A stretch of 64,000 bases of DNA from Tolumonas auensis DSM 9187 (GTDB taxonomy: Bacteria > Pseudomonadota > Gammaproteobacteria > Enterobacterales > Aeromonadaceae): the NCBI RefSeq assembly GCF_000023065.1, contig NC_012691.1, positions 606,501-670,500 on the forward strand, in the 5' to 3' direction. Under the pieces are notes generated by a model that did no database searches, had not been told where the DNA came from, and saw only the letters and a list, made by a program, of their open reading frames with translations. Shown in pieces: positions 1 to 64,000 of this stretch. How positions within the stretch are numbered: the first letter of the stretch is position 1; every line of letters starts with the position of its first letter. The position numbers and the translations under genes were made by a program.

Positions 1-1444
1 CCGGAGTATAGCCCATCCCCAACAGCTCATGCTCCGGGATATGATGCGGCTTTTTACAATGCGGACAGAGGCGACGGGCCAGCCGCTGTGCCATGATTAG
101 GGTCACCGACGAGGCGACGTTAAAGGCCGGTACGCCCATATTCAGCAAACGGGTCAGGGTTTCGGCTGCGGAGTTAGTGTGCAGGGTGGATAGCACTAGA
201 TGACCAGTTTGTGCGGCTTTAATGGCGATTTCCGCCGTTTCGAGGTCACGGATTTCGCCGACCATCACGACATCCGGATCCTGACGCAGGAAAGAGCGCA
301 GGGCGTTGGCAAAGGTGAGACCGGCTTTGGGATTGACCTGTACCTGATTAATACCGGCCAGGTTGATTTCTATCGGGTCTTCCGCAGTGGAGATATTCAG
401 TTCACTGGTGTTGAGAATGTTCAGGCCGGTATAGAGCGATACGGTTTTACCCGAACCAGTAGGACCGGTGACCAGGATCATGCCCTGTGGTTTCGCCAGC
501 GTATCCAGATAAAGCTGTTTCTGCTTGTCATCAAAACCGAGCATGTCAATATTCAGGCTGGCGGCAGAAGAATCGAGGATACGCAATACCACTTTTTCGC
601 CCCACATGGTGGGCAAAGTACTGACTCGCAGATCGACTGAACGGTTTTTCGCCAGGCGTAGTTTTATACGGCCATCCTGCGGTAAGCGGCGCTCGGCGAT
701 ATCCAGTCGTGACATCACCTTGAGGCGGGCAGAAAAGCGGTTGGCCAGGTTGACCGGCGGCGTGGCGATTTCATACAAAATACCGTCGATGCGGAAACGG
801 ATGCGGTATGTTTTCTCATACGGTTCAAAATGCAAGTCAGAGGCGCCGCGGCGTACGGCATCGAGCAGCACCTTGTTAATATATTTAACAATCGGCGCAT
901 CGTCGTCACTGTTGGTTTCGAGTGATTCCTGTAACCGGGCTTCATCCATATCACCGGTATCAAAATCCGCGATATGGTCATCCGCTATCGATTTGGAAAA
1001 TGCATCGGCAGTGGGTTCGAGAATGCGCTGAATGGCATTTTGCAGTTTACGTTCATCAACCAGCAGGGCTTCGGTGTGCAGATTGAAGTTGAAACCAAAA
1101 TCTTCCAGCGCGGTGATATTGGTCGGATCAGAAAGCGCAATATAGAGGGTGTTACCCTGAGTATAAATTGGTAAGGCGTGGTGTTTTTCGATTAACTTGG
1201 CATTGAGGTATTTCTGCGGGATTTCGCTTAATTCAAAGGCATCCAGATCCAGCAGCGGGATGCCATACTCCAGCTCACAGAGCTCTGCCAGCTGACTGCT
1301 GCTGATAATATTGTTATCGATCAGATAAGTAACGAGGGTTTTCTTTTCGTTACGGGCTTTTTCCTGCAATAGTCCGGACTGACCATCCTGAATGAGTCCA
1401 GCTCGAATCAGACTGACTAACAAACCATTGGCGGAAGCATTCAT
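1..1444 (-). CDS. pilB: Type IV pilus assembly ATPase PilB (3' end outside window)
   Basis: Hexameric cytoplasmic ATPase that powers pilus extension at the inner membrane. 481 codons are present; the C-terminal part lies beyond base 1. The N-terminal third is the MshE/GspE-N type domain (the start [16 protein letters not shown] is typical). Walker A GPTGSGKT is at residues 327-334, and CPHC, the first half of the family's zinc-binding tetracysteine motif, lies near the cut end. The start is ATG at 1444, preceded by a weak GGATAA. The pilin gene is immediately upstream on the same strand, the Aeromonas tapA-tapB order, separated by a terminator-like hairpin that probably lowers pilB expression relative to pilin. 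Identification is firm; only the end is missing. Confidence 0.95.
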
Positions 1445-1458
1445 TATTATTATCCGGT

Positions 1459-1493
1459 AAAAACTCATGGCAAGTTATTACCTGCCATGAGTA
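1459..1493 (-). terminator. Hairpin with U-tract between pilin and pilB
   Basis: Perfect 10-bp stem ACTCATGGCA / TGCCATGAGT at 1463-1492. On the minus strand it is followed by TTTTTA. It lies 30 bases after the pilin stop and 15 bases before the pilB start, so it can act as a partial terminator giving more pilin than PilB transcript. Confidence 0.75.
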
Positions 1494-1523
1494 GATCAAA
1501 TATCAGCTAAATATAAATCTTTG

Positions 1524-1967
1524 TTAGGCTGCAGGAACATCTGCAGCTGCATCATATTCACATCCAGTGGCAAAATCCCAAGTGATTTTGCCTGTAGTAT
1601 TATCAAGAGTACCGTCTACGATACAAGATTTGCTTCCTGTCGCTGGGGTACCATTAAGTGTAATTTTGATAGCAGTACCATTCGCTGCGATAGTCCCGAT
1701 TGGGGCAGTTGTGGCTAACATATTGTCTGTTAATGCAAAGTCAGGCAGACCTAATTCACCAAGTGTATCACAATCAGCTAAGTCACCATTTTTAGCATAA
1801 CAAACGGTCATTGATGTTTTCAGGCCATCAGCGGCAGTAACCAGCTCTGAGTAACGAGCTTCACGGGTATAGTTCTGGTATGCAGGCAGTGCAATCGCAG
1901 CCAAAATAGCAATAATCGCCACGACGATCATCAATTCAATAAGGGTAAAACCGGATTGTTTTTTCAT
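1524..1967 (-). CDS. pilA: Type IV major pilin (PilA/TapA family)
   Basis: Structural subunit of the type IV pilus. 147 aa. It has a short leader MKKQSG followed by the processing site G/FTLIEL and the hydrophobic assembly helix ([20 protein letters not shown]), with Glu5 of the mature protein present. Four cysteines lie in the globular part: two around residues 55-65 and two bounding a C-terminal loop (KSCIVDG ... ATGCEYD), the usual D-region disulfide. The start is supported by AAGGAAA 8 bases upstream. It is followed by pilB, as in tapA-tapB of Aeromonas. The variable globular domain prevents a finer assignment; a minor pilin is unlikely because of gene order. Confidence 0.93.
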
Positions 1968-2166
1968 TTGTAGTTTCCTTACAGTTAGACTGTATTCCTG
2001 TTTATAGGTTGAGAGAGCAGATACTCAATATCGATTGCATACATCCGAATCAATATCGCGCACAAATCAAAGTGTAGCCGCTCTTGCAAAAAGCGTCCAC
2101 ACTCTATTGAGTCTAACCGATATCTAATGACAAATTTGTGACAAGGTGATGATATTTTTAAAGCGG

Positions 2167-2205
2167 AATAACCCTATAAAATTGATTTATAGGGTTATTT
2201 TTTTG
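2167..2205 (+). terminator. Terminator-like hairpin, plus orientation
   Basis: AATAACCCTATAAA (2167-2180) pairs with TTTATAGGGTTATT (2187-2200) and is followed by a T-run on the plus strand. No plus-strand gene lies upstream within 700 bases. It may protect purD from antisense reading or back up the purD terminator in the reverse direction, where the U-tract is poor. Confidence 0.5.
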
Positions 2206-2218
2206 TGATGAGCTGCGT

Positions 2219-2255
2219 AAAAAAGTGCAAAGTGAATTGATGTTTCACTTTGCAC
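2219..2255 (-). terminator. purD terminator
   Basis: Perfect 12-bp stem GTGCAAAGTGAA / TTCACTTTGCAC (2225-2255) with a 7-nt loop. On the minus strand it is followed by TTTTTT. It begins 9 bases after the purD stop codon. Confidence 0.9.
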
Positions 2256-2263
2256 CTGATCCA

Positions 2264-3550
2264 TTATTTCTGTTCGCGGGCGATAGCGCGCCAGGCGATA
2301 TCTTTACGGTAGTAGATGCCGTTCCAGCTGATGGTTTCCGCTAACGCGTAAGCATTTTTCTGTGCTTCCGCGACAGTAGCGCCCAGCGCGGTGGCACAGA
2401 GCACACGACCACCGGCGGTGATGATGTTGCCATCCTGTTCTGCGGTGCCGGCGTGGAATACTTTGGCGGTATCCGGCTCAGACGTTGGCAGGCCGGAGAT
2501 CACGTCACCTTTCTGCACTTCAGCCGGGTAACCGGCAGCAGCCAGCACAATACCCACCGCAGGGCGTGGATCGTAATCCGCGGTTTTCTGATCCAGTTCA
2601 CCGGCACAGGCAGCCAGACATAACTCAACCAGATCAGAGCGCATACGCAGCATGATCGGCTGGGTTTCCGGATCACCGAAGCGGCAGTTGAATTCGATCA
2701 CTTTCGGGTTGCCCTGCGGATCGATCATCAGACCGGCATACAGGAAACCGGTATAAGGATTACCTTCGGCGGCCATGCCTTGTACGGTTGGCCAGATCAC
2801 CAGTTGCATGACTTTGTCATGGACTTCCTGTGTCACGACTGGTGCCGGGGAGTAAGCACCCATACCGCCGGTATTCGGGCCGGTATCACCGTCGCCGATG
2901 CGTTTGTGATCCTGACTGGTGGCCATTGGCAGTACATTTTTGCCATCAACCATGACGATGAAAGAGGCTTCTTCACCGTCGAGAAATTCTTCGATCACCA
3001 CACGGCTGCCAGCGTCACCGAAGGCATTGCCGGAGAGCATATCGCGTACGGCTTCTTCGGCTTCTTCCAGCGTCATGGCGACAATTACGCCTTTACCGGC
3101 TGCCAGACCATCAGCTTTGATGACGATCGGGGCGCCTTTTTCTTTCAGGTAGGCCAGAGCCGGTTCGATTTCAGTGAAATTCTGATAATCAGCAGTCGGG
3201 ATGTTGTGGCGCGCCAGAAAATCTTTGGTGAAGGCTTTGGAGCCTTCCAGTTGTGCTGCTGCTTCAGTCGGGCCGAAAATTTTCAGGCCTGCGGCGCGGA
3301 ATGCATCAACCACACCAATCACCAGCGGGGCTTCGGGGCCTACGATGGTGAGGCCGATATTCTGTTGTTTGGCGAAGGCCAGTAAAGCCGGAACATCAGT
3401 GGCACTGATATTTACGTTTTCGACTTTGGCTTCACGCGCTGAGCCTGTGTTACCCGGTGCGACAAATACTTTGTCTGCCAGCGGTGATTGAGCGGCTTTC
3501 CATGCCAGTGCATGTTCACGACCGCCATTACCGATAATTAAAACATTCAT
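2264..3550 (-). CDS. purD: Phosphoribosylamine-glycine ligase
   Basis: GAR synthetase, the ATP-dependent joining of glycine to phosphoribosylamine in step 2 of de novo purine synthesis; cytosolic monomer. 428 aa, the normal length. The N-terminus MNVLIIGNGGREHALAWK is diagnostic, followed by the ATP-grasp domain (IVIKADGLAAGKGV, IEEFLDGEEAS, NTGGMGAYSPAP) and the C-terminal rudiment-hybrid domain. It lies downstream of purH on the same strand, the purHD order, but with 363 bases between them instead of the usual few. That gap holds a diverged copy of the intergenic repeat seen at 5.7-6.7 kb. A strong terminator follows the gene. Confidence 0.97.
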   Translation of the reverse strand: MNVLIIGNGGREHALAWKAAQSPLADKVFVAPGNTGSAREAKVENVNISATDVPALLAFAKQQNIGLTIVGPEAPLVIGVVDAFRAAGLKIFGPTEAAAQLEGSKAFTKDFLARHNIPTADYQNFTEIEPALAYLKEKGAPIVIKADGLAAGKGVIVAMTLEEAEEAVRDMLSGNAFGDAGSRVVIEEFLDGEEASFIVMVDGKNVLPMATSQDHKRIGDGDTGPNTGGMGAYSPAPVVTQEVHDKVMQLVIWPTVQGMAAEGNPYTGFLYAGLMIDPQGNPKVIEFNCRFGDPETQPIMLRMRSDLVELCLAACAGELDQKTADYDPRPAVGIVLAAAGYPAEVQKGDVISGLPTSEPDTAKVFHAGTAEQDGNIITAGGRVLCATALGATVAEAQKNAYALAETISWNGIYYRKDIAWRAIAREQK

Positions 3551-3637
3551 CCTGTATTCTCCTGCACTGAGTTTCGTGTTTCAGTGATAACGTAATTCGT
3601 TAATTCCGGTGTCTTTTTTCCAGTATCGTTGCAGCCA

Positions 3638-3728
3638 ACCGCTCCACTTTGCGACTCGTCGTGAACCCATCCATGGGGACTCCGCTGCGCCATCCATGGC
3701 GCAGAGGGTCGCAAAGCGGAGCAGTTGT
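3638..3728 (+). repeat. Diverged intergenic palindromic repeat, copy A
   Basis: Lies between purH and purD. Outer arms GCTCCACTTTGCGAC (3642-3656) and GTCGCAAAGCGGAGC (3709-3723) pair with one mismatch and extend a few bases further. The core has the two inner palindromes shared with copies B-E (CCCATCCATGGGG and CTGCGCCATCCATGGCGCAG). The arms differ from B-E while the core is conserved, as in a family of related elements. The rest of 3551-3913 shows no gene. Confidence 0.8.
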
Positions 3729-3913
3729 CTTCCATCCGGATATCAATGCCTGTGGCAGTGAGTCATTAATTTCTCATTATAAAGTGCTGTTCTGGCGGGA
3801 TAGGAGGCGAGGCGCTGGCCAGGAGGGGCACCGCAGTTGACTGATGGTCAATGAGGATGCACATTCCGGCCTGCAACGAAGCATACTGCCCGCCAGGGCA
3901 GCACGAGAAAAGA

Positions 3914-5506
3914 TTAATGGCGGAAATGACGCATATTCGTAAACACCATCGCCATGCCGTGTTCATCAGCGGCGTCGATCACTTCCTGATCGCGCATTGA
4001 ACCGCCCGGCTGAATGACACAGGTGATACCGGCTTCGGCAGCGGCGTCGATACCGTCGCGGAACGGGAAGAAAGCGTCAGAGGCCATGACGGAACCTTTT
4101 ACTTCCAGACCTTCATCGGCGGCTTTGATACCGGCGATTTTCGCGGAGTAAACACGGCTCATCTGACCGGCACCGACGCCGATGGTCATGCTGTCTTTAG
4201 CGTAGACAATGGCGTTAGATTTCACGAATTTGCCGACTTTCCAGCAGAACAGCAGATCTTTCAGTTCCTGTTCAGTAGGCTGACGTTTGGTCACGACTTT
4301 CAGATCGGTCAGAGTCACCATGCCCTGATCGCGATCCTGCACCAGCAGGCCGCCGTTCACGCGTTTCACATCGAAACCGTTAGCTTTACCCTGCCACTGA
4401 CCGCATTCCAGCAGACGGACGTTGGCTTTTTTCGCGACTACAGCTTTGGCTTCTTCACTGACCACAGGCGCAATGATCACTTCAACGAACTGACGGCTGA
4501 CGATGGCTTCTGCAGTGGCTGCATCCAGTTCACGGTTGAAGGCGATGATGCCGCCGAAAGCGGAAGTCGGGTCGGTCTGGTAAGCGCGGTTGTAGGCTTC
4601 GAGAATATCGTTACCCAGCGCAACGCCACATGGATTGGCGTGTTTTACGATCACACAGGCTGGTTCGGCAAATTCTTTCACGCATTCCAGCGCCGCGTCA
4701 GTATCTGCGATGTTGTTGTAGGAGAGTGCTTTGCCCTGCAACTGGGTCGCGGTAGAAACAGAGGCTTCTTTCACATCCGCTTCAACATAGAAAGCAGCGG
4801 CCTGATGGCTGTTTTCGCCGTAGCGCATATCCTGCTTTTTGATGAACTGGAAGTTGATGGTGCGCGGGAATTTGGAATCTGCGCTGGCTTCGTCCTGTAC
4901 ACCGTAAGTTGGCACTTTGGTACCAAAGTAGTTGGCGATCATGCCGTCGTAAGCAGCGGTGTGTTCGAACGCGGCAATCGCCAGATCGAAACGGGTGGTG
5001 TAGGTCAGTGAGTTAGCGTTGGCATCCATTTCAGCCAGAACACGGGTGTAATCTTTCGCATTCACGACGATGGTGACGTCTTTGTGGTTTTTCGCCGCAG
5101 AGCGCACCATGGTCGGGCCGCCGATATCGATGTTTTCGATGGCGTCTTCTAATGCACAGTCTGGATTTGCGACGGTAGCGGCAAACGGGTAGAGGTTAAC
5201 TGCGACCAGATCGATTGGTTTGATGCCATGCTGGGTCATGATGGCGTCGTCGGTATTGCGACGACCCAGGATGCCACCGTGAACTTTCGGGTGCAGGGTT
5301 TTAACTCGACCATCCATCATTTCCGGGAAGCCGGTGTAATCCGAAACTTCGGTTACAGCCAGGCCAGCATCCGCGAGCAGGCGCGCAGTGCCGCCGGTGG
5401 AGAGCAGTTCTACTCCGCGTTGTTGCAGGGCACGGGCGAACTCGACGATACCGGTTTTGTCTGAAACGCTGAGCAGGGCACGGCGGATTGGGCGAGCGTT
5501 TTCCAT
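3914..5506 (-). CDS. purH: Bifunctional AICAR transformylase / IMP cyclohydrolase
   Basis: Carries out the last two steps of IMP synthesis: formylation of AICAR by 10-formyl-THF, then ring closure. 530 aa, standard length. The N-terminal MGS-fold cyclohydrolase domain (about residues 1-150) includes [10 protein letters not shown] at 69-78. The C-terminal transformylase domain includes [12 protein letters not shown] and [10 protein letters not shown]. The end [24 protein letters not shown]...RHFRH is typical. Its likely operon partner purD follows on the same strand. I saw no PurR-type operator upstream; that region is instead occupied by repeat copies B and C. Confidence 0.97.
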
Positions 5507-5680
5507 CTCTACTTTGTCCTCAAAATTGGTTCACGGAAGAGTCAGGATTCAGCATGGGCTGCATCCTGTTTTCGGGGGCGTATTTTACACCAAAAGCGGG
5601 GATGGTAGGATTTTTATTGCTGCAACTTCCCTGGCATGTCGTGAATCAATCCAATTGGACTCGAACCTTCCCTGGTGAAA

Positions 5681-5740
5681 CCGGCCAAAGGGAGCAACTT
5701 CACCCGACACGCCGTGAACCCATCCGTGGGGGCTCCGCTG
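5681..5740 (+). repeat. Intergenic palindromic repeat, copy B (left part only)
   Basis: Matches the left 55-60 bases of copies C-E: CCGGCCAAAGGGAGCAACTTC, then GACACGCCGTGAACCCATCC and GGGGGCTCCGC. The sequence then diverges and runs directly into copy C. It looks like a truncated copy joined head-to-tail to C. Bases 5741-5765 resemble the lead-in that also precedes B and D (CTTCC...TG.GAAACCGG). Confidence 0.85.
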
Positions 5741-5765
5741 TTGCACCTTCCCCTGCGAAACCGGC

Positions 5766-5861
5766 CAAAGGAAGCAACTTCGCCGACACGCCGTGAACCC
5801 GTCCTTGGGGGCTCCACCGCGCCTTCCCTGGCGCGGAGGGTCTCTGAAGTTGTTCCCTTTG
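5766..5861 (+). repeat. Intergenic palindromic repeat, copy C (96 bp)
   Basis: Terminal arms CAAAGGAAGCAACTTC (5766-5781) and GAAGTTGTTCCCTTTG (5846-5861). The inner stem CCGCGCC/GGCGCGG (about 5817-5836) sits in the right half, and the shared GTGAACCCGTCC...GGGGGCTCC block in the left. It lies directly upstream of the toxin-antitoxin promoter. Confidence 0.92.
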
Positions 5862-5903
5862 TCTGCTGTGTGAATTATAGCAAGTCTTATATTTGGAGTA
5901 TTT

Positions 5904-5960
5904 AAAGTGTTTTTAAGGGTGCTTTTAATAGTGCTATAATGAAAACGTAAGCATAGGAGT
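5904..5960 (+). promoter_or_regulatory. Promoter and possible operator of the toxin-antitoxin pair
   Basis: An extended -10 (TG-C-TATAAT, 5932-5940) lies 28 bases before the antitoxin ATG, with only a weak -35 (TTTAAG, 5912-5917). Three roughly 12-base direct repeats of the form GTGNTTTTAA overlap it (near 5907, 5919 and 5931, the last carrying the -10). Such repeats could be where the antitoxin or the complex binds for autoregulation. AGGAG at 5955-5959 is the ribosome binding site. Confidence 0.6.
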
Positions 5961-5967
5961 ATCGAAT

Positions 5968-6219
5968 ATGGCATATCAAATTCTGACATCTGTTGCAGCC
6001 AGCATCACTGAGCTGAAGAAAAATCCGATGGGAACGGCAATGGAGGGGGAAGGTCAGCCGGTCGCTATTCTGAATCGCAATGAACCGGCTTTTTATATCG
6101 TCCCGCCTGCATTGTTTGGCTATTTTCAGGAGTTAGCTGAGGATGCTGAATTGAATCGGATCGCTGATGAACGAATGAATAATCCTGAGTTTATCGAGAT
6201 CAGTATTGATGACCTATAG
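5968..6219 (+). CDS. stbD: Antitoxin, Phd/YefM-like family (StbD type)
   Basis: Putative labile antitoxin that neutralises the RelE-like toxin encoded next and represses the operon. 83 aa. The N-terminal part (AYQILTSVAASITELKKNP, GQPVAILNRNEPAFYIVP) is the Phd/YefM DNA-binding fold as in StbD. The acidic C-terminal tail (NNPEFIEISIDDL) is the usual toxin-wrapping segment. The ATG at 5968 has AGGAGT 7 bases upstream. The stop overlaps the toxin start, giving translational coupling. The pair sits alone between two groups of 96-bp repeats and has no functional link to purH or the Lrp gene, suggesting acquisition. The StbD name is by resemblance; RelB-like is the alternative label. Confidence 0.85.
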   Translation: MAYQILTSVAASITELKKNPMGTAMEGEGQPVAILNRNEPAFYIVPPALFGYFQELAEDAELNRIADERMNNPEFIEISIDDL

Positions 6220-6490
6220 ACTGAAATTTGAGAAAAGAGCCTGGAAAGAGTGGGAGAAGCTAGGTCATCCGGTCAGAGATCAGTTTAAAAAGAAGCTGGC
6301 CGAGCGCCTGAAAAATCCTCGTGTTCCGAGTGCCAAGCTCAGTGGTCATGCTGATCGTTATAAAATCAAGTTGCGGTCAGCTGGCTATCGGTTGGTTTAT
6401 CAGGTGTTCGATGATGAAGTGGTTGTCAGTGTGATCGCCGTTGGTAAGCGCGAAAATTCGGATATTTATAATACGGCCAGCGGGCGTTAA
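6209..6490 (+). CDS. stbE: Toxin, RelE/ParE family (StbE type)
   Basis: Predicted mRNA-cleaving toxin (ribosome-dependent RNase in RelE/StbE). 93 aa from the ATG at 6209, which overlaps the antitoxin stop; a TTG one codon earlier is a less likely start. Features are the RelE opening YRLKFEKRAWKEWEKLG, the basic helix QFKKKLAERLKNP, LSGHADRYKIKLRSAGYRLVYQV with conserved basic and Tyr residues, and the closing VVVSVIAVGKREN. The length is normal and the reading frame intact, so it is probably functional. It forms an operon with the antitoxin and has no terminator before the flanking repeat. Confidence 0.88.
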   Translation: MTYRLKFEKRAWKEWEKLGHPVRDQFKKKLAERLKNPRVPSAKLSGHADRYKIKLRSAGYRLVYQVFDDEVVVSVIAVGKRENSDIYNTASGR

Positions 6491-6528
6491 GTTCACAATT
6501 CTACCGAGTCTTCCATGGTGAAACCGGC

Positions 6529-6624
6529 CAAAGGGAGCAACTTCGCCGACACGCCGTGAACCCATCCATGGGGGCTCCACCGCGCCATCCCTGGCGCGGA
6601 GGGTCTCTGAAGTTGCTCCCTTTG
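6529..6624 (+). repeat. Intergenic palindromic repeat, copy D (96 bp)
   Basis: Perfect 16-bp terminal inverted arms CAAAGGGAGCAACTTC (6529-6544) and GAAGTTGCTCCCTTTG (6609-6624). The inner stem CCGCGCC ATCCCT GGCGCGG is at 6580-6599. Same orientation as copies B, C and E. It starts 38 bases after the toxin stop. Confidence 0.93.
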
Positions 6625-6653
6625 TCTGCCGGGTCATCTTCTGTGAGGACGGC

Positions 6654-6749
6654 CAAAGGAAGCAGCTTCGCCGACACGCCATGAACCCGTCCATGGGGGC
6701 TCCGCCGCGCCATCCCTGGCGCGGAGGGTCTCTGAAGTTGCTCCCTTTA
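6654..6749 (+). repeat. Intergenic palindromic repeat, copy E (96 bp)
   Basis: Arms CAAAGGAAGCAGCTTC (6654-6669) and GAAGTTGCTCCCTTTA (6734-6749), the same internal organisation and exactly the same length as C and D. It lies 29 bases after D, in tandem orientation, and 33 bases from the 3' end of the Lrp-family gene. Confidence 0.93.
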
Positions 6750-6782
6750 GCCGGACAGGTGACGGATTAAGCTCTTTACTGC

Positions 6783-7256
6783 TTATTCCAGATGATCGAG
6801 CGGCAGCGAGGTGAACTGTTTGACCTGTTGCAGGACGAAGCTGGAGCGTACGCCGGTGACGCCGTCGATGCGGGTCAGTTTTTCCAGCAGGAAATGCTGG
6901 TAGTATTCCATATCGGGTACTACTACTTTGAGCTGGTAGTCGGCATCGTTACCGGTGATCAGGGCGCATTCCATCACTTCCGGCATTTCGGATACCGATT
7001 GATTGAAGTTATTCAGGCGCTCCGGGGTGTGCTTGTCCATGTTGATATGGATGTAAGCGATCAGTTTTAAATTCAGTTTTTCCGGGTTAAGCAGGGTAAC
7101 ATGCTTTAAAATCAGCCCTGATTCTTCCAGTGCCTTGATACGGCGTGAACAGGGTGAAGGGGATAACCCGACTTGTTCGGCGAGATCCAGATTGCTGATG
7201 CGGGCATCTTTCTGCATCAGGTTCAGAATTTTTTTGTCTAAACGGTCTAATTTCAT
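6783..7256 (-). CDS. Lrp/AsnC family transcriptional regulator
   Basis: DNA-binding regulator with an effector-sensing RAM domain, probably responding to an amino acid. 157 aa from ATG 7256 (MKLDRLDKKILNLMQ), preceded by GGAA. The N-terminal winged HTH spans about residues 5-60 (ISNLDLAEQVGLSPSPCSRRIKAL), and the C-terminal RAM domain about 65-150 (ALITGNDADYQLKVVVPDMEYYQHF). It resembles the DecR/YbaO branch more than Lrp itself, but the ligand cannot be told from sequence. The divergent stretch upstream holds the candidate small RNA, not an obvious target operon. Confidence 0.9.
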   Translation of the reverse strand: MKLDRLDKKILNLMQKDARISNLDLAEQVGLSPSPCSRRIKALEESGLILKHVTLLNPEKLNLKLIAYIHINMDKHTPERLNNFNQSVSEMPEVMECALITGNDADYQLKVVVPDMEYYQHFLLEKLTRIDGVTGVRSSFVLQQVKQFTSLPLDHLE

Positions 7257-7347
7257 AAATTCCAATTATTCAGCAATAACTGATTATAGATTTGAGTATT
7301 ATTGGTGAATTCGTGCGCAAAAACCAGCTTTTAATGCAATTTTCGCA

Positions 7348-7558
7348 ATCACATTCTAAAGCGGATGACGTATTATTTATCTCGTTCGGGTGGAACGAAC
7401 ACTACGACTAAATTTTGCAAGGTACTCTTACCGGAGGAAGCTTGCCGCAACGTCTGACGGCTTACCGGACGCTCAGATGGACTGGATCCAGTTACCGCTG
7501 CCAACACAAGGTAATCATCATTACCAAAGAGAGGGGTCTGCATTGCAGACCCTTTTTT
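7348..7558 (+). ncRNA. Candidate small RNA, about 175 nt, with its own promoter and terminator
   Basis: The -10 TATTAT (7371-7376) lies 17 bp from ATCACA (7348-7353), so the transcript would start near 7383. Its first bases form a hairpin with stem GTTCG/CGAAC and loop GGTGGAA (7384-7400). Further on are GGAGGA (near 7433), the repeated CTTACCGGA, CTGGATCCAG (near 7490) and a GGTAA/TTACC hairpin (7510-7525). It ends in a clean plus-strand terminator, stem GGGTCTGC/GCAGACCC (7534-7552) plus TTTTTT. No credible coding frame is present. Several GGA motifs, some in hairpin loops, would suit a CsrA-binding RNA, but I recognise no known family, so the function is open. Confidence 0.5.
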
Positions 7559-7565
7559 GTGCAGC

Positions 7566-9233
7566 TTATTTGGCGATTTTCTTATATTTGATGCGGTGTG
7601 GCTGTAACGCCTCGGCACCTAAGGTTTTCTTTTTCCACTCTTCGTAATCGGTAAAGTTACCTTCGAAGAAGCGGACGTTACCTTCATCGCTGTAATCCAG
7701 AATATGGGTCGCGATACGGTCAAGGAACCAGCGGTCATGCGAAATCACCATCGCACAGCCGGGGAATTCCAGCAGGGCATTTTCCAGCGCACGCAGCGTT
7801 TCAATGTCCAGATCGTTGGTTGGTTCGTCGAGTAACAGTACGTTACCGCCGGTCTGCAGCAGTTTTGCCAGATGCAGACGGCCGCGTTCACCACCGGAGA
7901 GTTCACCGACGCGTTTTTGCTGATCGACGCCTTTGAAGTTAAAGCGGCCGACATAGGCACGACTTGGGATCTCAAAATTACCGATCTTCAGGATGTCCTG
8001 ACCATTGGCCACTTCATCAAAGACGGTTTTCTTGTCATCCATGCTGTCACGGAACTGATCGACCGAGGCCAGAACGACTGTTTCACCTAAAGTGATGGTG
8101 CCGGAATCCGGTTGTTCCTTACCGCTCAGCATACGGAACAGGGTTGATTTACCCGCACCGTTCGGGCCGATAATACCGACAATCGCGCCTTTCGGAATGC
8201 TGAATGACAGGTTGTCGATCAGCTGACGATCACCGTAAGACTTGCTCAGACCTTCCACTTCGATCACTTTATCGCCCAGACGTGGTCCTGGCGGAATAAA
8301 GAGTTCGTTGGTCTCGTTACGTTTCTGGTAATCCTGACCATTAAGCTCTTCAAAACGAGACAGACGGGCTTTGCTCTTGGCCTGACGACCTTTCGGATTC
8401 TGACGTACCCACTCCAGCTCTTTCTCGATCGATTTACGACGAGCGGCTTCAGTAGAAGCTTCCTGCGCCAGACGAGCATCTTTTTGCTCCAGCCAAGAGG
8501 AGTAGTTACCTTCCCACGGGATACCTTCGCCGCGGTCCAGCTCCAGGATCCAGCCTGCTACGTTATCGAGGAAGTAACGGTCATGGGTGATCGCCACAAC
8601 GGTGCCTTCGTAGTCGTGCAGGAAGCGTTCCAGCCAGGCAACTGATTCGGCGTCTAAGTGGTTAGTTGGTTCGTCCAACAGCAGCATGTCTGGTTTTTCC
8701 AGCAGCAGACGGCACAGCGCAACGCGGCGACGTTCACCACCGGAGAGAACTTTAATTTGCGCATCCCACGCAGGCAGACGGAGTGCATCGGCAGCGCGTT
8801 CCAGCTGGTTTTCCATGTTGTGACCATCGTGAGACTGGATGATTGCTTCCAGTTCACCTTGTTCTTTAGCCAGTTTGTCGAAATCGGCATCGGGTTCGGC
8901 ATAGGCGGCATAGACTTCGTCCAGACGCGTCATGGCCCGTTTCAGATCACCCATGGCTTCTTCAACCGCTTCACGAACGGTCTGCTCCGGATCGAGCTTA
9001 GGCTCCTGCGGCAGGTAACCGATCTTGATACCGGGTTGCGGACGGGCTTCGCCTTCGATTTCGGTATCAATGCCGGCCATGATGCGCAGCAGGGTTGATT
9101 TACCAGCACCATTCAGACCGAGTACACCGATCTTGGCGCCCGGGAAGAACGAGAGGGAGATATTTTTTAAGATATGACGCTTAGGCGGTACGACTTTGCC
9201 CACGCGATTCATGGTGTAAATAAATTGCGCCAT
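7566..9233 (-). CDS. ettA: Energy-dependent translational throttle ABC-F protein EttA
   Basis: ABC-F ATPase that binds the ribosomal E site and gates entry into elongation according to ATP/ADP. 555 aa from ATG 9233 (MAQFIYTMNRVGKVV), matching the family's length exactly. The two ABC domains have Walker A GLNGAGKST (39-47) with LSGGERRR and LLLDEPTNHLD, and GPNGAGKST with LSGGERGR and LLLDEPTNDLD. The charged interdomain linker (KARLSRFEEL) is the ribosome-contacting arm. There are no membrane segments, as expected. It is a single-gene unit; the hairpin 14 bases after its stop has its T-run on the other strand. Confidence 0.97.
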   Translation of the reverse strand: MAQFIYTMNRVGKVVPPKRHILKNISLSFFPGAKIGVLGLNGAGKSTLLRIMAGIDTEIEGEARPQPGIKIGYLPQEPKLDPEQTVREAVEEAMGDLKRAMTRLDEVYAAYAEPDADFDKLAKEQGELEAIIQSHDGHNMENQLERAADALRLPAWDAQIKVLSGGERRRVALCRLLLEKPDMLLLDEPTNHLDAESVAWLERFLHDYEGTVVAITHDRYFLDNVAGWILELDRGEGIPWEGNYSSWLEQKDARLAQEASTEAARRKSIEKELEWVRQNPKGRQAKSKARLSRFEELNGQDYQKRNETNELFIPPGPRLGDKVIEVEGLSKSYGDRQLIDNLSFSIPKGAIVGIIGPNGAGKSTLFRMLSGKEQPDSGTITLGETVVLASVDQFRDSMDDKKTVFDEVANGQDILKIGNFEIPSRAYVGRFNFKGVDQQKRVGELSGGERGRLHLAKLLQTGGNVLLLDEPTNDLDIETLRALENALLEFPGCAMVISHDRWFLDRIATHILDYSDEGNVRFFEGNFTDYEEWKKKTLGAEALQPHRIKYKKIAK

Positions 9234-9320
9234 GGTGTTCTCTTGGTCATTACGGATGGTGGATAGTTTAGAGCATGGATTTGACAGGGAAAAGATCAAT
9301 GAACAGCATTCAGCAGAAAT

Positions 9321-9344
9321 AAAAAAACCCGCATCAGCGGGTTT
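9321..9344 (-). terminator. tRNA-Leu terminator
   Basis: On the minus strand, the AACCCGC/GCGGGTT stem with a TGAT loop is followed by TTTTT. It begins 5 bases after the encoded CCA end of the tRNA. Confidence 0.9.
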
Positions 9345-9348
9345 GATT

Positions 9349-9434
9349 TGGTGCCCAGGGTCGGACTCGAACCGACACAGTTATTCACCGGCGGATTTTG
9401 AATCCGCTGCGTCTACCGATTTCGCCACCTGGGC
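9349..9434 (-). tRNA. tRNA-Leu, anticodon CAA (codon UUG)
   Basis: 86 bases including the encoded CCA. The acceptor stem is GCCCAGG/CCTGGGC with A as discriminator. The D-arm contains GGCGAAATCGGTAGAC, the anticodon stem-loop is GCGGA-TTCAAAA-TCCGC (CAA at 34-36), the class II variable arm has an extra stem (CGGTGAATAACTG region), and the T-arm GTCGGTTCGAGTCCGAC is present. All class II Leu features fit. Confidence 0.98.
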
Positions 9435-9491
9435 ACACAATGCAAGAGTTTAACTTCCTGATAAATCAGTTAGCTTGTCTTACGGGGTCGC

Positions 9492-9519
9492 ATTATACAA
9501 AGCTAAGGCGTGAGCGCAA
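9492..9519 (-). promoter_or_regulatory. tRNA-Leu promoter
   Basis: On the minus strand, TTGCGC (9514-9519), a 16-bp spacer and a perfect TATAAT (9492-9497), followed by a GC-rich GCGACCCC discriminator. Such a discriminator is typical of stable-RNA promoters repressed by ppGpp in the stringent response. Confidence 0.85.
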
Positions 9520-9633
9520 ATTGTTTTTCGCGTGATCTGTCTCAGATGCTGAATAAATGCCCGGTTGATGAGTCGCATCTCGCTGTCTGACTCGGTTAGA
9601 ATGGGTTTCCCTGATTACTGGTATACATGAATT

Positions 9634-10155
9634 ATGAGTAAAACACCCCGTTCCCGCACCCGTCCGGTGTCTGCTAAGCCACTGACTGCCTTTAGTTCGA
9701 TTCCGCGGGCTGGTTTTCGTCGCCGGTTAGGTGCCTGGGCTATTGATACCTTGCTGGTGATCCCGTTACTGACTCTTGCGGGTTATCTGGCGTATGGTTT
9801 GAGCTATTTGCTGGTTATCAGCGGATTATTGTCATTAGAGGAAGGTGTCACCGCGAGTAACTGGCTGGCGCATCAGTTGTGGTTCAGCCTCTGGCTGGCT
9901 GGCGTGTTGTGCAGCTATTTTGTCTGGTTCTGGTGCCGGGAAGGGCAAACGCCGGGGATGCGCCGTTTTGAGATCCGGGTCCAAAATACCGATTCTACGT
10001 TGCTGAGCATCGGTCAGGCGCTGGTGCGTCTGGGAACTTCTGCGTTTGGCTTAGGTAATCTGATGGTGATTTTTGATCGCCGCGAGTTTCTGGCATTTCA
10101 GGATTACTGGGCTAATTGCGAAGTGGTGGTGACTGCACCGGGTGCGGGGCACTGA
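9634..10155 (+). CDS. RDD family inner membrane protein
   Basis: Small membrane protein with an RDD domain, a family of mostly unknown function that may transport ions or small solutes. 173 aa. It has a basic N-terminus (SKTPRSRTRPVSAKP), then the signature RRLGAWAIDTLLVIPLL with conserved Arg and Asp, a second hydrophobic segment around residues 45-75, a third around 85-110 (LWFSLWLAGVLCSYFVWFW), then the conserved GQTPGMRRFEIRV and the closing DYWANCEVV. It stands alone between the tRNA and the convergent lptG; no partner is visible to suggest a substrate. Confidence 0.88.
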   Translation: MSKTPRSRTRPVSAKPLTAFSSIPRAGFRRRLGAWAIDTLLVIPLLTLAGYLAYGLSYLLVISGLLSLEEGVTASNWLAHQLWFSLWLAGVLCSYFVWFWCREGQTPGMRRFEIRVQNTDSTLLSIGQALVRLGTSAFGLGNLMVIFDRREFLAFQDYWANCEVVVTAPGAGH

Positions 10156-10197
10156 GGTTTATCCGGCATCCGTGATTACAGATGCCGGCATTCATTT

Positions 10198-11268
10198 TCA
10201 GGTGCGGCGTTGCAGCATATAAATGGCAACACCCATGAAGATCAGGCTGGGCACGCTGGCCCCAATGACAGGGGGAACGTTATACACCAGGCTGAACGGG
10301 CCCAATACCTGATTGGCGACAAAGAAGGCAAAACCCATCATCACCCCGGAAATCAGCCGGGCACCCATACTCACTGAACGTAACGGACCAAAAATAGTGG
10401 ACGCAGCCAGCAGCAGCATGGCGATGACGCTGACAGGTGCCAGCAGTTTACGCCAGAACTCCAGTTCGTAGTCATCGACCTGTTGTCCGTTACTCTTCAT
10501 ATAGCTGATGTAGTTATATAGCCCTTGTGCAGAGAGCTCATCCGGGGATACCGAGACCACACCTAATTTGTCAGGGGTCAGGTTGGTTTTCCACACCCAA
10601 TCCGTCAGGTTTTTAAATTTTATCTGCTGTTTATCCTGTAATTGCGTGATCACAATATCTTTCAGGTGCCATGCCTGTTGCTGATAAACGGCCATCGCAG
10701 AACGGATAACTTCCTGTAATTCACCGTTCAGATTAAAACGGTACAGGGTGACGCCGCGCAGACTGCCATCACGGAACAGGGTATCAATACTGATAAAATC
10801 ATGACCTTCTTTAACCCAGATACCATAGGTTGAAGCGGTAATTTTGCCGCCACTGATGGCGCTGGTTTTGATATCGTGCGCTTTCTGTTCGGCTATCGGG
10901 GCTACATATTCACCAAGCAGCATGATCAGAAACATCACCGGTATGACTGTTTTCAGCGCAGAAATAACAATTTTCGCCCGGGAAAGACCTGCCGCCTGCA
11001 ATACCACCAGTTCACTGCTGCTGGCCAGCTGGCCAAGGCCAATCACACCACCCAGTAAGGCCGCCATGGGGAAAAACAGCACGGTGTCGCCCGGTATGGC
11101 ATAGAGCACCCGTAATATCGCATGGAAGGTGGTGAATGAACCTTCACCAACGTTCTGTAATTGATCCACAAATTTGATCAGTGATGACAGGCCTACCAGC
11201 ATGACGGTGCACATCAGGATCGCCATTATCACGGTGCGCCCGACATAGCGGTCGAGAATACCAAACAT
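10198..11268 (-). CDS. lptG: LPS export ABC transporter permease LptG
   Basis: One of two inner membrane permeases of the LptB2FG extractor that pulls LPS from the inner membrane into the Lpt bridge. 356 aa from ATG 11268 (MFGILDRYVGRTVIMAI), which overlaps the lptF stop; an ATG two codons upstream is possible. Six hydrophobic segments, three at each end, flank the large periplasmic jellyroll domain (about residues 130-260, GIWVKEGHDFISIDT...). It is translationally coupled to lptF, as in other gammaproteobacteria. Confidence 0.97.
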   Translation of the reverse strand: MFGILDRYVGRTVIMAILMCTVMLVGLSSLIKFVDQLQNVGEGSFTTFHAILRVLYAIPGDTVLFFPMAALLGGVIGLGQLASSSELVVLQAAGLSRAKIVISALKTVIPVMFLIMLLGEYVAPIAEQKAHDIKTSAISGGKITASTYGIWVKEGHDFISIDTLFRDGSLRGVTLYRFNLNGELQEVIRSAMAVYQQQAWHLKDIVITQLQDKQQIKFKNLTDWVWKTNLTPDKLGVVSVSPDELSAQGLYNYISYMKSNGQQVDDYELEFWRKLLAPVSVIAMLLLAASTIFGPLRSVSMGARLISGVMMGFAFFVANQVLGPFSLVYNVPPVIGASVPSLIFMGVAIYMLQRRT

Positions 11269-12371
11269 CAGCATTTTTCCTTATGCCAGTAAATACGCAG
11301 ACGCTGCCACAATCGGGTGCTTTTAATATTCATCGGAACAGCAAACAGCAGCGTGAACAGAACAGGGATGATATACAAACCCGGCATCTCCGGCAGTTGC
11401 CCGCGCTCGATGGCTGACTGACCGGCACTCAGCAGCAGGAAGTAACTGAGATAAAGCATGACTGCCGGAAGCAGTTTGGCATATCGCCCCTGACGCGGGT
11501 TAACGACTGCCAGAGGCACCGCTATCAGCGTCATTAACGGAATGGAAAGGGGTAATACCACCCGCCATTGCCATTCGGCGATCTGTTTCTTGTCGGTGCT
11601 GTTATAGAGCGCCGATGACGGCAGTGCTCTGGCTTTAGGGGTAGAGGGTTCAATATCCTTACGTTGCAGTTGCGCTTTGTATTCCGCAAAGTTGGCAATA
11701 CTGAACTGGGTTGAAGGTGGCGTGCCTGCATAGCGTTTGCCATTCGCCAGTGTTACCCAGGGCGTTCCCTGTGCATCATTCGTCAGGTGACCGCTGGCCG
11801 CAACGATAATGGCGGCTTCTGCCGGATCGGGGCTGCGCTGTAACAGAAAGATTCGTTGCAAACTGCGGCCGGAGTCCTGAACATCCTCCACATAAGCGGT
11901 AAGATGTCCGCCATCCAGACTCAGAAAGCGGCCGCTTTCTAACGGGATCGACAAGGGATCTGCTTTCGCGGCGTCTAGCAGCTGGGATTGTTTCTCTCTG
12001 GCCATCGGCGCTAACCACATGGTGTTCACGGTAGCGACTACGGTGGTGAGCAATGCCAGCACCAGACTGATGCGCATGATATAGGATGGGCCGACACCAA
12101 TCGCACGCAGTACGGTCATTTCACTGTCGGCATACAGCCGGCCATGAGCAAACAAAATCGCGATAAACAGGCTGATAGGCAGTAGTAACAATCCCATATA
12201 AGGAATGTTAAGCAGCATCATCTGGCCGATCAGTGAAGAGGGTATAGAACCATCGGCCGCTCTTGCCAGGATCCGGATAAATTGCTGACTGGTAAAAATC
12301 AGCAGCAGGATCAGCAGGATTGACAGCTGAGTTTTGAGTGTTTCTTTAAATATATAACGGAAAACTATCAC
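11268..12371 (-). CDS. lptF: LPS export ABC transporter permease LptF
   Basis: Partner permease of LptG in LptB2FG. I place the start at GTG 12371 (VIVFRYIFKETLKTQLSIL): GAGG lies 5 bases upstream and the resulting 367 aa matches the family (366 in E. coli). A longer frame upstream has no counterpart. The N-terminal membrane block includes LLLIFTSQQFIRIL, followed by GRLYADSEMTVLRAIG, which corresponds to the LptB coupling helix. The periplasmic domain covers about residues 110-250 and three C-terminal membrane segments follow. The divergent neighbour is pepA, the arrangement seen in E. coli. Confidence 0.95.
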   Translation of the reverse strand: MIVFRYIFKETLKTQLSILLILLLIFTSQQFIRILARAADGSIPSSLIGQMMLLNIPYMGLLLLPISLFIAILFAHGRLYADSEMTVLRAIGVGPSYIMRISLVLALLTTVVATVNTMWLAPMAREKQSQLLDAAKADPLSIPLESGRFLSLDGGHLTAYVEDVQDSGRSLQRIFLLQRSPDPAEAAIIVAASGHLTNDAQGTPWVTLANGKRYAGTPPSTQFSIANFAEYKAQLQRKDIEPSTPKARALPSSALYNSTDKKQIAEWQWRVVLPLSIPLMTLIAVPLAVVNPRQGRYAKLLPAVMLYLSYFLLLSAGQSAIERGQLPEMPGLYIIPVLFTLLFAVPMNIKSTRLWQRLRIYWHKEKC

Positions 12372-12536
12372 GCAGGCCTCGGGAAAACTTGTAATTACTG
12401 GCGAATCGCTAAAAAATAGTTGCCTTACTTCCATTTTATGATGTTTTGCGTACCGAACCTGTTCATCCTGAGCAGGTGGGTCGGCCCCTATTATCGACCA
12501 ATCGGTGGGCTTTGTCTTTAGTTGCAAGGAGTCCTC

Positions 12537-14039
12537 ATGGAATTCGGCGTTAAAAGTGGCAGCCCGGAGAAGCAGCGCAGTGCCTGTATCGTGGTCGGTG
12601 TATTCGAACCACGTCGTTTATCTGCCGTAGCTGAACAACTGGATCGCGTCAGTGACGGGTATCTGAGCTCTTTGCTGCGTCGTGGTGATCTGGAGGGTAA
12701 AACCGGTCAGATGCTGCTGTTGCATCAGGTTCCCGGGGTGCTGAGTGAGCGTGTACTGCTGGTCGGTTGCGGGAAAGAACGTGAGCTGGATGAGCGTCAG
12801 TTCAAACAGATCATTCAGAAAACGATCAGTACATTGAATGAAACCGGATCGATGGAAGCGGTCTGCTTTTTGACAGAATTGCATGTCAAAGGACGGGATG
12901 CCTACTGGAAGGTAAGACAAGCGGTCGAAACCGCGCAAAACAGTCTTTATACTTTTGATCAATTCAAGACCAATAAAGCGGAATTACGCCGTCCGTTACG
13001 GAAACTGGTCTTTAATGTGGCGACCCGTCGTGAATTGTCGATTGGTGAGAAAGCCATTGCCCATGGTCTGGCGATTTCGAACGGCATGAAAATCTGCCGT
13101 GATGTGGCCAATATGCCGCCAAATATCTGTACACCGGCTTATCTGGCATCACAGGCGCGTCGTCTGGCGGACAGCTGCCAGTACATCACCACGAAAGTGA
13201 TTGGTGAACAGCAGATGGCGGAGCTGGGCATGAATGCTTATCTGGCGGTGGCCAAAGGTTCATCTAATGAAGCCATGATGTCGGTAATGGAGTATAAAGG
13301 GCACCCGGATGCCAAGCCGATTGTGCTGGTGGGCAAAGGGCTGACCTTTGACTCGGGTGGTATTTCCATCAAACCTGCTGAAGGCATGGATGAGATGAAA
13401 TACGACATGGGCGGTGCAGCGTCGGTATTAGGTACCATGACGGCACTGGCGGAACTGAAACCGCCAATCAATGTGATTGGTGTGCTGGCCGGTGCAGAGA
13501 ACATGCCGGATGGTAAAGCTTACCGGCCCGGTGATATTCTGACCTCCATGTCAGGCCAGACCATTGAAGTGCTGAATACCGATGCGGAAGGGCGTCTGGT
13601 ATTGTGCGATGTGCTGACTTACGTTGAGCGTTTTGAACCGGAATCGGTGGTGGATATCGCGACCCTGACCGGCGCCTGTGTGATTGCACTGGGCAGCCAT
13701 GCCAGCGGTCTGATGTCGAATCATAACCCGCTGGCGCATGAGTTGCTGAACGCGTCAGAGTTATCGGGCGACAAAGCCTGGCGTTTGCCGTTGTGGGATG
13801 AGTATCAGGAACAGATTGAAAGTCCGTTTGCTGATATGGTAAACACCGGTGGCCGTCCTGCCGGGGCGATTACGGCAGGTGCATTCCTCAGCCGTTTCAC
13901 CAAAAAATACAACTGGGCACATCTGGATATCGCCGGAACCGCCTGGAAGTCAGGTAAAGAGAAAGGTTCTACCGGTCGTCCGGTACCATTGCTGACGCAG
14001 TTTTTATTAAACCGCGCCGGTGTAGAAGTCGAAGACTAA
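12537..14039 (+). CDS. pepA: Leucyl aminopeptidase A / multifunctional DNA-binding PepA
   Basis: Mn/Zn-dependent M17 aminopeptidase, hexameric; in E. coli it also binds DNA (cer/XerCD recombination, carAB regulation). 500 aa from ATG 12537 ([20 protein letters not shown]), nearly identical to E. coli over this stretch; AAGGAG 10 bases upstream supports this start rather than one five codons earlier. Metal and active-site motifs [16 protein letters not shown] and [12 protein letters not shown] are intact. It is followed by holC and valS in the classical pepA-holC-valS order. Confidence 0.98.
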
Positions 14040-14069
14040 CAGGATGGGGCGGTGACGTCCCTTTACTTC

Positions 14070-14531
14070 ATGCCACAGGTCACTTTTTATTTACTGCCGG
14101 ATGAGGCATCGCCGACACAGATTTGTGATGGCTTAAGCCATGTCGTCGCTGTGTTAGCCTGCCAGCTGACGACAGAACGTTTCCGCCAGAATCAGACGCT
14201 GTTTTTGCTGACGCAGACACAAGTGCAGGCGGAGCAGCTAGACGAAATGTTGTGGCAGCAGGATCCGCATAGTTTTGTGCCACACGGCCTGTCAGACGAA
14301 GCGACAGTGACTCAGGCTCCTGTCGAGATCGGTACCGGTATGCCTAAACGCAGCCGGCAGGTGCTGATCAATTTAGCTGACGGGATCCCGGCTTTTGCCG
14401 GACGTTTTGCTCAGATCATTGATTTCGTCCCTGCTGACGAAATTCAAAAACAACAGGCGCGCGAACGCTACAAGCAGTATCGGGCGCTGGGTTTCACGCT
14501 GGAGACGGTGCCTGCACCGCAACTCCCATAA
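14070..14531 (+). CDS. holC: DNA polymerase III chi subunit
   Basis: Clamp-loader accessory subunit that links the psi subunit to SSB during replication. 153 aa from ATG 14070 (MPQVTFYLLPDE); a GTG at 14052 with AGGATGGGGC upstream is an alternative start giving 159 aa. Typical features are VTFYLL at the start, the central QLDEMLWQQDPHSFVPHGL, PVEIGTGMPKRSRQVLINL, and RERYKQYRALGF near the end. It lies 18 bases before valS, as in E. coli. Confidence 0.95.
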   Translation: MPQVTFYLLPDEASPTQICDGLSHVVAVLACQLTTERFRQNQTLFLLTQTQVQAEQLDEMLWQQDPHSFVPHGLSDEATVTQAPVEIGTGMPKRSRQVLINLADGIPAFAGRFAQIIDFVPADEIQKQQARERYKQYRALGFTLETVPAPQLP

Positions 14532-14549
14532 TCAGACAGATGAAGACAG

Positions 14550-17402
14550 ATGGAAAAGACGTTTAATCCGAACGCCATTGAACAGGCGATGTACCAGCAC
14601 TGGGAAAGCCAGGGCTATTTCAAACCGAGTGGCGACAGCAGCAACGGCAATTACTGCATCGTGATCCCGCCGCCAAACGTCACCGGTAGCCTGCACATGG
14701 GCCATGCTTTCCAGCAGACCATCATGGATGCCCTGATCCGTTATCAGCGCATGCTGGGTAAAAACACCCTGTGGCAAGTAGGTACTGACCATGCGGGTAT
14801 CGCAACCCAGATGGTGGTGGAACGTAAGATCGCCGCTGAAGAAGGTAAGACCCGTCACGATTATGGCCGTGAAGCCTTCATCGACAAGATCTGGCAGTGG
14901 AAGGAAGAATCCGGCGGCACCATCACCCGTCAGATGCGCCGTCTGGCGGCTTCGGTAGACTGGGATCGTGAAGCGTTCACCATGGACCCGGCTTTGTCAC
15001 ATGCGGTACAGGAAGTGTTCGTACGTCTGTATGAACAGGATCTGATCTATCGCGGCAAGCGTCTGGTGAACTGGGATCCGAAACTGCACACCGCGATCTC
15101 TGATCTGGAAGTTGAGAACAAAGAAGTTAAAGGCAACATGTGGCATCTGCGCTATCCGCTGGCGGATGGCGAGAAGACCGCAGAAGGTAAAGATTACCTG
15201 ATCGTGGCGACCACGCGTCCGGAAACCATGCTGGGTGATACCGCAGTGGCGGTGAATCCGGAAGATCCGCGTTACAAGGCGCTGATTGGCAAGTTTATCG
15301 AACTGCCGCTGGTAGGCCGTCGTATTCCTATCGTAGCTGACGAACATGCGGACATGGAAAAAGGTACCGGTTGTGTGAAGATCACCCCGGCGCACGATTT
15401 CAATGACCATGAAGTGGGTAAACGTCAGCACCTGCCAATGATCAACATTTTCACGCTGGACGCGCATATCCGTGCCGAAGCAGAAGTGTATGACAGCAAA
15501 GGCAATCCAAACGATGCGTATCCTGCTGCCATGCCGGCTGAGTTCGCTGGTCTGGAGCGTTATGCCGCGCGTAAAGCGATTGTGGCTGCGCTGGAAGCGA
15601 AAGGTCTGATGGACGAGATCAAGGATCACGTGCTGCAGCAGCCTTACGGCGACCGTGGTGGTGTACCGATCGAACCGATGCTGACCGACCAGTGGTATGT
15701 GCGTGCGGATGTGCTGGCGAAACCGGCGATTGAAGCGGTGGAAGATGGCCGTATTCAGTTCGTACCGAAACAGTACGAAAACATGTACTTCTCCTGGATG
15801 CGCGATATTCAGGACTGGTGTATCTCCCGTCAGTTGTGGTGGGGTCACCGTATTCCTGCATGGTATGACAACAACGGTAAAGTGTATGTTGGCCGTAATG
15901 AAGCAGAAGTACGTGCGAATTACAGTCTGGCTGCTGATGTGGCGCTGCGTCAGGACGAAGACGTGCTGGATACCTGGTTCAGTTCCGCGCTGTGGACGTT
16001 CTCCACGCTGGGCTGGCCGGAACAAACGCCTGAGCTGAAAACCTTCCATCCGACCGATGTGCTGGTGACCGGCTTTGACATCATATTCTTCTGGGTTGCG
16101 CGCATGATCATGATGACCATGCACTTCGTGAAAAACGAAGACGGCACTCCGCAGGTACCGTTCAAAACTGTGTATGTGACTGGTCTGATCCGTGATGAAG
16201 AAGGTCAGAAGATGTCGAAGTCCAAGGGTAACGTACTTGACCCGCTGGATATGATCGACGGTATTTCGCTGCCGGATCTGCTGGAAAAACGCACCGGCAA
16301 CATGATGCAGCCGCAGCTGGCCGAGAAGATTGGCAAGCGTACCGAGAAGCAGTTCCCGGACGGGATTGAAGCGCATGGTACCGATGCATTGCGCTTTACG
16401 CTGGCGGCACTGGCCTCTACCGGTCGTGACATCAACTGGGACATGAAACGTCTGGATGGTTACCGCAACTTCTGTAACAAACTGTGGAACGCCAGCCGTT
16501 ATGTGCTGATGAACACTGAAGAGCAGGATTGTGGTTTTTCCGGTGGCGAAATGCAGTTCAGTCTGGCGGATCGCTGGATCACCTCTCAGCTGCAACTGAC
16601 CATCCAGGAACTGCGTCATGCGATGGATACCTATCGCTTCGACCAGGCGGCCGGTGTGCTGTATGAGTTTATCTGGAACCAGTTCTGTGACTGGTATCTG
16701 GAGCTGACCAAGCCGGTGCTGTGGCACGGCAGCGAAGCAGAACAGCGCGCGACCCGTCATACACTGGTGACTGTGCTGGAAAGTCTGCTGCGTCTGGCGC
16801 ATCCGATCATGCCGTTCATGACCGAATCAATCTGGAAATCTGTCGCACCGCTGGCCGGCATCCATGCTGACACACTGATGCTGCAGGCTTACCCGGAATT
16901 TGATGCGGCGAAAGTGGATGAAGTGGCACTGGCGGATCAGGAATGGGTGAAACAGTTCATCGTTAGTGTACGTAACATTCGTGCTGAGATGAACGTGGCG
17001 CCAAGTGTACCGCTGAATGTATTGCTGAAAGCCGATGCGGCAGACAGCAAACGCGCAGCGGACAACGCAGCGTTCCTGAAGTCACTGGCGAAGCTGGAAA
17101 CCATCACTGTACTGGCGGCTGGCGACGAAGAGCCGTTATCTGTGAAGAAACTGATCGGTAACACTGAGCTGCTGATCCCGATGGCTGGTCTGATCGACAA
17201 AGAAGCTGAGCTGGCACGTCTGGCGAAAGAAGTTGAGAAGCTGGAAAAAGAGTGTGGCCGTATCGAAGGCAAGCTGGGTAACGAAGCGTTTGTTGCCAAG
17301 GCACCGGAAGCGGTGATCATCAAAGAGCGTGAGAAGCTGACTGATTATCAGAGCCAGCTGACCAAGCTGAAAGAACAGCAGGAAACCATCAAGTCACTGT
17401 AA
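14550..17402 (+). CDS. valS: Valine-tRNA ligase
   Basis: Class I aminoacyl-tRNA synthetase charging tRNA-Val, with an editing domain that hydrolyses Thr-tRNA. 950 aa (E. coli 951). The HIGH-type motif HMGH is at residues 49-52 in [14 protein letters not shown]. The CP1 editing domain contains [27 protein letters not shown] is at about 553-557 in [16 protein letters not shown]. The C-terminal coiled-coil arm starts around residue 885 ([19 protein letters not shown]). It closes the pepA-holC-valS group and ends in a strong terminator. Confidence 0.99.
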
Positions 17403-17430
17403 CCGGTGATGCGGTTGATGGTTCGTTGAT

Positions 17431-17462
17431 AAAAAAGCGCTGATAATTCAGCGCTTTTTTTT
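17431..17462. terminator. Bidirectional terminator between valS and lysR
   Basis: Stem AGCGCTGA/TCAGCGCT (17436-17443, 17448-17455) with A6 before and T8 after, so both strands show a U-tract. The lysR stop codon (17448-17450) lies inside the right arm. Confidence 0.92.
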
Positions 17463-18341
17463 ATCCAGTTGATTAGCCAGAAAATCGAGCAATACCCGGA
17501 CCCGGTGCGGCACATAGCGGTTACTCGGTAAAATGGCGTAAATGCCTAATTCTGCCGGGGTAAATTCATCCAGTATGGTTTCGACCCGTCCGGATTGCAG
17601 GTAATCATTGACGATAAAGTCGGGTTGCAGGGTAAGCCCCAGCCCATTGGCGGCGGCTTCGGTCAGCGCATCCCCGTTATTCGCTTTGATATGAGTTTTG
17701 ATGTAAAACGTTTCGTGACGTCCGTCGACCATAAAAGTCCAGCTGGAACCCCCCGCTGTCAGAGTATATCCCAGACATGCATGGTTAATGAGTTCAGACG
17801 GATGCTGCGGTTTGCCATGTTGTTTCAGGTAATCCGGAGAGGCGACAGCCAGTAGTTTACAGGTACCCAGTTTACGTACGATATCACCGGGTGCCAGTTG
17901 TCCGGCGATGCGGATGGCGATATCCATACCCTCTTCGATCAGGTTCATCTGGTGATCATCAAAATCCATCTCCAGATCAATGTCCGGATACAAACCGGAG
18001 AATTTCAGTAACAAAGGGGAAAGTGTCTTCAGACCAAAACTGAGCGGCAGGCCAATCCGGATGTTGCCGCGTGGCGTCAGACGCTCTTCCATCACACTGG
18101 CTTCGGCTGCTTCCACCAGATCCAGAATTACCCGGCATTTTTCCAGATAAGCACTTCCCGCAGAAGTCAGTGACAGGCGGCGGGTATTCCGCACCATCAG
18201 TTTGACACCGAGATGTTCTTCCAGAGCCGCGATCTGACGGGTCACGACGGAACGAGCCAGGTCCATCTGCTCGGCGACGGCGGTAAAACTACCTAATTCA
18301 GCAATTCGCACAAATAAGTGCATGGCATCAAGTCGGTTCAT
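17448..18341 (-). CDS. LysR family transcriptional regulator
   Basis: 297 aa. The N-terminal winged HTH (RLDAMHLFVRIAELGSFTAVAEQMDLARSVVTRQIAALEEHLG... split around residue 30) is followed by the periplasmic-binding-like effector domain from about residue 90. It belongs to the broad CrgA/DmlR-like group by the opening MNRLDAMHLFVRIAE. It is divergent from the cytochrome b561-yceI-yceI-pirin group with 117 bases between coding regions, so that group is its likely target. Its last codons are encoded within the shared terminator hairpin. The effector is unknown. Confidence 0.92.
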   Translation of the reverse strand: MNRLDAMHLFVRIAELGSFTAVAEQMDLARSVVTRQIAALEEHLGVKLMVRNTRRLSLTSAGSAYLEKCRVILDLVEAAEASVMEERLTPRGNIRIGLPLSFGLKTLSPLLLKFSGLYPDIDLEMDFDDHQMNLIEEGMDIAIRIAGQLAPGDIVRKLGTCKLLAVASPDYLKQHGKPQHPSELINHACLGYTLTAGGSSWTFMVDGRHETFYIKTHIKANNGDALTEAAANGLGLTLQPDFIVNDYLQSGRVETILDEFTPAELGIYAILPSNRYVPHRVRVLLDFLANQLDKKKR

Positions 18342-18458
18342 TGTTGCTATTCCAGCAATAGATAATTCGAAATTACCCTCTATTTGGCATCAATCTGAAA
18401 GGGTATAGTCTTGTTACAAATTAATAACATTCGTTTCAGACGGAACGGGGATGCCACC

Positions 18459-19001
18459 ATGAGTTCACATTACACCAAGACAGCAAAAAGTCTGCACTGG
18501 CTAATGGCAATTTTATTTTTTGGCATGTTGGGTCTCGGTTTTTACATGCAGGGGCTGCCGTTATCACCGGAGAAACTGAAGCTCTATTCCTGGCATAAGT
18601 GGACAGGTGTCACGGTGTTTCTGCTGGCGTTAATCCGTCTGGCGTGGCGGGTAACGCATCAGCCGCCGGCATTGCCGCAAAGTATGCCACGTCTGATGCA
18701 GGTCGCGGCGCATGCCGGTCACCACATGCTTTATATGCTGATGTTTCTGATTCCGCTTTCCGGCTGGCTGATGAGTTCGGCGAAAGGATTTCAGACGGTC
18801 TGGTTCGGCATTCTGCCTATCCCGGATTTGTTAGAGAAAAACAAAGAGTTGGGTGACCTGCTGCTAATTGTGCATGTCAGCCTGAATTATCTGTTTATTG
18901 CCGTACTGGTCGGCCATATCGGCGCGGCACTGAAACACCATTTTATTGATAAAGATGACATCCTGACCCGGATGTTGCCTGGTTCAGCAAAGGACAAATG
19001 A
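18459..19001 (+). CDS. cybB: Cytochrome b561
   Basis: Di-heme b-type membrane cytochrome that exchanges electrons with quinones; related to E. coli CybB/YceJ. 180 aa from ATG 18459 (MSSHYTKTAKSLHWLMAILFF). Four membrane segments are visible (about 11-33, 45-65, 85-110, 140-165). Candidate heme His ligands are in KSLHWL, YSWHKWTGV, HAGHHMLY and IVHVSLNY. The stop codon overlaps the start of the following YceI gene. The pairing of a b561 with YceI proteins is as in E. coli yceJ-yceI. Confidence 0.93.
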   Translation: MSSHYTKTAKSLHWLMAILFFGMLGLGFYMQGLPLSPEKLKLYSWHKWTGVTVFLLALIRLAWRVTHQPPALPQSMPRLMQVAAHAGHHMLYMLMFLIPLSGWLMSSAKGFQTVWFGILPIPDLLEKNKELGDLLLIVHVSLNYLFIAVLVGHIGAALKHHFIDKDDILTRMLPGSAKDK

Positions 19002-19561
19002 TGATGAAGACACTATTTCGTATAAGCGTACTTGCTGCATTGCTGCCACTGGCAACCCAGGCGGCGGAATACACCCAGGTTGATGTTAAACAAAGTGCGA
19101 TCAATTTCAGCTACCAGCAGATGGGTGTTGCGATGGATGGCAAATTCAACGAGTTCACCAGCACGCTGAAGTTTGATCCGGCGAAACCGGCTGAGGGTAA
19201 GGCGGTATTTGATGTGGCGCTGGCCAGCATTGATGCCGGCACCGAAGAAGCCAATGGTGAAGTCGCGGGCAAGGACTGGTTTAACACGGCCGCGTTTCCA
19301 CAGGCACATTTTGAATCGGGTGCTATCAAGGCACTGGGTGATAACAAATTTGAAGTAAGCGGCAAGCTGACCATTAAAGGTAAAACCATTGATGTAGTGG
19401 TGCCGTCCTCTTTTAAAGAAGAGGGTGAAAAGGGCATTTTTGCAGGTAGTTTCACCATCCGTCGCGGTGATTTTGCGATTGGGGAAGGCAGCTGGTCGAC
19501 CTTTGACATTGTTGCCAATGATATTCAGGTCAAATTCACTATTACTGCAAACCAGCAGTGA
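19001..19561 (+). CDS. YceI family periplasmic protein (first copy)
   Basis: YceI proteins are lipocalin-like beta-barrels that bind polyprenyl or amphiphilic ligands. The gene starts with three ATG codons in a row (18998, 19001, 19004); AGGA at 18991-18994 best fits 19001 or 19004. It has a signal peptide (KTLFRISVLAALLPLATQA, cut before AEYTQ), then the YceI fold with NFSYQQMGVAMDGKFNEF, ASIDAGTEEANGEV and KDWFNTAAFPQAHFES. It is translationally coupled to cybB. It is clearly diverged from the second YceI gene that follows, so the two are old paralogues and not a recent tandem duplication. Confidence 0.92.
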   Translation: MMKTLFRISVLAALLPLATQAAEYTQVDVKQSAINFSYQQMGVAMDGKFNEFTSTLKFDPAKPAEGKAVFDVALASIDAGTEEANGEVAGKDWFNTAAFPQAHFESGAIKALGDNKFEVSGKLTIKGKTIDVVVPSSFKEEGEKGIFAGSFTIRRGDFAIGEGSWSTFDIVANDIQVKFTITANQQ

Positions 19562-19592
19562 TTAACCATCTATTCAAATCAGGAGTTACATC

Positions 19593-20171
19593 ATGAATAA
19601 ATTCGTTAAATTATCTGCTGTGCTGGCACTGGCAACTGCAGTTTCTGCACCGGCGTTTGCGGCCCCGGAAACGTATGTCATTGACGGTTCCCATACCTTC
19701 CCGCGTTTCTCTTACAGCCATTTTGGTTTGTCAAAACAGCTGAGCCGTTTTGATAAAACCAGCGGCACCATCGTGCTGGATAAAGAAGCCAAAACCGGTT
19801 CGGTGGATATCGTGATTGATACCACTTCCGTGGATACTGGCTTCCCGGTATTTAACGGACACATTCAGGGTGCGGATTTCCTGGATACCACCGCGTTTCC
19901 GACCGCCACCTTCAAATCGACCAAAGTGGTATTCAAAGGTGATGCACCAACGGAAGTACAGGGTGATCTGACGATTAAAGGTGTGACCAAACCAGTGACA
20001 CTGACCGTGACTTCCTTTGTGGCGATGCCGCATCCGATGCTGCAGAAAGATGCCATTGGTGCGAATGCGACCACTGTCATCAAACGTACTGATTTCAATG
20101 CCGGCAAATACGCACCGAATGTAGGTGATGACGTCACCATTGATATCGCTGTGGAAGCGATCAAGCAGTAA
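19593..20171 (+). CDS. yceI: YceI family periplasmic protein (second copy)
   Basis: 192 aa, the size of E. coli YceI (191 aa) and with the same opening pattern: signal peptide NKFVKLSAVLALATAVSAPAFA, then PETYVIDGSHTFPRFSYSHFG. The core YceI motifs are FPVFNGHIQGADFLDTTAFP and QGDLTIKGVTKPVTLTV. This copy is the closer match to the classical YceI. CAGGAG 8 bases upstream of ATG 19593. It probably binds an isoprenoid lipid in the periplasm; the b561 next door suggests a redox-active quinone-like ligand, which is inference. Confidence 0.94.
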   Translation: MNKFVKLSAVLALATAVSAPAFAAPETYVIDGSHTFPRFSYSHFGLSKQLSRFDKTSGTIVLDKEAKTGSVDIVIDTTSVDTGFPVFNGHIQGADFLDTTAFPTATFKSTKVVFKGDAPTEVQGDLTIKGVTKPVTLTVTSFVAMPHPMLQKDAIGANATTVIKRTDFNAGKYAPNVGDDVTIDIAVEAIKQ

Positions 20172-20273
20172 TACCCGACAGCGCGGTTCGCCGGATGTCA
20201 GCTCAGTGAGCTGAGTGGTACAAAGGCATCCGGTGCCGCTTTCATCTTAATTACTATTATCGGAGTAATTTAT

Positions 20274-20996
20274 ATGTTGGAACTCAGACCGTCAGCACAA
20301 CGTGGAAATGCAAATTTTGGCTGGTTACAGTCTCAGCATAGCTTTTCCTTCGGTAGTTATTACGACCCGGAACAGCTTGGATTTTCAGATCTGTTAGTGA
20401 TCAACGAAGATCAGGTGAAGCCGGGAAAAGGCTTTGACACGCACGGGCACCGCGATATGGAGATCTTTTCCTATGTGCTCGAAGGTGCGCTGGAACATAG
20501 AGATTCTATGGGAACGGGCTCGGTGATCCGCCCGGGTGATGTACAGATGATGAGTGCCGGTTCCGGTATCCGGCACAGCGAATACAATCATTCCCGCGAA
20601 GAATTAGTCCATTTTCTGCAGATCTGGATTGTGCCAAACCGGAAAGGTGTTGAGCCACGTTACCAGCAACAACATTTTTCTGCTGCCGAGAAGCGTGGCA
20701 AGTTACGACTGATCATTTCACCCGATGGTGCGGAAGGTTCTTTATCGGTGTATCAGGATGCCCGGGTTTATGCCGGACTGTTGGATGGCGAAGAATCCCA
20801 GACTTTCATGTTGCCGGAAAATCGGTACGCCTATGTGCATATTGCCCGGGGTAGTATTGACGTAAACGGCGAACGTTTGTCCGCCGGTGATGGTATCCGC
20901 ATCCGCCAGGAACAGCAGATCGCATTACAGAATGGGGAGCAGGCCGAAGTGCTGTTGTTTGATTTACGTCCGAATGAACTGGCTTTAGTTCGCTGA
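20274..20996 (+). CDS. Pirin family protein (YhhW-like)
   Basis: Bicupin pirin; E. coli YhhW has quercetinase activity and uses a metal bound by three His and one Glu. 240 aa (YhhW 231). The N-terminal cupin has GFDTHGHRDMEIFSYVLEG with metal His residues, then SAGSGIRHSEYNHS with further ligands, and VHFLQIWIVPNRKGVEPRYQQ is typical. The C-terminal cupin lacks metal motifs as usual. ATG 20274 has CGGAG 9 bases upstream. It is preceded by a 100-base gap containing a CAGCTCA/TGAGCTG inverted repeat. The natural substrate is unknown. Confidence 0.93.
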   Translation: MLELRPSAQRGNANFGWLQSQHSFSFGSYYDPEQLGFSDLLVINEDQVKPGKGFDTHGHRDMEIFSYVLEGALEHRDSMGTGSVIRPGDVQMMSAGSGIRHSEYNHSREELVHFLQIWIVPNRKGVEPRYQQQHFSAAEKRGKLRLIISPDGAEGSLSVYQDARVYAGLLDGEESQTFMLPENRYAYVHIARGSIDVNGERLSAGDGIRIRQEQQIALQNGEQAEVLLFDLRPNELALVR

Positions 20997-21063
20997 TCCC
21001 TGCCTGAAGATCCATGCCTGAAAAAGATCCTGCGTTGAAGCGCAGGATCATGATGAGCCAATA

Positions 21064-22542
21064 TCAGCGCTGGTGCTGCGGAATCGCGGCCAGTGTTGCG
21101 GTCAGTAATTGCCAGAAACGTTCTGTTGATGAAACCGACACCCGCTCATCCGGCGAATGCGCCCCTTTGATGGTCGGGCCGACAGAGACCATATCCAGAT
21201 CCGGATAAGCCTTTTTGAACAGTCCGCATTCCAGCCCGGCATGGATCACCATGATATTGGCTTGATGACCAAACAGACGCTGATGTTGTTGCCGGACGAT
21301 CTGCATGACGGAGGAGTCAGGATCCGGTGCCCAGCCGGAATAGTCGCCGGAAAAAACCGCTTCAGCATGACTTAGCGCTGCGATAGCCGCAAAGACTGAA
21401 CGCAGATGCAAGCGGCCTTCATCGGTCAGTGAACGGACAAACGAAACCGCGCTCAGCTGTTCCCCGTCGATCTTGATCACACCCAGATTGGTTGACGTTT
21501 CCACCACACCTTTGATGGCATGACTCATCCGGATGACACCATTGGGGATCGCCGTTAATCCTGCCAGTAACTGATGCTGTGTTGCTGCGGTCAGTACCTG
21601 TTCTGCCTGCGGACAGGGTGAGCCGGTGAGTTGTACTGCCGGGTCAATATGCCTGTATTCCTGCTTCAGCCGTTGCGCTTCATCATCACACCACGCCGCA
21701 AATTCCGCCCGCTGACTGAGTGGCAGCGCAACCACCGCACTGGCTTCGCGCGGAATCGCATTGCGCAGCGTTCCGCCATTCAGCGCGCTGATTTTTAACG
21801 GGAAGTGTTGCTGCAGCCGGAAGAGTGTCCGGCACAATACCTGATTGGCATTGCCGCGATCTTCATGGATATCCAGACCGGAATGGCCGCCCTGTAAGCC
21901 GCTGAGCTGCAACTGGTAAGTCTGATAGCCCTCAGGCAGCGCTTCAAAATCAAGCGTGAAATTCAGCCGGGCTTCCAGTCCGCCGGCACAACCCATGTAG
22001 ATATCGCCGTCCTGTTCGGCATCGGTATTGATCAGTATTTTCCCTTCCAGCCAGTTGGGCTGCAGTGCGAAAGCGCCGCCCATTCCGGCCTCTTCATCAA
22101 CCGTAAACAAGACCTCCAGCGGGCCATGTTTTACCGTTGGATCAGTCAATACGGCCAGACAGGCAGCGACACCAATACCGTTATCCGCGCCCAGTGTCGT
22201 GCCGCGGGCTCTTACCCAGTCACCATCAATATAAGGCAGGATCGGATCGCGGGAGAAATCATGGCCGCTGTCGGCATTGGCTTGCGGCACCATATCCAGA
22301 TGTGCCTGCAGGATCACCGGCTGGCACGACTCCATGCCTGCTGACGCTGGTTTGCGGATCAGCAGATTACCTTTCTGATCTTTTTTCAGCCTGAGTTTTT
22401 CCGCGGTAGCCAGATTGGCAATCCAGTTTCGTAATGCTTCTTCCCGTTTGGAAGGATGCGGGATCTGACAGATCTGCGCGAAGAAATTCCAGAGTCGGGA
22501 TGGTGGTAATCCGGTCAGCATGGTCATGTCTGTGTTATCCAT
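21064..22542 (-). CDS. pepD: Cytosol non-specific dipeptidase (aminoacyl-histidine dipeptidase)
   Basis: M20-family di-zinc dipeptidase that hydrolyses a broad range of unblocked dipeptides in the cytosol. 492 aa from ATG 22542; in-frame ATGs at 22527 and 22521 are alternatives (E. coli PepD 485). Zinc and active-site motifs: LQAHLDMVP, TLGADNGIG, TVDEEAGMGGAF, NTDAEQDGDIY and HAGLECGLF. It starts 11 bases after the alr stop on the same strand, so the two are co-transcribed. Placed opposite an epimerase and D-amino acid aminotransferase, it could cleave murein-derived dipeptides; that is inference. Confidence 0.96.
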   Translation of the reverse strand: MDNTDMTMLTGLPPSRLWNFFAQICQIPHPSKREEALRNWIANLATAEKLRLKKDQKGNLLIRKPASAGMESCQPVILQAHLDMVPQANADSGHDFSRDPILPYIDGDWVRARGTTLGADNGIGVAACLAVLTDPTVKHGPLEVLFTVDEEAGMGGAFALQPNWLEGKILINTDAEQDGDIYMGCAGGLEARLNFTLDFEALPEGYQTYQLQLSGLQGGHSGLDIHEDRGNANQVLCRTLFRLQQHFPLKISALNGGTLRNAIPREASAVVALPLSQRAEFAAWCDDEAQRLKQEYRHIDPAVQLTGSPCPQAEQVLTAATQHQLLAGLTAIPNGVIRMSHAIKGVVETSTNLGVIKIDGEQLSAVSFVRSLTDEGRLHLRSVFAAIAALSHAEAVFSGDYSGWAPDPDSSVMQIVRQQHQRLFGHQANIMVIHAGLECGLFKKAYPDLDMVSVGPTIKGAHSPDERVSVSSTERFWQLLTATLAAIPQHQR

Positions 22543-22553
22543 CGTGCCTGAAT

Positions 22554-23630
22554 TCAAATGATCTGCCGTTGTACACGGCTGGTGATTTTGATCACCAGTT
22601 CATACGCAATGGTGCCGATATGGCGGGCCACCTCTTCAGCGGGCAAGCCGTTGCCCCACAATGTTACTTCATCACCGATCTGATCCTGACTTTCCGGTCC
22701 TAGATCAACGGTCATCATGTCCATGGATACCCGGCCGGCCAGTGCGACTTTCCGGCCATTGACTAATACCGGCGTTCCAGCAGGCGCCATGCGTGGGTAA
22801 CCATCACCATAGCCCATGGCGATCACGCCAATGCGGGTGTCCTGATCGGCGATCCAGTGACCGCCATAACCAATGCTTTCACCGGCTTTATGTTCCCGAA
22901 CTGAAATCAGCGTGCTTTTCAGCGTCATCACGGGTTGTAAACCCTCAGCGATTCCGGTGCTGTCAGCGCGTGGTGAGATGCCGTAAAGGGCAATGCCGGG
23001 GCGTACCCAGTCGAAATGGGCATCAGACCAATAGAGCACCCCTGCAGAGTTAGAAAGACTTTTTTCGCCAGGGTAGGGCGCTGTTGCCTGAATGAAGCAG
23101 GCCAGCTGTTCGTGCGTAGTTGATGCACTGAGTTCATCCGCTCTGTAGAAATGGCTGACAAAGCCTACATGCCCGCTGACGTTGGCGGAGTTGGAAAGCT
23201 GGGTAACATAATGCGCTACCTGCTCCGGCATAATCCCAATGCGATGCATGCCGGTATCAATCTTAAGCCAGACTTTTACTGGCGTTGGCAACGATGCGGA
23301 GAGAATATCGGCTAATTGTCCGGCATGATGGATCACGGGTTGGAATTGATAGTGCGCGGCAATCAGCAGATCTTTTGCACAAAAACATCCTTCCAGTAAT
23401 ACGATCGGGCGCTCAATGCCTGCCTGACGCAGCACCACCGCCTCTTCTATACGGGCGACAGCAAAAGCATCCGCTTGTTGCAGCGTTTTAGCGACCAGCA
23501 CTGCATCATGCCCGTAAGCATTTCCTTTTATTACTGCAATGATTTTGCTTTTGGGGCTGCACTTCTTAATTTTCTCAAAGTTGTGTTGTAAGGCTTTGAG
23601 ATTAATTTGAATCCTTGCAGTTAACATCAT
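22554..23630 (-). CDS. alr: Alanine racemase
   Basis: PLP enzyme interconverting L- and D-alanine for peptidoglycan synthesis or D-Ala catabolism. 358 aa, E. coli Alr/DadX size. PLP lysine K35 is in IAVIKGNAYGHD; LLEGCF, WLKIDTGMHRIG, GWVRPGIALYG-type sequence (HFDWVRPGIALYGISP) and the catalytic-Tyr loop ESIGYGGHW are present. The start is ATG 23630 or 23627 behind AAGGTG. It is followed by pepD. Its position by the dgcN-like operon suggests a catabolic (DadX-like) role, but whether another alr exists in this genome cannot be seen. Confidence 0.95.
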   Translation of the reverse strand: MMLTARIQINLKALQHNFEKIKKCSPKSKIIAVIKGNAYGHDAVLVAKTLQQADAFAVARIEEAVVLRQAGIERPIVLLEGCFCAKDLLIAAHYQFQPVIHHAGQLADILSASLPTPVKVWLKIDTGMHRIGIMPEQVAHYVTQLSNSANVSGHVGFVSHFYRADELSASTTHEQLACFIQATAPYPGEKSLSNSAGVLYWSDAHFDWVRPGIALYGISPRADSTGIAEGLQPVMTLKSTLISVREHKAGESIGYGGHWIADQDTRIGVIAMGYGDGYPRMAPAGTPVLVNGRKVALAGRVSMDMMTVDLGPESQDQIGDEVTLWGNGLPAEEVARHIGTIAYELVIKITSRVQRQII

Positions 23631-24281
23631 GTCACCTTAGCTCATGCTCTGACTGATAAAATCAGCAATAGTAGTTGTATATGCTTGCAGTTTTGCTTTT
23701 TATTTGTCAAATAATCCTTATTTTTGTTTATTGTCAGAGTTATATGTTGCTTTGTCTTTAAATAAAAGATAATAAACCGGCCATGGTGTTTTATTTTATA
23801 TTTGACGAATAAAAATATCGGATTACTCATTTTTTCAGATTTTTTGAATAAAATCATATTTTATGACGCGCTGTTTAATTTCTGTTTTGCATCTTTTTGG
23901 CGATCTAAAATAATTAGATTGCACTTATTTGATTCAAAATATAAAGAAAAAACCCAAAGTAATGATATTGCTATAAATCGTTAAAAATCAAATGTTTGGT
24001 TTGTGTTTGATTTTTTGTGCATGATAAAAATCTATTTGTATAAAATTTATTAGCGAAAACTGGCTTTATGTTTCGTTTTTTGATTTATCTGTGGATTTAT
24101 GTTCTGGTGTTTGTGTTTTTCTTTGGTTGTATATCCTTTGTTTTTTCGTTTATTGACAATATTGTTTTGATATATCTATTATCTGTACAACAAAGTTCTT
24201 TCTTGTTTTTAGCCAGCAATATATTTGCCGGTATGGCATCGCTTTGTCAGTTAATAATATTTCTTTATGAGGATGATAAAT
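23631..24281. other. 650-base AT-rich intergenic region between alr and dgcN-like gene
   Basis: Far more AT-rich than the surrounding genes, with T-rich runs on the plus strand. It contains short palindromes: CTGATAAAATCAG (23653-23665) and AAAATCAAA...TTTGATTTT (around 23985-24015). Open frames here encode only Phe/Leu/Ile-rich or Lys-rich products as expected from the base composition; I do not call any. It must hold the divergent promoters for alr-pepD and the dgcN-like operon, and looks suited to H-NS-type silencing. Confidence 0.6.
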
Positions 24282-25274
24282 ATGGAAATTCAAAAACCTT
24301 ACCTGCTGTTCTTAGGCGATGCACATGACATTCTGGCCGCTAAAGTAGCGATTGGTATTAAGCAGTGGCATCCGGAATATTGTGTCGGTCAATACCGCAT
24401 GGAAGAGTGTCATGCAGATTGTGATCTGCCGGATATGGATATTGCCGCAGCGAAAGCGGCCGGTGCGAAAACACTGGTGATTGGTGTCGCAAACCGGGGT
24501 GGCATCATCTCTGACAAATGGATTTCCATTCTGACTGAAGCACTCGAAGCCGGTATGGATCTGGCGTCTGGTCTGCACAATCGTCTGACTGACGTGCCGG
24601 AATTAAAAGCGCTGGCGGACAAACTGGGTCGTAAACTGTTTGACGTGCGTCATCCAACCCAAACCTTCCCTGTAGCAAATGGTAAAAAACGTGAAGGTAA
24701 ACGTCTGCTGCCAGTGGGCACTGACTGCTCCTGCGGCAAAATGTACACTGCACTGGCTATTGAAAAAGAGATGCTGGAACGTGGCATGAAAGCGACATTC
24801 CGCGCGACTGGTCAGACCGGCATTCTGATCAGCGGTGCTGGTGTGAGTATTGATGCGGTGGTTTCTGATTTCGTCGCTGGTGCGGTAGAAGTGCTGGCGC
24901 CAGCGAACGATGCTGATCATTGGGATGTCATTGAAGGCCAGGGCTCCCTGTTCCACCCATCCTTTGCCGGTGTGACTACCGGTATTATTCACGGTGCGCA
25001 AGCTGATGCGCTGGTGCTGTGTCACGAACCAACCCGTACTACCATGCGTGGTGTGGATTACCCAATCGTGGATCTGGGCGAGTGTATGGCGCTGAATCTG
25101 GCGATGGCAAAACTGACCAATCCAAAGGCCCGTTTTGTTGGCATTTCCGTGAACACCGCTAAATTATCTGAAAAAGAAGCGATCGCGCTGATGGCCGATA
25201 TCGAAGAGAAATACGGTCTGCCAACGGTTGATCCATTCCGTCAGGGTATGAGCCGCATCGTCGATCAACTGTAA
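24282..25274 (+). CDS. dgcN: DUF1611 family protein, D-glutamate N-acetyltransferase-like (DgcN)
   Basis: 330 aa from ATG 24282 (MEIQKPYLLFLGDAHD), with GAGG 9 bases upstream. The family has an N-terminal Rossmann-like domain (CDLPDMDIAAAKAAGAKTLVIGVANRGG) and a C-terminal P-loop-like domain (LPVGTDCSCGKMYTALAIEKEM), with VIEGQGSLFHPSFAGV and LCHEPTRTTMRG. Family members described in marine bacteria (DgcN) acetylate D-glutamate, and a partner epimerase-type enzyme (DgcA) then inverts the product to N-acetyl-L-glutamate. That same partner follows here within 20 bases, then a D-amino acid aminotransferase. The family match is firm; the substrate is by analogy. Confidence 0.85.
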   Translation: MEIQKPYLLFLGDAHDILAAKVAIGIKQWHPEYCVGQYRMEECHADCDLPDMDIAAAKAAGAKTLVIGVANRGGIISDKWISILTEALEAGMDLASGLHNRLTDVPELKALADKLGRKLFDVRHPTQTFPVANGKKREGKRLLPVGTDCSCGKMYTALAIEKEMLERGMKATFRATGQTGILISGAGVSIDAVVSDFVAGAVEVLAPANDADHWDVIEGQGSLFHPSFAGVTTGIIHGAQADALVLCHEPTRTTMRGVDYPIVDLGECMALNLAMAKLTNPKARFVGISVNTAKLSEKEAIALMADIEEKYGLPTVDPFRQGMSRIVDQL

Positions 25275-25294
25275 TCCAGCAGGGTGGAATGAGT

Positions 25295-26272
25295 ATGGAA
25301 ATCCGGGTATTTAGCGAAAGCTGGCCGATCCGAGGCTCATTCACCATCTCGCGCGGCAGCAAGACTGCCGCCGAAGTGGTGGTGGTGGAACTCACGCAGC
25401 AGGGCGTCACCGGGCGCGGGGAATGTGTACCGTATGCCCGTTACGGCGAATCAGTGCAGGGCGTGATTGCCCAGATCGAAACGCTGATCCCAGCTATTCG
25501 CGATGGTTTAGATCGCGAGGGATTGCAATCGGCGCTGGTGGCCGGTGCGGCTCGTAATGCCATTGATTGCGCATTCTGGGATCTGGAAAGCAAACAACAC
25601 CGGCAACGCATCTGGCAACGCCTGAATAAAACAGAACCCCAGGCGTTACTGACGGCTTACACATTGTCGCTGGATACGCCGGAAAACATGCAGAAGGCTG
25701 CCGAAGAAAACGCATTCCGCCCACTGCTGAAACTGAAGCTGGCTGGTGCCGGTGATCTGGCGCGGGTTGCTGCGGTGCGTAAAGGTTCACCTTCCGCCCG
25801 GATCATCGTCGATGCCAATGAAGGCTGGAACGAGCAGCTTTATCGTGAGCTGATCCCTGAATTGCAAAAGCTGGGAGTGGAAATGATTGAACAGCCACTG
25901 CCAGCAGGTGAGGACGCCATTCTGGCTTCTTTACCTCGCCCGATCCCGATTTGTGCCGACGAATCTTGTCATGACAGCTCGACATTAAATGAGCTGATTG
26001 GCCGTTATGACATGATCAATATCAAACTGGATAAAACCGGCGGTCTGACGGAAGCGCTGATTTTACGTGAACAAGCGGAAGCTGCGGGTCTGAAGATCAT
26101 GGTCGGTTGCATGCTGGCCTCGTCACTGGCAATGGCACCGGCATTTGTGGTGGCGCAAGGCGCGCAGGTCGTTGATCTGGATGGCCCGTTATTGCTGCAA
26201 AAAGATCGTAAACCCGGTTTTGATTATTCCGGCAACCTGATGCATGCACCCGATGCGGCATTGTGGGGCTAG
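25295..26272 (+). CDS. Enolase-superfamily epimerase: DgcA-like N-acetyl-D-Glu racemase or L-Ala-D/L-Glu epimerase
   Basis: 325 aa from ATG 25295, chosen because AGGGTGG lies 7 bases upstream; ATG 25289 is too close to it. Muconate-lactonizing-type fold: the N-terminal capping domain is followed by a barrel with catalytic Lys in LKLKLAG, metal ligands in IIVDANEGW, MIEQPLP and ICADESCHD, and the second catalytic Lys in INIKLDKTGG. Near the end is VVDLDGPLLL, the DxD motif that in dipeptide epimerases contacts the substrate amino group. The dgcN-like neighbour argues for the N-acetyl-D-glutamate reaction, the DxD motif for a murein dipeptide (L-Ala-D-Glu); both remain open. Confidence 0.82.
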   Translation: MEIRVFSESWPIRGSFTISRGSKTAAEVVVVELTQQGVTGRGECVPYARYGESVQGVIAQIETLIPAIRDGLDREGLQSALVAGAARNAIDCAFWDLESKQHRQRIWQRLNKTEPQALLTAYTLSLDTPENMQKAAEENAFRPLLKLKLAGAGDLARVAAVRKGSPSARIIVDANEGWNEQLYRELIPELQKLGVEMIEQPLPAGEDAILASLPRPIPICADESCHDSSTLNELIGRYDMINIKLDKTGGLTEALILREQAEAAGLKIMVGCMLASSLAMAPAFVVAQGAQVVDLDGPLLLQKDRKPGFDYSGNLMHAPDAALWG

Positions 26273-26305
26273 GCGCCGGATCCAGAAAAATTTAAGGAGT
26301 GAATC

Positions 26306-27166
26306 ATGAGTCGTATCGTCTATGTTGATGGTCAGTATGTAAATGAAGCTGATGCCAAAATTTCTGTGTTTGACCGCGGTTTTCTGTTCGCCGATGCCGT
26401 GTATGAAGTTACCGCCGTATTGAATAGCAAGCTGGTGGAGTTTGCCGGTCATCTGGAACGGTTACAGCGTTCATGCCGTGAATTATCACTGACCATGCCG
26501 GTGGCACCTGCCCAGTTAAAAACTATTCATGAAGAACTGATCAAAAAGAACAATCTGGTGGAAGGCGGTATTTATCTGCAGATCAGCCGTGGTAATGCCG
26601 GTGATCGTGATTTTGCTTTTCCCGGTGCCGAAGTTAAACCAACGCTGGTGCTGTTCACACAGTCCCGCCCGGTGATCGACAGCCCGAAAGTCAAAACCGG
26701 TATCAAAGTAGTCACCATGCCGGATATCCGCTGGCATCGCCGTGATATCAAAACCGTCGGTTTGCTGGCACCTTGTCTGGCGAAAGAATATGCCCATGCC
26801 AATGATGCAGACGACGCCTTCCTGGTGGAAAATGGTTTTATCACTGAAGGCAGCTCCAGCAATGCTTACATTGTACTGGCGGATAACACCATTGTGACTC
26901 GTCCGTTAAGCAACGACATCCTGCATGGTATTACCCGTAAAGCGCTGCTGGTACTGGCGGCACGGGATGGCATCAAGGTAGAAGAACGTCTGTTTACGCC
27001 TGATGAAGCCTATCATGCCAAAGAAGCGTTTATCAGTTCGGCAACCACCTTTGTCTGGCCGGTGGTCAGTATTGATGGCAAACCGGTGGGTGATGGCAAA
27101 CCCGGCCCGATCTCTTTGCGTTTGCGTGATATCTATGTGGAACTGGCTAAAGCAGAAGTGGCCTGA
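26306..27166 (+). CDS. dat: D-amino acid aminotransferase (D-alanine transaminase)
   Basis: Fold-type IV PLP aminotransferase, typically D-Ala + 2-oxoglutarate giving pyruvate + D-Glu. 286 aa, family length. It starts SRIVYVDGQYVNEADAKISVFDRGFLFADAVYE (read in two blocks around residue 20), has PLP Lys K149 in RRDIKTVGLLAP, and the PLP-phosphate region EGSSSNAYIVL. ATG 26306 is preceded by AAGGAG. It is third in the operon. Making D-glutamate, it would feed the dgcN-like acetyltransferase. Branched-chain or aminodeoxychorismate lyase relatives are less likely given the start and context. Confidence 0.92.
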   Translation: MSRIVYVDGQYVNEADAKISVFDRGFLFADAVYEVTAVLNSKLVEFAGHLERLQRSCRELSLTMPVAPAQLKTIHEELIKKNNLVEGGIYLQISRGNAGDRDFAFPGAEVKPTLVLFTQSRPVIDSPKVKTGIKVVTMPDIRWHRRDIKTVGLLAPCLAKEYAHANDADDAFLVENGFITEGSSSNAYIVLADNTIVTRPLSNDILHGITRKALLVLAARDGIKVEERLFTPDEAYHAKEAFISSATTFVWPVVSIDGKPVGDGKPGPISLRLRDIYVELAKAEVA

Positions 27167-27177
27167 TTTATGAATGT

Positions 27178-27212
27178 ATTCAGTCAGTTTTTACCACCTG
27201 CTGACTGAATAT
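27178..27212 (+). other. Long hairpin between dat and the symporter gene
   Basis: 11-bp perfect stem (TATTCAGTCAG / CTGACTGAATA) closing about 13 bases, 12 bases after the dat stop. No T-run follows. It may be an RNA-stability hairpin or a processing site setting different levels of enzymes and transporter. Confidence 0.5.
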
Positions 27213-27322
27213 ACTGTTTTGATTTATCAATAATAATTATTCATTTTAAAAAAGCAGTACCATCGACGAGTAAAAAATAAGCAGGTGAAGAGACATCCCT
27301 TTAATCAATGGAGATTAATCAT

Positions 27323-28711
27323 ATGGAATACCTACTTAATACATTTAATGAGCTCAATGGGATAGTCTGGGGCGCCCCTATGCTGGTGATGATCCTGGGT
27401 ACCGGCCTGTTCCTGATGTTTCTGCTTCGATTTATACCGTTGCGCAAGATTGGTGCCGGGTTTGCGCTGTTGTGGCAGGGGCGTACCAAAGCTGACGACG
27501 AAAGCGGTGAGATCAGTCCGTTTCAGGCACTGATGACCTGTCTGGCTGCAACGGTGGGGACCGGTAATATCGCCGGTGTCGCAACCGCTATTTTTATGGG
27601 CGGCCCTGGTGCGCTGTTCTGGATGTGGTGCACCGCACTGGTCGGCATGGCCACCAAATATTCAGAAGTCGTGCTGGCGGTACATTATCGCGAAAAAGAT
27701 AAAAGCGGTGAGTATATCGGCGGCCCGATGTATGCCATCAAAAATGGTCTCGGTAAGCGCTGGGTCTGGTTAGGCTCGGCCTTTGCTGTCTTTGGCGGGC
27801 TGGCCGGATTCGGTATCGGCAACATGGTGCAGGTCAACAGTATGGCGCTGGCACTGGAAAGCACGTTGCAGGTACCCACCTGGGTGACCGGTGTGGTGAC
27901 AACGATCATTGTTGCTATGGTGACACTCGGCGGTGTGAAGCGTATCGGGAAAGTTGCGGAAGCACTGGTGCCGTTTATGTGTGTGGCTTACGTGATCTGT
28001 GGTCTGGTCGTGCTGACTGTTAATGCCGCTGAGATCCCGCATGCATTTGAACTGATCTTTACCTATGCGTTTACGCCGGTAGCGGCAACAGGCGGTTTTG
28101 CCGGTTCGGTCGTGCTGATGTCCATCCGTTACGGCGTAGCGCGAGGTGTCTTTTCTAACGAAGCAGGCTTGGGTACTGCCGGTATTGCGCAGGCAGCCGG
28201 TACCACTAAGAGTGCGGTACGTTCCGGTCTGATTGGCATGCTGGGAACCTTCATTGATACTCTGATTGTGTGTTCCGTTACCGGTCTGTCTATTATCACT
28301 TCCGGTGTCTGGACGAATGGTCAGAGTGGTGCAGCCTTATCTGCAGCTGCTTTTGAAGCGGCCATGCCGGGATTTGGCGGGATAGTGCTGACTATTGCGC
28401 TGGTGATCTTTGCTTTCACCACGATTCTGGGCTGGAGCTACTACGGCGAGAAATGCTGGATCTATCTGGTTGGCACCAAAGCCGTTCTGCCGTTCCGTGT
28501 CCTCTGGGTTGTGGCTGTACCGTTCGGTGCGATATCGCAACTGGATTTCGCCTGGTTAGTGGCCGATACCTTAAATGGCATGATGGCAATTCCTAACCTG
28601 CTGTCTCTGTTGTTGCTGAGCCCGGTGATTCTGAAACTGACGAAAGAGTACTTTGCGGGTGACGAAGCGGAAGAGACATTACCCGTTTCGGTTAATACAA
28701 CGAGTAACTAA
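27323..28711 (+). CDS. Sodium:alanine symporter, AGCS family
   Basis: Inner membrane Na+-coupled transporter for alanine or glycine; some members take D-alanine. 462 aa from ATG 27323 (MEYLLNTFNELNGIVWG) with GGAG 9 bases upstream; an earlier ATG at 27308 lacks that site. About 11 hydrophobic segments. Family signatures: CLAATVGTGNIAGVATAIFMGGPGALFWMW (in two blocks), ATKYSEVVLAVHYR, GGPMYAIKNGLGKRW, and FSNEAGLGTAGIAQAAGTT. It is the last gene of the dgcN-like group and would supply the alanine that alr and dat handle. A weak terminator follows. Confidence 0.94.
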   Translation: MEYLLNTFNELNGIVWGAPMLVMILGTGLFLMFLLRFIPLRKIGAGFALLWQGRTKADDESGEISPFQALMTCLAATVGTGNIAGVATAIFMGGPGALFWMWCTALVGMATKYSEVVLAVHYREKDKSGEYIGGPMYAIKNGLGKRWVWLGSAFAVFGGLAGFGIGNMVQVNSMALALESTLQVPTWVTGVVTTIIVAMVTLGGVKRIGKVAEALVPFMCVAYVICGLVVLTVNAAEIPHAFELIFTYAFTPVAATGGFAGSVVLMSIRYGVARGVFSNEAGLGTAGIAQAAGTTKSAVRSGLIGMLGTFIDTLIVCSVTGLSIITSGVWTNGQSGAALSAAAFEAAMPGFGGIVLTIALVIFAFTTILGWSYYGEKCWIYLVGTKAVLPFRVLWVVAVPFGAISQLDFAWLVADTLNGMMAIPNLLSLLLLSPVILKLTKEYFAGDEAEETLPVSVNTTSN

Positions 28712-28740
28712 CTGCAGATGCTGTATGTCGATAACGAACG

Positions 28741-28770
28741 ACTCCCGCTAAAGGCGGGAGTTTACTATTT
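28741..28770 (+). terminator. Terminator after the symporter
   Basis: ACTCCCGC/GCGGGAGT stem (28741-28761), followed by TTACTATTT. The U-tract is interrupted, so strength is uncertain. Confidence 0.65.
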
Positions 28771-28821
28771 CTGCCAACAATACCCTACACAAAGATTTAA
28801 GTTTTCAATCACAGTTGTTAC

Positions 28822-28858
28822 ATAGGTAAAACCTATTAAACAAATAGTTCACAACTAT
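28822..28858 (+). promoter_or_regulatory. OxyR binding site upstream of ahpC
   Basis: Two 15-bp half-sites, ATAGGTAAAACCTAT (28822-28836) and ATAGTTCACAACTAT (28844-28858), are separated by exactly 7 bases. Both match the OxyR consensus ATAGnTnnnAnCTAT at every fixed position. The site abuts a likely promoter with -10 TATAGA (28885-28890) and a poor -35, as expected for OxyR activation. Confidence 0.93.
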
Positions 28859-28946
28859 TGGATAGGAAGACAATTTTGGGCCAGTATAGACACATCGGGT
28901 AGCCAAGCACTCGTTTGTAACCAACAACCCAATGAAGGAGTTCCAC

Positions 28947-29510
28947 ATGTCTTTGATTAATACCGAAGTTAAAACATTTGCAACCAACGCTTACCACAAT
29001 GGCAAATTTGTTCCTGTAACCAGCGATGATCTGAAAGGCAAATGGTCAGTTGTATTCTTCTACCCAGCCGATTTCACGTTCGTATGCCCAACTGAACTGG
29101 GTGACCTGGCTGACAACTATGCTGAATTCCAGAAACTGGGTGTTGAAATTTACAGTGTGTCTACTGACACTCATTTCACCCACAAAGCATGGCACGATAC
29201 TTCTGATACCATCAAAAAAATCCAGTATCCAATGCTGGCTGACCCAACAGGCGTTATTTCCCGTAACTTCGACGTTATGATTGAAGAAGAAGGTCTGGCA
29301 CTGCGCGGTACTTTCGTTATCAATCCGGAAGGCCAGATCAAACTGTGCGAAATCCATGACAACGGCATTGGCCGTGATGCCAAAGAGCTGCTGCGTAAAG
29401 TACAGGCTGCTCAATATGTAGCTAACCACCCAGGTGAAGTTTGCCCGGCTAAATGGACTCCGGGTGCAGCCACTCTGGCTCCATCTTTTGATCTGGTTGG
29501 CAAGATCTAA
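28947..29510 (+). CDS. ahpC: Alkyl hydroperoxide reductase peroxiredoxin subunit
   Basis: Typical 2-Cys peroxiredoxin reducing H2O2 and organic peroxides, recycled by AhpF. 187 aa from ATG 28947 ([19 protein letters not shown]) with AAGGAG 9 bases upstream. Peroxidatic C47 is in [12 protein letters not shown] and resolving C166 in GEVCPAKW. The C-terminal [18 protein letters not shown] region is the conserved peroxide-sensitive type. It is followed by ahpF and preceded by the OxyR site, so it is oxidative-stress induced. Confidence 0.98.
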
Positions 29511-29581
29511 TCCTGCGTCAAAAATTGCCGGGTTCGCCCGGCATTTTTTTCTCTGCATTCATTCACGAGACGAGACTCATT

Positions 29582-31147
29582 ATGTTAGACGCAAATGTAA
29601 AAACTCAATTAAAAGGCTATCTGGCCAATGTGACTCATCCCATCGAGATCATCGCGTCAACCGATGACAGTGATTCATCTCGCGAGTTGCAATCGCTCTT
29701 AAATGATATTGTTGAACAATCCGACAAGATTTCTCTTCGTCAATCCGATGACCCAACCACACGCAAGCCTTCTTTTGCCATAAACCGTGTGGGTGCTGAT
29801 ATGGGCGTTGCCTTTGCCGGTTTGCCGATGGGACACGAATTTACATCGCTGGTACTGGCGTTACTGCAAGTCGGTGGCCATCCGCCGAAAGCAGATGCCG
29901 AATTGCTGGAGCAGATCCGCAATTTGCCGGGCGAATACAACTTTGAAACCTATATTTCGCTGACCTGTCAGAACTGCCCGGATGTCGTTCAGGCATTGAA
30001 TCTGATGTCAGTAGTTAACCCCAAAATTCGTCATGTGATGATCGATGGCTCCCTGTTTCAGGATGAGGTGAATGCACGTCAGATCATGGCTGTACCAACT
30101 GTCTATCTGAATGGCGAAGTCTTTGGCCAGGGACGTATGGGCCTGGAAGAGATTGTCGCCAAGTTAGACACCGGTTCGTCAGCGCGTGCGGCGGCAAAAC
30201 TGAATGAAAAAACGCCGTTTGATGTTCTGGTCGTCGGTGGTGGTCCGGCTGGCGCGGCTGCTGCGATCTATGCGGCCCGTAAAGGTATCCGTACCGGTGT
30301 GGTTGCTGAACGTTTCGGCGGTCAGGTGCTGGATACCATGAGTATCGAAAACTTCATTTCTGTGAAAGAAACCGAAGGTCCTAAACTGGCCATGGCGCTG
30401 GAGCAACACGTTAAAGAATATGACGTGGATATCATGAATCTGCAGCGTGCTGCCGAGCTGGTTCGTGGGCCGGAGTATGTTGAAGTCAAACTGCAAAGTG
30501 GCGCCGTACTGAAGAGTAAATCCGTTATTCTGGCAACCGGCGCCCGCTGGCGCGAAATGAATGTACCAGGTGAGCAAGAGTACCGCACCAAAGGTGTGGC
30601 CTACTGTCCGCACTGTGATGGTCCGCTGTTTAAAGGGAAACGCGTTGCGGTTATCGGTGGTGGTAACTCCGGTGTTGAAGCGGCTATCGATCTGGCCGGT
30701 ATCGTAGCTCATGTCACCTTGCTGGAGTTTGACAGCAAGTTGCGTGCTGATGCGGTATTACAGAGCAAACTGCGCAGTCTGCCGAACGTCACTATTATTA
30801 CTGAAGCATTATCTACGGAAGTGCTGGGTGATGGTAACAAGGTGACCGGGTTAACTTACACTGACAGAGCAACCAATGAAGGTCACAAAATCGACCTGGA
30901 AGGTATTTTTGTTCAAATCGGCCTGCTGCCTAATACCGACTGGCTGAAAGGCAGTGAAGTTGAACTGAGTAATCGTGGTGAGATCATTGTTGGCGCACAT
31001 GGCAATACGTCGATGGAAGGGGTATTTGCTGCAGGTGACGCGACTATTGTGCCTTTCAAACAAATCATCATTGCGATGGGTGAGGGTGCCAAAGCGTCTT
31101 TAGGCGCGTTTGATTACCTGATCCGTTCCTCTGCACCTAAAGCGTAA
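29582..31147 (+). CDS. ahpF: Alkyl hydroperoxide reductase flavoprotein subunit
   Basis: FAD- and NADH-dependent disulfide reductase that reduces AhpC. 521 aa from ATG 29582 ([14 protein letters not shown]), identical in length to E. coli AhpF. The N-terminal glutaredoxin-like double domain has C129/C132 (TCQNC). The FAD site [15 protein letters not shown] is at about residue 216, the redox pair CPHC at about 345-348, the NADH site [12 protein letters not shown], and the FAD-closing GVFAAGDAT near the end. It is 71 bases downstream of ahpC and ends in a clear terminator. Confidence 0.98.
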
Positions 31148-31163
31148 AAAATCTAATAAAATC

Positions 31164-31199
31164 AAAGCCTGTACATCATTTGGTGTACGGGCTTTTTCT
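31164..31199 (+). terminator. ahpCF terminator
   Basis: Stem AAAGCC-T-GTACA / TGTAC-G-GGCTTT (31164-31195, one G-U pair), then TTTTTCTTTTT. It starts 16 bases after the ahpF stop. Confidence 0.9.
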
Positions 31200-31468
31200 T
31201 TTTGGATGGCGTTTATTTATCTTTTTTCAGCGATATAAAAATATTTTGCGAATTAACTCGCTATTAATAACTGCGTGTGGTCTAATCTTCCTCGGCCTGT
31301 ACATCAGACCTATTTATGAAAGACATTTTGATTGAAGTTAAGACCCCTGCCAATTCTTACCGATTGTGCCGTTGTAATAATATTTTCTCAGTGCCCCATA
31401 AGTATCGATAGATAAATCCGGCCATTATTGCCTTTGTGGCACAAAAATTTATTTCTTAGGAAAATGTT
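31200..31468 (+). promoter_or_regulatory. Long leader region of the cold shock gene
   Basis: About 270 non-coding bases before the cold shock ORF, ending GCCTTTGTGGCAC...TTAGGAAAATGTT before ATG. E. coli cspA mRNA has a comparable 160-nt leader that refolds at low temperature, ending in a similar purine-rich site. I could not fix the promoter: TTGCGA at 31246-31251 has no well-spaced -10. Confidence 0.5.
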
Positions 31469-31678
31469 ATGTCTAAAGTTAACGGTTCAGTTAAGTGGTT
31501 CAACGAAACTAAAGGTTTTGGCTTCCTGTCTCAGGACAACGGTGGCAAAGACGTGTTCGTTCACTTCTCAGCTATCGCTTCTACCGGTTTCAAAACCCTG
31601 GCTGAAGGCCAAGCGGTATCTTTCGATATCGAAGAAGGTCAACGCGGCCCATCAGCTGTGAACGTAACTGTTCGCTAA
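31469..31678 (+). CDS. Cold shock protein, CspA family
   Basis: Single-stranded nucleic acid binding OB-fold protein acting as an RNA chaperone. 69 aa. RNP1 KGFGFLSQ (around residues 15-22) and RNP2 DVFVHFSAI (28-36) are intact with the usual aromatic residues. The start at 31469 has TTAGGAAA upstream. The leader and terminator suggest a monocistronic, temperature- or growth-controlled transcript. The exact paralogue (CspA, C, D, E...) cannot be decided from sequence alone. Confidence 0.96.
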
Positions 31679-31685
31679 CTGATAC

Positions 31686-31736
31686 TGACGTAATATTTTT
31701 ACGTCACAAAAAAACCTGCTGCGGCAGGTTTTTTTA
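31686..31736. terminator. Double hairpin terminator between csp and the HD hydrolase gene
   Basis: First TGACGTAA/TTACGTCA (31686-31706), then AACCTGC/GCAGGTT (31713-31730) flanked by A7 and T7, which works in both directions for the convergent genes. Confidence 0.92.
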
Positions 31737-31745
31737 TTGGAAAAA

Positions 31746-32402
31746 TTAAAGTTCACGTAATAATTGCTTCACATAACCTTCCAGATATTTCCTGCGTTTT
31801 TTAGCCATTTCTAGTCCGGCAGCTGTTTGCATGCTATCTGCAACTTTATAAAGTTTCACAAAGAAATGATCGAGCGCGTATTGCAGATCATCTAATGGCC
31901 GGTGCTTTGCTAATGGGTCATAAGGATCAAACATTTCCCGCTCCATCCGGCCGGAAGTGTAAAATACCCGCGCCAGCCCGATAGCGCCTAACGCTTCCAT
32001 ACGATCCGCATCCTGTAATAATTTTGCTTCTATTGTTTCTGCCGGCAGATTCGCTGAAAAGCTATGCGCCTCAATGGCATGAGCAACTGCGATTAGTTTT
32101 TCCTGCGGGAAATCCATCTCCTGTAAAATGGTACAAGCTTCGTGAGCCGCTAAACGAGAACTTAAATGCCGTTCCGGATGGTTTTTCGGCAGACTGACAA
32201 TATCGTGCAGATACGCGGCTGCCAGCAATACCAGTTCATCACCTGGCAAACCTTCGGTCTGATTTAACGCACGGGCTGTTTTCCATACCCGGCGAAAATG
32301 CGCAATATCATGGGCACCATCAGTTTCGGTATGGTGTTGTTCCAGCCAGTTTTCCAGTTGTTGCTGCCAGTCATTGAGAAGGGGCTGATTATCCTGATTC
32401 AT
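31746..32402 (-). CDS. HD domain phosphohydrolase (YedJ-like)
   Basis: 218 aa. Metal-dependent HD-fold hydrolase with H in AHDIAHFRRVWKTA, the HD doublet in AAAYLHDIVSLPKNHPER, and the later Asp in LLQDADRMEALGAIGLARVF. Length and pattern agree with E. coli YedJ (231 aa), whose substrate is uncertain, probably a nucleotide or phosphate ester. It is a single gene convergent with csp. It carries no nucleotide-cyclase or (p)ppGpp synthetase domain, so a SpoT-like role is unlikely. Confidence 0.9.
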   Translation of the reverse strand: MNQDNQPLLNDWQQQLENWLEQHHTETDGAHDIAHFRRVWKTARALNQTEGLPGDELVLLAAAYLHDIVSLPKNHPERHLSSRLAAHEACTILQEMDFPQEKLIAVAHAIEAHSFSANLPAETIEAKLLQDADRMEALGAIGLARVFYTSGRMEREMFDPYDPLAKHRPLDDLQYALDHFFVKLYKVADSMQTAAGLEMAKKRRKYLEGYVKQLLREL

Positions 32403-32587
32403 CTTGATTTCTGTTGGTGATACGATTTTTTGATTCTACGCGTTAATCCTGTTTCCGGTTTATTGATTGAAAAAGAATTCCTCTTAAAACCCTTCGAGAA
32501 TGATCACAGAACCAATCTGCTTCAAATGCTACACCCTTCAGTAACTGACTCCGATTTTTAATGCTGTTCTCTTGCAAGGACTCTCTT

Positions 32588-33007
32588 ATGAAAAAACATG
32601 TATTGCTGAATGCGCCGTTATCTCACGTTATTGCCACTATGGGGCACACCGATCAACTGGTGATTTGTGATGCCGGATTACCGATCCCGGCGGCACCGGA
32701 GCGGATTGATCTGGCGGTGAGCCGCGGCGTGCCTAAATTTATGGATGTCGTGCAAGCGGTGACGGCTGAAATGCAGATAGAGCGGGTGATCATGGCGCAT
32801 GAGTTTGCTGAAACCAGTCCGGCGTTACATATTGAGCTGGTTGCACATCTGGAACATCTTGCGCAAGAGCAGGGGCGGGCGATCAGTTTTGACTATGTCA
32901 GTCATGATGAGTTCAAGGAAATGACGCATCTGAGCCGTGCGGTAGTACGTACCGGTGAATGTACGGCGTATGCCAACGTGATTTTCGTTTCCGGCGTGGT
33001 GTTTTAA
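32588..33007 (+). CDS. rbsD: D-ribose pyranase (first copy)
   Basis: Converts beta-pyranose to beta-furanose ribose before phosphorylation. 139 aa from ATG 32588 ([22 protein letters not shown]), the exact family length. The catalytic His is in [17 protein letters not shown]; the end is the typical [14 protein letters not shown]. It differs from the second rbsD (34264) at roughly 24 positions by eye, about 83% identity. It is followed after 11 bases by rbsK. I see no RbsR-type operator in the 185 bases upstream, unlike the second copy. Confidence 0.95.
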   Translation: MKKHVLLNAPLSHVIATMGHTDQLVICDAGLPIPAAPERIDLAVSRGVPKFMDVVQAVTAEMQIERVIMAHEFAETSPALHIELVAHLEHLAQEQGRAISFDYVSHDEFKEMTHLSRAVVRTGECTAYANVIFVSGVVF

Positions 33008-33018
33008 AAGGAGCGGGC

Positions 33019-33945
33019 ATGAATAAAAAGCTGGTAGTGCTTGGCAGTGTGAATGCGGATCATATTCTTTCTGTTCCCCGTTTTCCCCATCCCGGTGAAA
33101 CCCTGAAAGGACAGGATTATCAGGTGGTGTTTGGTGGTAAAGGTGCTAACCAGGCGGTTGCTGCCGGCCGTTCCGGCGCGGATGTCTCTTTTATTGCCTG
33201 CGTGGGTGATGATGATTTGGGTCAGCGGATGCGGACTCAATTTACCTTTGATGGTATTGATACGCAGGCAGTGATGTCTGTGCCGGGCATGAGTACTGGC
33301 GTGGCTATGATCTGGGTCGCCGATAGCGGGGAGAATTGTATCGGCATTGCCGCCGGTGCAAACGCCGCGTTAACGGTGGACAGAGTGGAACCGCATCTTG
33401 CTCTTATTGCTGATGCGCAGATGTTGCTGATGCAGCTTGAAACACCACTAGCCGCGGTTGAAGCGGCTGCGCGGCATGCCAAAGCGCATGGTACGCTGGT
33501 GGTGCTGAATCCGGCGCCAGCCGCGACATTACCGGTTTCGTTGCTGAAGCTGGTGGATGTGATCACGCCAAATGAAACTGAAGCCGAAGCATTAACCGGT
33601 GTCGCGGTGAATACCGAGCTGGATGCTCAGCGCGCGGCGGATCAGTTGCATGCGTATGGCATCAAAGTGGTGTTGATCACATTGGGTGCCCGGGGCGTCT
33701 GGCTGAGTGAGAATGGGGTGGGGGAACTTATCCCCGGATTCAAGGTGAAAGCGGTAGATACGACCGCTGCCGGTGATACCTTTAATGGTGCGCTGGTTAC
33801 CCGCTGGCTGGAAGGAAAACCCATCCGCGAGGCGATCCGGTTCGCCCATGCCGCAGCGGCAATTTCGGTTACCCGTGCCGGTGCACAACCCTCCGTACCG
33901 GATCGGCAGGAGGTGGATGCATTTCTGCAGCAACAAACCGTATAA
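33019..33945 (+). CDS. rbsK: Ribokinase (first copy)
   Basis: PfkB-family kinase making ribose 5-phosphate. 308 aa from ATG 33019 (MNKKLVVLGSVNADHILSV), with AAAGGAG 8 bases upstream. Signature 1 FGGKGANQAVAAGRSGADVSF and signature 2 DTTAAGDTFNGALV with the catalytic Asp are intact. By eye about 70% identical to the second rbsK at 38141. With rbsD it forms a two-gene unit lacking transport genes and ends in a hairpin. Both copies look functional. Confidence 0.95.
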   Translation: MNKKLVVLGSVNADHILSVPRFPHPGETLKGQDYQVVFGGKGANQAVAAGRSGADVSFIACVGDDDLGQRMRTQFTFDGIDTQAVMSVPGMSTGVAMIWVADSGENCIGIAAGANAALTVDRVEPHLALIADAQMLLMQLETPLAAVEAAARHAKAHGTLVVLNPAPAATLPVSLLKLVDVITPNETEAEALTGVAVNTELDAQRAADQLHAYGIKVVLITLGARGVWLSENGVGELIPGFKVKAVDTTAAGDTFNGALVTRWLEGKPIREAIRFAHAAAAISVTRAGAQPSVPDRQEVDAFLQQQTV

Positions 33946-33963
33946 ATTAGTTGTCTCGTTACC

Positions 33964-33993
33964 GATGCCTGTTCGCTGCGGCAGGCATCATTT
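33964..33993 (+). terminator. Likely terminator of the first rbsDK unit
   Basis: GATGCCTG (33964-33971) pairs with CAGGCATC (33982-33989), then ATTTCAATT. The U-tract is imperfect. It separates the first rbsDK unit from the promoter of the full operon. Confidence 0.6.
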
Positions 33994-34125
33994 CAATTCT
34001 CACCTGACACCATTAACGTGATGTATTTCTTCCTGTTTTTCATCTGAGTCATATCACGCATCCTGTTTTTTATTGCACTTTAAATAGAGGTTACATTTTG
34101 CTAACTCGATTCACCTGAATTTAAC

Positions 34126-34143
34126 CATCGAAACGTTTCGATG
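34126..34143 (+). promoter_or_regulatory. RbsR-type operator of the main rbs operon
   Basis: Perfect 18-bp palindrome CATCGAAACGTTTCGATG with the CGAAACGTTTCG core of LacI-family, and specifically ribose-repressor, operators (compare E. coli CAGCGAAACGTTTCGCTG). It lies 120 bases before rbsD, 12 bases before a candidate -10 (TATAAG, 34155-34160). The rest of 33990-34263 is AT-rich leader without a gene. Confidence 0.9.
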
Positions 34144-34263
34144 GTGATCACAATTATAAGAGAGGGATCTGGAAAAGCATTTTGTTCTGGCTAAGACTGT
34201 TTATGCAGTACATGACCTCGTTGCTTTTCTTTCTTTTGTTAACTTATCTGGAGAATCCAGATC

Positions 34264-34683
34264 ATGAAAAAACATGCTTTGCTGAATGCGCCACTGTCCC
34301 ATGTGATTGCCACCATGGGGCATACCGATCAACTGGTGGTTTGTGATGCCGGATTACCGATCCCTGCGGCACCGGAACGGATTGATCTGGCGGTAAGCCG
34401 GGGTATTCCGCATTTTATGGATGTGGTACAGGCCGTAACGGAAGAGATGCAGATCGAACGGGTGATCATGGCACAAGAGTTCGCTGAGGTGAGTCCGGCT
34501 TTACATTCTGACTTGCTGGCGCATCTGGATGATGTTGCCGAAACACAAGGCAAACCCATTCTTTTTGACTATGTCAGCCATGAAGAATTCAAACAAATCA
34601 CACATTTAAGCAAGGCTGTCGTGCGTACCGGTGAATGTACACCTTATGCGAATGTGATTTTTGTCTCTGGCGTAGTGTTCTAG
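34264..34683 (+). CDS. rbsD: D-ribose pyranase (second copy, operon head)
   Basis: 139 aa, [22 protein letters not shown], first gene of a complete rbsDACBKR operon. Same catalytic region as copy one. ATG 34264 follows CTGGAGAATCCAGATC, with GGAG 10 bases upstream. The preceding RbsR-type operator makes ribose-inducible expression likely. The stop is followed 8 bases later by rbsA, the E. coli arrangement. Confidence 0.96.
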
Positions 34684-34691
34684 GAGGCAGT

Positions 34692-36194
34692 ATGCAGCCC
34701 TTGCTCCAAATGCAGAACATCGATAAGCAATTCCCTGGGGTGAAAGCGTTATCCGGTGCTTCACTCAGTGTTTACTCTGGCCGTGTCATGGCCTTGCTGG
34801 GAGAAAACGGGGCCGGAAAATCGACCCTGATGAAGGTGTTAACCGGAATTTACAGCAAGGACGCTGGTTCGATTAATTATCAGGATCAAGAAGTCACATT
34901 CAATGGTCCGAAACAGTCACAGGAAGCCGGGATCAGTATTATTCATCAGGAATTAAATCTGATCCCCGGATTGACCATTGCGGAAAACATCTTTTTAGGC
35001 CGGGAATTTGTTACACCTTTCGGCCGGATTGACTGGAAAAAAATGTACGACGAAGCCGATAAATTGCTGGCTCGTCTGAAGGTGCCACACTCCAGCCGCA
35101 AGCTGGTGGGTGAGCTTTCCATTGGCACACAGCAGATGGTGGAAATCGCCAAAGCACTCAGTTTTTCCTCCCGTGTCATCATCATGGATGAACCGACTGA
35201 TGCGCTGACCGATACCGAAACGGAAGCATTATTCTCTGTTATCAGAGAGTTAAGAGCCGAAGGGCGTGGCATTGTTTATATCTCGCATCGTCTGAAAGAG
35301 ATTTTTGAGATCTGTGATGATGTCACGGTACTGCGTGATGGCCAGTTCATTGCCGAGCGTACCGTCGCTTCGCTGGATGAGGATGCCTTGATTGAAATGA
35401 TGGTGGGGCGCCGGCTGGAAGAACAATATCCGCGCCTTAATATTCCGCACGGTGAACTGCGTCTGCAAGTCAATGAGTTCTCCGGTGCCGGTGTAAAAGA
35501 AGCGTCTTTCGTGCTGTACAGCAGTGAAATCCTGGGCGTTTGCGGTCTGATGGGGGCCGGACGCACCGAACTGATGAAGCTGATTTATGGCGCGTATGCC
35601 AAAACCGAAGGGGAACTGGTTCTTGATGGTGAACCGCTGAGTATCCGTTCAACGCAGGATGCACTGGATAACGGCATTGTTTATATCTCCGAAGATCGCA
35701 AAGGGGACGGGCTGGTATTGGGGATGTCGGTGAAGGAAAACATGACACTGCCGGCACTGCAGTATTTCAGTTCGTTCTGGGGGCTGAAACATGCCGCTGA
35801 GCAACAGGCGGTGAATGATTTCATCCGTCTGTTCAATATCAAAACTCCCGGTATGCAGCAGCCGATCCGCCTGTTATCCGGTGGTAATCAGCAGAAGGTG
35901 GCGATTGCCCGCGGATTGATGACCCGGCCAAAAGTGCTGATTCTGGATGAACCGACCCGTGGCGTGGATGTCGGTGCCAAGAAAGAGATTTACCAGCTGA
36001 TCAATCAATTTAAGCAGGAAGGCTTAAGCATCATTCTGGTCTCATCCGAAATGCCGGAAGTGCTGGGCATGAGTGATCGGATACTGGTGATGCACGAAGG
36101 GAAAATTTGTGGTGAATTTGATCGCGCTGAAGCGACCCAGGAACGACTGATGGCCTGTGCCGTTGGTAAAACGGTAGGACAACACGCAGCATGA
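34692..36194 (+). CDS. rbsA: Ribose ABC transporter ATP-binding protein
   Basis: Two fused ABC domains energising ribose import. 500 aa from ATG 34692 ([20 protein letters not shown]), AGGAGG 7 bases before; E. coli RbsA is 501. N-domain: Walker [36 protein letters not shown]-domain: [15 protein letters not shown] and [15 protein letters not shown], with the usual degenerate second Walker A (GAGRTE). The [10 protein letters not shown] hydrolysis motif is normal. It overlaps rbsC by four bases. Confidence 0.98.
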
Positions 36195-37177
36195 GTACTC
36201 AAACCATGAACGCTAAATCTAACTCTGATTCATCCCGCTGGTTCAGTAAACAATGGTGGTTAGAACAGAAAGCTCTGATTGCCCTTTTGATTCTGATCGC
36301 GGTAGTTTCCGCATTAAACCCTAACTTCTTTACCGTCGATAACCTGCTGAATATTCTGCGTCAGACGTCGGTCAACGCCATCATGGCGGTCGGCATGACG
36401 CTGGTGATCCTGACGGCCGGTATTGATTTGTCGGTGGGCTCGGTGCTGGCATTGTGTGGCGCATTTGCCGCTGCGATGCTGGGGCACGAGTTACCGATCT
36501 TTGTGACCGTACCGGTTGTGTTACTGGCGGGTGCACTGCTCGGCGGGGTCAGTGGTGTGATCATCGCGAAAGGCCGGGTGCAGGCATTTATTGCCACTTT
36601 GGTCACTATGACTTTGCTGCGTGGCGCTACTTTGGTATTTACCGATGGTCGTCCGATCAGCACCGGTTTCTCTGATGCATCCGATGCTTTTGCCTGGTTT
36701 GGTACCGGCTATCTGTTCGGTATTCCGGTTCCTGTCTGGCTGATGGTGGTGGTATTCGCGACAGCCTGGTATCTGCTGAATCATACTCGTATTGGTCGCT
36801 ACATTTATGCCCTGGGCGGCAATGAAGCGGCGACCAGTCTCTCCGGTATTAATGTCGACCGGATCAAAATCATTGTCTATGCCGCTTGTGGTTTCTTGTC
36901 TGCGCTGGCCGGGATCATCGTGACCTCCCGTTTGTCATCTGCACAACCCACTGCCGGCACAGGCTATGAACTGGATGCTATCGCTGCCGTTGTTCTGGGC
37001 GGTACCAGTCTCGCTGGTGGTAAAGGACGGATCTCGGGAACCCTGATCGGTGCTTTCATTATCGGCTTTCTAAACAATGCTCTGAACCTGCTCGATGTTT
37101 CTTCTTACTACCAGATGATTGTCAAAGCGACAGTAATTCTGCTGGCAGTACTGATTGATCACAAGAGCAGTAAATAA
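36191..37177 (+). CDS. rbsC: Ribose ABC transporter permease
   Basis: Inner membrane channel of the ribose importer; works as a dimer with RbsA and RbsB. 328 aa (E. coli 321). It has a cytoplasmic N-tail to about residue 35, then eight to ten hydrophobic segments. Characteristic stretches are [24 protein letters not shown], the permease loop [17 protein letters not shown] with the conserved Gly, and [20 protein letters not shown]. It is translationally coupled to rbsA by an ATGA overlap. Confidence 0.97.
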
Positions 37178-37199
37178 CCCCTGAATCGAGGAAAAAGCT

Positions 37200-38087
37200 A
37201 TGAATATGAAAAAGTTAGCAACTCTGGTTTCTGCTGTGGTGTTGAGTAGTTCAGTATCCGTCTCCGCGATGGCGAAAGATACAATGGCACTGGTGGTTTC
37301 CACACTGAACAACCCGTTCTTTGTGACACTGAAAGACGGTGCGGAAGCCAAGGCCAAAGAGCTGGGTTACGACCTGCTGGTACTGGATTCTCAGAATGAC
37401 CCTGCCAAAGAGCTGGCTAATGTGGAAGATTTAACCGTTCGTGGGGTGAAAATATTACTGATTAACCCGACTGATTCGGATGCCGTCGGTAATGCGATTG
37501 CCATGGCGAACAAAGCGAAATTGCCGGTCTTGACACTGGATCGTGGCGCTAATAAAGGCACCGTCGTGAGCCATATCGCTTCCGATAATATCGCGGGCGG
37601 TAAAATGGCGGGTGACTTCATTGCTACTAAACTGGGTGAAAAAGCCAAAATTATCCAGCTGGAAGGGATTGCCGGAACTTCGGCGGCCCGTGATCGTGGC
37701 GCCGGATTCAAACAAGCTGCGGATGCGCATAGTTTCGACATCCTGGCCAGCCAACCCGCAGATTTTGATCGCACCAAAGGCCTGAACGTCATGGAAAACC
37801 TGCTGTCTGGTAATGGGGATGTGCAGGCTGTCTTTGCCCAGAATGATGAAATGGCATTAGGTGCTGTTCGTGCACTGCAGGCTGCCGGTAAAGATAAAGT
37901 GCTGGTGGTCGGATTTGATGGTACCGATGACGGTATGAAAGCTGTGGAGAAAGGCATGATGGCCGCAACCATTGCGCAGCAACCGGATCAGATTGGTGCG
38001 ATTGGTGTCGAAACAGCCGATAAAGTACTGAAAGGTGAGACTGTTCCGGCCAATATTCCGGTACCACTGAAAGTAATTTCTAAATAA
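37200..38087 (+). CDS. rbsB: D-ribose periplasmic binding protein
   Basis: High-affinity ribose receptor for import and, where the Trg receptor exists, chemotaxis. 295 aa (E. coli 296). Signal peptide [24 protein letters not shown], mature start [17 protein letters not shown]. Sugar-contact regions [18 protein letters not shown], and [12 protein letters not shown], plus [11 protein letters not shown] and [10 protein letters not shown], are all in place. A terminator just after the gene would keep rbsB mRNA more abundant than the distal rbsK-rbsR. Confidence 0.98.
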
Positions 38088-38096
38088 TGTCAGTCT

Positions 38097-38127
38097 GTAC
38101 CCGCCTTTGTGCGGGTACTTTTTTTTT
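38097..38127 (+). terminator. Internal terminator between rbsB and rbsK
   Basis: GTACCCGC (38097-38104) pairs with GCGGGTAC (38111-38118), followed by nine T. It lies inside the operon, 14 bases before the rbsK start, and so probably attenuates rather than ends transcription. Confidence 0.92.
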
Positions 38128-38140
38128 GCCGGAGCAGAAG

Positions 38141-39064
38141 ATGAGCAAAAAACTGGTCGTTCTCGGCAGCGTGAATGCCGACCACGTATTATCTGTACCC
38201 CGCTTTCCGAAACCAGGTGAAACGCTGGTCGGAAGCGGTTATCACATTGCTTATGGCGGCAAGGGGGCGAATCAGGCCGTCGCGGCTGGCCGTACTGGCG
38301 CCGATATTGCTTTCATTGCCTGTGTGGGCAGTGATGATATCGGTGCCCGCATGCGGGAGCAGTTTGCGGCAGACGGTATTGATACTCAGGCGGTGATGGC
38401 GATAGAAGGCACCACCACCGGCGTTGCCATGATCTGGGTTTCCGCGGATGGAGAAAACTGCATCGGTATTTCTGCCGGTGCCAATGCAGAACTAACGCCC
38501 GCCCGCCTGCAACCGCATCTGCCATTGATCGCTGATGCGGATGTGTTGCTGATGCAGCTGGAAAGTCCGCTAAGCACGGTGGAAGCGGCCGCACAGACGG
38601 CAAGAATTGCGGGAACAAAAGTGATCCTGAATCCGGCTCCGGCCCAGGCATTACCGGAATCACTGTTACGGCTGGTCGATGTCATCACCCCCAATGAAAC
38701 AGAAGCGCAGGCGCTGACGGGCGTGGTCGTTGACACCGAACAGGACGCACAAAAAGCGGCGGATGTCCTGCATACCTATGGCATAAGTACGGTGTTAATT
38801 ACGTTAGGTGCCAGAGGGGTTTGGGTGAGTGAACAGGGCAAAGGTGAACTGATCCCTGGTTTCCGGGTACAGGCGCTGGATACCACGGCGGCGGGCGATA
38901 CCTTTAACGGCGCTTTGGTCACGGCAGAGCTGGAAGGGTTGCCATTACGCCAGGCGATTCGTTTTGCGCATGCAGCTGCGGCGATTTCCGTGACCCGTTC
39001 CGGCGCACAACCTTCGATTCCGGTAAGATCTGAGGTGGATGCGTTTCTGGCAGCAAGGAGTTAG
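38141..39064 (+). CDS. rbsK: Ribokinase (second copy, operon member)
   Basis: 307 aa from ATG 38141 (MSKKLVVLGSVNADHVLSV), GGAG 11 bases upstream. PfkB motifs YGGKGANQAVAAGRTGADIAF and DTTAAGDTFNGALV are intact. It sits between rbsB and rbsR as in E. coli, which marks it as the ancestral operon copy. The paralogue at 33019 presumably arose by duplication of the ends of the operon or of an rbsD-rbsK unit. Confidence 0.96.
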   Translation: MSKKLVVLGSVNADHVLSVPRFPKPGETLVGSGYHIAYGGKGANQAVAAGRTGADIAFIACVGSDDIGARMREQFAADGIDTQAVMAIEGTTTGVAMIWVSADGENCIGISAGANAELTPARLQPHLPLIADADVLLMQLESPLSTVEAAAQTARIAGTKVILNPAPAQALPESLLRLVDVITPNETEAQALTGVVVDTEQDAQKAADVLHTYGISTVLITLGARGVWVSEQGKGELIPGFRVQALDTTAAGDTFNGALVTAELEGLPLRQAIRFAHAAAAISVTRSGAQPSIPVRSEVDAFLAARS

Positions 39065-39069
39065 CAATT

Positions 39070-40074
39070 TTGGCCACCATGAAAGATGTCGCCCGGTTAG
39101 CGGGTGTTTCAACCTCCACGGTTTCACATGTGGTGAACAACACGCGTTTTGTCAGTGACGAAATTCGTGAGCGCATTCTGAAAGCGGTGGCCGAACTGAA
39201 CTATTCACCTTCTGCGTTAGCCCGCAGCCTGAAACTGAATCAGACCCGCACACTGGGCATGATAGTCACAACCTCCAATAACCCGTTCTTTGCCGAAGTG
39301 GTCGCCGGTGTGGAACGGATCTGCTATCAGCGGGGATACACCCTGGTATTGTGCAATACGGAAGGTGATCCCGAACGTCTAAGGCACAATCTGGAAGTGC
39401 TGCTGCAGAAGCGGATTGATGGTCTGCTGCTGATGTGCACCGAATCTCACTCTGCTTCTGCGGAAGTTTTCGGCCAACGTCCGGCCATCCCGATTGTCGT
39501 GATGGACTGGGGGCCACTGGATAGCAAAGTGGATCGCATTCAGGATAATTCCGCGCAGGGCGGCTATCTGGCTACCCGTCATCTGCTCGAACAGGGGCAT
39601 CGCAAGATAGGGCTTATCACCGGACCATTAGATAAGCTGCCGGCACAATCCCGGCTGGAGGGTTACCGGCGCGCGTTAGAAGAAGCGGGAATTTTATTCC
39701 GGCCGGAATATGTCGTTGAAGGTGATTTTGAGTTCGCCGGCGGAATCGCCGGCATGCATCAGTTATTGGCGCTGGCGGAACCGCCGACTGCTGTCTTTGC
39801 CGGTAATGATGTGTCCGCTGTCGGAGTCTATCGGGCGTTGTACCGGGCAGGCTTGCAGGTGCCGCAGGATATGTCCGTTGTCGGCTACGATGATATTGAG
39901 CTGGCCCGTTATCTGACACCGCCGCTGACAACCATTCATCAACCGCAGGAAGATCTCTGCCGGCAGGCGGTAGATACTCTACTGGATCGGATCCAGGGCG
40001 CGGATGATGCTCCAAGGCTTATTATGCTTGAGCCCGCACTAATACAACGGGAATCTGTTCGTTGTGTCAGATAA
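39070..40074 (+). CDS. rbsR: Ribose operon repressor, LacI family
   Basis: 334 aa. I take TTG 39070 as the start: it gives MATMKDVARLAGVSTSTVSHV exactly as in E. coli RbsR, and AAGGAG lies 9 bases upstream, whereas the ATG three codons on is too far. The N-terminal HTH (about 5-25) with hinge ALARSLK is followed by the sugar-binding domain (TLGMIVTTSNNPFFAEVV, LVLCNTEGD, GPLDKLPAQSRLEGY, VGYDDIELARYLTPPLTTIHQP). It most likely binds the palindrome at 34126-34143. Last gene of the operon. Confidence 0.96.
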   Translation: MATMKDVARLAGVSTSTVSHVVNNTRFVSDEIRERILKAVAELNYSPSALARSLKLNQTRTLGMIVTTSNNPFFAEVVAGVERICYQRGYTLVLCNTEGDPERLRHNLEVLLQKRIDGLLLMCTESHSASAEVFGQRPAIPIVVMDWGPLDSKVDRIQDNSAQGGYLATRHLLEQGHRKIGLITGPLDKLPAQSRLEGYRRALEEAGILFRPEYVVEGDFEFAGGIAGMHQLLALAEPPTAVFAGNDVSAVGVYRALYRAGLQVPQDMSVVGYDDIELARYLTPPLTTIHQPQEDLCRQAVDTLLDRIQGADDAPRLIMLEPALIQRESVRCVR

Positions 40075-40153
40075 TCCCCCTCAGCTTTATTATTCCGATG
40101 GTTTAAACCTTGCATAAGCTTTGGCTTAAGTGAGAGTTACACCGGAGGATGGC

Positions 40154-41098
40154 ATGAACAGCGAATTAGATCGTGCGCTGGGTTGTCTGGTTGGCTTGGC
40201 CGTTGGTGATGCCGTCGGTACCACGCTGGAGTTCAGGCCAAGAGGTTCATTCAAGCCACTGACCGATATGGTGGGTGGCGGTCATTTTTGTCTGCAGAAA
40301 GGTTATTGGACAGACGATACCTCCATGGCGCTTTGCATGGCGCACAGTCTGCTGGATCGTGGCGGATTTGACGCAGCGGATCAGATGAACCGCTATTGCG
40401 ACTGGTACGATAACGGCTATCTCAGCAGTATCGGCAACTGTTTTGATATCGGGACGACGGTTTCCAGTGCGCTGCGCCGTTTTCAGAAAAGCGGTAATCC
40501 GTTCTCCGGGATGACTGCCCGCTGGACATCCGGCAATGGTTCTATCATGCGTCTGGCTCCGATCCCGATCGCTTATTTACAAGCTCCTGAACAGGCCATT
40601 CATTTTGCCAAACAAAGCTCGCGTACCACGCATGCGGCACCGCTCTGTCTGGATGCGTGCGGCTGGCTGTCGGCACATCTGCTGAATCTGCTGCAGGGCG
40701 GGGATAAAGAAAGTGTGTTGCATGTGTCTTATCCGCCACAAACTGAGGCAATTGCCACATTACAGCAGTTTGAATTTCTGGATAAAAATTACCGCGATCT
40801 GAAAGGTACCGGCTATGTGCTGGAAAGCCTGGAGGCCGCATTATGGTGTTTCTGGCATACGCATTGTTATGCCGATTGTATTCTGGCGGCTGCCAATCTT
40901 GGTGATGATGCCGACACTACGGCCGCTGTCGCCGGGCAGCTGGCGGGGGCGTACTACGGTTATCGGGGGATCCGGAAAGACTGGCTGCAGCATCTCTACT
41001 GGCATGATGAGATCTGTGCGCTGGCGGAGCGTCTTTATCACCTGCAACCCGCGAGTGAAGAACTGACACCGGAGTGGCCTGATGCCGCCATTACCTGA
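40154..41098 (+). CDS. draG: ADP-ribosyl-dinitrogen reductase hydrolase DraG
   Basis: Di-Mn ADP-ribosylhydrolase that removes ADP-ribose from nitrogenase Fe protein and so reactivates it. 314 aa from ATG 40154 with CGGAGG 6 bases upstream. It opens with ALGCLVGLAVGDAVGTTLEFRPRG, carries the metal motif YWTDDTSMAL (about 50-60), SGNGSIMRLAPIPIAY, SSRTTHAAPLCLDAC, and the second metal motif NLGDDADTTAAVAGQLAGAYYG, all standard for DraG. Its stop overlaps the draT start by 17 bases. The family is shared with other ADP-ribosylhydrolases, but the draT partner decides the name. No NifA-type site or sigma-54 promoter was seen upstream. Confidence 0.92.
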   Translation: MNSELDRALGCLVGLAVGDAVGTTLEFRPRGSFKPLTDMVGGGHFCLQKGYWTDDTSMALCMAHSLLDRGGFDAADQMNRYCDWYDNGYLSSIGNCFDIGTTVSSALRRFQKSGNPFSGMTARWTSGNGSIMRLAPIPIAYLQAPEQAIHFAKQSSRTTHAAPLCLDACGWLSAHLLNLLQGGDKESVLHVSYPPQTEAIATLQQFEFLDKNYRDLKGTGYVLESLEAALWCFWHTHCYADCILAAANLGDDADTTAAVAGQLAGAYYGYRGIRKDWLQHLYWHDEICALAERLYHLQPASEELTPEWPDAAIT

Positions 41099-41894
41099 AG
41101 AACGCACTTTACTGGCACAACTGACCCTACCGCTCAATCGCTGCAATGTTCCGGCACCGGTACTGGCCAGTCTGGCCTATCAGCAATATCCGGTTTCACT
41201 GCAACTGGATGGTATCGAAACGTTTTATCCGGAGTTATTTGATCGCTTAGTTGCCTGCCGCGATCCCCGGCAACGGATGAGTATTTTCAGCGACTACATG
41301 GCGGTGCGTTTTCGTTTACCTGAGGCCCGGCTTGCTCTTCGTCCGGATGCCGATCCGGTTCCCCGTCCGCAGAGTAATTACCGGAAACTGTTGCTGGGCT
41401 GGCTGTTTGATTCTGACAGTGATGCCGGTGCCGCCTGGCGGCAGTGGGTCGAATCCCGCTTTGGCTTAAGAACCATTTATCATCACGAACTGATTCCACC
41501 TCAGGATTCAGACGCTTATCTGCGCTATATGCGGGCTTGTGTCCGGGCGACTTATCAAACCAATGATCTGGCCGGGCAGCTGGATCTGTTGTATTGCTTT
41601 TGTCAGTATCAGCTGGCGCATCTTTACCCGATGCAGCAGCATTTAACGTTGTACCGGGGCAGCAATGATGCTCCGCGTTATTATCATGAACAGCAGCCGG
41701 TTTTATTGCTGAATAATCTCAGCTCCTGCAGCAGTGATGTGGACGAGGCCTACCGGTTCGGTCCGAAAGTTGTCGAACTGCAGGTCCCGCTGAGCAAAAT
41801 AGTCTGTTTTGATACCTTGTTACCGCGCGGATTAAATGGTGAACACGAATATATGGTTTTAGGCGGGATTTATAAGGTCAGGCAGGTGTGGTGA
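41082..41894 (+). CDS. draT: NAD+--dinitrogen-reductase ADP-ribosyltransferase DraT
   Basis: Transfers ADP-ribose from NAD to an arginine of NifH, switching nitrogenase off in response to ammonium or darkness/energy loss. 270 aa, family length. It contains the R-S-E features of arginine-specific ADP-ribosyltransferases: R192 in TLYRGSND, Ser 214/215 in LNNLSSCSSD, and the E-x-E pair E254/E256 in NGEHEYMVLGG. The middle has the family stretch ATYQTNDLAGQLDLLYCFCQYQLAHLYP. It overlaps draG by 17 bases, so synthesis is coupled. In Rhodospirillum draT comes first; here the order is reversed. nif genes must lie outside the window. Confidence 0.9.
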   Translation: MPPLPEERTLLAQLTLPLNRCNVPAPVLASLAYQQYPVSLQLDGIETFYPELFDRLVACRDPRQRMSIFSDYMAVRFRLPEARLALRPDADPVPRPQSNYRKLLLGWLFDSDSDAGAAWRQWVESRFGLRTIYHHELIPPQDSDAYLRYMRACVRATYQTNDLAGQLDLLYCFCQYQLAHLYPMQQHLTLYRGSNDAPRYYHEQQPVLLLNNLSSCSSDVDEAYRFGPKVVELQVPLSKIVCFDTLLPRGLNGEHEYMVLGGIYKVRQVW

Positions 41895-41902
41895 TCCGGA
41901 AC

Positions 41903-41932
41903 AATAAAGACGTGGTTGCCCACGCCTTTATT
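41903..41932. terminator. Terminator between draT and hemL
   Basis: AATAAAG-A-CGTGG (41903-41915) pairs with CCACG-C-CTTTATT (41920-41932) with one mismatch. It lies between convergent stops. The end is AT-rich rather than a clean T-run, so moderate strength. Confidence 0.7.
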
Positions 41933-41951
41933 GCTGATACAGCGTGAAATA

Positions 41952-43247
41952 TTATTTCATCTGCGCAAAACAACGCTCTGCGGCAGCCAGCGTTTCTGCA
42001 ATATCCGCCTCGCTGTGTGCCAGCGAGAGAAAGCCGGCTTCATAAGCCGATGGGGCCAGATAAACGCCTTCCTGCAGCATCAGATGGTAGAAACGTCTGA
42101 ATGCGTCAATGTCACAGCGGCTGACCTGTTCAAAACGGGTGATTTCCGGCTCATCCGTAAAGAAGAAACCGAACATGGCACCGACATAGTTCACCGTCAG
42201 CGGAATACCCTGTTTTGCTGCTGCAGCTTTTAAACCTTCAGCGACTTGTCTGGTTTTCTCTGCCAGCGTGTCATACAGACCGGGCTGCTGTATCGCTTTT
42301 AACATGGCTAAACCGGCCGCCATTGCCACCGGATTACCGGATAACGTCCCGGCCTGATACACCGGACCAGTCGGCGCGATATAGGCCATGATCTCTTTCT
42401 TGCCACCGAAGGCACCGACCGGCATACCGCCGCCGATGATCTTGCCCAGCGTCGTCAGATCCGGCGTAATCCCGTAGTAACCCTGAGCCCCCTGCAGGCT
42501 GACCCGGAAGCCGGTCATGACTTCGTCAATGATCAGCAGTGCGCCATATTTATCGCAGATAGCGCGCAGACCTTCAAGGAAACCGGGAACCGGCGGAATG
42601 CAGTTCATGTTGCCAGCGACAGGCTCCACGATGATACAGGCGATCTCACTGCCATAACTGGCAAAGGTTGCTTCAACCGAGGCAAGATCATTATAGGTAC
42701 AGGTCAGGGTATGTTTGGCAAAATCAGCGGGTACACCGGGAGAGTTAGGCTGGCCCAGCGTCAGTGCGCCGGAACCGGCTTTTACCAGCAGACAGTCAGC
42801 ATGGCCGTGATAACAGCCTTCAAATTTTACGATCTTGTCGCGACCGGTATAACCACGCGCCAGACGAATTGCGCTCATGGTGGCTTCCGTACCGGAGTTC
42901 ACCATGCGGACCATTTCCATATCCGGCATGATCTGACGGATCATTTCGGCCATCAGTACTTCGCTTTCCGTTGGTGCGCCATAACTTAAACCATTTTCGA
43001 CGGCGGCCAGCACCGCCGCTTTGATTGCCGGATGGTTGTGACCTAACAGCATCGGCCCCCATGAACCGACATAGTCGATATAGCGATTACCATCCACATC
43101 GAATAGATATGCGCCGTCTGCTTTAGCGATAAAACGGGGTGTGCCGCCAACGCCGTTAAAGGCGCGAACGGGTGAGTTGACACCGCCGGGGATCGATTGT
43201 TGTGCCGCAGTAAAGAGTTGTTCGGAACGTTGTGTGCTGTAAGCCAT
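41952..43247 (-). CDS. hemL: Glutamate-1-semialdehyde 2,1-aminomutase
   Basis: PLP enzyme making 5-aminolevulinate from glutamate-1-semialdehyde in the C5 heme route. 431 aa (E. coli 426). Motifs: [19 protein letters not shown] at the start, [44 protein letters not shown] and the PLP-Lys region [18 protein letters not shown]. Single gene divergent from erpA. Confidence 0.98.
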
Positions 43248-43452
43248 GAAATGTCAGTCCGTATTTCACTGTGAAATAATCAAACGACTATAGCGCAAAA
43301 GCAGATAAAGCAGAAAAGATCTACCGATGATACATTATGGCGAGATGCGGGTTGGGTAATACTTGAACTGTTTAGTCAGGTATTACATAATTTGCTAAAT
43401 TAACCGATAAGTTTACAGAGTCGTTTTTGGCCGCAGGCCGAGTGAGGTAGTT

Positions 43453-43800
43453 ATGAGTGACGTAGCAGTGCAGTTTCCCATTGAGATGACCGATGCGGCG
43501 GCGGCGAAAGTAAAAACGTTGATCACCGAAGAGGAAAATCCGGAGCTGAAACTGCGGGTCTATATCACGGGTGGTGGTTGTTCCGGTTTTCAGTATGGCT
43601 TTACCTTTGATGAAAAGATCAACGAGGGTGATACCGTGGTAGAAAAAGACGGTGTCATCATGGTGGTGGATGGTATGAGCTTGCAGTATCTGGTGGGCGG
43701 CGTGGTGGATTATATCGACGGGCTGGAAGGTTCGCGCTTTACAGTAACTAACCCGAATGCCACGACTACGTGCGGCTGTGGTTCAAGTTTTTCTGTCTGA
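43453..43800 (+). CDS. erpA: Iron-sulfur cluster insertion protein ErpA
   Basis: A-type Fe-S carrier that delivers clusters to essential targets such as the isoprenoid enzymes IspG/H. 115 aa (E. coli 114). Three conserved cysteines: one in [11 protein letters not shown] and the C-terminal pair in [15 protein letters not shown] 43453 has TGAGG 9 bases upstream. Divergent from hemL, the order found in E. coli, and ended by a very stable hairpin. Confidence 0.97.
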
Positions 43801-43813
43801 TCTTTGTTTGGAA

Positions 43814-43848
43814 TAAACCAGTCCGGCTCAGAGAGCCGGACTGGTTTA
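43814..43848. terminator. Terminator between erpA and the lipoprotein gene
   Basis: 16-bp perfect stem TAAACCAGTCCGGCTC / GAGCCGGACTGGTTTA (43814-43848) with a 3-base loop. No long T-run, but it lies exactly between convergent stops. Confidence 0.8.
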
Positions 43849-43860
43849 TCAGATAACTTC

Positions 43861-44058
43861 TTACTTAGTTGCTTCAGCAGCAGAAGTAGCAGCAGCTTCT
43901 GAAGTAGCAGCAGGAGCGGCTTCAGCAGCAGGAGCTGCAGCGGCTGGTGCTTCAGCAGCTGGTTGTGCAGCTGGTGCAGGAGCAGCAGCTTCTTCTTTTT
44001 TACCACAAGCAGTCAGAGCTACAGCAATCAAACCAGCCAGGATCAGCGCTTTTTTCAT
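43861..44058 (-). CDS. Small Ala/Pro-rich lipoprotein
   Basis: 65 aa from ATG 44058 (MKKALILAGLIAVALTAC), preceded by GAGGATACC. It has a type II signal peptide with lipobox LTAC, mature Cys18, then GKKEEAAAP and a low-complexity tail of Ala, Pro, Glu and Ser/Thr ending EAATSAAEATK. The residue after Cys is Gly, so outer membrane sorting is expected. Similar tiny lipoproteins with Ala-rich tails are common in Gammaproteobacteria and of unknown function. A longer frame beginning at 44133 has no ribosome binding site. The repetitive DNA may vary in length between strains. Confidence 0.8.
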   Translation of the reverse strand: MKKALILAGLIAVALTACGKKEEAAAPAPAAQPAAEAPAAAAPAAEAAPAATSEAAATSAAEATK

Positions 44059-44209
44059 CTTGGTATCCTCAGATAGAATTATATTCCCAGTGTCACTTAT
44101 AATCTGTGACTTGTGAATTCTATCACAAACCACAGAGCCTCATTGTACGCTTAGGTTTGATTGCCTCTCAATAGTGCATCTGAAAATAGTTATAGATTAT
44201 GTTTATTTG

Positions 44210-45313
44210 TTATTTCGCCGGATAAAACGCGCCCAGAACGGCTTTTCTGCTGGCGCCTGTCACGGCAGGCAGGTTTCCCGGACGACGTTCACAAAAGCAG
44301 TGCGCCAGCCAGGCAAAAGCAATCGCTTCCACCCAATCAGGGTGCATGCCCAGTTTCTGTGTTGAATCAACCTGCCAGCCGGGCATTAAGGATGCGATAC
44401 GCTGGCATAACAAGGGATTATGCGCACCACCACCACAGAGATACAGACTGGCTGGTGTCGTCAGTGGTTGCAGTGCATCGCGCACGGTGAGCGCCGTAAA
44501 TTCCAGCAGGGTACGTTGTACGTCTGCCGGAATAATGTCCGGATACGTTGCCAGTTGCTGCAACAACCAGCCGAAGGTAAAGGTTTCCCGGCCGGTACTT
44601 TTCGGATACGGCAGTGCGAAATAGGGGTGGCTCAGCAGATCAGCCAGCAGCGGTTGATGTATCTGCCCGCTGGTAGCCCATTCTCCACCGGCATCATAAC
44701 TGCCGCTGTGATGCTGACGATACCAGGCATCCAGCAGCGTATTTCCGGGGCCGGTATCAAACCCAAACACCTGCTCGGCATGACCGGGCAACACCGACAC
44801 ATTACTGATGCCGCCGATATTGAGAATAAAACGGGGTTCGTTTTCCTGACCAAATACGGCCTGATGAAATGCCGGTACCAGCGGGGCGCCTTGTCCGCCG
44901 AGAGCAATATCCTTCATGCGGAAATCACAAACAACATCAATACCGGAGATGGCCGCCAGTCGCGCACCGTTGCCAATCTGCAAGGTAAAACCGGATTCCG
45001 GCCGGTGGCGTATCGTTTGACCATGCGAACCGATGGCAGAGATTTGATCGGTGCTGACGCCGGCCTGATGCAATAAATCAGCAACTGCTGCGGCGAACTC
45101 TTCCGCCACCCGCTGATCCAGCCAGCCCATACGGTCGATTTCATTTTCACCCGGCGTGCAGATGGCGTGCAGTTGCTGCACCAGATCTTCCGGCCAGGCA
45201 CGGGCATGCGTTGTCACCAGATCTGGCTGGTCACTCTCAGTGGAAAACTCGACCAATGCCGCATCAATTCCATCCATGCTGGTGCCGGACATCAGACCAA
45301 TATAAAGCGCCAT
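44210..45313 (-). CDS. anmK: Anhydro-N-acetylmuramic acid kinase
   Basis: Phosphorylates and opens 1,6-anhydroMurNAc from recycled peptidoglycan to MurNAc-6-P. 367 aa from ATG 45313 (MALYIGLMSGTSMDGIDAALVEF), matching the family (369 in E. coli). Phosphate-binding MSGTSMDG, catalytic Asp region in VVCDFRMKDIALGGQGAPLVPAFH, FNIGG-type ILNIGGISNVSVLP, FDTGPGNTLLDAW and CGGGAHNPLLCQ are all present. Divergent from tyrS. With alr, pepD and the epimerase at 21-26 kb it forms part of the cell-wall recycling capacity in this window. Confidence 0.97.
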   Translation of the reverse strand: MALYIGLMSGTSMDGIDAALVEFSTESDQPDLVTTHARAWPEDLVQQLHAICTPGENEIDRMGWLDQRVAEEFAAAVADLLHQAGVSTDQISAIGSHGQTIRHRPESGFTLQIGNGARLAAISGIDVVCDFRMKDIALGGQGAPLVPAFHQAVFGQENEPRFILNIGGISNVSVLPGHAEQVFGFDTGPGNTLLDAWYRQHHSGSYDAGGEWATSGQIHQPLLADLLSHPYFALPYPKSTGRETFTFGWLLQQLATYPDIIPADVQRTLLEFTALTVRDALQPLTTPASLYLCGGGAHNPLLCQRIASLMPGWQVDSTQKLGMHPDWVEAIAFAWLAHCFCERRPGNLPAVTGASRKAVLGAFYPAK

Positions 45314-45423
45314 AACGGTTATCTTCGCTTGTGAATTCGACTGCCAGCAGTTTACTTCCTTTTCATGTGCGCAGCCATTTCGTAAACTGTGTCTAATTTG
45401 CTGAAATAATCTGGAGTAATAGC

Positions 45424-46623
45424 ATGTCCGAGTTGGAAACCGCATTAGCTGAAATCAAGCGCGGTGCTGAAGAAATCCTGGTGGAAGAAGAGCTGATTGC
45501 GAAATTAAAGGAAGGTCGTCCACTGCGTATTAAACTGGGGATGGACCCGACTGCACCGGATATTCACCTTGGGCATACTGTTATCCTGAACAAGCTGCGT
45601 ACTTTTCAGGATCTGGGACATGAAGTGATCCTGTTGATCGGTGACTTCACTGCGCTGGTAGGTGACCCGTCAGGTAAAAATGCGACCCGTCCTCCGTTGT
45701 CGGAAGAAGCGATCAAAATCAATGCGCTGACTTACGCAGAGCAGGCGTTCAAAATTCTGGATCCGGCCCGTACCCGTATCGAATATAACTCTACCTGGCT
45801 GAAAGAGCTGGGTGCGACCGGCATGATCAAGCTGGCAGCGAAACAGACTGTCGCCCGTATGCTGGAACGTGATGATTTCAAAAAACGTTATGCCAATGGC
45901 CAGTCAATCGCGATCCACGAATTCCTTTACCCATTGTTGCAGGGCTATGATTCAGTAGCTCTGAAAGCGGATGTGGAACTGGGTGGTACTGACCAGAAGT
46001 TCAACCTGCTGATGGGCCGTGAGCTGCAGAAAGATGCAGGTCAGCCGGCACAGTGTGTACTGATGATGCCGCTGCTGGTGGGTCTGGATGGCGTGAAGAA
46101 AATGTCCAAATCGTCCGGCAACTACATCGGCGTGCACGATGCACCAAACGATATGTTCGGTAAGATCATGTCGATCTCGGATGAGCTGATGTGGAGCTAC
46201 TACGAGCTGCTGTCTACTCGTCCACTGGCGGAAATCACTCAGTTTAAAGCCGATATTGCCGCGAACAAGCTGAACCCGCGTGATGTGAAAATCTGGCTGG
46301 CGAAAGAACTGATTGCCCGTTACCACGATGAAGCGGCAGCAGAAGCGGCACATAACGATTTCACGCAGCGTTTTTCTAAAAATGCGATCCCGGATGAGAT
46401 GCCGGAAGTGACCGTAGCTGCACCGGCTGAAGGTATTGCTGTCGGTAACCTGCTGAAAGAAGCGGCTCTGGTGGAAACCACGTCTGAAGCGCTGCGTATG
46501 ATCAAACAGAATGCTGTTAAGCGTGATGGTGAGGTCGTGGCAGATGGTAAATTGCTGGTCACTGCTGGCACTGCCGTATGGCAGGTCGGTAAGCGTAAAT
46601 TTGCCCGTATTACTGTGGCATAA
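45424..46623 (+). CDS. tyrS: Tyrosine-tRNA ligase
   Basis: Class I synthetase. 399 aa, the shorter TyrRS subclass often called TyrZ-like (the E. coli enzyme is 424 aa). HIGH-type motif HLGH in [19 protein letters not shown] in [16 protein letters not shown], tRNA/substrate region [19 protein letters not shown], and a C-terminal S4-like domain ([23 protein letters not shown] split at 505-ish bases from the end). ATG 45424 follows CTGGAGTAATAGC. Ends in a strong terminator. Confidence 0.97.
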
Positions 46624-46643
46624 GCCGAATTATGTTTGCTTGA

Positions 46644-46670
46644 ATCCCGCCGGCTGGCGGGATTTTTTTT
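46644..46670 (+). terminator. tyrS terminator
   Basis: ATCCCGCC/GGCGGGAT stem with GGCT loop (46644-46663), then a run of eight T. Confidence 0.93.
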
Positions 46671-46676
46671 GCCTGC

Positions 46677-47366
46677 TCATTCACTGATCGACTCGCCCAT
46701 CGCGCCCTGCATCATCCGGTCAAACAGGCGCACTGCGCAGTCGGGCTGATAGCGGTAAATAGTCGCCGGGGAACCTCTTCCCTGAATGCGGATGCCGGTA
46801 TCTTCCAGTACCTCCGCACTTAAAATCCGTTCGCGGAAAGCACGTTTATGTAACGGATTCCCCAGTACAACCTCGTAGATGCGCTGTAATTCCGGCAGTT
46901 TCAGTTCCTGTTCGGCCAGATAAAGCGGCAGCGTACTGTAACGGGCCTTGGTGCTCAGCCGTTCCAGTGCTTTATCCAGCAGTTCCGCATGATCAAATGC
47001 CAGCGTCAGCGCTTTATTGCGTACCGCATCCACCGAAATCCAGCGGGTATTCGTTTGCGTGGATTCAGAACAACTGAAACGGATCAACGCCAGATGCAGT
47101 ACCGTCATTGACCAGCCGTCAGGATCGCGTGTTCTGTTGCCTATCGTGGCAACCTGTTCAATATAATCGGGTTTCAGACCCGCTTTCTGTTCCAGTATCC
47201 GGCAGGTGGCCAGTTCCAGTGTCTGATCCTGCTCTTCCGATACCCAGCCGCCGGGCAGCGCCCAGGCATCGGGATAAGCCCGGCTATCCTGCGGCCGTTG
47301 CCAGAGCAGAACCTGCAGTTCGTTATCGGCAATCCGCAGCAATACCGTATCTATCGTGCTGATCAT
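46677..47366 (-). CDS. nrtR: NrtR family transcriptional regulator of NAD metabolism
   Basis: Nudix-fold repressor that releases DNA on binding ADP-ribose or related NAD products. 229 aa. The N-terminal Nudix domain (about 1-140) contains PDAWALPGGWVSEEQDQT then CRILEQKAGL: the catalytic REUxEExG box is degenerate (RILEQKAG), as in regulators that have lost hydrolysis. The C-terminal winged helix (about 150-225) includes PELQRIYEVVLGNPLHKRAFRERIL and GSPATIYRYQPD, the NrtR signature. The next gene upstream is an NMN/NaMN adenylyltransferase and the divergent pair is pncB-nadE, exactly its expected regulon. Confidence 0.92.
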   Translation of the reverse strand: MISTIDTVLLRIADNELQVLLWQRPQDSRAYPDAWALPGGWVSEEQDQTLELATCRILEQKAGLKPDYIEQVATIGNRTRDPDGWSMTVLHLALIRFSCSESTQTNTRWISVDAVRNKALTLAFDHAELLDKALERLSTKARYSTLPLYLAEQELKLPELQRIYEVVLGNPLHKRAFRERILSAEVLEDTGIRIQGRGSPATIYRYQPDCAVRLFDRMMQGAMGESISE

Positions 47367-47893
47367 GAGCTGGCTTCACCGTACATAGGATGTGTTGCTA
47401 AAAAAGCGGCGACGCCCGGCGTGGTCATGGCCGAAACCGGTTTGTGATGCTGTAATGCCGCCCGGATTTTGGTGCTGCGCACCGAAACCCGCTCTTTCAC
47501 GACCAGTAGCTGCCAGCGGTGGCGAATGTCATCGGCCCGGTAAAATTTGTCAAAAGCGGCCGCGTTATCCGGACCGATCACCAGAAACAGCTGATCTTCC
47601 GGCCGGAGCTGTGCTTGCAGTGCTTCCAGCAGATCAAAGCTGTAGACCGGTTTATCGGTCGCAATTTTATGTTCGATGGCGTGCATGCTGACACGGGGAT
47701 CCGCCAGATCCTGCGTAAAGAGTTTCACCATCTGACAGCGATATTCATAGGGCGCCATGTTTTTTCCCCATGCGTGACGGAAGGCTGGCACCAGCCAAAC
47801 CTGATCGCACTGCGTCAGTGCTTGCTCGACCACATCTTTGTGGCCCAGAGAAGGCGGATTAAAAGCGGAACCCATCACAGCGATTCGGGACAT
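47363..47893 (-). CDS. Nicotinate/nicotinamide-nucleotide adenylyltransferase (NadD-like)
   Basis: Nucleotidyltransferase joining AMP to NaMN or NMN. 176 aa, smaller than E. coli NadD (213). Motif GSAFNPPSLGHKDVVEQAL carries the GxFxPxHxGH-type site with the first His replaced (NPPSLGH), and VRSTKIRAAL is the (I/S)SxTxxR site. VIGPDNAAAFDKFYRADDI and RHAWGKNMAPYEYRCQMV match the NadD family. It overlaps the nrtR start by four bases. Because the general nadD usually sits by rlmH-holA, this is probably a second, salvage-linked enzyme. Substrate preference cannot be read from sequence. Confidence 0.85.
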   Translation of the reverse strand: MSRIAVMGSAFNPPSLGHKDVVEQALTQCDQVWLVPAFRHAWGKNMAPYEYRCQMVKLFTQDLADPRVSMHAIEHKIATDKPVYSFDLLEALQAQLRPEDQLFLVIGPDNAAAFDKFYRADDIRHRWQLLVVKERVSVRSTKIRAALQHHKPVSAMTTPGVAAFLATHPMYGEASS

Positions 47894-47924
47894 CGGTAAA
47901 CCTTACTTGTTTTGCTACTCCGAA

Positions 47925-47987
47925 ATAATAATTGACATATTGGTTCCTCTGCAATACCTTTTCTCTCATTGGTATCTTAAAGGAACC
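47925..47987. promoter_or_regulatory. Divergent promoters and tandem NrtR-type operators
   Basis: Two 17-bp imperfect palindromes GGTTCCTCTGCAATACC (47942-47958) and GGTATCTTAAAGGAACC (47971-47987), inverted relative to each other; together they form a larger inverted repeat starting and ending ATTGG/CCAAT. Toward pncB: -35 TTGACA (47932-47937) with site 1 over the spacer and a weak -10. Toward the adenylyltransferase: TTGCAG (47949-47954) and TATTAT (47925-47930, minus) with an 18-bp spacer. The GGT...ACC ends agree with the GT-N-AC core of NrtR sites. Confidence 0.75.
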
Positions 47988-48077
47988 AATTCTGCGTGCT
48001 GAGAATGAAAATAACCGGTACGGATGAACTGAAATTGTATTTAAGCGCTCAATCCGCGTGAAAATGGGAGCTGCTGT

Positions 48078-49310
48078 ATGCCGGACACTCTCTGTGTTCA
48101 AAGCCTGATCGACACCGATTTTTATAAACTCACCATGCAACAAGCCTATCTGCATCAGTTACCGAATGCCGAGGGTGTCTGGGAATTCCGCTGTCGTACC
48201 GATGAAGATCTGACGCCCTATGTGGCTGAAATTCGCGAGCAACTGGCTGCGCTGGCTGATCTGCGTGTGACCGAAGATCAGCTCACCTATCTGCGCAGCC
48301 GGGCACCTTATCTGAAAGATGATTACCTCGCTTTTCTGCGACTGTTCCGTTTCAACATGGCTCAACTGAATGTCGGTATAGAAAAGGGCTGTCTGGCAAT
48401 CAAGGTGCAGGGGCCGCAGCTGCATGTCTCTCCCTTTGAAATTCCGGTAATGGCAACGGTCAGCGAGATCCGCAACAGGACTCTTTATCCCGAAGTGGAT
48501 GAAGAGCAAATCCGCAAAAGTACCCGGCATAAAATTCAGCAGTTGGAACAATTCGGTGACAGTGTTGACCTGAGTGATTTCCGTTTCTTTGATTTTGGTA
48601 CCCGTCGTCGTTTCAGCTACCGGGCGCAGTATATTGTCACTGATATGCTGAAACAGGCGTTACCGCAACAGTTTGGCGGCACCAGCAATATTCATCTGGC
48701 GCAGGAACTCCACCTGCCGTTTCTGGGCACCATGGCACATGAATGGTTGCAGACACATCAGGGCTTGAATTACCGTCTGGTCGACAGTCAGAAGGCGGCG
48801 CTGGAAAACTGGGTGCGGGAATACCGGGGCGATCTCGGTGTTGCTTTGACCGATGTGATTGGTGTCGATGCTTTTTGCCGCGATTTGGATCGCTATTTCG
48901 CCAAACTGTATGATGGTTTTCGTCATGACAGTGGCGATCCTATCGTCTGGGGTGAGAAAATCATCCGCCGTCTGGAAGAACTGCGTGTTGATCCTATCCG
49001 CAAAACGCTGGTGTTCTCTGACGGGCTCGATTTTGCCCGGGCAGTACAAATTTATAAGCACTTTCAAGGCCGGATACAAACGTCGTTTGGTATCGGTACC
49101 TGGTTAATGGCCGACTTTGAAGTGAACAAACCACTGAATGTGGTCATGAAAATGGTCAGTCTCGGCGGACAACCGGTGGCGAAAATTTCTGATAGCCCCG
49201 GTAAAACGATGTGCCATGACCGGGCGTTCCTGACCTACTTAATGGAAGTCTTTGCAGTTGATGCCGGCGTTCGCGAGCATATCTTGCTCAGCGCCGGACA
49301 GGGAGTATAA
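48078..49310 (+). CDS. pncB: Nicotinate phosphoribosyltransferase
   Basis: Preiss-Handler salvage enzyme making nicotinate mononucleotide from nicotinate, PRPP and ATP. 410 aa (E. coli 400). LIDTDFYKLTMQQAYLHQLP at the start, DFGTRRRFSYRAQ, GTSNIHLAQELHLPFLGTMAHEW with the phosphorylated His, SGDPIVWGEKI and TWLMADFEVNKPLNVVMKMV are diagnostic. ATG 48078 has GGGAG upstream. Six bases before nadE; expected to be controlled by NrtR. Confidence 0.98.
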   Translation: MPDTLCVQSLIDTDFYKLTMQQAYLHQLPNAEGVWEFRCRTDEDLTPYVAEIREQLAALADLRVTEDQLTYLRSRAPYLKDDYLAFLRLFRFNMAQLNVGIEKGCLAIKVQGPQLHVSPFEIPVMATVSEIRNRTLYPEVDEEQIRKSTRHKIQQLEQFGDSVDLSDFRFFDFGTRRRFSYRAQYIVTDMLKQALPQQFGGTSNIHLAQELHLPFLGTMAHEWLQTHQGLNYRLVDSQKAALENWVREYRGDLGVALTDVIGVDAFCRDLDRYFAKLYDGFRHDSGDPIVWGEKIIRRLEELRVDPIRKTLVFSDGLDFARAVQIYKHFQGRIQTSFGIGTWLMADFEVNKPLNVVMKMVSLGGQPVAKISDSPGKTMCHDRAFLTYLMEVFAVDAGVREHILLSAGQGV

Positions 49311-49316
49311 CGAATC

Positions 49317-51353
49317 ATGCGTCAAACACTGACAATCGCCACCGCCAGTATTAATACGACTCCGTTAGATCTGGACGGAAATCTGGCATTAATCCGCGCC
49401 GCCGTCGCTGATGCGGTACAACAGCAGGCCGATGTACTCTTGTTACCGGAGCTGGCTCTGACCGGTTACGGTTGCGAGGATATGTTTTTTTCCGCTGACT
49501 GGGTGTCGGGAGTACCGGCCTATCTGAGTCAGCTGGCTGAGACATTACCGCCGTCGATGATGGTGGCAGTCGGTTTCCCGTTACTGATCACCGGCGGACA
49601 GGTTTTTAATGCGGTGGCGCTGCTGAGTCAGTATCAAGTCCACGGTGTGGTCTGTAAACAGCATCTGGCGCGTAATGGTATTCACTATGAACCACGCTGG
49701 TTTACGCCCTGGCCGGCAGGTGAAGTGATGACGCTGGAACTGGCCGGTCAGCATGTGCCGGTCGGCGATATCGTGTTTGAAGTCGAAGGCATTCGTCTGG
49801 GCTTTGAGATCTGTGAAGACTCCTGGGTCGCATCACGGCCGGGTCGCAGTCTGTATGAACGTCAGGTCGACGTGATCATGAATCCTTCCGCCAGCCATTT
49901 CGCGCTGGGTAAACAGAAGGTCCGCCGTCAGTTTGTCTGTGAAGGTTCCCGTGCTTACGGTGCTGTGTATGTCTATACCAACCTGCTGGGCTGTGAAGCC
50001 GGGCGTGCGGTGTATGACGGCGATGCGATGATCGCCAGTAATGGTGAGCTGGTGATGAGTTCAGACCGTTTAAGTTTTGCGCCATGGCGGGTGCAGTCGG
50101 CAACCGTGGATATCGGCCTGAACCGTTCACAACGCATGATCAGCAGTCAGCGTCTGCAGCCGGCAGAACAGCGCGGTATTGTGATTGTGCCATTTGACTG
50201 GCAAGAGGAAGATTACCATCGCGCATTATCACCACAAACGACGTTTGCCGATGAAGATCCGCATGCCGCTGCCTGTCGTGCCATTGCACTGGGGCTGTGG
50301 GACTGGCAGCGTAAAACCTACACCAGCGGCTATGCCTTAAGCTTAAGTGGCGGTGCTGATTCCGCCCTGTGCGGTACGCTGGTCTGGTTTGCGCAGGTAC
50401 AGGCGGTGCTGACGTTAGGTGAGGAAGCGTATGCTCAGACGCTGGCGCAGGGCCGGATCAATGTTGCTCTGCGTGGTGATAAGCCACTGCTGGCGTGGAT
50501 CCACGATGATGTGATGCCAAATGTGCTGACCACGGTTTATCAGGGTTCGGCGCATAGCGGTAATGTGACCCGTAATGCCGCTGCCGGTCTGGCGGATGAG
50601 ATGGGTGCATTGCACTATGACTGGTCGATTGCCGAGCTGGTGGCCGGTTATCTGAAGCTGGTCAACGATCTGACACCGGATGATCCGATGACCTGGGAAC
50701 GCGACGATCTGGCACTGCAGAATATTCAGGCGCGGGTGCGTTCACCGGGGATCTGGCTGATTGCCAACCGGCAGAACAAGCTGCTGATGGCCACATCCAA
50801 CCTGTCGGAAGCCAGTGTTGGTTACTGCACCATGGATGGCGATACCTCCGGTGTGCTGTCACCGATTGGCGGGGTCAGTAAATCCCGCGTGCTGCAGATC
50901 AACCGCTACATCATGGAGCAGGGCATTCCGCTGCAGGACAGTCCGGACTTGCCACGTCTGGCATTAGCGGCGATGGAAGCGATCGTGAATCAGGCGCCGA
51001 CTGCAGAATTGCGCCCGGTGGAACAGACTGACGAAGCCGACCTGATGCCGTATCCGGTGATGGATGCGATCCGCCGGATTAATCAGACGCAGAACGTCAC
51101 GCCGAAAGGGGTGCTGCAGGTGTTGCTGCGTGGCGAATATGCGCAGATGTATTCCAAGGAACAACTGGTCGCATGGATCAAACGTTACTTCGGTCTTTAT
51201 TGCCGCAACCAGTGGAAACGTGAACGCATTGCGGCCAGTTTCCATATTGAAGCTGACAGTGCCGATCCGAAAACCTATCGCCGTTTCCCGATTTTGGCGA
51301 ATCAGCTGAAACGCGAACTGGCGGAGATGGAGGCGTTTGCACGCCAGCTCTGA
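49317..51353 (+). CDS. nadE: Glutamine-dependent NAD+ synthetase
   Basis: Amidates nicotinate adenine dinucleotide to NAD. 678 aa, two-domain form. The N-terminal nitrilase-type amidase (about 1-300) has Glu in LLLPELALTGYG, Lys in VVCKQHLARNG and Cys in LGFEICEDSW, so it can use glutamine as ammonia source. The C-terminal synthetase has the PP-loop SLSGGADSALCG at about residues 342-353, and NRQNKLLMATSNLSEASVGYCTMDGD. This is the long glutaminase-linked type, not the short ammonia-dependent E. coli form. A T-less hairpin (51366-51390) follows. Confidence 0.97.
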   Translation: MRQTLTIATASINTTPLDLDGNLALIRAAVADAVQQQADVLLLPELALTGYGCEDMFFSADWVSGVPAYLSQLAETLPPSMMVAVGFPLLITGGQVFNAVALLSQYQVHGVVCKQHLARNGIHYEPRWFTPWPAGEVMTLELAGQHVPVGDIVFEVEGIRLGFEICEDSWVASRPGRSLYERQVDVIMNPSASHFALGKQKVRRQFVCEGSRAYGAVYVYTNLLGCEAGRAVYDGDAMIASNGELVMSSDRLSFAPWRVQSATVDIGLNRSQRMISSQRLQPAEQRGIVIVPFDWQEEDYHRALSPQTTFADEDPHAAACRAIALGLWDWQRKTYTSGYALSLSGGADSALCGTLVWFAQVQAVLTLGEEAYAQTLAQGRINVALRGDKPLLAWIHDDVMPNVLTTVYQGSAHSGNVTRNAAAGLADEMGALHYDWSIAELVAGYLKLVNDLTPDDPMTWERDDLALQNIQARVRSPGIWLIANRQNKLLMATSNLSEASVGYCTMDGDTSGVLSPIGGVSKSRVLQINRYIMEQGIPLQDSPDLPRLALAAMEAIVNQAPTAELRPVEQTDEADLMPYPVMDAIRRINQTQNVTPKGVLQVLLRGEYAQMYSKEQLVAWIKRYFGLYCRNQWKRERIAASFHIEADSADPKTYRRFPILANQLKRELAEMEAFARQL

Positions 51354-51418
51354 TGCGCTGTTTCAATCCCCTCTTGCCGAAAGAGGGGATGTCATCCTGA
51401 GACTATGGCAGGATATGA

Positions 51419-51616
51419 CTATTGCTCAGCCGGGGTATAACCGGCATCTTCCAATAAGCTGATCAACTCGGCGTTGTTCAGCTTTCCTTCCACCGCCACT
51501 CTATGCTGGCTTAAATCAATCTGGATCTGTGCCTGCGGGTCGGCCTGCTGAACTAATTTAGTGATAGTCGCCACGCAGTGCTGGCAGGTCATATCGGGTA
51601 CGTGCAGTGTTGTCAT
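51419..51616 (-). CDS. copZ: Copper chaperone, HMA domain (CopZ-like)
   Basis: Small cytosolic Cu(I) carrier that hands copper to CopA. 65 aa from ATG 51616 (MTTLHVPDMTCQHCVATI), GGAGG 8 bases upstream; a longer frame has no support. Single heavy-metal-associated domain with MTCQHC (C11, C14) and the closing LISLLEDAGYTPAEQ. Divergent from copA with its own CueR-type operator. Confidence 0.93.
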   Translation of the reverse strand: MTTLHVPDMTCQHCVATITKLVQQADPQAQIQIDLSQHRVAVEGKLNNAELISLLEDAGYTPAEQ

Positions 51617-51651
51617 AGGTATTTCCTCCGCTGATTTTGTCATTACTTTGC

Positions 51652-51672
51652 ACCTTCCCTCTATTGGAAGGT
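51652..51672 (-). promoter_or_regulatory. CueR-type operator/promoter for copZ
   Basis: Perfect dyad ACCTTCC-N7-GGAAGGT. Read on the minus strand it sits between -35 TTGACC and -10 CAAAGT at a 19-bp spacing, the elongated spacer that MerR-family activators need. Confidence 0.9.
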
Positions 51673-51710
51673 CAAGAGGTCGTAATAAAAAAATTGTTTA
51701 AATATCCACC

Positions 51711-51740
51711 TTGACCTTGCCATGATGTCAAGGCTGAAGC
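51711..51740 (+). promoter_or_regulatory. CueR-type operator/promoter for copA
   Basis: -35 TTGACC (51711-51716), a 19-bp spacer with dyad CCTTG...CAAGG (51715-51733), then -10 GAAGCT (51736-51741), laid out as in the E. coli copA promoter. The dyad is less perfect than the copZ one. Confidence 0.82.
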
Positions 51741-51773
51741 TATTACTATAGCGAACCAAGTGAGAGCAGAATC

Positions 51774-54167
51774 ATGACTGGACAGAAAACAGAACGGCTG
51801 ATGTTGCCGATTCAGGGGATGTACTGCGCCGCCTGTGCGACACGTCTGGAAAAGGTGTTATCCAAAGTGGCGGGGGTCAGTCATGCCAGTGTGAATCTGG
51901 CCAGTGAAAAGGCGCAGATAGAAAGTGACGCGAAAATAGCGCCGGCTGCATTCATTTCGGCAGTGGAAAAAGCCGGCTTTACGGTGCCGCAACGCACCGT
52001 GACGTTACAGATCAAGGGAATGCATTGTGCTGCCTGTCAGCAGCGGCTGGAAAAAGTATTAAACCGGGAGCCCGGTGTGATTTCCGCCGTGGTTAATCTG
52101 GCCAGTGAGAAAGCCCGGATTCAGGTATTACCTGATGTGGCTGATACGCAACTGCTGCAGGCGATAGCCAAAGCCGGTTACGAAGGTATTGTTCCGGATA
52201 GCACGTCAAATGCGGCGGAGCAGCCGAAGCGCGATACTGATCGTGACTGGCTGATCGTTGGCGCACTCTGCACCTTACCACTGCTGCTGCCGATGATTGC
52301 CGGATTATGGGGCGCTCAAGTCCTGCTGCCGGTGTTCTGGCAGTTTTTGCTGGCGTCGATCGTGCAGTTCGGTCTGGGCTGGCGTTTCTACCGCGGAGCC
52401 TGGGCTGCCTTGCGGGTTGGCAGCAGTAATATGGATGTACTGGTGGCGCTGGGTACCACGGCGGCTTATGGCTTGTCGCTCTATCAGTGGCTGTTGCAGG
52501 CTCACCACGCGCATCTCTATTTTGAATCGTCTGCCACAGTGATCACGCTGGTCTGGTTTGGCAAATGGCTGGAACAGCGCGCCAAACGTCAGACCAGCGA
52601 AGCCATCCGGGCATTGCAGGCGCTGCGTCCGGAGCAGGCCTGGGTCGAGCGTGATGGCGTGGAACAATGGTTATTGCTGGCGATGATCCGGCTGGGCGAT
52701 CGGGTCCGGGTGCGGGCCGGTGAACGGATCCCGGTGGATGGTGAAATCATTGAAGGTTCCAGCCATCTGGATGAATCATTACTGACGGGCGAGAGTCTGC
52801 CGGTCAGCAAGCAAGCCGGAGACAAAGTGAGTACCGGTGCCATGAACGGTGAAGGTTTGCTGTGGCTGCGAACTTCCGCCTTAGGTGAGGACACCCTGCT
52901 GGCACGGATCATCGCCCGTGTTGAACAGGCGCAGATGGCAAAACCGCCGATCCAGAAAAAAGTTGACCAAATCAGTGCGGTATTTGTGCCGGTGGTGCTA
53001 GTTCTGGCGTTGTTAACTGTTACCGGCTGGTATGTTTTCACCGGACAAGGTGAAGCGGCTTTAATTCATGCTGTTTCTGTATTGGTCATCGCTTGTCCGT
53101 GTGCTTTGGGTTTGGCTACACCGGCGGCGATTATGGCGGGAACCGGCACTGCTGCCCGGCACGGTATTCTGATCCGGGATGCGGAAGTGTTGGAGAAAGC
53201 TGAAAAAATTAACATGGTGGTGTTTGATAAAACCGGCACGCTGACACAGGGGCATCCGGCATTAAGCGCGCAACAGGTGATCGGTATCAGCGAACAGCAG
53301 GCATTACAGATCGCCGCGGCGTTACAACAGGGGAGTGCTCATCCGCTGGGTATTGCGCTGCAGCAGGCCGCGGAGCATCAGGGGCTGGCTTTACCGCTGT
53401 TATCAGAAATCCGTACCGTAGCCGGTATTGGTGTGCAGGGGAAATGGCAGGATCTGGATTATGCGCTGGTCGGTGGTCAGGGATTAATTCAGCGTCAGCT
53501 CACGCCGGATGCGGCATTGCAGGCCGGTGCGGAACAGCAGTATCAGCAGGGGCGTACCGTCTCCTGGCTGATCGCTGCGGAGCAGGTGGTGGCCTGGTTT
53601 GCCTTTCAGGATCCACCGAAACCGGAAGCGGCAGCAGCCATCAAAACGCTGCAGCAGCAAGGGATCAAGGTCGCACTGCTGAGTGGTGATAATCAGCAAA
53701 GTGTACAGCAGATAGCCAGTCTGCTTGGCATTGATGAGATGGCGGCACAGGTATTACCGGAACAGAAAGCCGAAGCGGTTGTCCGCTGGCAGAAGCAGGG
53801 GTTTACGGTCGCAATGGTCGGTGATGGCATCAATGATGCGCCGGCACTGGCGGAATCCGATCTCGGTATCGCCATGGGTTCCGGCACCGATGTCGCGATG
53901 GCCAGTGCTGCCATGACGCTGATGCGTAACGATCCGCGGGCCGTCGCCGATGCGCTGATGATCGCCCGGCTGACCAGCCGCAAGATCCGGCAAAATCTGT
54001 TCTGGGCATTTATTTACAATTTAGTGGCATTACCGTTAGCGGTGATGGGATTTCTGGATCCGATGCTGGCTGGTGCTGCGATGGCATTCAGTTCGGTGAG
54101 TGTGGTGACGAATGCATTATGGCTGACCCGCTGGCATCCGGCATGGGCAGTTATCAGGGAGTCATAG
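51774..54167 (+). CDS. copA: Copper-exporting P1B-type ATPase CopA
   Basis: Pumps Cu(I) out across the inner membrane. 797 aa. Two N-terminal HMA domains, GMYCAACATRLEKVL (about 15-29) and GMHCAACQQRLEKVL (about 82-96); note CAAC instead of the commoner CxSC. Eight membrane segments follow, with the metal site C441-P-C443 in IACPCALGLATPAA, phosphorylated Asp485 in VFDKTGTLT, TGES in LLTGESLPVSK, HPLG in SAHPLGIAL, and GDGINDAPAL. The last segments contain the conserved YN and MxxSS (FIYNLVALPLA, MAFSSVSVVTNAL) copper sites. cueR starts two bases after the stop. Confidence 0.97.
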   Translation: MTGQKTERLMLPIQGMYCAACATRLEKVLSKVAGVSHASVNLASEKAQIESDAKIAPAAFISAVEKAGFTVPQRTVTLQIKGMHCAACQQRLEKVLNREPGVISAVVNLASEKARIQVLPDVADTQLLQAIAKAGYEGIVPDSTSNAAEQPKRDTDRDWLIVGALCTLPLLLPMIAGLWGAQVLLPVFWQFLLASIVQFGLGWRFYRGAWAALRVGSSNMDVLVALGTTAAYGLSLYQWLLQAHHAHLYFESSATVITLVWFGKWLEQRAKRQTSEAIRALQALRPEQAWVERDGVEQWLLLAMIRLGDRVRVRAGERIPVDGEIIEGSSHLDESLLTGESLPVSKQAGDKVSTGAMNGEGLLWLRTSALGEDTLLARIIARVEQAQMAKPPIQKKVDQISAVFVPVVLVLALLTVTGWYVFTGQGEAALIHAVSVLVIACPCALGLATPAAIMAGTGTAARHGILIRDAEVLEKAEKINMVVFDKTGTLTQGHPALSAQQVIGISEQQALQIAAALQQGSAHPLGIALQQAAEHQGLALPLLSEIRTVAGIGVQGKWQDLDYALVGGQGLIQRQLTPDAALQAGAEQQYQQGRTVSWLIAAEQVVAWFAFQDPPKPEAAAAIKTLQQQGIKVALLSGDNQQSVQQIASLLGIDEMAAQVLPEQKAEAVVRWQKQGFTVAMVGDGINDAPALAESDLGIAMGSGTDVAMASAAMTLMRNDPRAVADALMIARLTSRKIRQNLFWAFIYNLVALPLAVMGFLDPMLAGAAMAFSSVSVVTNALWLTRWHPAWAVIRES

Positions 54168-54169
54168 TT

Positions 54170-54607
54170 ATGTCTGCAATTTTTCTGACCATTGGTGAGA
54201 TGGCAAAACGCAGTGGTCTGACGGCTAAGATGATCCGTCATTATGAAAGTTTAGGTCTGCTGCCGCCGGCAATCCGCAGTGAAGCCGGATACCGGCATTA
54301 CCGGGATCAGGATGTGCAGCAACTGCGCTTTATCCGGCAGGCCAGAGAGCTTGGTTTTTCATTACCGCAAATCGGTGAGTTACTTTCGTTATGGCATGAC
54401 GAACAACGACCCAGCAGTAAGGTCAAACAACTGGCGCAGGAACATATCGCTGTACTGGAGCAGAAAATTGCAGAACTGACCCAGATGAAGGCGGGGCTGG
54501 AAACGCTGGTCAGCCATTGTCAGGGCGATGACAACCCGGATTGTCCGATCCTCAATGAACTGGCGCAGTCAGACAGTCCGTGCTGTCAGCATGATGCCCC
54601 GCACTGA
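54170..54607 (+). CDS. cueR: Copper-responsive MerR-family activator CueR
   Basis: Cu(I)-sensing activator of copA and copZ. 145 aa from ATG 54170, right after copA. MerR HTH FLTIGEMAKRSGLTAKMIRHYESLGLLPP, then the dimer helix, and the metal loop SHCQGDDNPDCPIL with Cys-x7-Cys as in CueR, plus the terminal CCQHDAPH cysteine pair. The frame extends upstream into copA but the start after the copA stop gives the normal N-terminus. Co-transcribed with copA, so it is positively autoregulated, unlike E. coli where cueR is apart. Confidence 0.95.
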   Translation: MSAIFLTIGEMAKRSGLTAKMIRHYESLGLLPPAIRSEAGYRHYRDQDVQQLRFIRQARELGFSLPQIGELLSLWHDEQRPSSKVKQLAQEHIAVLEQKIAELTQMKAGLETLVSHCQGDDNPDCPILNELAQSDSPCCQHDAPH

Positions 54608-54609
54608 GA

Positions 54610-55281
54610 TCAATCTGCACCTGGCGTCATACCGGCAATCGTGGCACGACTGAAACGTGCGATGGTTGCCTTGACCTGTTGCCATTCTGCGGGGGTAAAT
54701 TCAAGCGGCCAGTCAAGGCGACGACTCAGCGTGGCTTTCCCTATCGCAAAGCCAATCAGCTGGCCGAGATAGGCGTGCGCCAGCAGGATATTATCCTCTG
54801 ACTCCGCTTCGTCCGACGTGATACGGGCAATCAGTTTTCCTATCATGTCATGCGCGGGCTGCATAAATCCGGTATATAAAATTTCAGATGCCGCGGTTGG
54901 GTGAAATTGTTCCCGGGTCAGAAGGATAAACCAGCTCTTCTGATGTTCCGGCGCGAAGGCAATCTCCGCCAGTTTTAAGGTCATCTCCAGTAGCAGTGAC
55001 TGCGGCGATTCAGCACTGAGCCGTGATTCTGCCTGTGTCTGTAACTCACGGATCTGAGGGCCGATATTGGCCGCGATTTGTTCTGCCACAGCCAGATAAA
55101 CGCCTTCCTTACCACCAAAATGATACGGGATAGCGGCCTGATTCACCTGCGCGGCATTCGCCAGCTGACGGGTGGTTACGCCATCAAACCCATAACGACC
55201 GAACAGCTCCAGTCCGGTATCAATCAGCCGTTGCCGCGTAGCTTCACTGCGGGGATCGGTCAGAGAGGGGATCAGCATCAT
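54610..55281 (-). CDS. TetR family regulator with CecR-like C-terminal domain
   Basis: 223 aa. N-terminal TetR HTH (about 12-60: EATRQRLIDTGLELFGRYGFDGVTTRQLANAAQVNQAAIPYHFGGKEG in two blocks), C-terminal domain of the CecR/YbiH type (about 90-210). The start lies 8 bases after yhhJ on the same strand, so it is the last gene of the yhiI-rbbA-yhhJ unit. In E. coli, CecR controls the related ybhGFSR exporter, supporting a local regulatory role here. Its stop is two bases from the convergent cueR stop. A candidate operator lies in front of yhiI. Confidence 0.88.
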   Translation of the reverse strand: MMLIPSLTDPRSEATRQRLIDTGLELFGRYGFDGVTTRQLANAAQVNQAAIPYHFGGKEGVYLAVAEQIAANIGPQIRELQTQAESRLSAESPQSLLLEMTLKLAEIAFAPEHQKSWFILLTREQFHPTAASEILYTGFMQPAHDMIGKLIARITSDEAESEDNILLAHAYLGQLIGFAIGKATLSRRLDWPLEFTPAEWQQVKATIARFSRATIAGMTPGAD

Positions 55282-55289
55282 ACACCTCC

Positions 55290-56423
55290 TCAGAGTTGCG
55301 TCTGAGTAACGGCACGGCGGAACCGCACCAGTGCGACCAGAAAGAAAATAGCTCCAAGTCCTATCATCGCCAGCAGATCCGGCCAGATGATATCCATACC
55401 TGCGCCCCGGTATAAAATCGCCTGAGCCAGCCGGACAAAATAGGTGCTTGGCGCTGCCAGCATGATCTGCTGCACCAGCTCCGGCATACTTTCGCGCGGC
55501 GTGACGCCACCGGACAACATCTCCAGTGGCACTATGGTCAGAATGATTAACAGGCCCAGTTGCGGCATGGAGCGGGCAATCGTGCCGAGAAAAATACCGA
55601 TGGAAGCGGCAGAAAACAGATAGATCACCGCACTGAACAGAAACAGCGGTAATGAGCCGGCAATCGGTACTTCCAATACTCCCTGGATGACCACCGTCAA
55701 TGCGACGGTCGTGCCTAACAATACCGCCAGACTGTTGGCCCAGATTTTAGCCATCATAATTTCAAACGGTGTCAGCGGCATCACCAGCAAATGCTCCAGT
55801 GTTCCGTGTTCCCGCTCGCGGATAAACGCGGCACCAACCAGAATAATGGTCAGCATATTAATGTTGTTAATGACCTCCATCACACCACCAAACCAGTAGC
55901 CGGTCAGATTGGGATTAAACCGTACCCGGCTGACTAGTTTGATCGGAAGACTGGATGTATCTCGTTTCCCCGTCAGATATTCATTCAGTTCGGCAGCAAA
56001 AATCTGCTGAATATAACTGGCGCCGATAAACGACTGACTCATGACCGTGGCATCGATGTTGATTTGAATCGTGGGTCTGTGGCCGGCGTTCAGATCCCGC
56101 TGAAAATTTGCCGGTATGACAATCGCAAACGTATAGCGTCCCTGATCCATTGTCGGATCCATCTGTTGCAGAGCGATATTTTCCGGCGGATTAAAAAAAG
56201 GTGGCGTTAAAGCCCGGCTAAGACGCATGGATAAGGGCGACAGATCCTCATCGACAATCGCCACGGGAGCATGATTCAGTTCTTGTGAAACACCGATCGC
56301 TGCACTGTAGATCCCCCCGGTGAACGCCCAGACAATCAGCACCAGTAACACCCGATCAGCCCACAGACTCCGTAACTCTTTGATGCCAAGGCGCCAGATA
56401 TTGCTGATATGTGTATTCATCAT
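55290..56423 (-). CDS. yhhJ: ABC-2 type permease (YhhJ-like)
   Basis: 377 aa, E. coli YhhJ size (374). One N-terminal membrane segment (about 25-45), a long extracytoplasmic part (about 50-185), and a cluster of five segments from 190 to the end, the ABC-2 layout with ERGTLEHLLVMPLTPFEIMMAKIWAN (in two blocks) as the coupling region. It follows rbbA by three bases. With RbbA's own permease half it would make the transmembrane pair of a drug or envelope-compound exporter. Substrate unknown. Confidence 0.88.
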   Translation of the reverse strand: MMNTHISNIWRLGIKELRSLWADRVLLVLIVWAFTGGIYSAAIGVSQELNHAPVAIVDEDLSPLSMRLSRALTPPFFNPPENIALQQMDPTMDQGRYTFAIVIPANFQRDLNAGHRPTIQINIDATVMSQSFIGASYIQQIFAAELNEYLTGKRDTSSLPIKLVSRVRFNPNLTGYWFGGVMEVINNINMLTIILVGAAFIREREHGTLEHLLVMPLTPFEIMMAKIWANSLAVLLGTTVALTVVIQGVLEVPIAGSLPLFLFSAVIYLFSAASIGIFLGTIARSMPQLGLLIILTIVPLEMLSGGVTPRESMPELVQQIMLAAPSTYFVRLAQAILYRGAGMDIIWPDLLAMIGLGAIFFLVALVRFRRAVTQTQL

Positions 56424-56426
56424 GGC

Positions 56427-59153
56427 CTACCTTTCCTGTTTGGGCAGCAGGACAAGCGAGAGCAAGGTCAGCACAGGAATAAATGCTGCGAGTTTTAATA
56501 ACGGTTCTAACAGATCATAAAAACCGAGCGCTTTAGTGAATACGCCCCGGCTGATCACCAGAAAATAGGTTGCCGGTGAACATTGCCCGATGCCGTACGC
56601 CATGCCGATGAGCGAGTCGACCGGGGTCGTCAGACCGGAAAACTGGACCGTCGGTAACATGGTCAGTATGGCGGTACCGAACAATGCGGCAATCTGTGTC
56701 CGGGTAAACGTCGATATCAGCAGACCTAACCCGGTGGTCACGGTAACGAAAATCAGGGCCCCCAATGTCAGCGTGGCCAGACTTCCCTTGATTGGCACGT
56801 CAAACATCCAGATAGCCTGGATGACCAGCAAGACATAACTCAGCATGGACACAACGATGTAGGGCAGTTGTTTGCCCAGCAGAAACTCAAGCCGGGTGAC
56901 CGGGGTGACATAAAGATTGGTGATCGAGCCCAGTTCTTTTTCCCGCACGACACCCAATGCCATCAGAATGGCGGGGATAAAGACCAGCAATAACGGAATG
57001 ACGGCGGGAACCATGGCGTAAATGCTGCGGAAATCCTGATTGTAACGGTAACGCAAAGCCATATCGGTTGGCAGTAACTGTGGTGCTGAACCGGTTGCTT
57101 CGGTGATCAAATCAACCAGATATTGCTGATGCAACCCCTGAACATAACCGAGCGTCATTTCTCCGCGATAGGGCAATGCGCCATCGATCCAGGCCGCTAT
57201 TTCCGGCTGACGGTTAAGTCGCAGATCATGACCAAACCGGGGCGGGATCTCTAACGCCAAAGAGAGTTCGCCACTGTGCATGCGTTGTTCCATTTCTGCC
57301 GCAGTAGCAATAGGCGGGCGCAGCTGGAAGTAACGGGAGCCCGCAAAGTTTTGGATATAATCGCGCGACTCGGGCGATTGATCCTGATCCAGCACCGCAA
57401 ACCGCAGATTCTCCACATCCATCGAAATGCCATAACCGAGCACAGACATCATCAATACCGATCCCAGCAGAGCGAAAGCCAGGCGGATTGTGTCGCGTTT
57501 TAATTCCAGTGCTTCACGATAGGCATAGGCCAGAAGCCGGTACAGACTGAATGCCTGCCGGGTCGCATGATTATTGCCGTTCATCATCGCGGGTTCAGTC
57601 ACCGCTGGTGGTGCGTCATCAGTAGCGGTGGCGTCTTCGAGATAAGCAATGAAGGCAGCCTCCAGCGTCGGCGCCTTTTTGCTTGCCCGCAGCGCTTCCG
57701 GTGTATCGCTGGCCAGAACCTGTCCGGCATGCATGAGCGAGATCCGGTCACAGCGTTCCGCTTCGTTCATAAAATGGGTGGAAATAAAGATGGTCACACC
57801 TTGCTGGCGAGAAAGTTCCACCAGCAGTTCCCAGAATTGATCGCGGGCGATCGGATCAACCCCCGAGGTGGGTTCATCCAGAATCAGCAAGCTCGGTTCA
57901 TGCACGACGGCCACAGCCAGTGATAACCGCTGCCGGATCCCAAGCGGCAGACCAGCAGCCGGGATACTGACATAAGGTTTCAGCTCAAACCGGGTCAGCA
58001 GGTTTTCTACCCGGGCTGCTACTTTCTCCTCCGGTAAATGGAATAACCGGGCATGCAGTTCCAGATTCTGTAATACGGTCAATTCACCATACAGTGAGAA
58101 GGCCTGCGACATATAACCAACCTGACTGCGGGTTGCCACATTATCGGCATCCACCGGTGCGCCGAACAGACGAGCGGAACCCTCAGTCGGCGGAAGTAAA
58201 CCGGTCAGCATCTTCATGGTGGTGGTTTTACCGCAGCCATTAGAGCCGAGAAAACCAAAAATCTCGCCTTTACCGATGGCAAAACTCACATTATCGACCG
58301 CCGTGAAATCCCCGAATCGCTGCGTTAATCCTTGCGCTTCGATTGCCCATTGATGGTGATTGAGGTCTCTTGGCGGAATAACCAGCGCGTGATGACCTTG
58401 CTGCCGCTCCGGGGGTAACAGCCGGATAAAGGCTTCCTCTAATGTCTGGCTGTTCGTCTCTCTTTTCAGCTCGGCAGCGGAACCGGTGCCGATGATCTTT
58501 CCGGCATCCATCGCAATCAGCCAGTCAAAATGCTCCGCCTCTTCCATATAGGCCGTGGCAACCAGAACCGTCATCGCCGGATGACGTATCCGGATACGCT
58601 GGATCAGCTCCCAGAACTGACGGCGGGAGAGGGGATCGACCCCGGTGGTGGGTTCATCCAGAATCAGCAGATCCGGATCGTGGATCAGCGCACAGCAGAG
58701 TCCGAGTTTCTGTTTCATGCCACCGGATAATTTTGCTGCCGGTCGATCGTGGAATGCGGCCAGTCCGGTGGCGATCAGTAATTCGTTGATGCGCGCTGCA
58801 CGGGCGCGACGATTCAGACCAAACAGCCGGGCGAAGAAATCAACATTTTCGGTAACAGATAGTGTCGGGTAAAGATTCCGCCCTAGCCCCTGTGGCATAT
58901 AGGCGATGCGCGGTAGCAACGTTTCACGTAAACGGCGATTAGCGATATCGGTATCCAGCACTGCAATCTGCCCCTGCTGAATTTTCCGGGCACCGGCGAT
59001 CAGTGCCAGCAGCGAGGACTTGCCGACGCCATCCGGGCCAATCAGGCCCACCATGCCACCGGCCGGGATCGTCACGTTTATCTGATCGAGTGCTTTCAGC
59101 ATGCCATAAGTCAGACTAACGGCAGAAAGCTGTGCCACTGTACGTTCAGTCAT
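56427..59153 (-). CDS. rbbA: ABC transporter RbbA: two ATPase domains fused to a permease
   Basis: 908 aa (E. coli RbbA 911). Two ABC domains: first Walker [10 protein letters not shown] with [12 protein letters not shown] and [20 protein letters not shown]; second GSNGCGKTT with [31 protein letters not shown] in two blocks. From about residue 540 an ABC-2 permease domain with a periplasmic loop and the typical [29 protein letters not shown] coupling region in two blocks. E. coli RbbA was described as a ribosome-associated ATPase; its membrane part and neighbours argue for transport. The second C-loop LPLGIRQR departs from LSGGQ. Confidence 0.92.
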
Positions 59154-59157
59154 AGCG

Positions 59158-60135
59158 TTACCTCACGGGCAACTGTGCCGGCCAGTCAGTATCTGCAGAC
59201 AGTTTGATGTAGGCCACGCCGGGCATACCGGGTTTTGCCAACGTTGCGTGTGTTGCCAGCCAGGCCGGATCAACTCTGACTTTGATGCGGAACATCAGCT
59301 TTTCCCGCTCGTTACGGGTCTCGACTTCTTTCGGGGTAAATTGAGCGCGGGGGGCCACATACACGACTTTGGCCGGAACGGGATCGGCCAGTGCATCCAG
59401 CATGATGTGTGCCGGTGCCCCCAGTGTGACCTGACCGGCTTCTGCTGCAGAAAGGTAAACGGACATGGTGACATCGTTCAGATCCAGCAAGGTTACCACC
59501 TTGCCCCCGGCAGCGAGAACTTCACCGGGTTCTGCCAGACGGTAGAGTACACGTCCGGCAATGGGCGCTGTCAGCGTAGTATCCTGCAGTGTGCTTTGCA
59601 GTACCTCCGCATTCGCTTTGGCGGTAGCAACGGCAGCATTGGCGGCTTTTACCCGCGTCCGGGCGGCAGTTAAACCTGCCTGCGCGACCTGTAACGCACT
59701 CCGATCCTGATCCAGTTGATCTTTACTGATAAAGTTCTTGCTCATCAGCTTATCCGAGCGCGCCAGTGTGATCCGGGCCAGGTTATATTGACTTTCCGCA
59801 CTGGCCACACCGGCAATGACTTCTTGTGTATTTTCCAGCGCTTGCTGTACCTGCGCTTCCGCTGCCCGTAACTGAGCCTGCAGTTCGGTTGCTTCAATCT
59901 CTGCAATCTTTTGCTTTACCTGCAGATCATCGCCTTCCTGTACCTCAATAGAGGACAGCCGTCCGGCGATTTTGGTGGCGACATCCACCTCGGTCGCTTC
60001 CAGCCGGCCGTTGCCATAAACCAGATCGGAATAGGTTGCGGTGGGTTGCTGGTAATACCAGTAGGCTGCCGATCCGGCCAGAATGCAGAGTAAGAAGAAA
60101 AAGAGACTGCGGCGTGAAAATGAAAAAATACTCAT
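59158..60135 (-). CDS. yhiI: HlyD-family membrane fusion protein (YhiI-like)
   Basis: 325 aa. Single N-terminal membrane anchor ([20 protein letters not shown], about 10-30), then the lipoyl half-motifs [28 protein letters not shown] in two blocks, a long coiled-coil hairpin (about 75-185, rich in Ala/Gln/Glu), and [25 protein letters not shown]. Bridges the inner membrane RbbA/YhhJ transporter to an outer membrane channel. First gene of the operon, four bases before rbbA. GAGGGGTGTTCC precedes the ATG. Confidence 0.92.
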
Positions 60136-60181
60136 GGAACACCCCTCCCGTCATCAGGCGGTATTTCCGTTTTCTGTATTG

Positions 60182-60210
60182 ATTATAGTTCATTCATTCG
60201 GATGAATTAA
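60182..60210 (-). promoter_or_regulatory. Promoter and TetR-type operator of the yhiI operon
   Basis: Perfect -10 TATAAT (60182-60187, minus strand) 47 bases before the yhiI start. The palindrome ATTCAT-TCGG-ATGAAT (60192-60207) fills the space between it and the weak -35 region, so a bound repressor would block the polymerase. The TetR gene at the operon's end is the obvious candidate binder. Confidence 0.75.
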
Positions 60211-60222
60211 AAATAAGCAGAT

Positions 60223-60543
60223 TCATTTGTTTTGCTGTTGCACCTGAAACAGCTCCAGCTTTTCCAACTCCATCTTGTTGTTTTTCTGGGTTAACAGACA
60301 GGCGAAAGTAACCGCCGGTTTTTGTTTTTTCACCTCTCCGGTGACCAGCCATTTATTTGCGACAGCCAGTGGTTTGACGCTGGTAACCTGAATATCCAGC
60401 AATGAGCCCATGCGATAAGCCACCAGCGTCTGGCAGGTTTGCTGAGCCTGTTGCGCATAGTTATCGGTGCTGGCATTACTCTGGAGGCTGAATAACCCTG
60501 AGGTCACCAGCAACATGAAACGGAGAATTCGTGAAAAAGTCAT
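60223..60543 (-). CDS. Small exported protein of unknown function
   Basis: 106 aa. Signal peptide TFSRILRFMLLVTSGLFSLQSNA, cut before STDNYAQQ. The mature part of about 82 residues has two cysteines (QQTCQTLV and TFACLLTQ), probably a disulfide in the periplasm, and a lysine/glutamate-rich end (QKNNKMELEKLELFQVQQQNK, in two pieces by charge). I do not recognise the family. It lies between the yhiI promoter and the porin terminator on the same strand; its stop is about 16 bases before the yhiI operator region, so it could be read into the yhiI operon. Confidence 0.7.
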   Translation of the reverse strand: MTFSRILRFMLLVTSGLFSLQSNASTDNYAQQAQQTCQTLVAYRMGSLLDIQVTSVKPLAVANKWLVTGEVKKQKPAVTFACLLTQKNNKMELEKLELFQVQQQNK

Positions 60544-60644
60544 AGGCGCTGTTTCTGTTTTCGCGGCAGATGGGTGATCAGATTATCAAAGCTTTAAAGA
60601 TGGGGTGCAATCAAATCTGACTGACTATACCCGTCAAAACAAAA

Positions 60645-60668
60645 AACCCCCGCCGAAGCGAGGGTCCA
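60645..60668 (-). terminator. Porin terminator
   Basis: On the minus strand CCCTCGC-TTCG-GCGGGGG followed by TTTTTTG; starts about 42 bases after the porin stop. Confidence 0.88.
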
Positions 60669-60709
60669 ATAGGCATTTACTTCTGGCTTACGCCATCTGC
60701 ACAGGCAGA

Positions 60710-61780
60710 TTAGAAGAAGTATTTGAAGCGTACGCGACCGCCCAGTTGTTCATTGGTATCAGCAGCACCTTCAGCTTGCTCATCACCCCATGAAGCACCC
60801 AGGTACATGTCAAAGTTGTCAATACCCATAACTGCCGGGATTTTGTAAGAAGCGTAAACTACGTTGTATTCAGTATCTTCGTCAGTAGCTGAATTTTCGT
60901 TTTGACCATACAGGTAGGCAGCATAGAAGTTCTGGTATTGCATGCCTGGGCCAACGCTGTAGCCGTCACCTTCGTCAGCAGCTTTGTATGCGCCACGCAG
61001 AGAGAAGCTCAGGTCGTCAGAGGCTTTAACAGTTGCAGTTGCACCGTAACCAGTCCAGTCAGAAACGTCTTCGCCAGCAGCATCAACATAAGCGTCAGTG
61101 ATCAGGTTCAGTTCTGCACCAACAGCTACAGTTACAGTGTCACCAGTCCAGGCTACAACTGGGCGAGCCAGCAGCGGGTCTTTGTTCTTAACTACGCCAG
61201 TCATGTTGTCATACATACCGTTGTCGTCACCGAACAGGGTAGATACTTCCATGTGCCATTGGCCAGCTTCTTTGCTGAACATTGCCTGGCTACCAGAGTT
61301 GGCACGGCCACGAGCTGCTTTAGCGCGGTACAGTTTGTCACCGTAACCTACTACGTAGGTGTCCTGACCAGCAGGAGACAGATCATACGCTTCATAGTGA
61401 CCCATTTTCACAGCCCAGTCGTTTTTCACACCGAAAGCGAACCATGAATCTTCACCGTTACCGTAGTTACCGTTCGGGCTGTATACTGGGTTGATTTTGA
61501 AACCAGCGAAGTTGCCGTTAGCCAGAACGCGTTCACCGTTGATGTCCAGCAGGATACGACCACCCAGAGCTTGAGTGTCAGTCGCATCAGCAATTAAAAC
61601 ACCTTTATCATTGTATGTTTTAGCGCCTTCGCTGAAGCTATCAGCGGTCAAATCATACTCAACATCGCCACCGATGTTCAGTTTACCCTGAGGGGTATCG
61701 AAAGTTGCACCAGCGTGAGCGGCAGAAGCTACGAACAGTGCCAGTACGCTAGGTACTAATACATTCAAGGTTTTTTTCAT
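60710..61780 (-). CDS. Outer membrane porin, carbohydrate-porin-like
   Basis: 356 aa from ATG 61780, AAGGA 10 bases upstream; ATG 61786 is an alternative. Signal peptide KKTLNVLVPSVLALFVASAAHA, mature start GATFDTPQGKLNIGGDVEYDL. Alternating strands with aromatic girdle residues, acidic loops (NSATDEDTEYN, EDVSDWTGYG) and the terminal signal FKYFF with C-terminal Phe, as needed for BAM assembly. Looks like a sugar-type porin (RafY/YfeN-like group) rather than OmpF/C; specificity not readable. Strongly expressed genes of this kind usually have A+T-rich leaders like the one here. Confidence 0.85.
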   Translation of the reverse strand: MKKTLNVLVPSVLALFVASAAHAGATFDTPQGKLNIGGDVEYDLTADSFSEGAKTYNDKGVLIADATDTQALGGRILLDINGERVLANGNFAGFKINPVYSPNGNYGNGEDSWFAFGVKNDWAVKMGHYEAYDLSPAGQDTYVVGYGDKLYRAKAARGRANSGSQAMFSKEAGQWHMEVSTLFGDDNGMYDNMTGVVKNKDPLLARPVVAWTGDTVTVAVGAELNLITDAYVDAAGEDVSDWTGYGATATVKASDDLSFSLRGAYKAADEGDGYSVGPGMQYQNFYAAYLYGQNENSATDEDTEYNVVYASYKIPAVMGIDNFDMYLGASWGDEQAEGAADTNEQLGGRVRFKYFF

Positions 61781-62182
61781 CGTCATCTTTCCTTGTTATG
61801 AGGGATGCCTGATTTACCTCAGGCTTGGTTAGTCTCTGAAAAGTTTTTTTTAATTTCTTGGGAACTTTTCTTGAATTGAACATATCTAACTAGAGACAGC
61901 CGTGCAAATGCGCAAGCCATTGGCGTTGTTGTTTTGTGACCCAGCTGGCAATCTCTGTTTTTGGGCAAAAATGATCTGTGAGCCTGATCTCTTTCCCTCA
62001 TTTCCCTCGTATTAACCAATTGTTTCGTTTTTTAGTTACGCTATTCATTGATCGCGATGGCGGGCTTGCGTACCATTTCGTTTTCCGTTTACACCATGGA
62101 ATGGTGTAATATGCATATATATCCACTCTCGTCGCTTGGATACTCAATTTTTTGATATCAGCACCATGATCAGGAACACAGC
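61781..62182. other. 400-base intergenic region between porin and ydiJ
   Basis: Divergent regulatory region. Toward the porin, TTGCAC-17 bp-TATGTT (minus strand, about 61877-61906) is a possible promoter with a long A-rich leader. Toward ydiJ, the palindrome at 62089-62109. No credible gene; the short frames present lack ribosome binding sites. Confidence 0.55.
62089..62109 (+). promoter_or_regulatory. Perfect palindrome upstream of ydiJ, candidate operator
   Basis: TTACACCAT-GGA-ATGGTGTAA, 9-bp perfect arms, 74 bases before the ydiJ ATG. A TTTACA (62088-62093) and a TATGCA (62110-62115) 16 bp apart bracket it, so it could be an operator inside the promoter. The TGGTGTAA half resembles GntR-family sites; the regulator is not in the window. 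Confidence 0.55.
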
Positions 62183-64000
62183 ATGATCCCGAGACTGACA
62201 CCCCAAGAAAGCCTGAAACAACCTTATATTGCTTTTCTGGCCGCGTTAACGCGCGCTGGTTTCACCGGCAATATTGATTCTTCCTATTCCAGCCGTCTGG
62301 CAGTCGCCACAGATAACAGTGTGTATCAATGGCTACCGCAAGCGGTGCTGCATCCGAAAACAACGGAAGATATTGCGCTGATGCTCAAACTGGCCTCAGA
62401 GCCGGTGTATCGTCAAATCACTTTCTCTCCGCGTGGGGGTGGTACCGGCACCAACGGGCAGTCCTTGAATGATGGCATCATGGTGGATCTGTCTTTATAT
62501 ATGACATCGGTGCTGGAACTGGATGTGGCAGCCCGTCAGGTCAGAGTGCAGGCGGGGTTGGTGAAAGATAAGCTGAACCTCACGCTGAAACCGCACGGTC
62601 TGTTTTTCTCTCCGGAGCTTTCTACCAGTAACCGCGCCACGATCGGCGGGATGGTCAATACCGATGCTTCCGGTCAGGGCTCTCTGAAATACGGTAAAAC
62701 CTCTGCGCATGTCGTCGGTGTACGTGCAGTGCTGATGGATGGCTCGGTGATTGACGCAGCGCCATTACAGGGTGATGCCTTGCAGGCGAAGCTTGAACAG
62801 CAGGATCGTGAAGGGGAAATCTATCGTCTGGTGTGGGATATCGCACGTGGCAAACGTGCTGACATCGAAGCCACTTTCCCGAAACTGAACCGTTTCCTCA
62901 CCGGCTATGATTTAACACACGTTTACGATCCAGCCACTGAAACGCTGGATCTGAGCCGCTTGCTGTGCGGTTCCGAAGGCACGCTGGCTTTTATTACCGA
63001 AGCGGTGCTGGATTTAACGCCGATCCCGACTTACCGCGCATTGGTAAATATCAAATATGACAGCTTTGAATCAGCATTGCGTAACGCCCCGCTGATGGTG
63101 GAAGCTGAAGCGCTGTCGGTTGAAACAGTTGATTCCCGCGTACTTGATCTGGCGCGTTCCGATATCGTCTGGCATTCGGTGAAAAGCCTGATCACCGATG
63201 TACCGGATAAAGAGATGATGGGATTAAACATTGTCGAATATGCCGGTGCCGACGCGAGTGACCAGCAGCCTAAAATGCAGGCTCTGTGCAAGAAACTGGA
63301 TGAACTGATGGCTGCCGGTAAAGCCGGTATCATTGGCTATCAGATCACAGAAGATCTGGCCAGTGTCGAAGCTATTTATGCCATGCGTAAAAAAGCCGTA
63401 GGTCTGCTGGGTAATGCACCAGGGCGTAAAAAGCCGGTGGCATTTACCGAAGATACGGCGGTTCCGCCGGAAAAACTGGCTGATTTTATTATGGAATTCC
63501 GCGCTTTGCTGGACGACCATCAACTGACCTACGGTATGTTCGGTCACGTTGATGCGGGGGTTCTGCATGTGCGCCCGGCACTGGATATGTGCGATCCGGA
63601 ACAGGAAGTGACGCTGCGCAAGATCTCTGATCAGGTCGTGAAGCTGACCGCGAAATATGGCGGCCTGATGTGGGGTGAACACGGCCGTGGTTTCCGTTCA
63701 GAATACGGTCCTGAATTCTTCGGCGATCTGTTTGTTGAACTGCGCCGGATCAAAGGCGCGTTTGACCCGGATAACCGGCTGAATCCGGGCAAGATTTGTA
63801 CCCCGCTGAATTCAAACGATCCGCTGGTTTCAGTCGATGCGACCAAACGCGGTGCTTATGATCGTCAGATCCCGGTCCGGATCCGTGACTCGTTTAAAGA
63901 GGCGCTGGAATGTAACGGTAATGGCTTGTGCTTTACCTTTGAAACCACCTCACCGATGTGTCCTTCCTTTAAATTAAGCGGCGATCGTCGTGAATCACCG
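62183..64000 (+). CDS. ydiJ: FAD-binding oxidase YdiJ, D-2-hydroxyglutarate dehydrogenase type (3' end outside window)
   Basis: 606 codons of a protein about 1,000 aa long in E. coli. FAD_binding_4 domain first: FSPRGGGTGTNGQSLNDG (about 85-100), FFSPELSTSNRATIGGMVNTDASGQGS in two blocks, then the FAD-oxidase C domain with LCGSEGTLAFITEAVLDL, NIVEYAGAD, YGMFGHVDAGVLHVRPALDMCDP (two blocks) and NPGKICTP. ECNGNGLCF near the window end begins the iron-sulfur half. YdiJ relatives oxidise D-2-hydroxyglutarate, passing electrons to the respiratory chain. ATG 62183 is preceded by AGGAACAC. Alternative name: D-lactate dehydrogenase-like. Confidence 0.92.
   Translation, partial: MIPRLTPQESLKQPYIAFLAALTRAGFTGNIDSSYSSRLAVATDNSVYQWLPQAVLHPKTTEDIALMLKLASEPVYRQITFSPRGGGTGTNGQSLNDGIMVDLSLYMTSVLELDVAARQVRVQAGLVKDKLNLTLKPHGLFFSPELSTSNRATIGGMVNTDASGQGSLKYGKTSAHVVGVRAVLMDGSVIDAAPLQGDALQAKLEQQDREGEIYRLVWDIARGKRADIEATFPKLNRFLTGYDLTHVYDPATETLDLSRLLCGSEGTLAFITEAVLDLTPIPTYRALVNIKYDSFESALRNAPLMVEAEALSVETVDSRVLDLARSDIVWHSVKSLITDVPDKEMMGLNIVEYAGADASDQQPKMQALCKKLDELMAAGKAGIIGYQITEDLASVEAIYAMRKKAVGLLGNAPGRKKPVAFTEDTAVPPEKLADFIMEFRALLDDHQLTYGMFGHVDAGVLHVRPALDMCDPEQEVTLRKISDQVVKLTAKYGGLMWGEHGRGFRSEYGPEFFGDLFVELRRIKGAFDPDNRLNPGKICTPLNSNDPLVSVDATKRGAYDRQIPVRIRDSFKEALECNGNGLCFTFETTSPMCPSFKLSGDRRESP

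What the first reader, a model, noticed from the sequence alone, without database searches (positions are those of the whole stretch)
40154..41894. DraG-DraT pair: reversible nitrogenase ADP-ribosylation next to the ribose operon
Both enzymes of the nitrogenase off-switch occur as an overlapping pair in the order draG-draT (reverse of the classical draT-draG) with intact active sites. This predicts that the organism fixes nitrogen and shuts nitrogenase off quickly on ammonium addition. No nif, amtB or glnB-type gene and no NifA or sigma-54 site is near, so control must differ from that of nif genes.
Basis: partly seen in the sequence, partly recalled or inferred. Interest (0 to 1): 0.6.

Follow-up and report, generated by a model that had tools for sequence, protein, structure and literature searches.

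The report
Nitrogenase off-switch with a swapped eraser
In the nitrogen-fixing bacterium Tolumonas, the enzyme that switches nitrogenase off (DraT) is paired not with its usual partner DraG but with a different ADP-ribose-removing enzyme, closer to toxin-immunity proteins, so the same switch appears to have been rebuilt with another part.

Summary
The pair is real and at the stated coordinates: draG 40154-41098 and draT 41082-41894, overlapping by 17 bp, in the Tolumonas auensis TA4 genome. Across Aeromonadaceae, draT tracks nifH (10 genomes with both, 3 incomplete genomes with draT only, 0 with nifH only, 62 with neither).

Two points were missed or wrong. (1) The "DraG" is not the classical DraG. 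It scores 176 bits against the DraG model (cut-off 337) and 329 against Tri1 (cut-off 490), lies outside the classical DraG clade (100/100), lacks DraG's ExxA adenine motif, and is the only hydrolase of its family in every draT+ relative. All 26 hydrolases seen beside 47 other draT genes are classical; 36 of those draT genes sit head-to-head with nifH. (2) A conserved -24/-12-like (sigma-54) element lies 40 nt before draG.

Best reading: a DraT/DraG switch whose eraser was replaced once, in the Tolumonas ancestor, by a Tri1-like ADP-ribosylarginine hydrolase. The ribose-operon adjacency is incidental. Activity and PII control are untested. An early-diverged true DraG is not formally excluded (AU p = 0.29).

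The parts
40154..41098 (+). draG-position gene: ADP-ribosylglycohydrolase (314 aa), Tri1-like branch, not the classical DraG clade
   Evidence: PF03747 1.2e-76; NF041672 Tri1 328.8 bits, TIGR02662 DraG 176.4 bits, both under their cut-offs; trees; residues
41082..41894 (+). draT: NAD+-dinitrogenase-reductase ADP-ribosyltransferase (270 aa)
   Evidence: PF07357 2.3e-89; R192, S215, E254 and E256 conserved; tree
41082..41098 (+). 17-bp overlap of draG end and draT start; suggests translational coupling (inferred)
   Evidence: an overlapping draG-draT arrangement is also seen in the relatives
40099..40114 (+). candidate sigma-54 -24/-12 element TGGTTTAAACCTTGCA (GG-N10-GC), 40 nt before the draG ATG
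   Evidence: footprint in 10 Tolumonas genomes at 37-40 nt from the ATG; mean information 1.67 bits per column against 0.61 upstream and 0.86 downstream
40144..40149 (+). ribosome-binding site GGAGGA before draG
   Evidence: sequence
41903..41932 (.). hairpin AATAAAG-A-CGTGG / CCACG-C-CTTTATT between draT and the convergent hemL: likely bidirectional terminator
   Evidence: sequence; core stem found at 41911-41924

Best explanation
draG-draT is the reversible ADP-ribosylation switch of the Mo-nitrogenase of T. auensis. DraT, when nitrogen is plentiful, moves ADP-ribose from NAD+ to Arg101 of NifH and stops nitrogenase; the product of the upstream gene removes it again. The eraser is not the classical DraG but a Tri1-like ADP-ribosylarginine hydrolase that took over the role once in the ancestor of Tolumonas and its sister genus, when the pair also left its usual place head-to-head with nifHDK and became an overlapping draG-draT unit with its own sigma-54-like promoter. 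Shown: the genes, their families and intact sites, the nif cluster and Arg101, co-occurrence with nifH, absence of any other hydrolase of this family, separation from classical DraG, conservation of the pair and of the promoter element. Inferred: enzyme activities, NifH as the target, the replacement event, sigma-54 control, PII control.
For: Families. nif cluster and NifH Arg101. Co-occurrence in Aeromonadaceae: both 10, draT only 3 (65-87% complete genomes), nifH only 0, neither 62; Fisher p = 3e-10, not corrected for relatedness. Gammaproteobacteria sample: 17 of 19 draT genomes have nifH against 31 of 369 overall. Each of the 13 draT+ Aeromonadaceae has exactly one PF03747 protein, the draT neighbour. 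47 other draT loci: 26 hydrolases in view, all classical; 36 draT head-to-head with nifH. Trees: classical DraG one clade 100/100 without Tolumonas; Tolumonas DraG one clade on the Tri1-like side; Tolumonas DraT on the gamma/beta side of the DraT tree. Purifying selection on both genes (dN/dS about 0.02-0.07).
Against: No activity, expression or NifH modification data. The AU test does not reject Tolumonas DraG as sister of classical DraG (p = 0.43 and 0.29), so replacement rests on tree incongruence and on an assumed DraT root. Three draT+ genomes lack a true nifH hit, though all are incomplete. Nitrogen fixation by T. auensis was not found reported in the open library.
Confidence: 0.72

Rival explanations
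1. The hydrolase is a true DraG ortholog that diverged very early (sister of all classical DraGs), kept with its DraT; nothing was replaced.
For: AU test does not reject it (p = 0.43, 0.29). The aspartate described as DraG-specific (Asp97 of R. rubrum DraG, PMC7050489) is present as D98, though Tri1-like proteins have it too.
Against: Tolumonas DraT lies inside the gamma/beta DraTs in the midpoint-rooted tree, whereas its partner lies outside all classical DraGs, those of the alpha-type DraTs included. Identity is 46-56% to stand-alone Tri1-like proteins and 31-35% to classical DraG.
Confidence: 0.18
2. DraT in this clade has a target other than NifH, and the pair works as an immunity or toxin-antitoxin-like module: antidote gene first, overlapping, antidote of the Tri1 type.
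For: Tri1 is an immunity hydrolase against an FtsZ-modifying toxin (PMC7827354). Gene order antidote-then-transferase and distance from nif. One relative has a frameshifted draT and an intact draG.
Against: DraT is an ordinary PF07357 member with co-occurrence with nifH; NifH Arg101 is present; no secretion, toxin or mobile gene is seen beside the pair in the stretches read; the pair is absent from all 62 nifH-less genomes of the sister genera.
Confidence: 0.06
3. The hydrolase is a chance neighbour with an unrelated role, and DraT modification is reversed by some other enzyme or not at all.
For: Stand-alone Tri1-like hydrolases occur in non-diazotrophs, plasmids and jumbo phages.
Against: The pair is kept in 13 of 13 genomes although its flanks change completely in the sister genus, and no other PF03747 protein exists in these genomes.
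Confidence: 0.04

Closest known systems
DraT-DraG switch of Rhodospirillum rubrum and Azospirillum brasilense
   Same: DraT family, NifH with Arg101, two PII proteins and Amt proteins in the genome, metal site of the hydrolase
   Different: Hydrolase is of another branch (176 bits against a DraG cut-off of 337), order draG-draT, 88 kb from nif, no ExxA motif, Thr or Met in place of the Asn100 that affects PII-dependent membrane binding, and the 7-residue segment before it that classical DraGs lack
Tri1, ADP-ribosylarginine hydrolase and immunity protein of Serratia proteamaculans (6DRE)
   Same: Best-scoring solved structure (254 bits) and best NCBIfam model; shared FDIG segment
   Different: Below the Tri1 cut-off (329 against 490), no N-terminal region (match starts at model position 65), partner is DraT, not a secreted toxin
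Stand-alone ADP-ribosylglycohydrolases of plasmids and jumbo phages (e.g. Polaromonas pPNAP04, 56%)
   Same: Nearest relatives by identity
   Different: No draT next to them

Membership tests
DraT (PF07357) | Profile match over the curated cut-off | tested here: met
   299.4 bits, cut-off 25
DraT (PF07357) | Conserved R-S-E type residues of arginine ADP-ribosyltransferases | tested here: met
   R192, S215, E254 and E256 nearly invariant in 57 DraTs; assignment to R-S-E by position, no structure
DraT (PF07357) | Occurs with nitrogenase, NifH with acceptor Arg101 | tested here: met
DraT (PF07357) | Modifies NifH | not testable with these tools
   needs experiment
Classical DraG (TIGR02662) | Profile match over the curated cut-off | tested here: not met
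   176.4 bits, cut-off 337.05; the classical DraGs tested score 389-445
Classical DraG (TIGR02662) | Member of the classical DraG clade | tested here: not met
   classical clade 100/100 without it
Classical DraG (TIGR02662) | Binuclear metal site and the Asp97 equivalent | tested here: met
   E26, D54, D55, D98, D252, D254 and T255 in 13/13 (PMC7050489)
Classical DraG (TIGR02662) | ExxA adenine-binding motif (Glu121 of R. rubrum) | tested here: not met
   R123-W-T-S126 here; no Glu in any of 13
Classical DraG (TIGR02662) | Sequestered by a PII-AmtB complex | tested here: inconclusive
   PII and Amt genes exist but are unlinked; the Asn100 position is Thr or Met; PMC6067124 reports that among the substitutions tested only N100K lost ammonium-induced membrane location
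Tri1 (NF041672) | Profile match over the curated cut-off | tested here: not met
   328.8 bits, cut-off 490
Tri1 (NF041672) | N-terminal region of the Tri1 model and a neighbouring secreted ADP-ribosylating toxin | tested here: not met
   match starts at model position 65; neighbour is draT
sigma-54 promoter | GG-N10-GC with TTGCA at a fixed distance from the gene, conserved | tested here: met
   9 of 10 genomes have GG-N10-GC, all 10 have TTGC[AT]; -24 box is degenerate
sigma-54 promoter | Upstream activator site | tested here: not met
   no perfect TGT-N10-ACA within 250 bp in any of the 10 Tolumonas genomes; nifH has one

The most novel reading that the evidence does not exclude
A Tri1-type immunity-like hydrolase has become the nitrogenase eraser in Tolumonas and, lacking the classical PII-docking surface, is not sequestered by GlnK-AmtB, so switch-off here is set by DraT activity and joint transcription of the pair alone.
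Probability: 0.25. Interest if true: 0.7.

Novelty: new variant of a known kind. Interest (0 to 1): 0.5.

Why it matters
[quoted passage not shown] A lineage in which DraT works with a hydrolase from another branch would separate the chemistry (any ADP-ribosylarginine hydrolase may do) from the regulation (PII-AmtB sequestration of classical DraG). It gives a natural test of whether DraG sequestration is needed, and links nitrogenase control to a family otherwise known from immunity, plasmids and phages. It also warns that annotation as draG by neighbourhood can hide a different enzyme.

Tried and rejected
Control by the ribose operon: rejected, other Tolumonas have 2.5-3.8 kb of other genes between rbsR and draG, and the sister genus has neither rbs nor hemL beside the pair in the stretches read. 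Structure models of both proteins failed (mean pLDDT 36 and 35), so no fold search was made. The 7-residue segment before D98 was first read as an insertion shared with Tri1, but lmo0067 (outgroup) has a similar stretch, so it may be ancestral and lost in classical DraG; it is not used as evidence of kinship. AU tests did not settle where classical DraG joins the tree. A NifA-type site upstream of draG was sought: only one-mismatch matches, at no fixed position and about as many as chance would give. A strict sigma-54 pattern with 2 mismatches missed the site, which explains how a reader would miss it. Literature searches for Tolumonas with draT and for Tri1 with DraG gave nothing. Phage and plasmid collections hold relatives of the hydrolase but only one DraT, in Rhodobacter, with a classical DraG.

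Full report
What is there. The window is part of the 3,471,292-bp chromosome of Tolumonas auensis TA4 (position 606501-670500; length as published, PMC3236046). Two genes lie at the stated place: an ADP-ribosylglycohydrolase (40154-41098, PF03747, 1.2e-76) and a DraT (41082-41894, PF07357, 2.3e-89), overlapping by 17 bp in the order draG-draT. Each is the sole member of its family in the genome. The DraT has R192, S215, E254 and E256 in columns nearly invariant over 57 DraTs. The hydrolase keeps the family's metal site.

Nitrogen fixation. A nifH of 475 bits (cut-off 394), nifD, nifK, nifE, nifN, nifU and nifS, all over their curated cut-offs, and NifX/NifY-like proteins lie at 736,283-749,242, 88 kb downstream of draT. 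NifH has arginine at position 101 in GCAGRGV, the residue that DraT modifies in R. rubrum (PMC7050489). Over 75 Aeromonadaceae, 10 have both draT and a true nifH, 3 have draT only (65-87% complete genomes), none has nifH only and 62 have neither (Fisher p = 3e-10, not corrected for relatedness). In an even sample of 369 Gammaproteobacteria, 19 have draT and 17 of these have nifH; 31 have nifH over the cut-off in all. The nitrogenase reading therefore stands.

The hydrolase is not classical DraG. It scores 176 bits against TIGR02662 (cut-off 337) and 329 against the Tri1 model (cut-off 490), and Tolumonas relatives score alike (168-177 and 313-334), while six classical DraGs from draT+ genomes score 389-445 and 138-161. 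Its best solved relative is Tri1 (6DRE, 254 bits), before the Thermus protein (225) and R. rubrum DraG (125). In 47 further draT loci from the class and phylum samples and one plasmid, 26 hydrolases are in view and all are classical; 36 of the 47 draT genes are head-to-head with nifH. In all 13 draT+ Aeromonadaceae the draT neighbour is the only PF03747 protein, so no classical DraG is hidden elsewhere. Trees put classical DraGs in one clade (100/100) and the 13 Tolumonas-clade proteins in another, on the side of Tri1 and stand-alone plasmid, phage and chromosomal hydrolases. The Tolumonas DraT, in contrast, lies with gamma- and betaproteobacterial DraTs, on a long stem. The two genes thus have different histories: the simplest account is one replacement of the eraser. 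The weak point is that the long stem of classical DraG joins the other side at an unresolved place; a tree with Tolumonas DraG as its sister is only 3-4 log units worse (AU p = 0.43 and 0.29). That rival is kept at 0.18.

What differs in the protein. The aspartate called DraG-specific (Asp97) is present, but the adenine-binding ExxA motif is not (R-W-T-S in T. auensis), and Asn100, the residue whose change to Lys abolishes ammonium-induced membrane binding of R. rubrum DraG and which corresponds to a residue in the DraG-GlnZ interface of Azospirillum (PMC6067124), is Thr or Met in all 13. Classical DraGs lack the 7-residue segment just before this site that the Tolumonas protein has. So the PII docking surface is probably different; whether PII still binds is unknown. 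GlnB (3,208,390), a second PII (2,794,703) and two Amt proteins (577,081 and 3,430,268) are present but none of the PII genes adjoins an amt gene by coordinates.

Control region. Upstream of draG, the best-conserved block in 10 Tolumonas genomes is cGGTgTAAaCCTTGCAT (TGGTTTAAACCTTGCA in T. auensis, 40099-40114), at 37-40 nt from the ATG, with 1.67 bits per column against 0.61 upstream and 0.86 downstream. It has the GG-N10-GC spacing of sigma-54 promoters and a perfect TTGCA -12 box; the -24 box is degenerate. By the frequency of such sites in the window (22 on both strands of 64 kb) one would fall in a given 40-nt stretch on the right strand with a chance of about 0.7% (own arithmetic). In some relatives part of the block overlaps the end of an upstream gene, but in others, T. 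auensis included, it is non-coding. The nifH promoter of the same genome is TGGTATGTGACGTGCA with a TGT-N10-ACA site 110 bp before it. No such activator site was found before draG, so NifA, NtrC or another activator remains open.

Surroundings. rbsR ends 80 bp before draG in T. auensis, but relatives carry a molybdopterin-type protein, a GGDEF/EAL protein and others in between, an MCP gene between draT and hemL, and the sister genus has the pair in quite other surroundings (protein names read from the translations, no family search made). The overlapping pair is the conserved unit; the ribose operon is not. Both genes are under purifying selection. One Tolumonas genome (G070) has a single-base deletion in draT at the codon after Arg192, with draG intact.

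How it most likely works (shown steps in the paragraphs above; the rest inferred). Under nitrogen limitation a sigma-54 promoter makes both proteins; DraT is idle and the hydrolase keeps NifH free. On ammonium addition DraT, probably through GlnB, modifies NifH Arg101; the hydrolase later restores it. Known: DraT and DraG control by PII in R. rubrum and A. brasilense (PMC6490700, PMC7050489). Unknown here: whether the substituted hydrolase is held back during switch-off, without which modification would be a futile cycle. That is the question that makes the case interesting.

Noticed in passing
L079:6212-7023 (G070, Tolumonas): draT carries a single-base deletion right after the Arg192 codon while draG is intact and nifH is present; either an assembly error or a lost off-switch.
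   Followed up: partly
L082:5568-5827 and 5849-6802 (T. auensis 1,590,567): Third PII-like protein beside a transporter that looks like SbtA: a possible SbtA-SbtB bicarbonate pair in a heterotroph.
   Followed up: no
G178 and G295 (family f107): Two gammaproteobacterial genomes hold draT, a classical DraG and, elsewhere, a Tri1-like hydrolase (54% and 46% identical to the Tolumonas one); possible intermediates of a replacement.
   Followed up: partly
L160 (Acidovorax plasmid), L161 (Erwinia jumbo phage), L165 (Rhodothermus plasmid): Stand-alone relatives lie near NAD/ADP-ribose genes (NUDIX and RNA 2'-phosphotransferase; NMN adenylyltransferase about 4 kb away) or in tandem with a second ADP-ribosylglycohydrolase, hinting at ADP-ribose metabolism roles.
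   Followed up: no
G065, G069, G070, G071, G073, G074: Several Tolumonas genomes carry two or more NifH-type proteins over the nifH cut-off (possibly alternative nitrogenases); T. auensis has one.
   Followed up: no
L084, L087, L130, L145, L166: Classical co-directional pairs are draT->draG, whereas many others are convergent with draG; gene order varies although draT stays head-to-head with nifH.
   Followed up: partly
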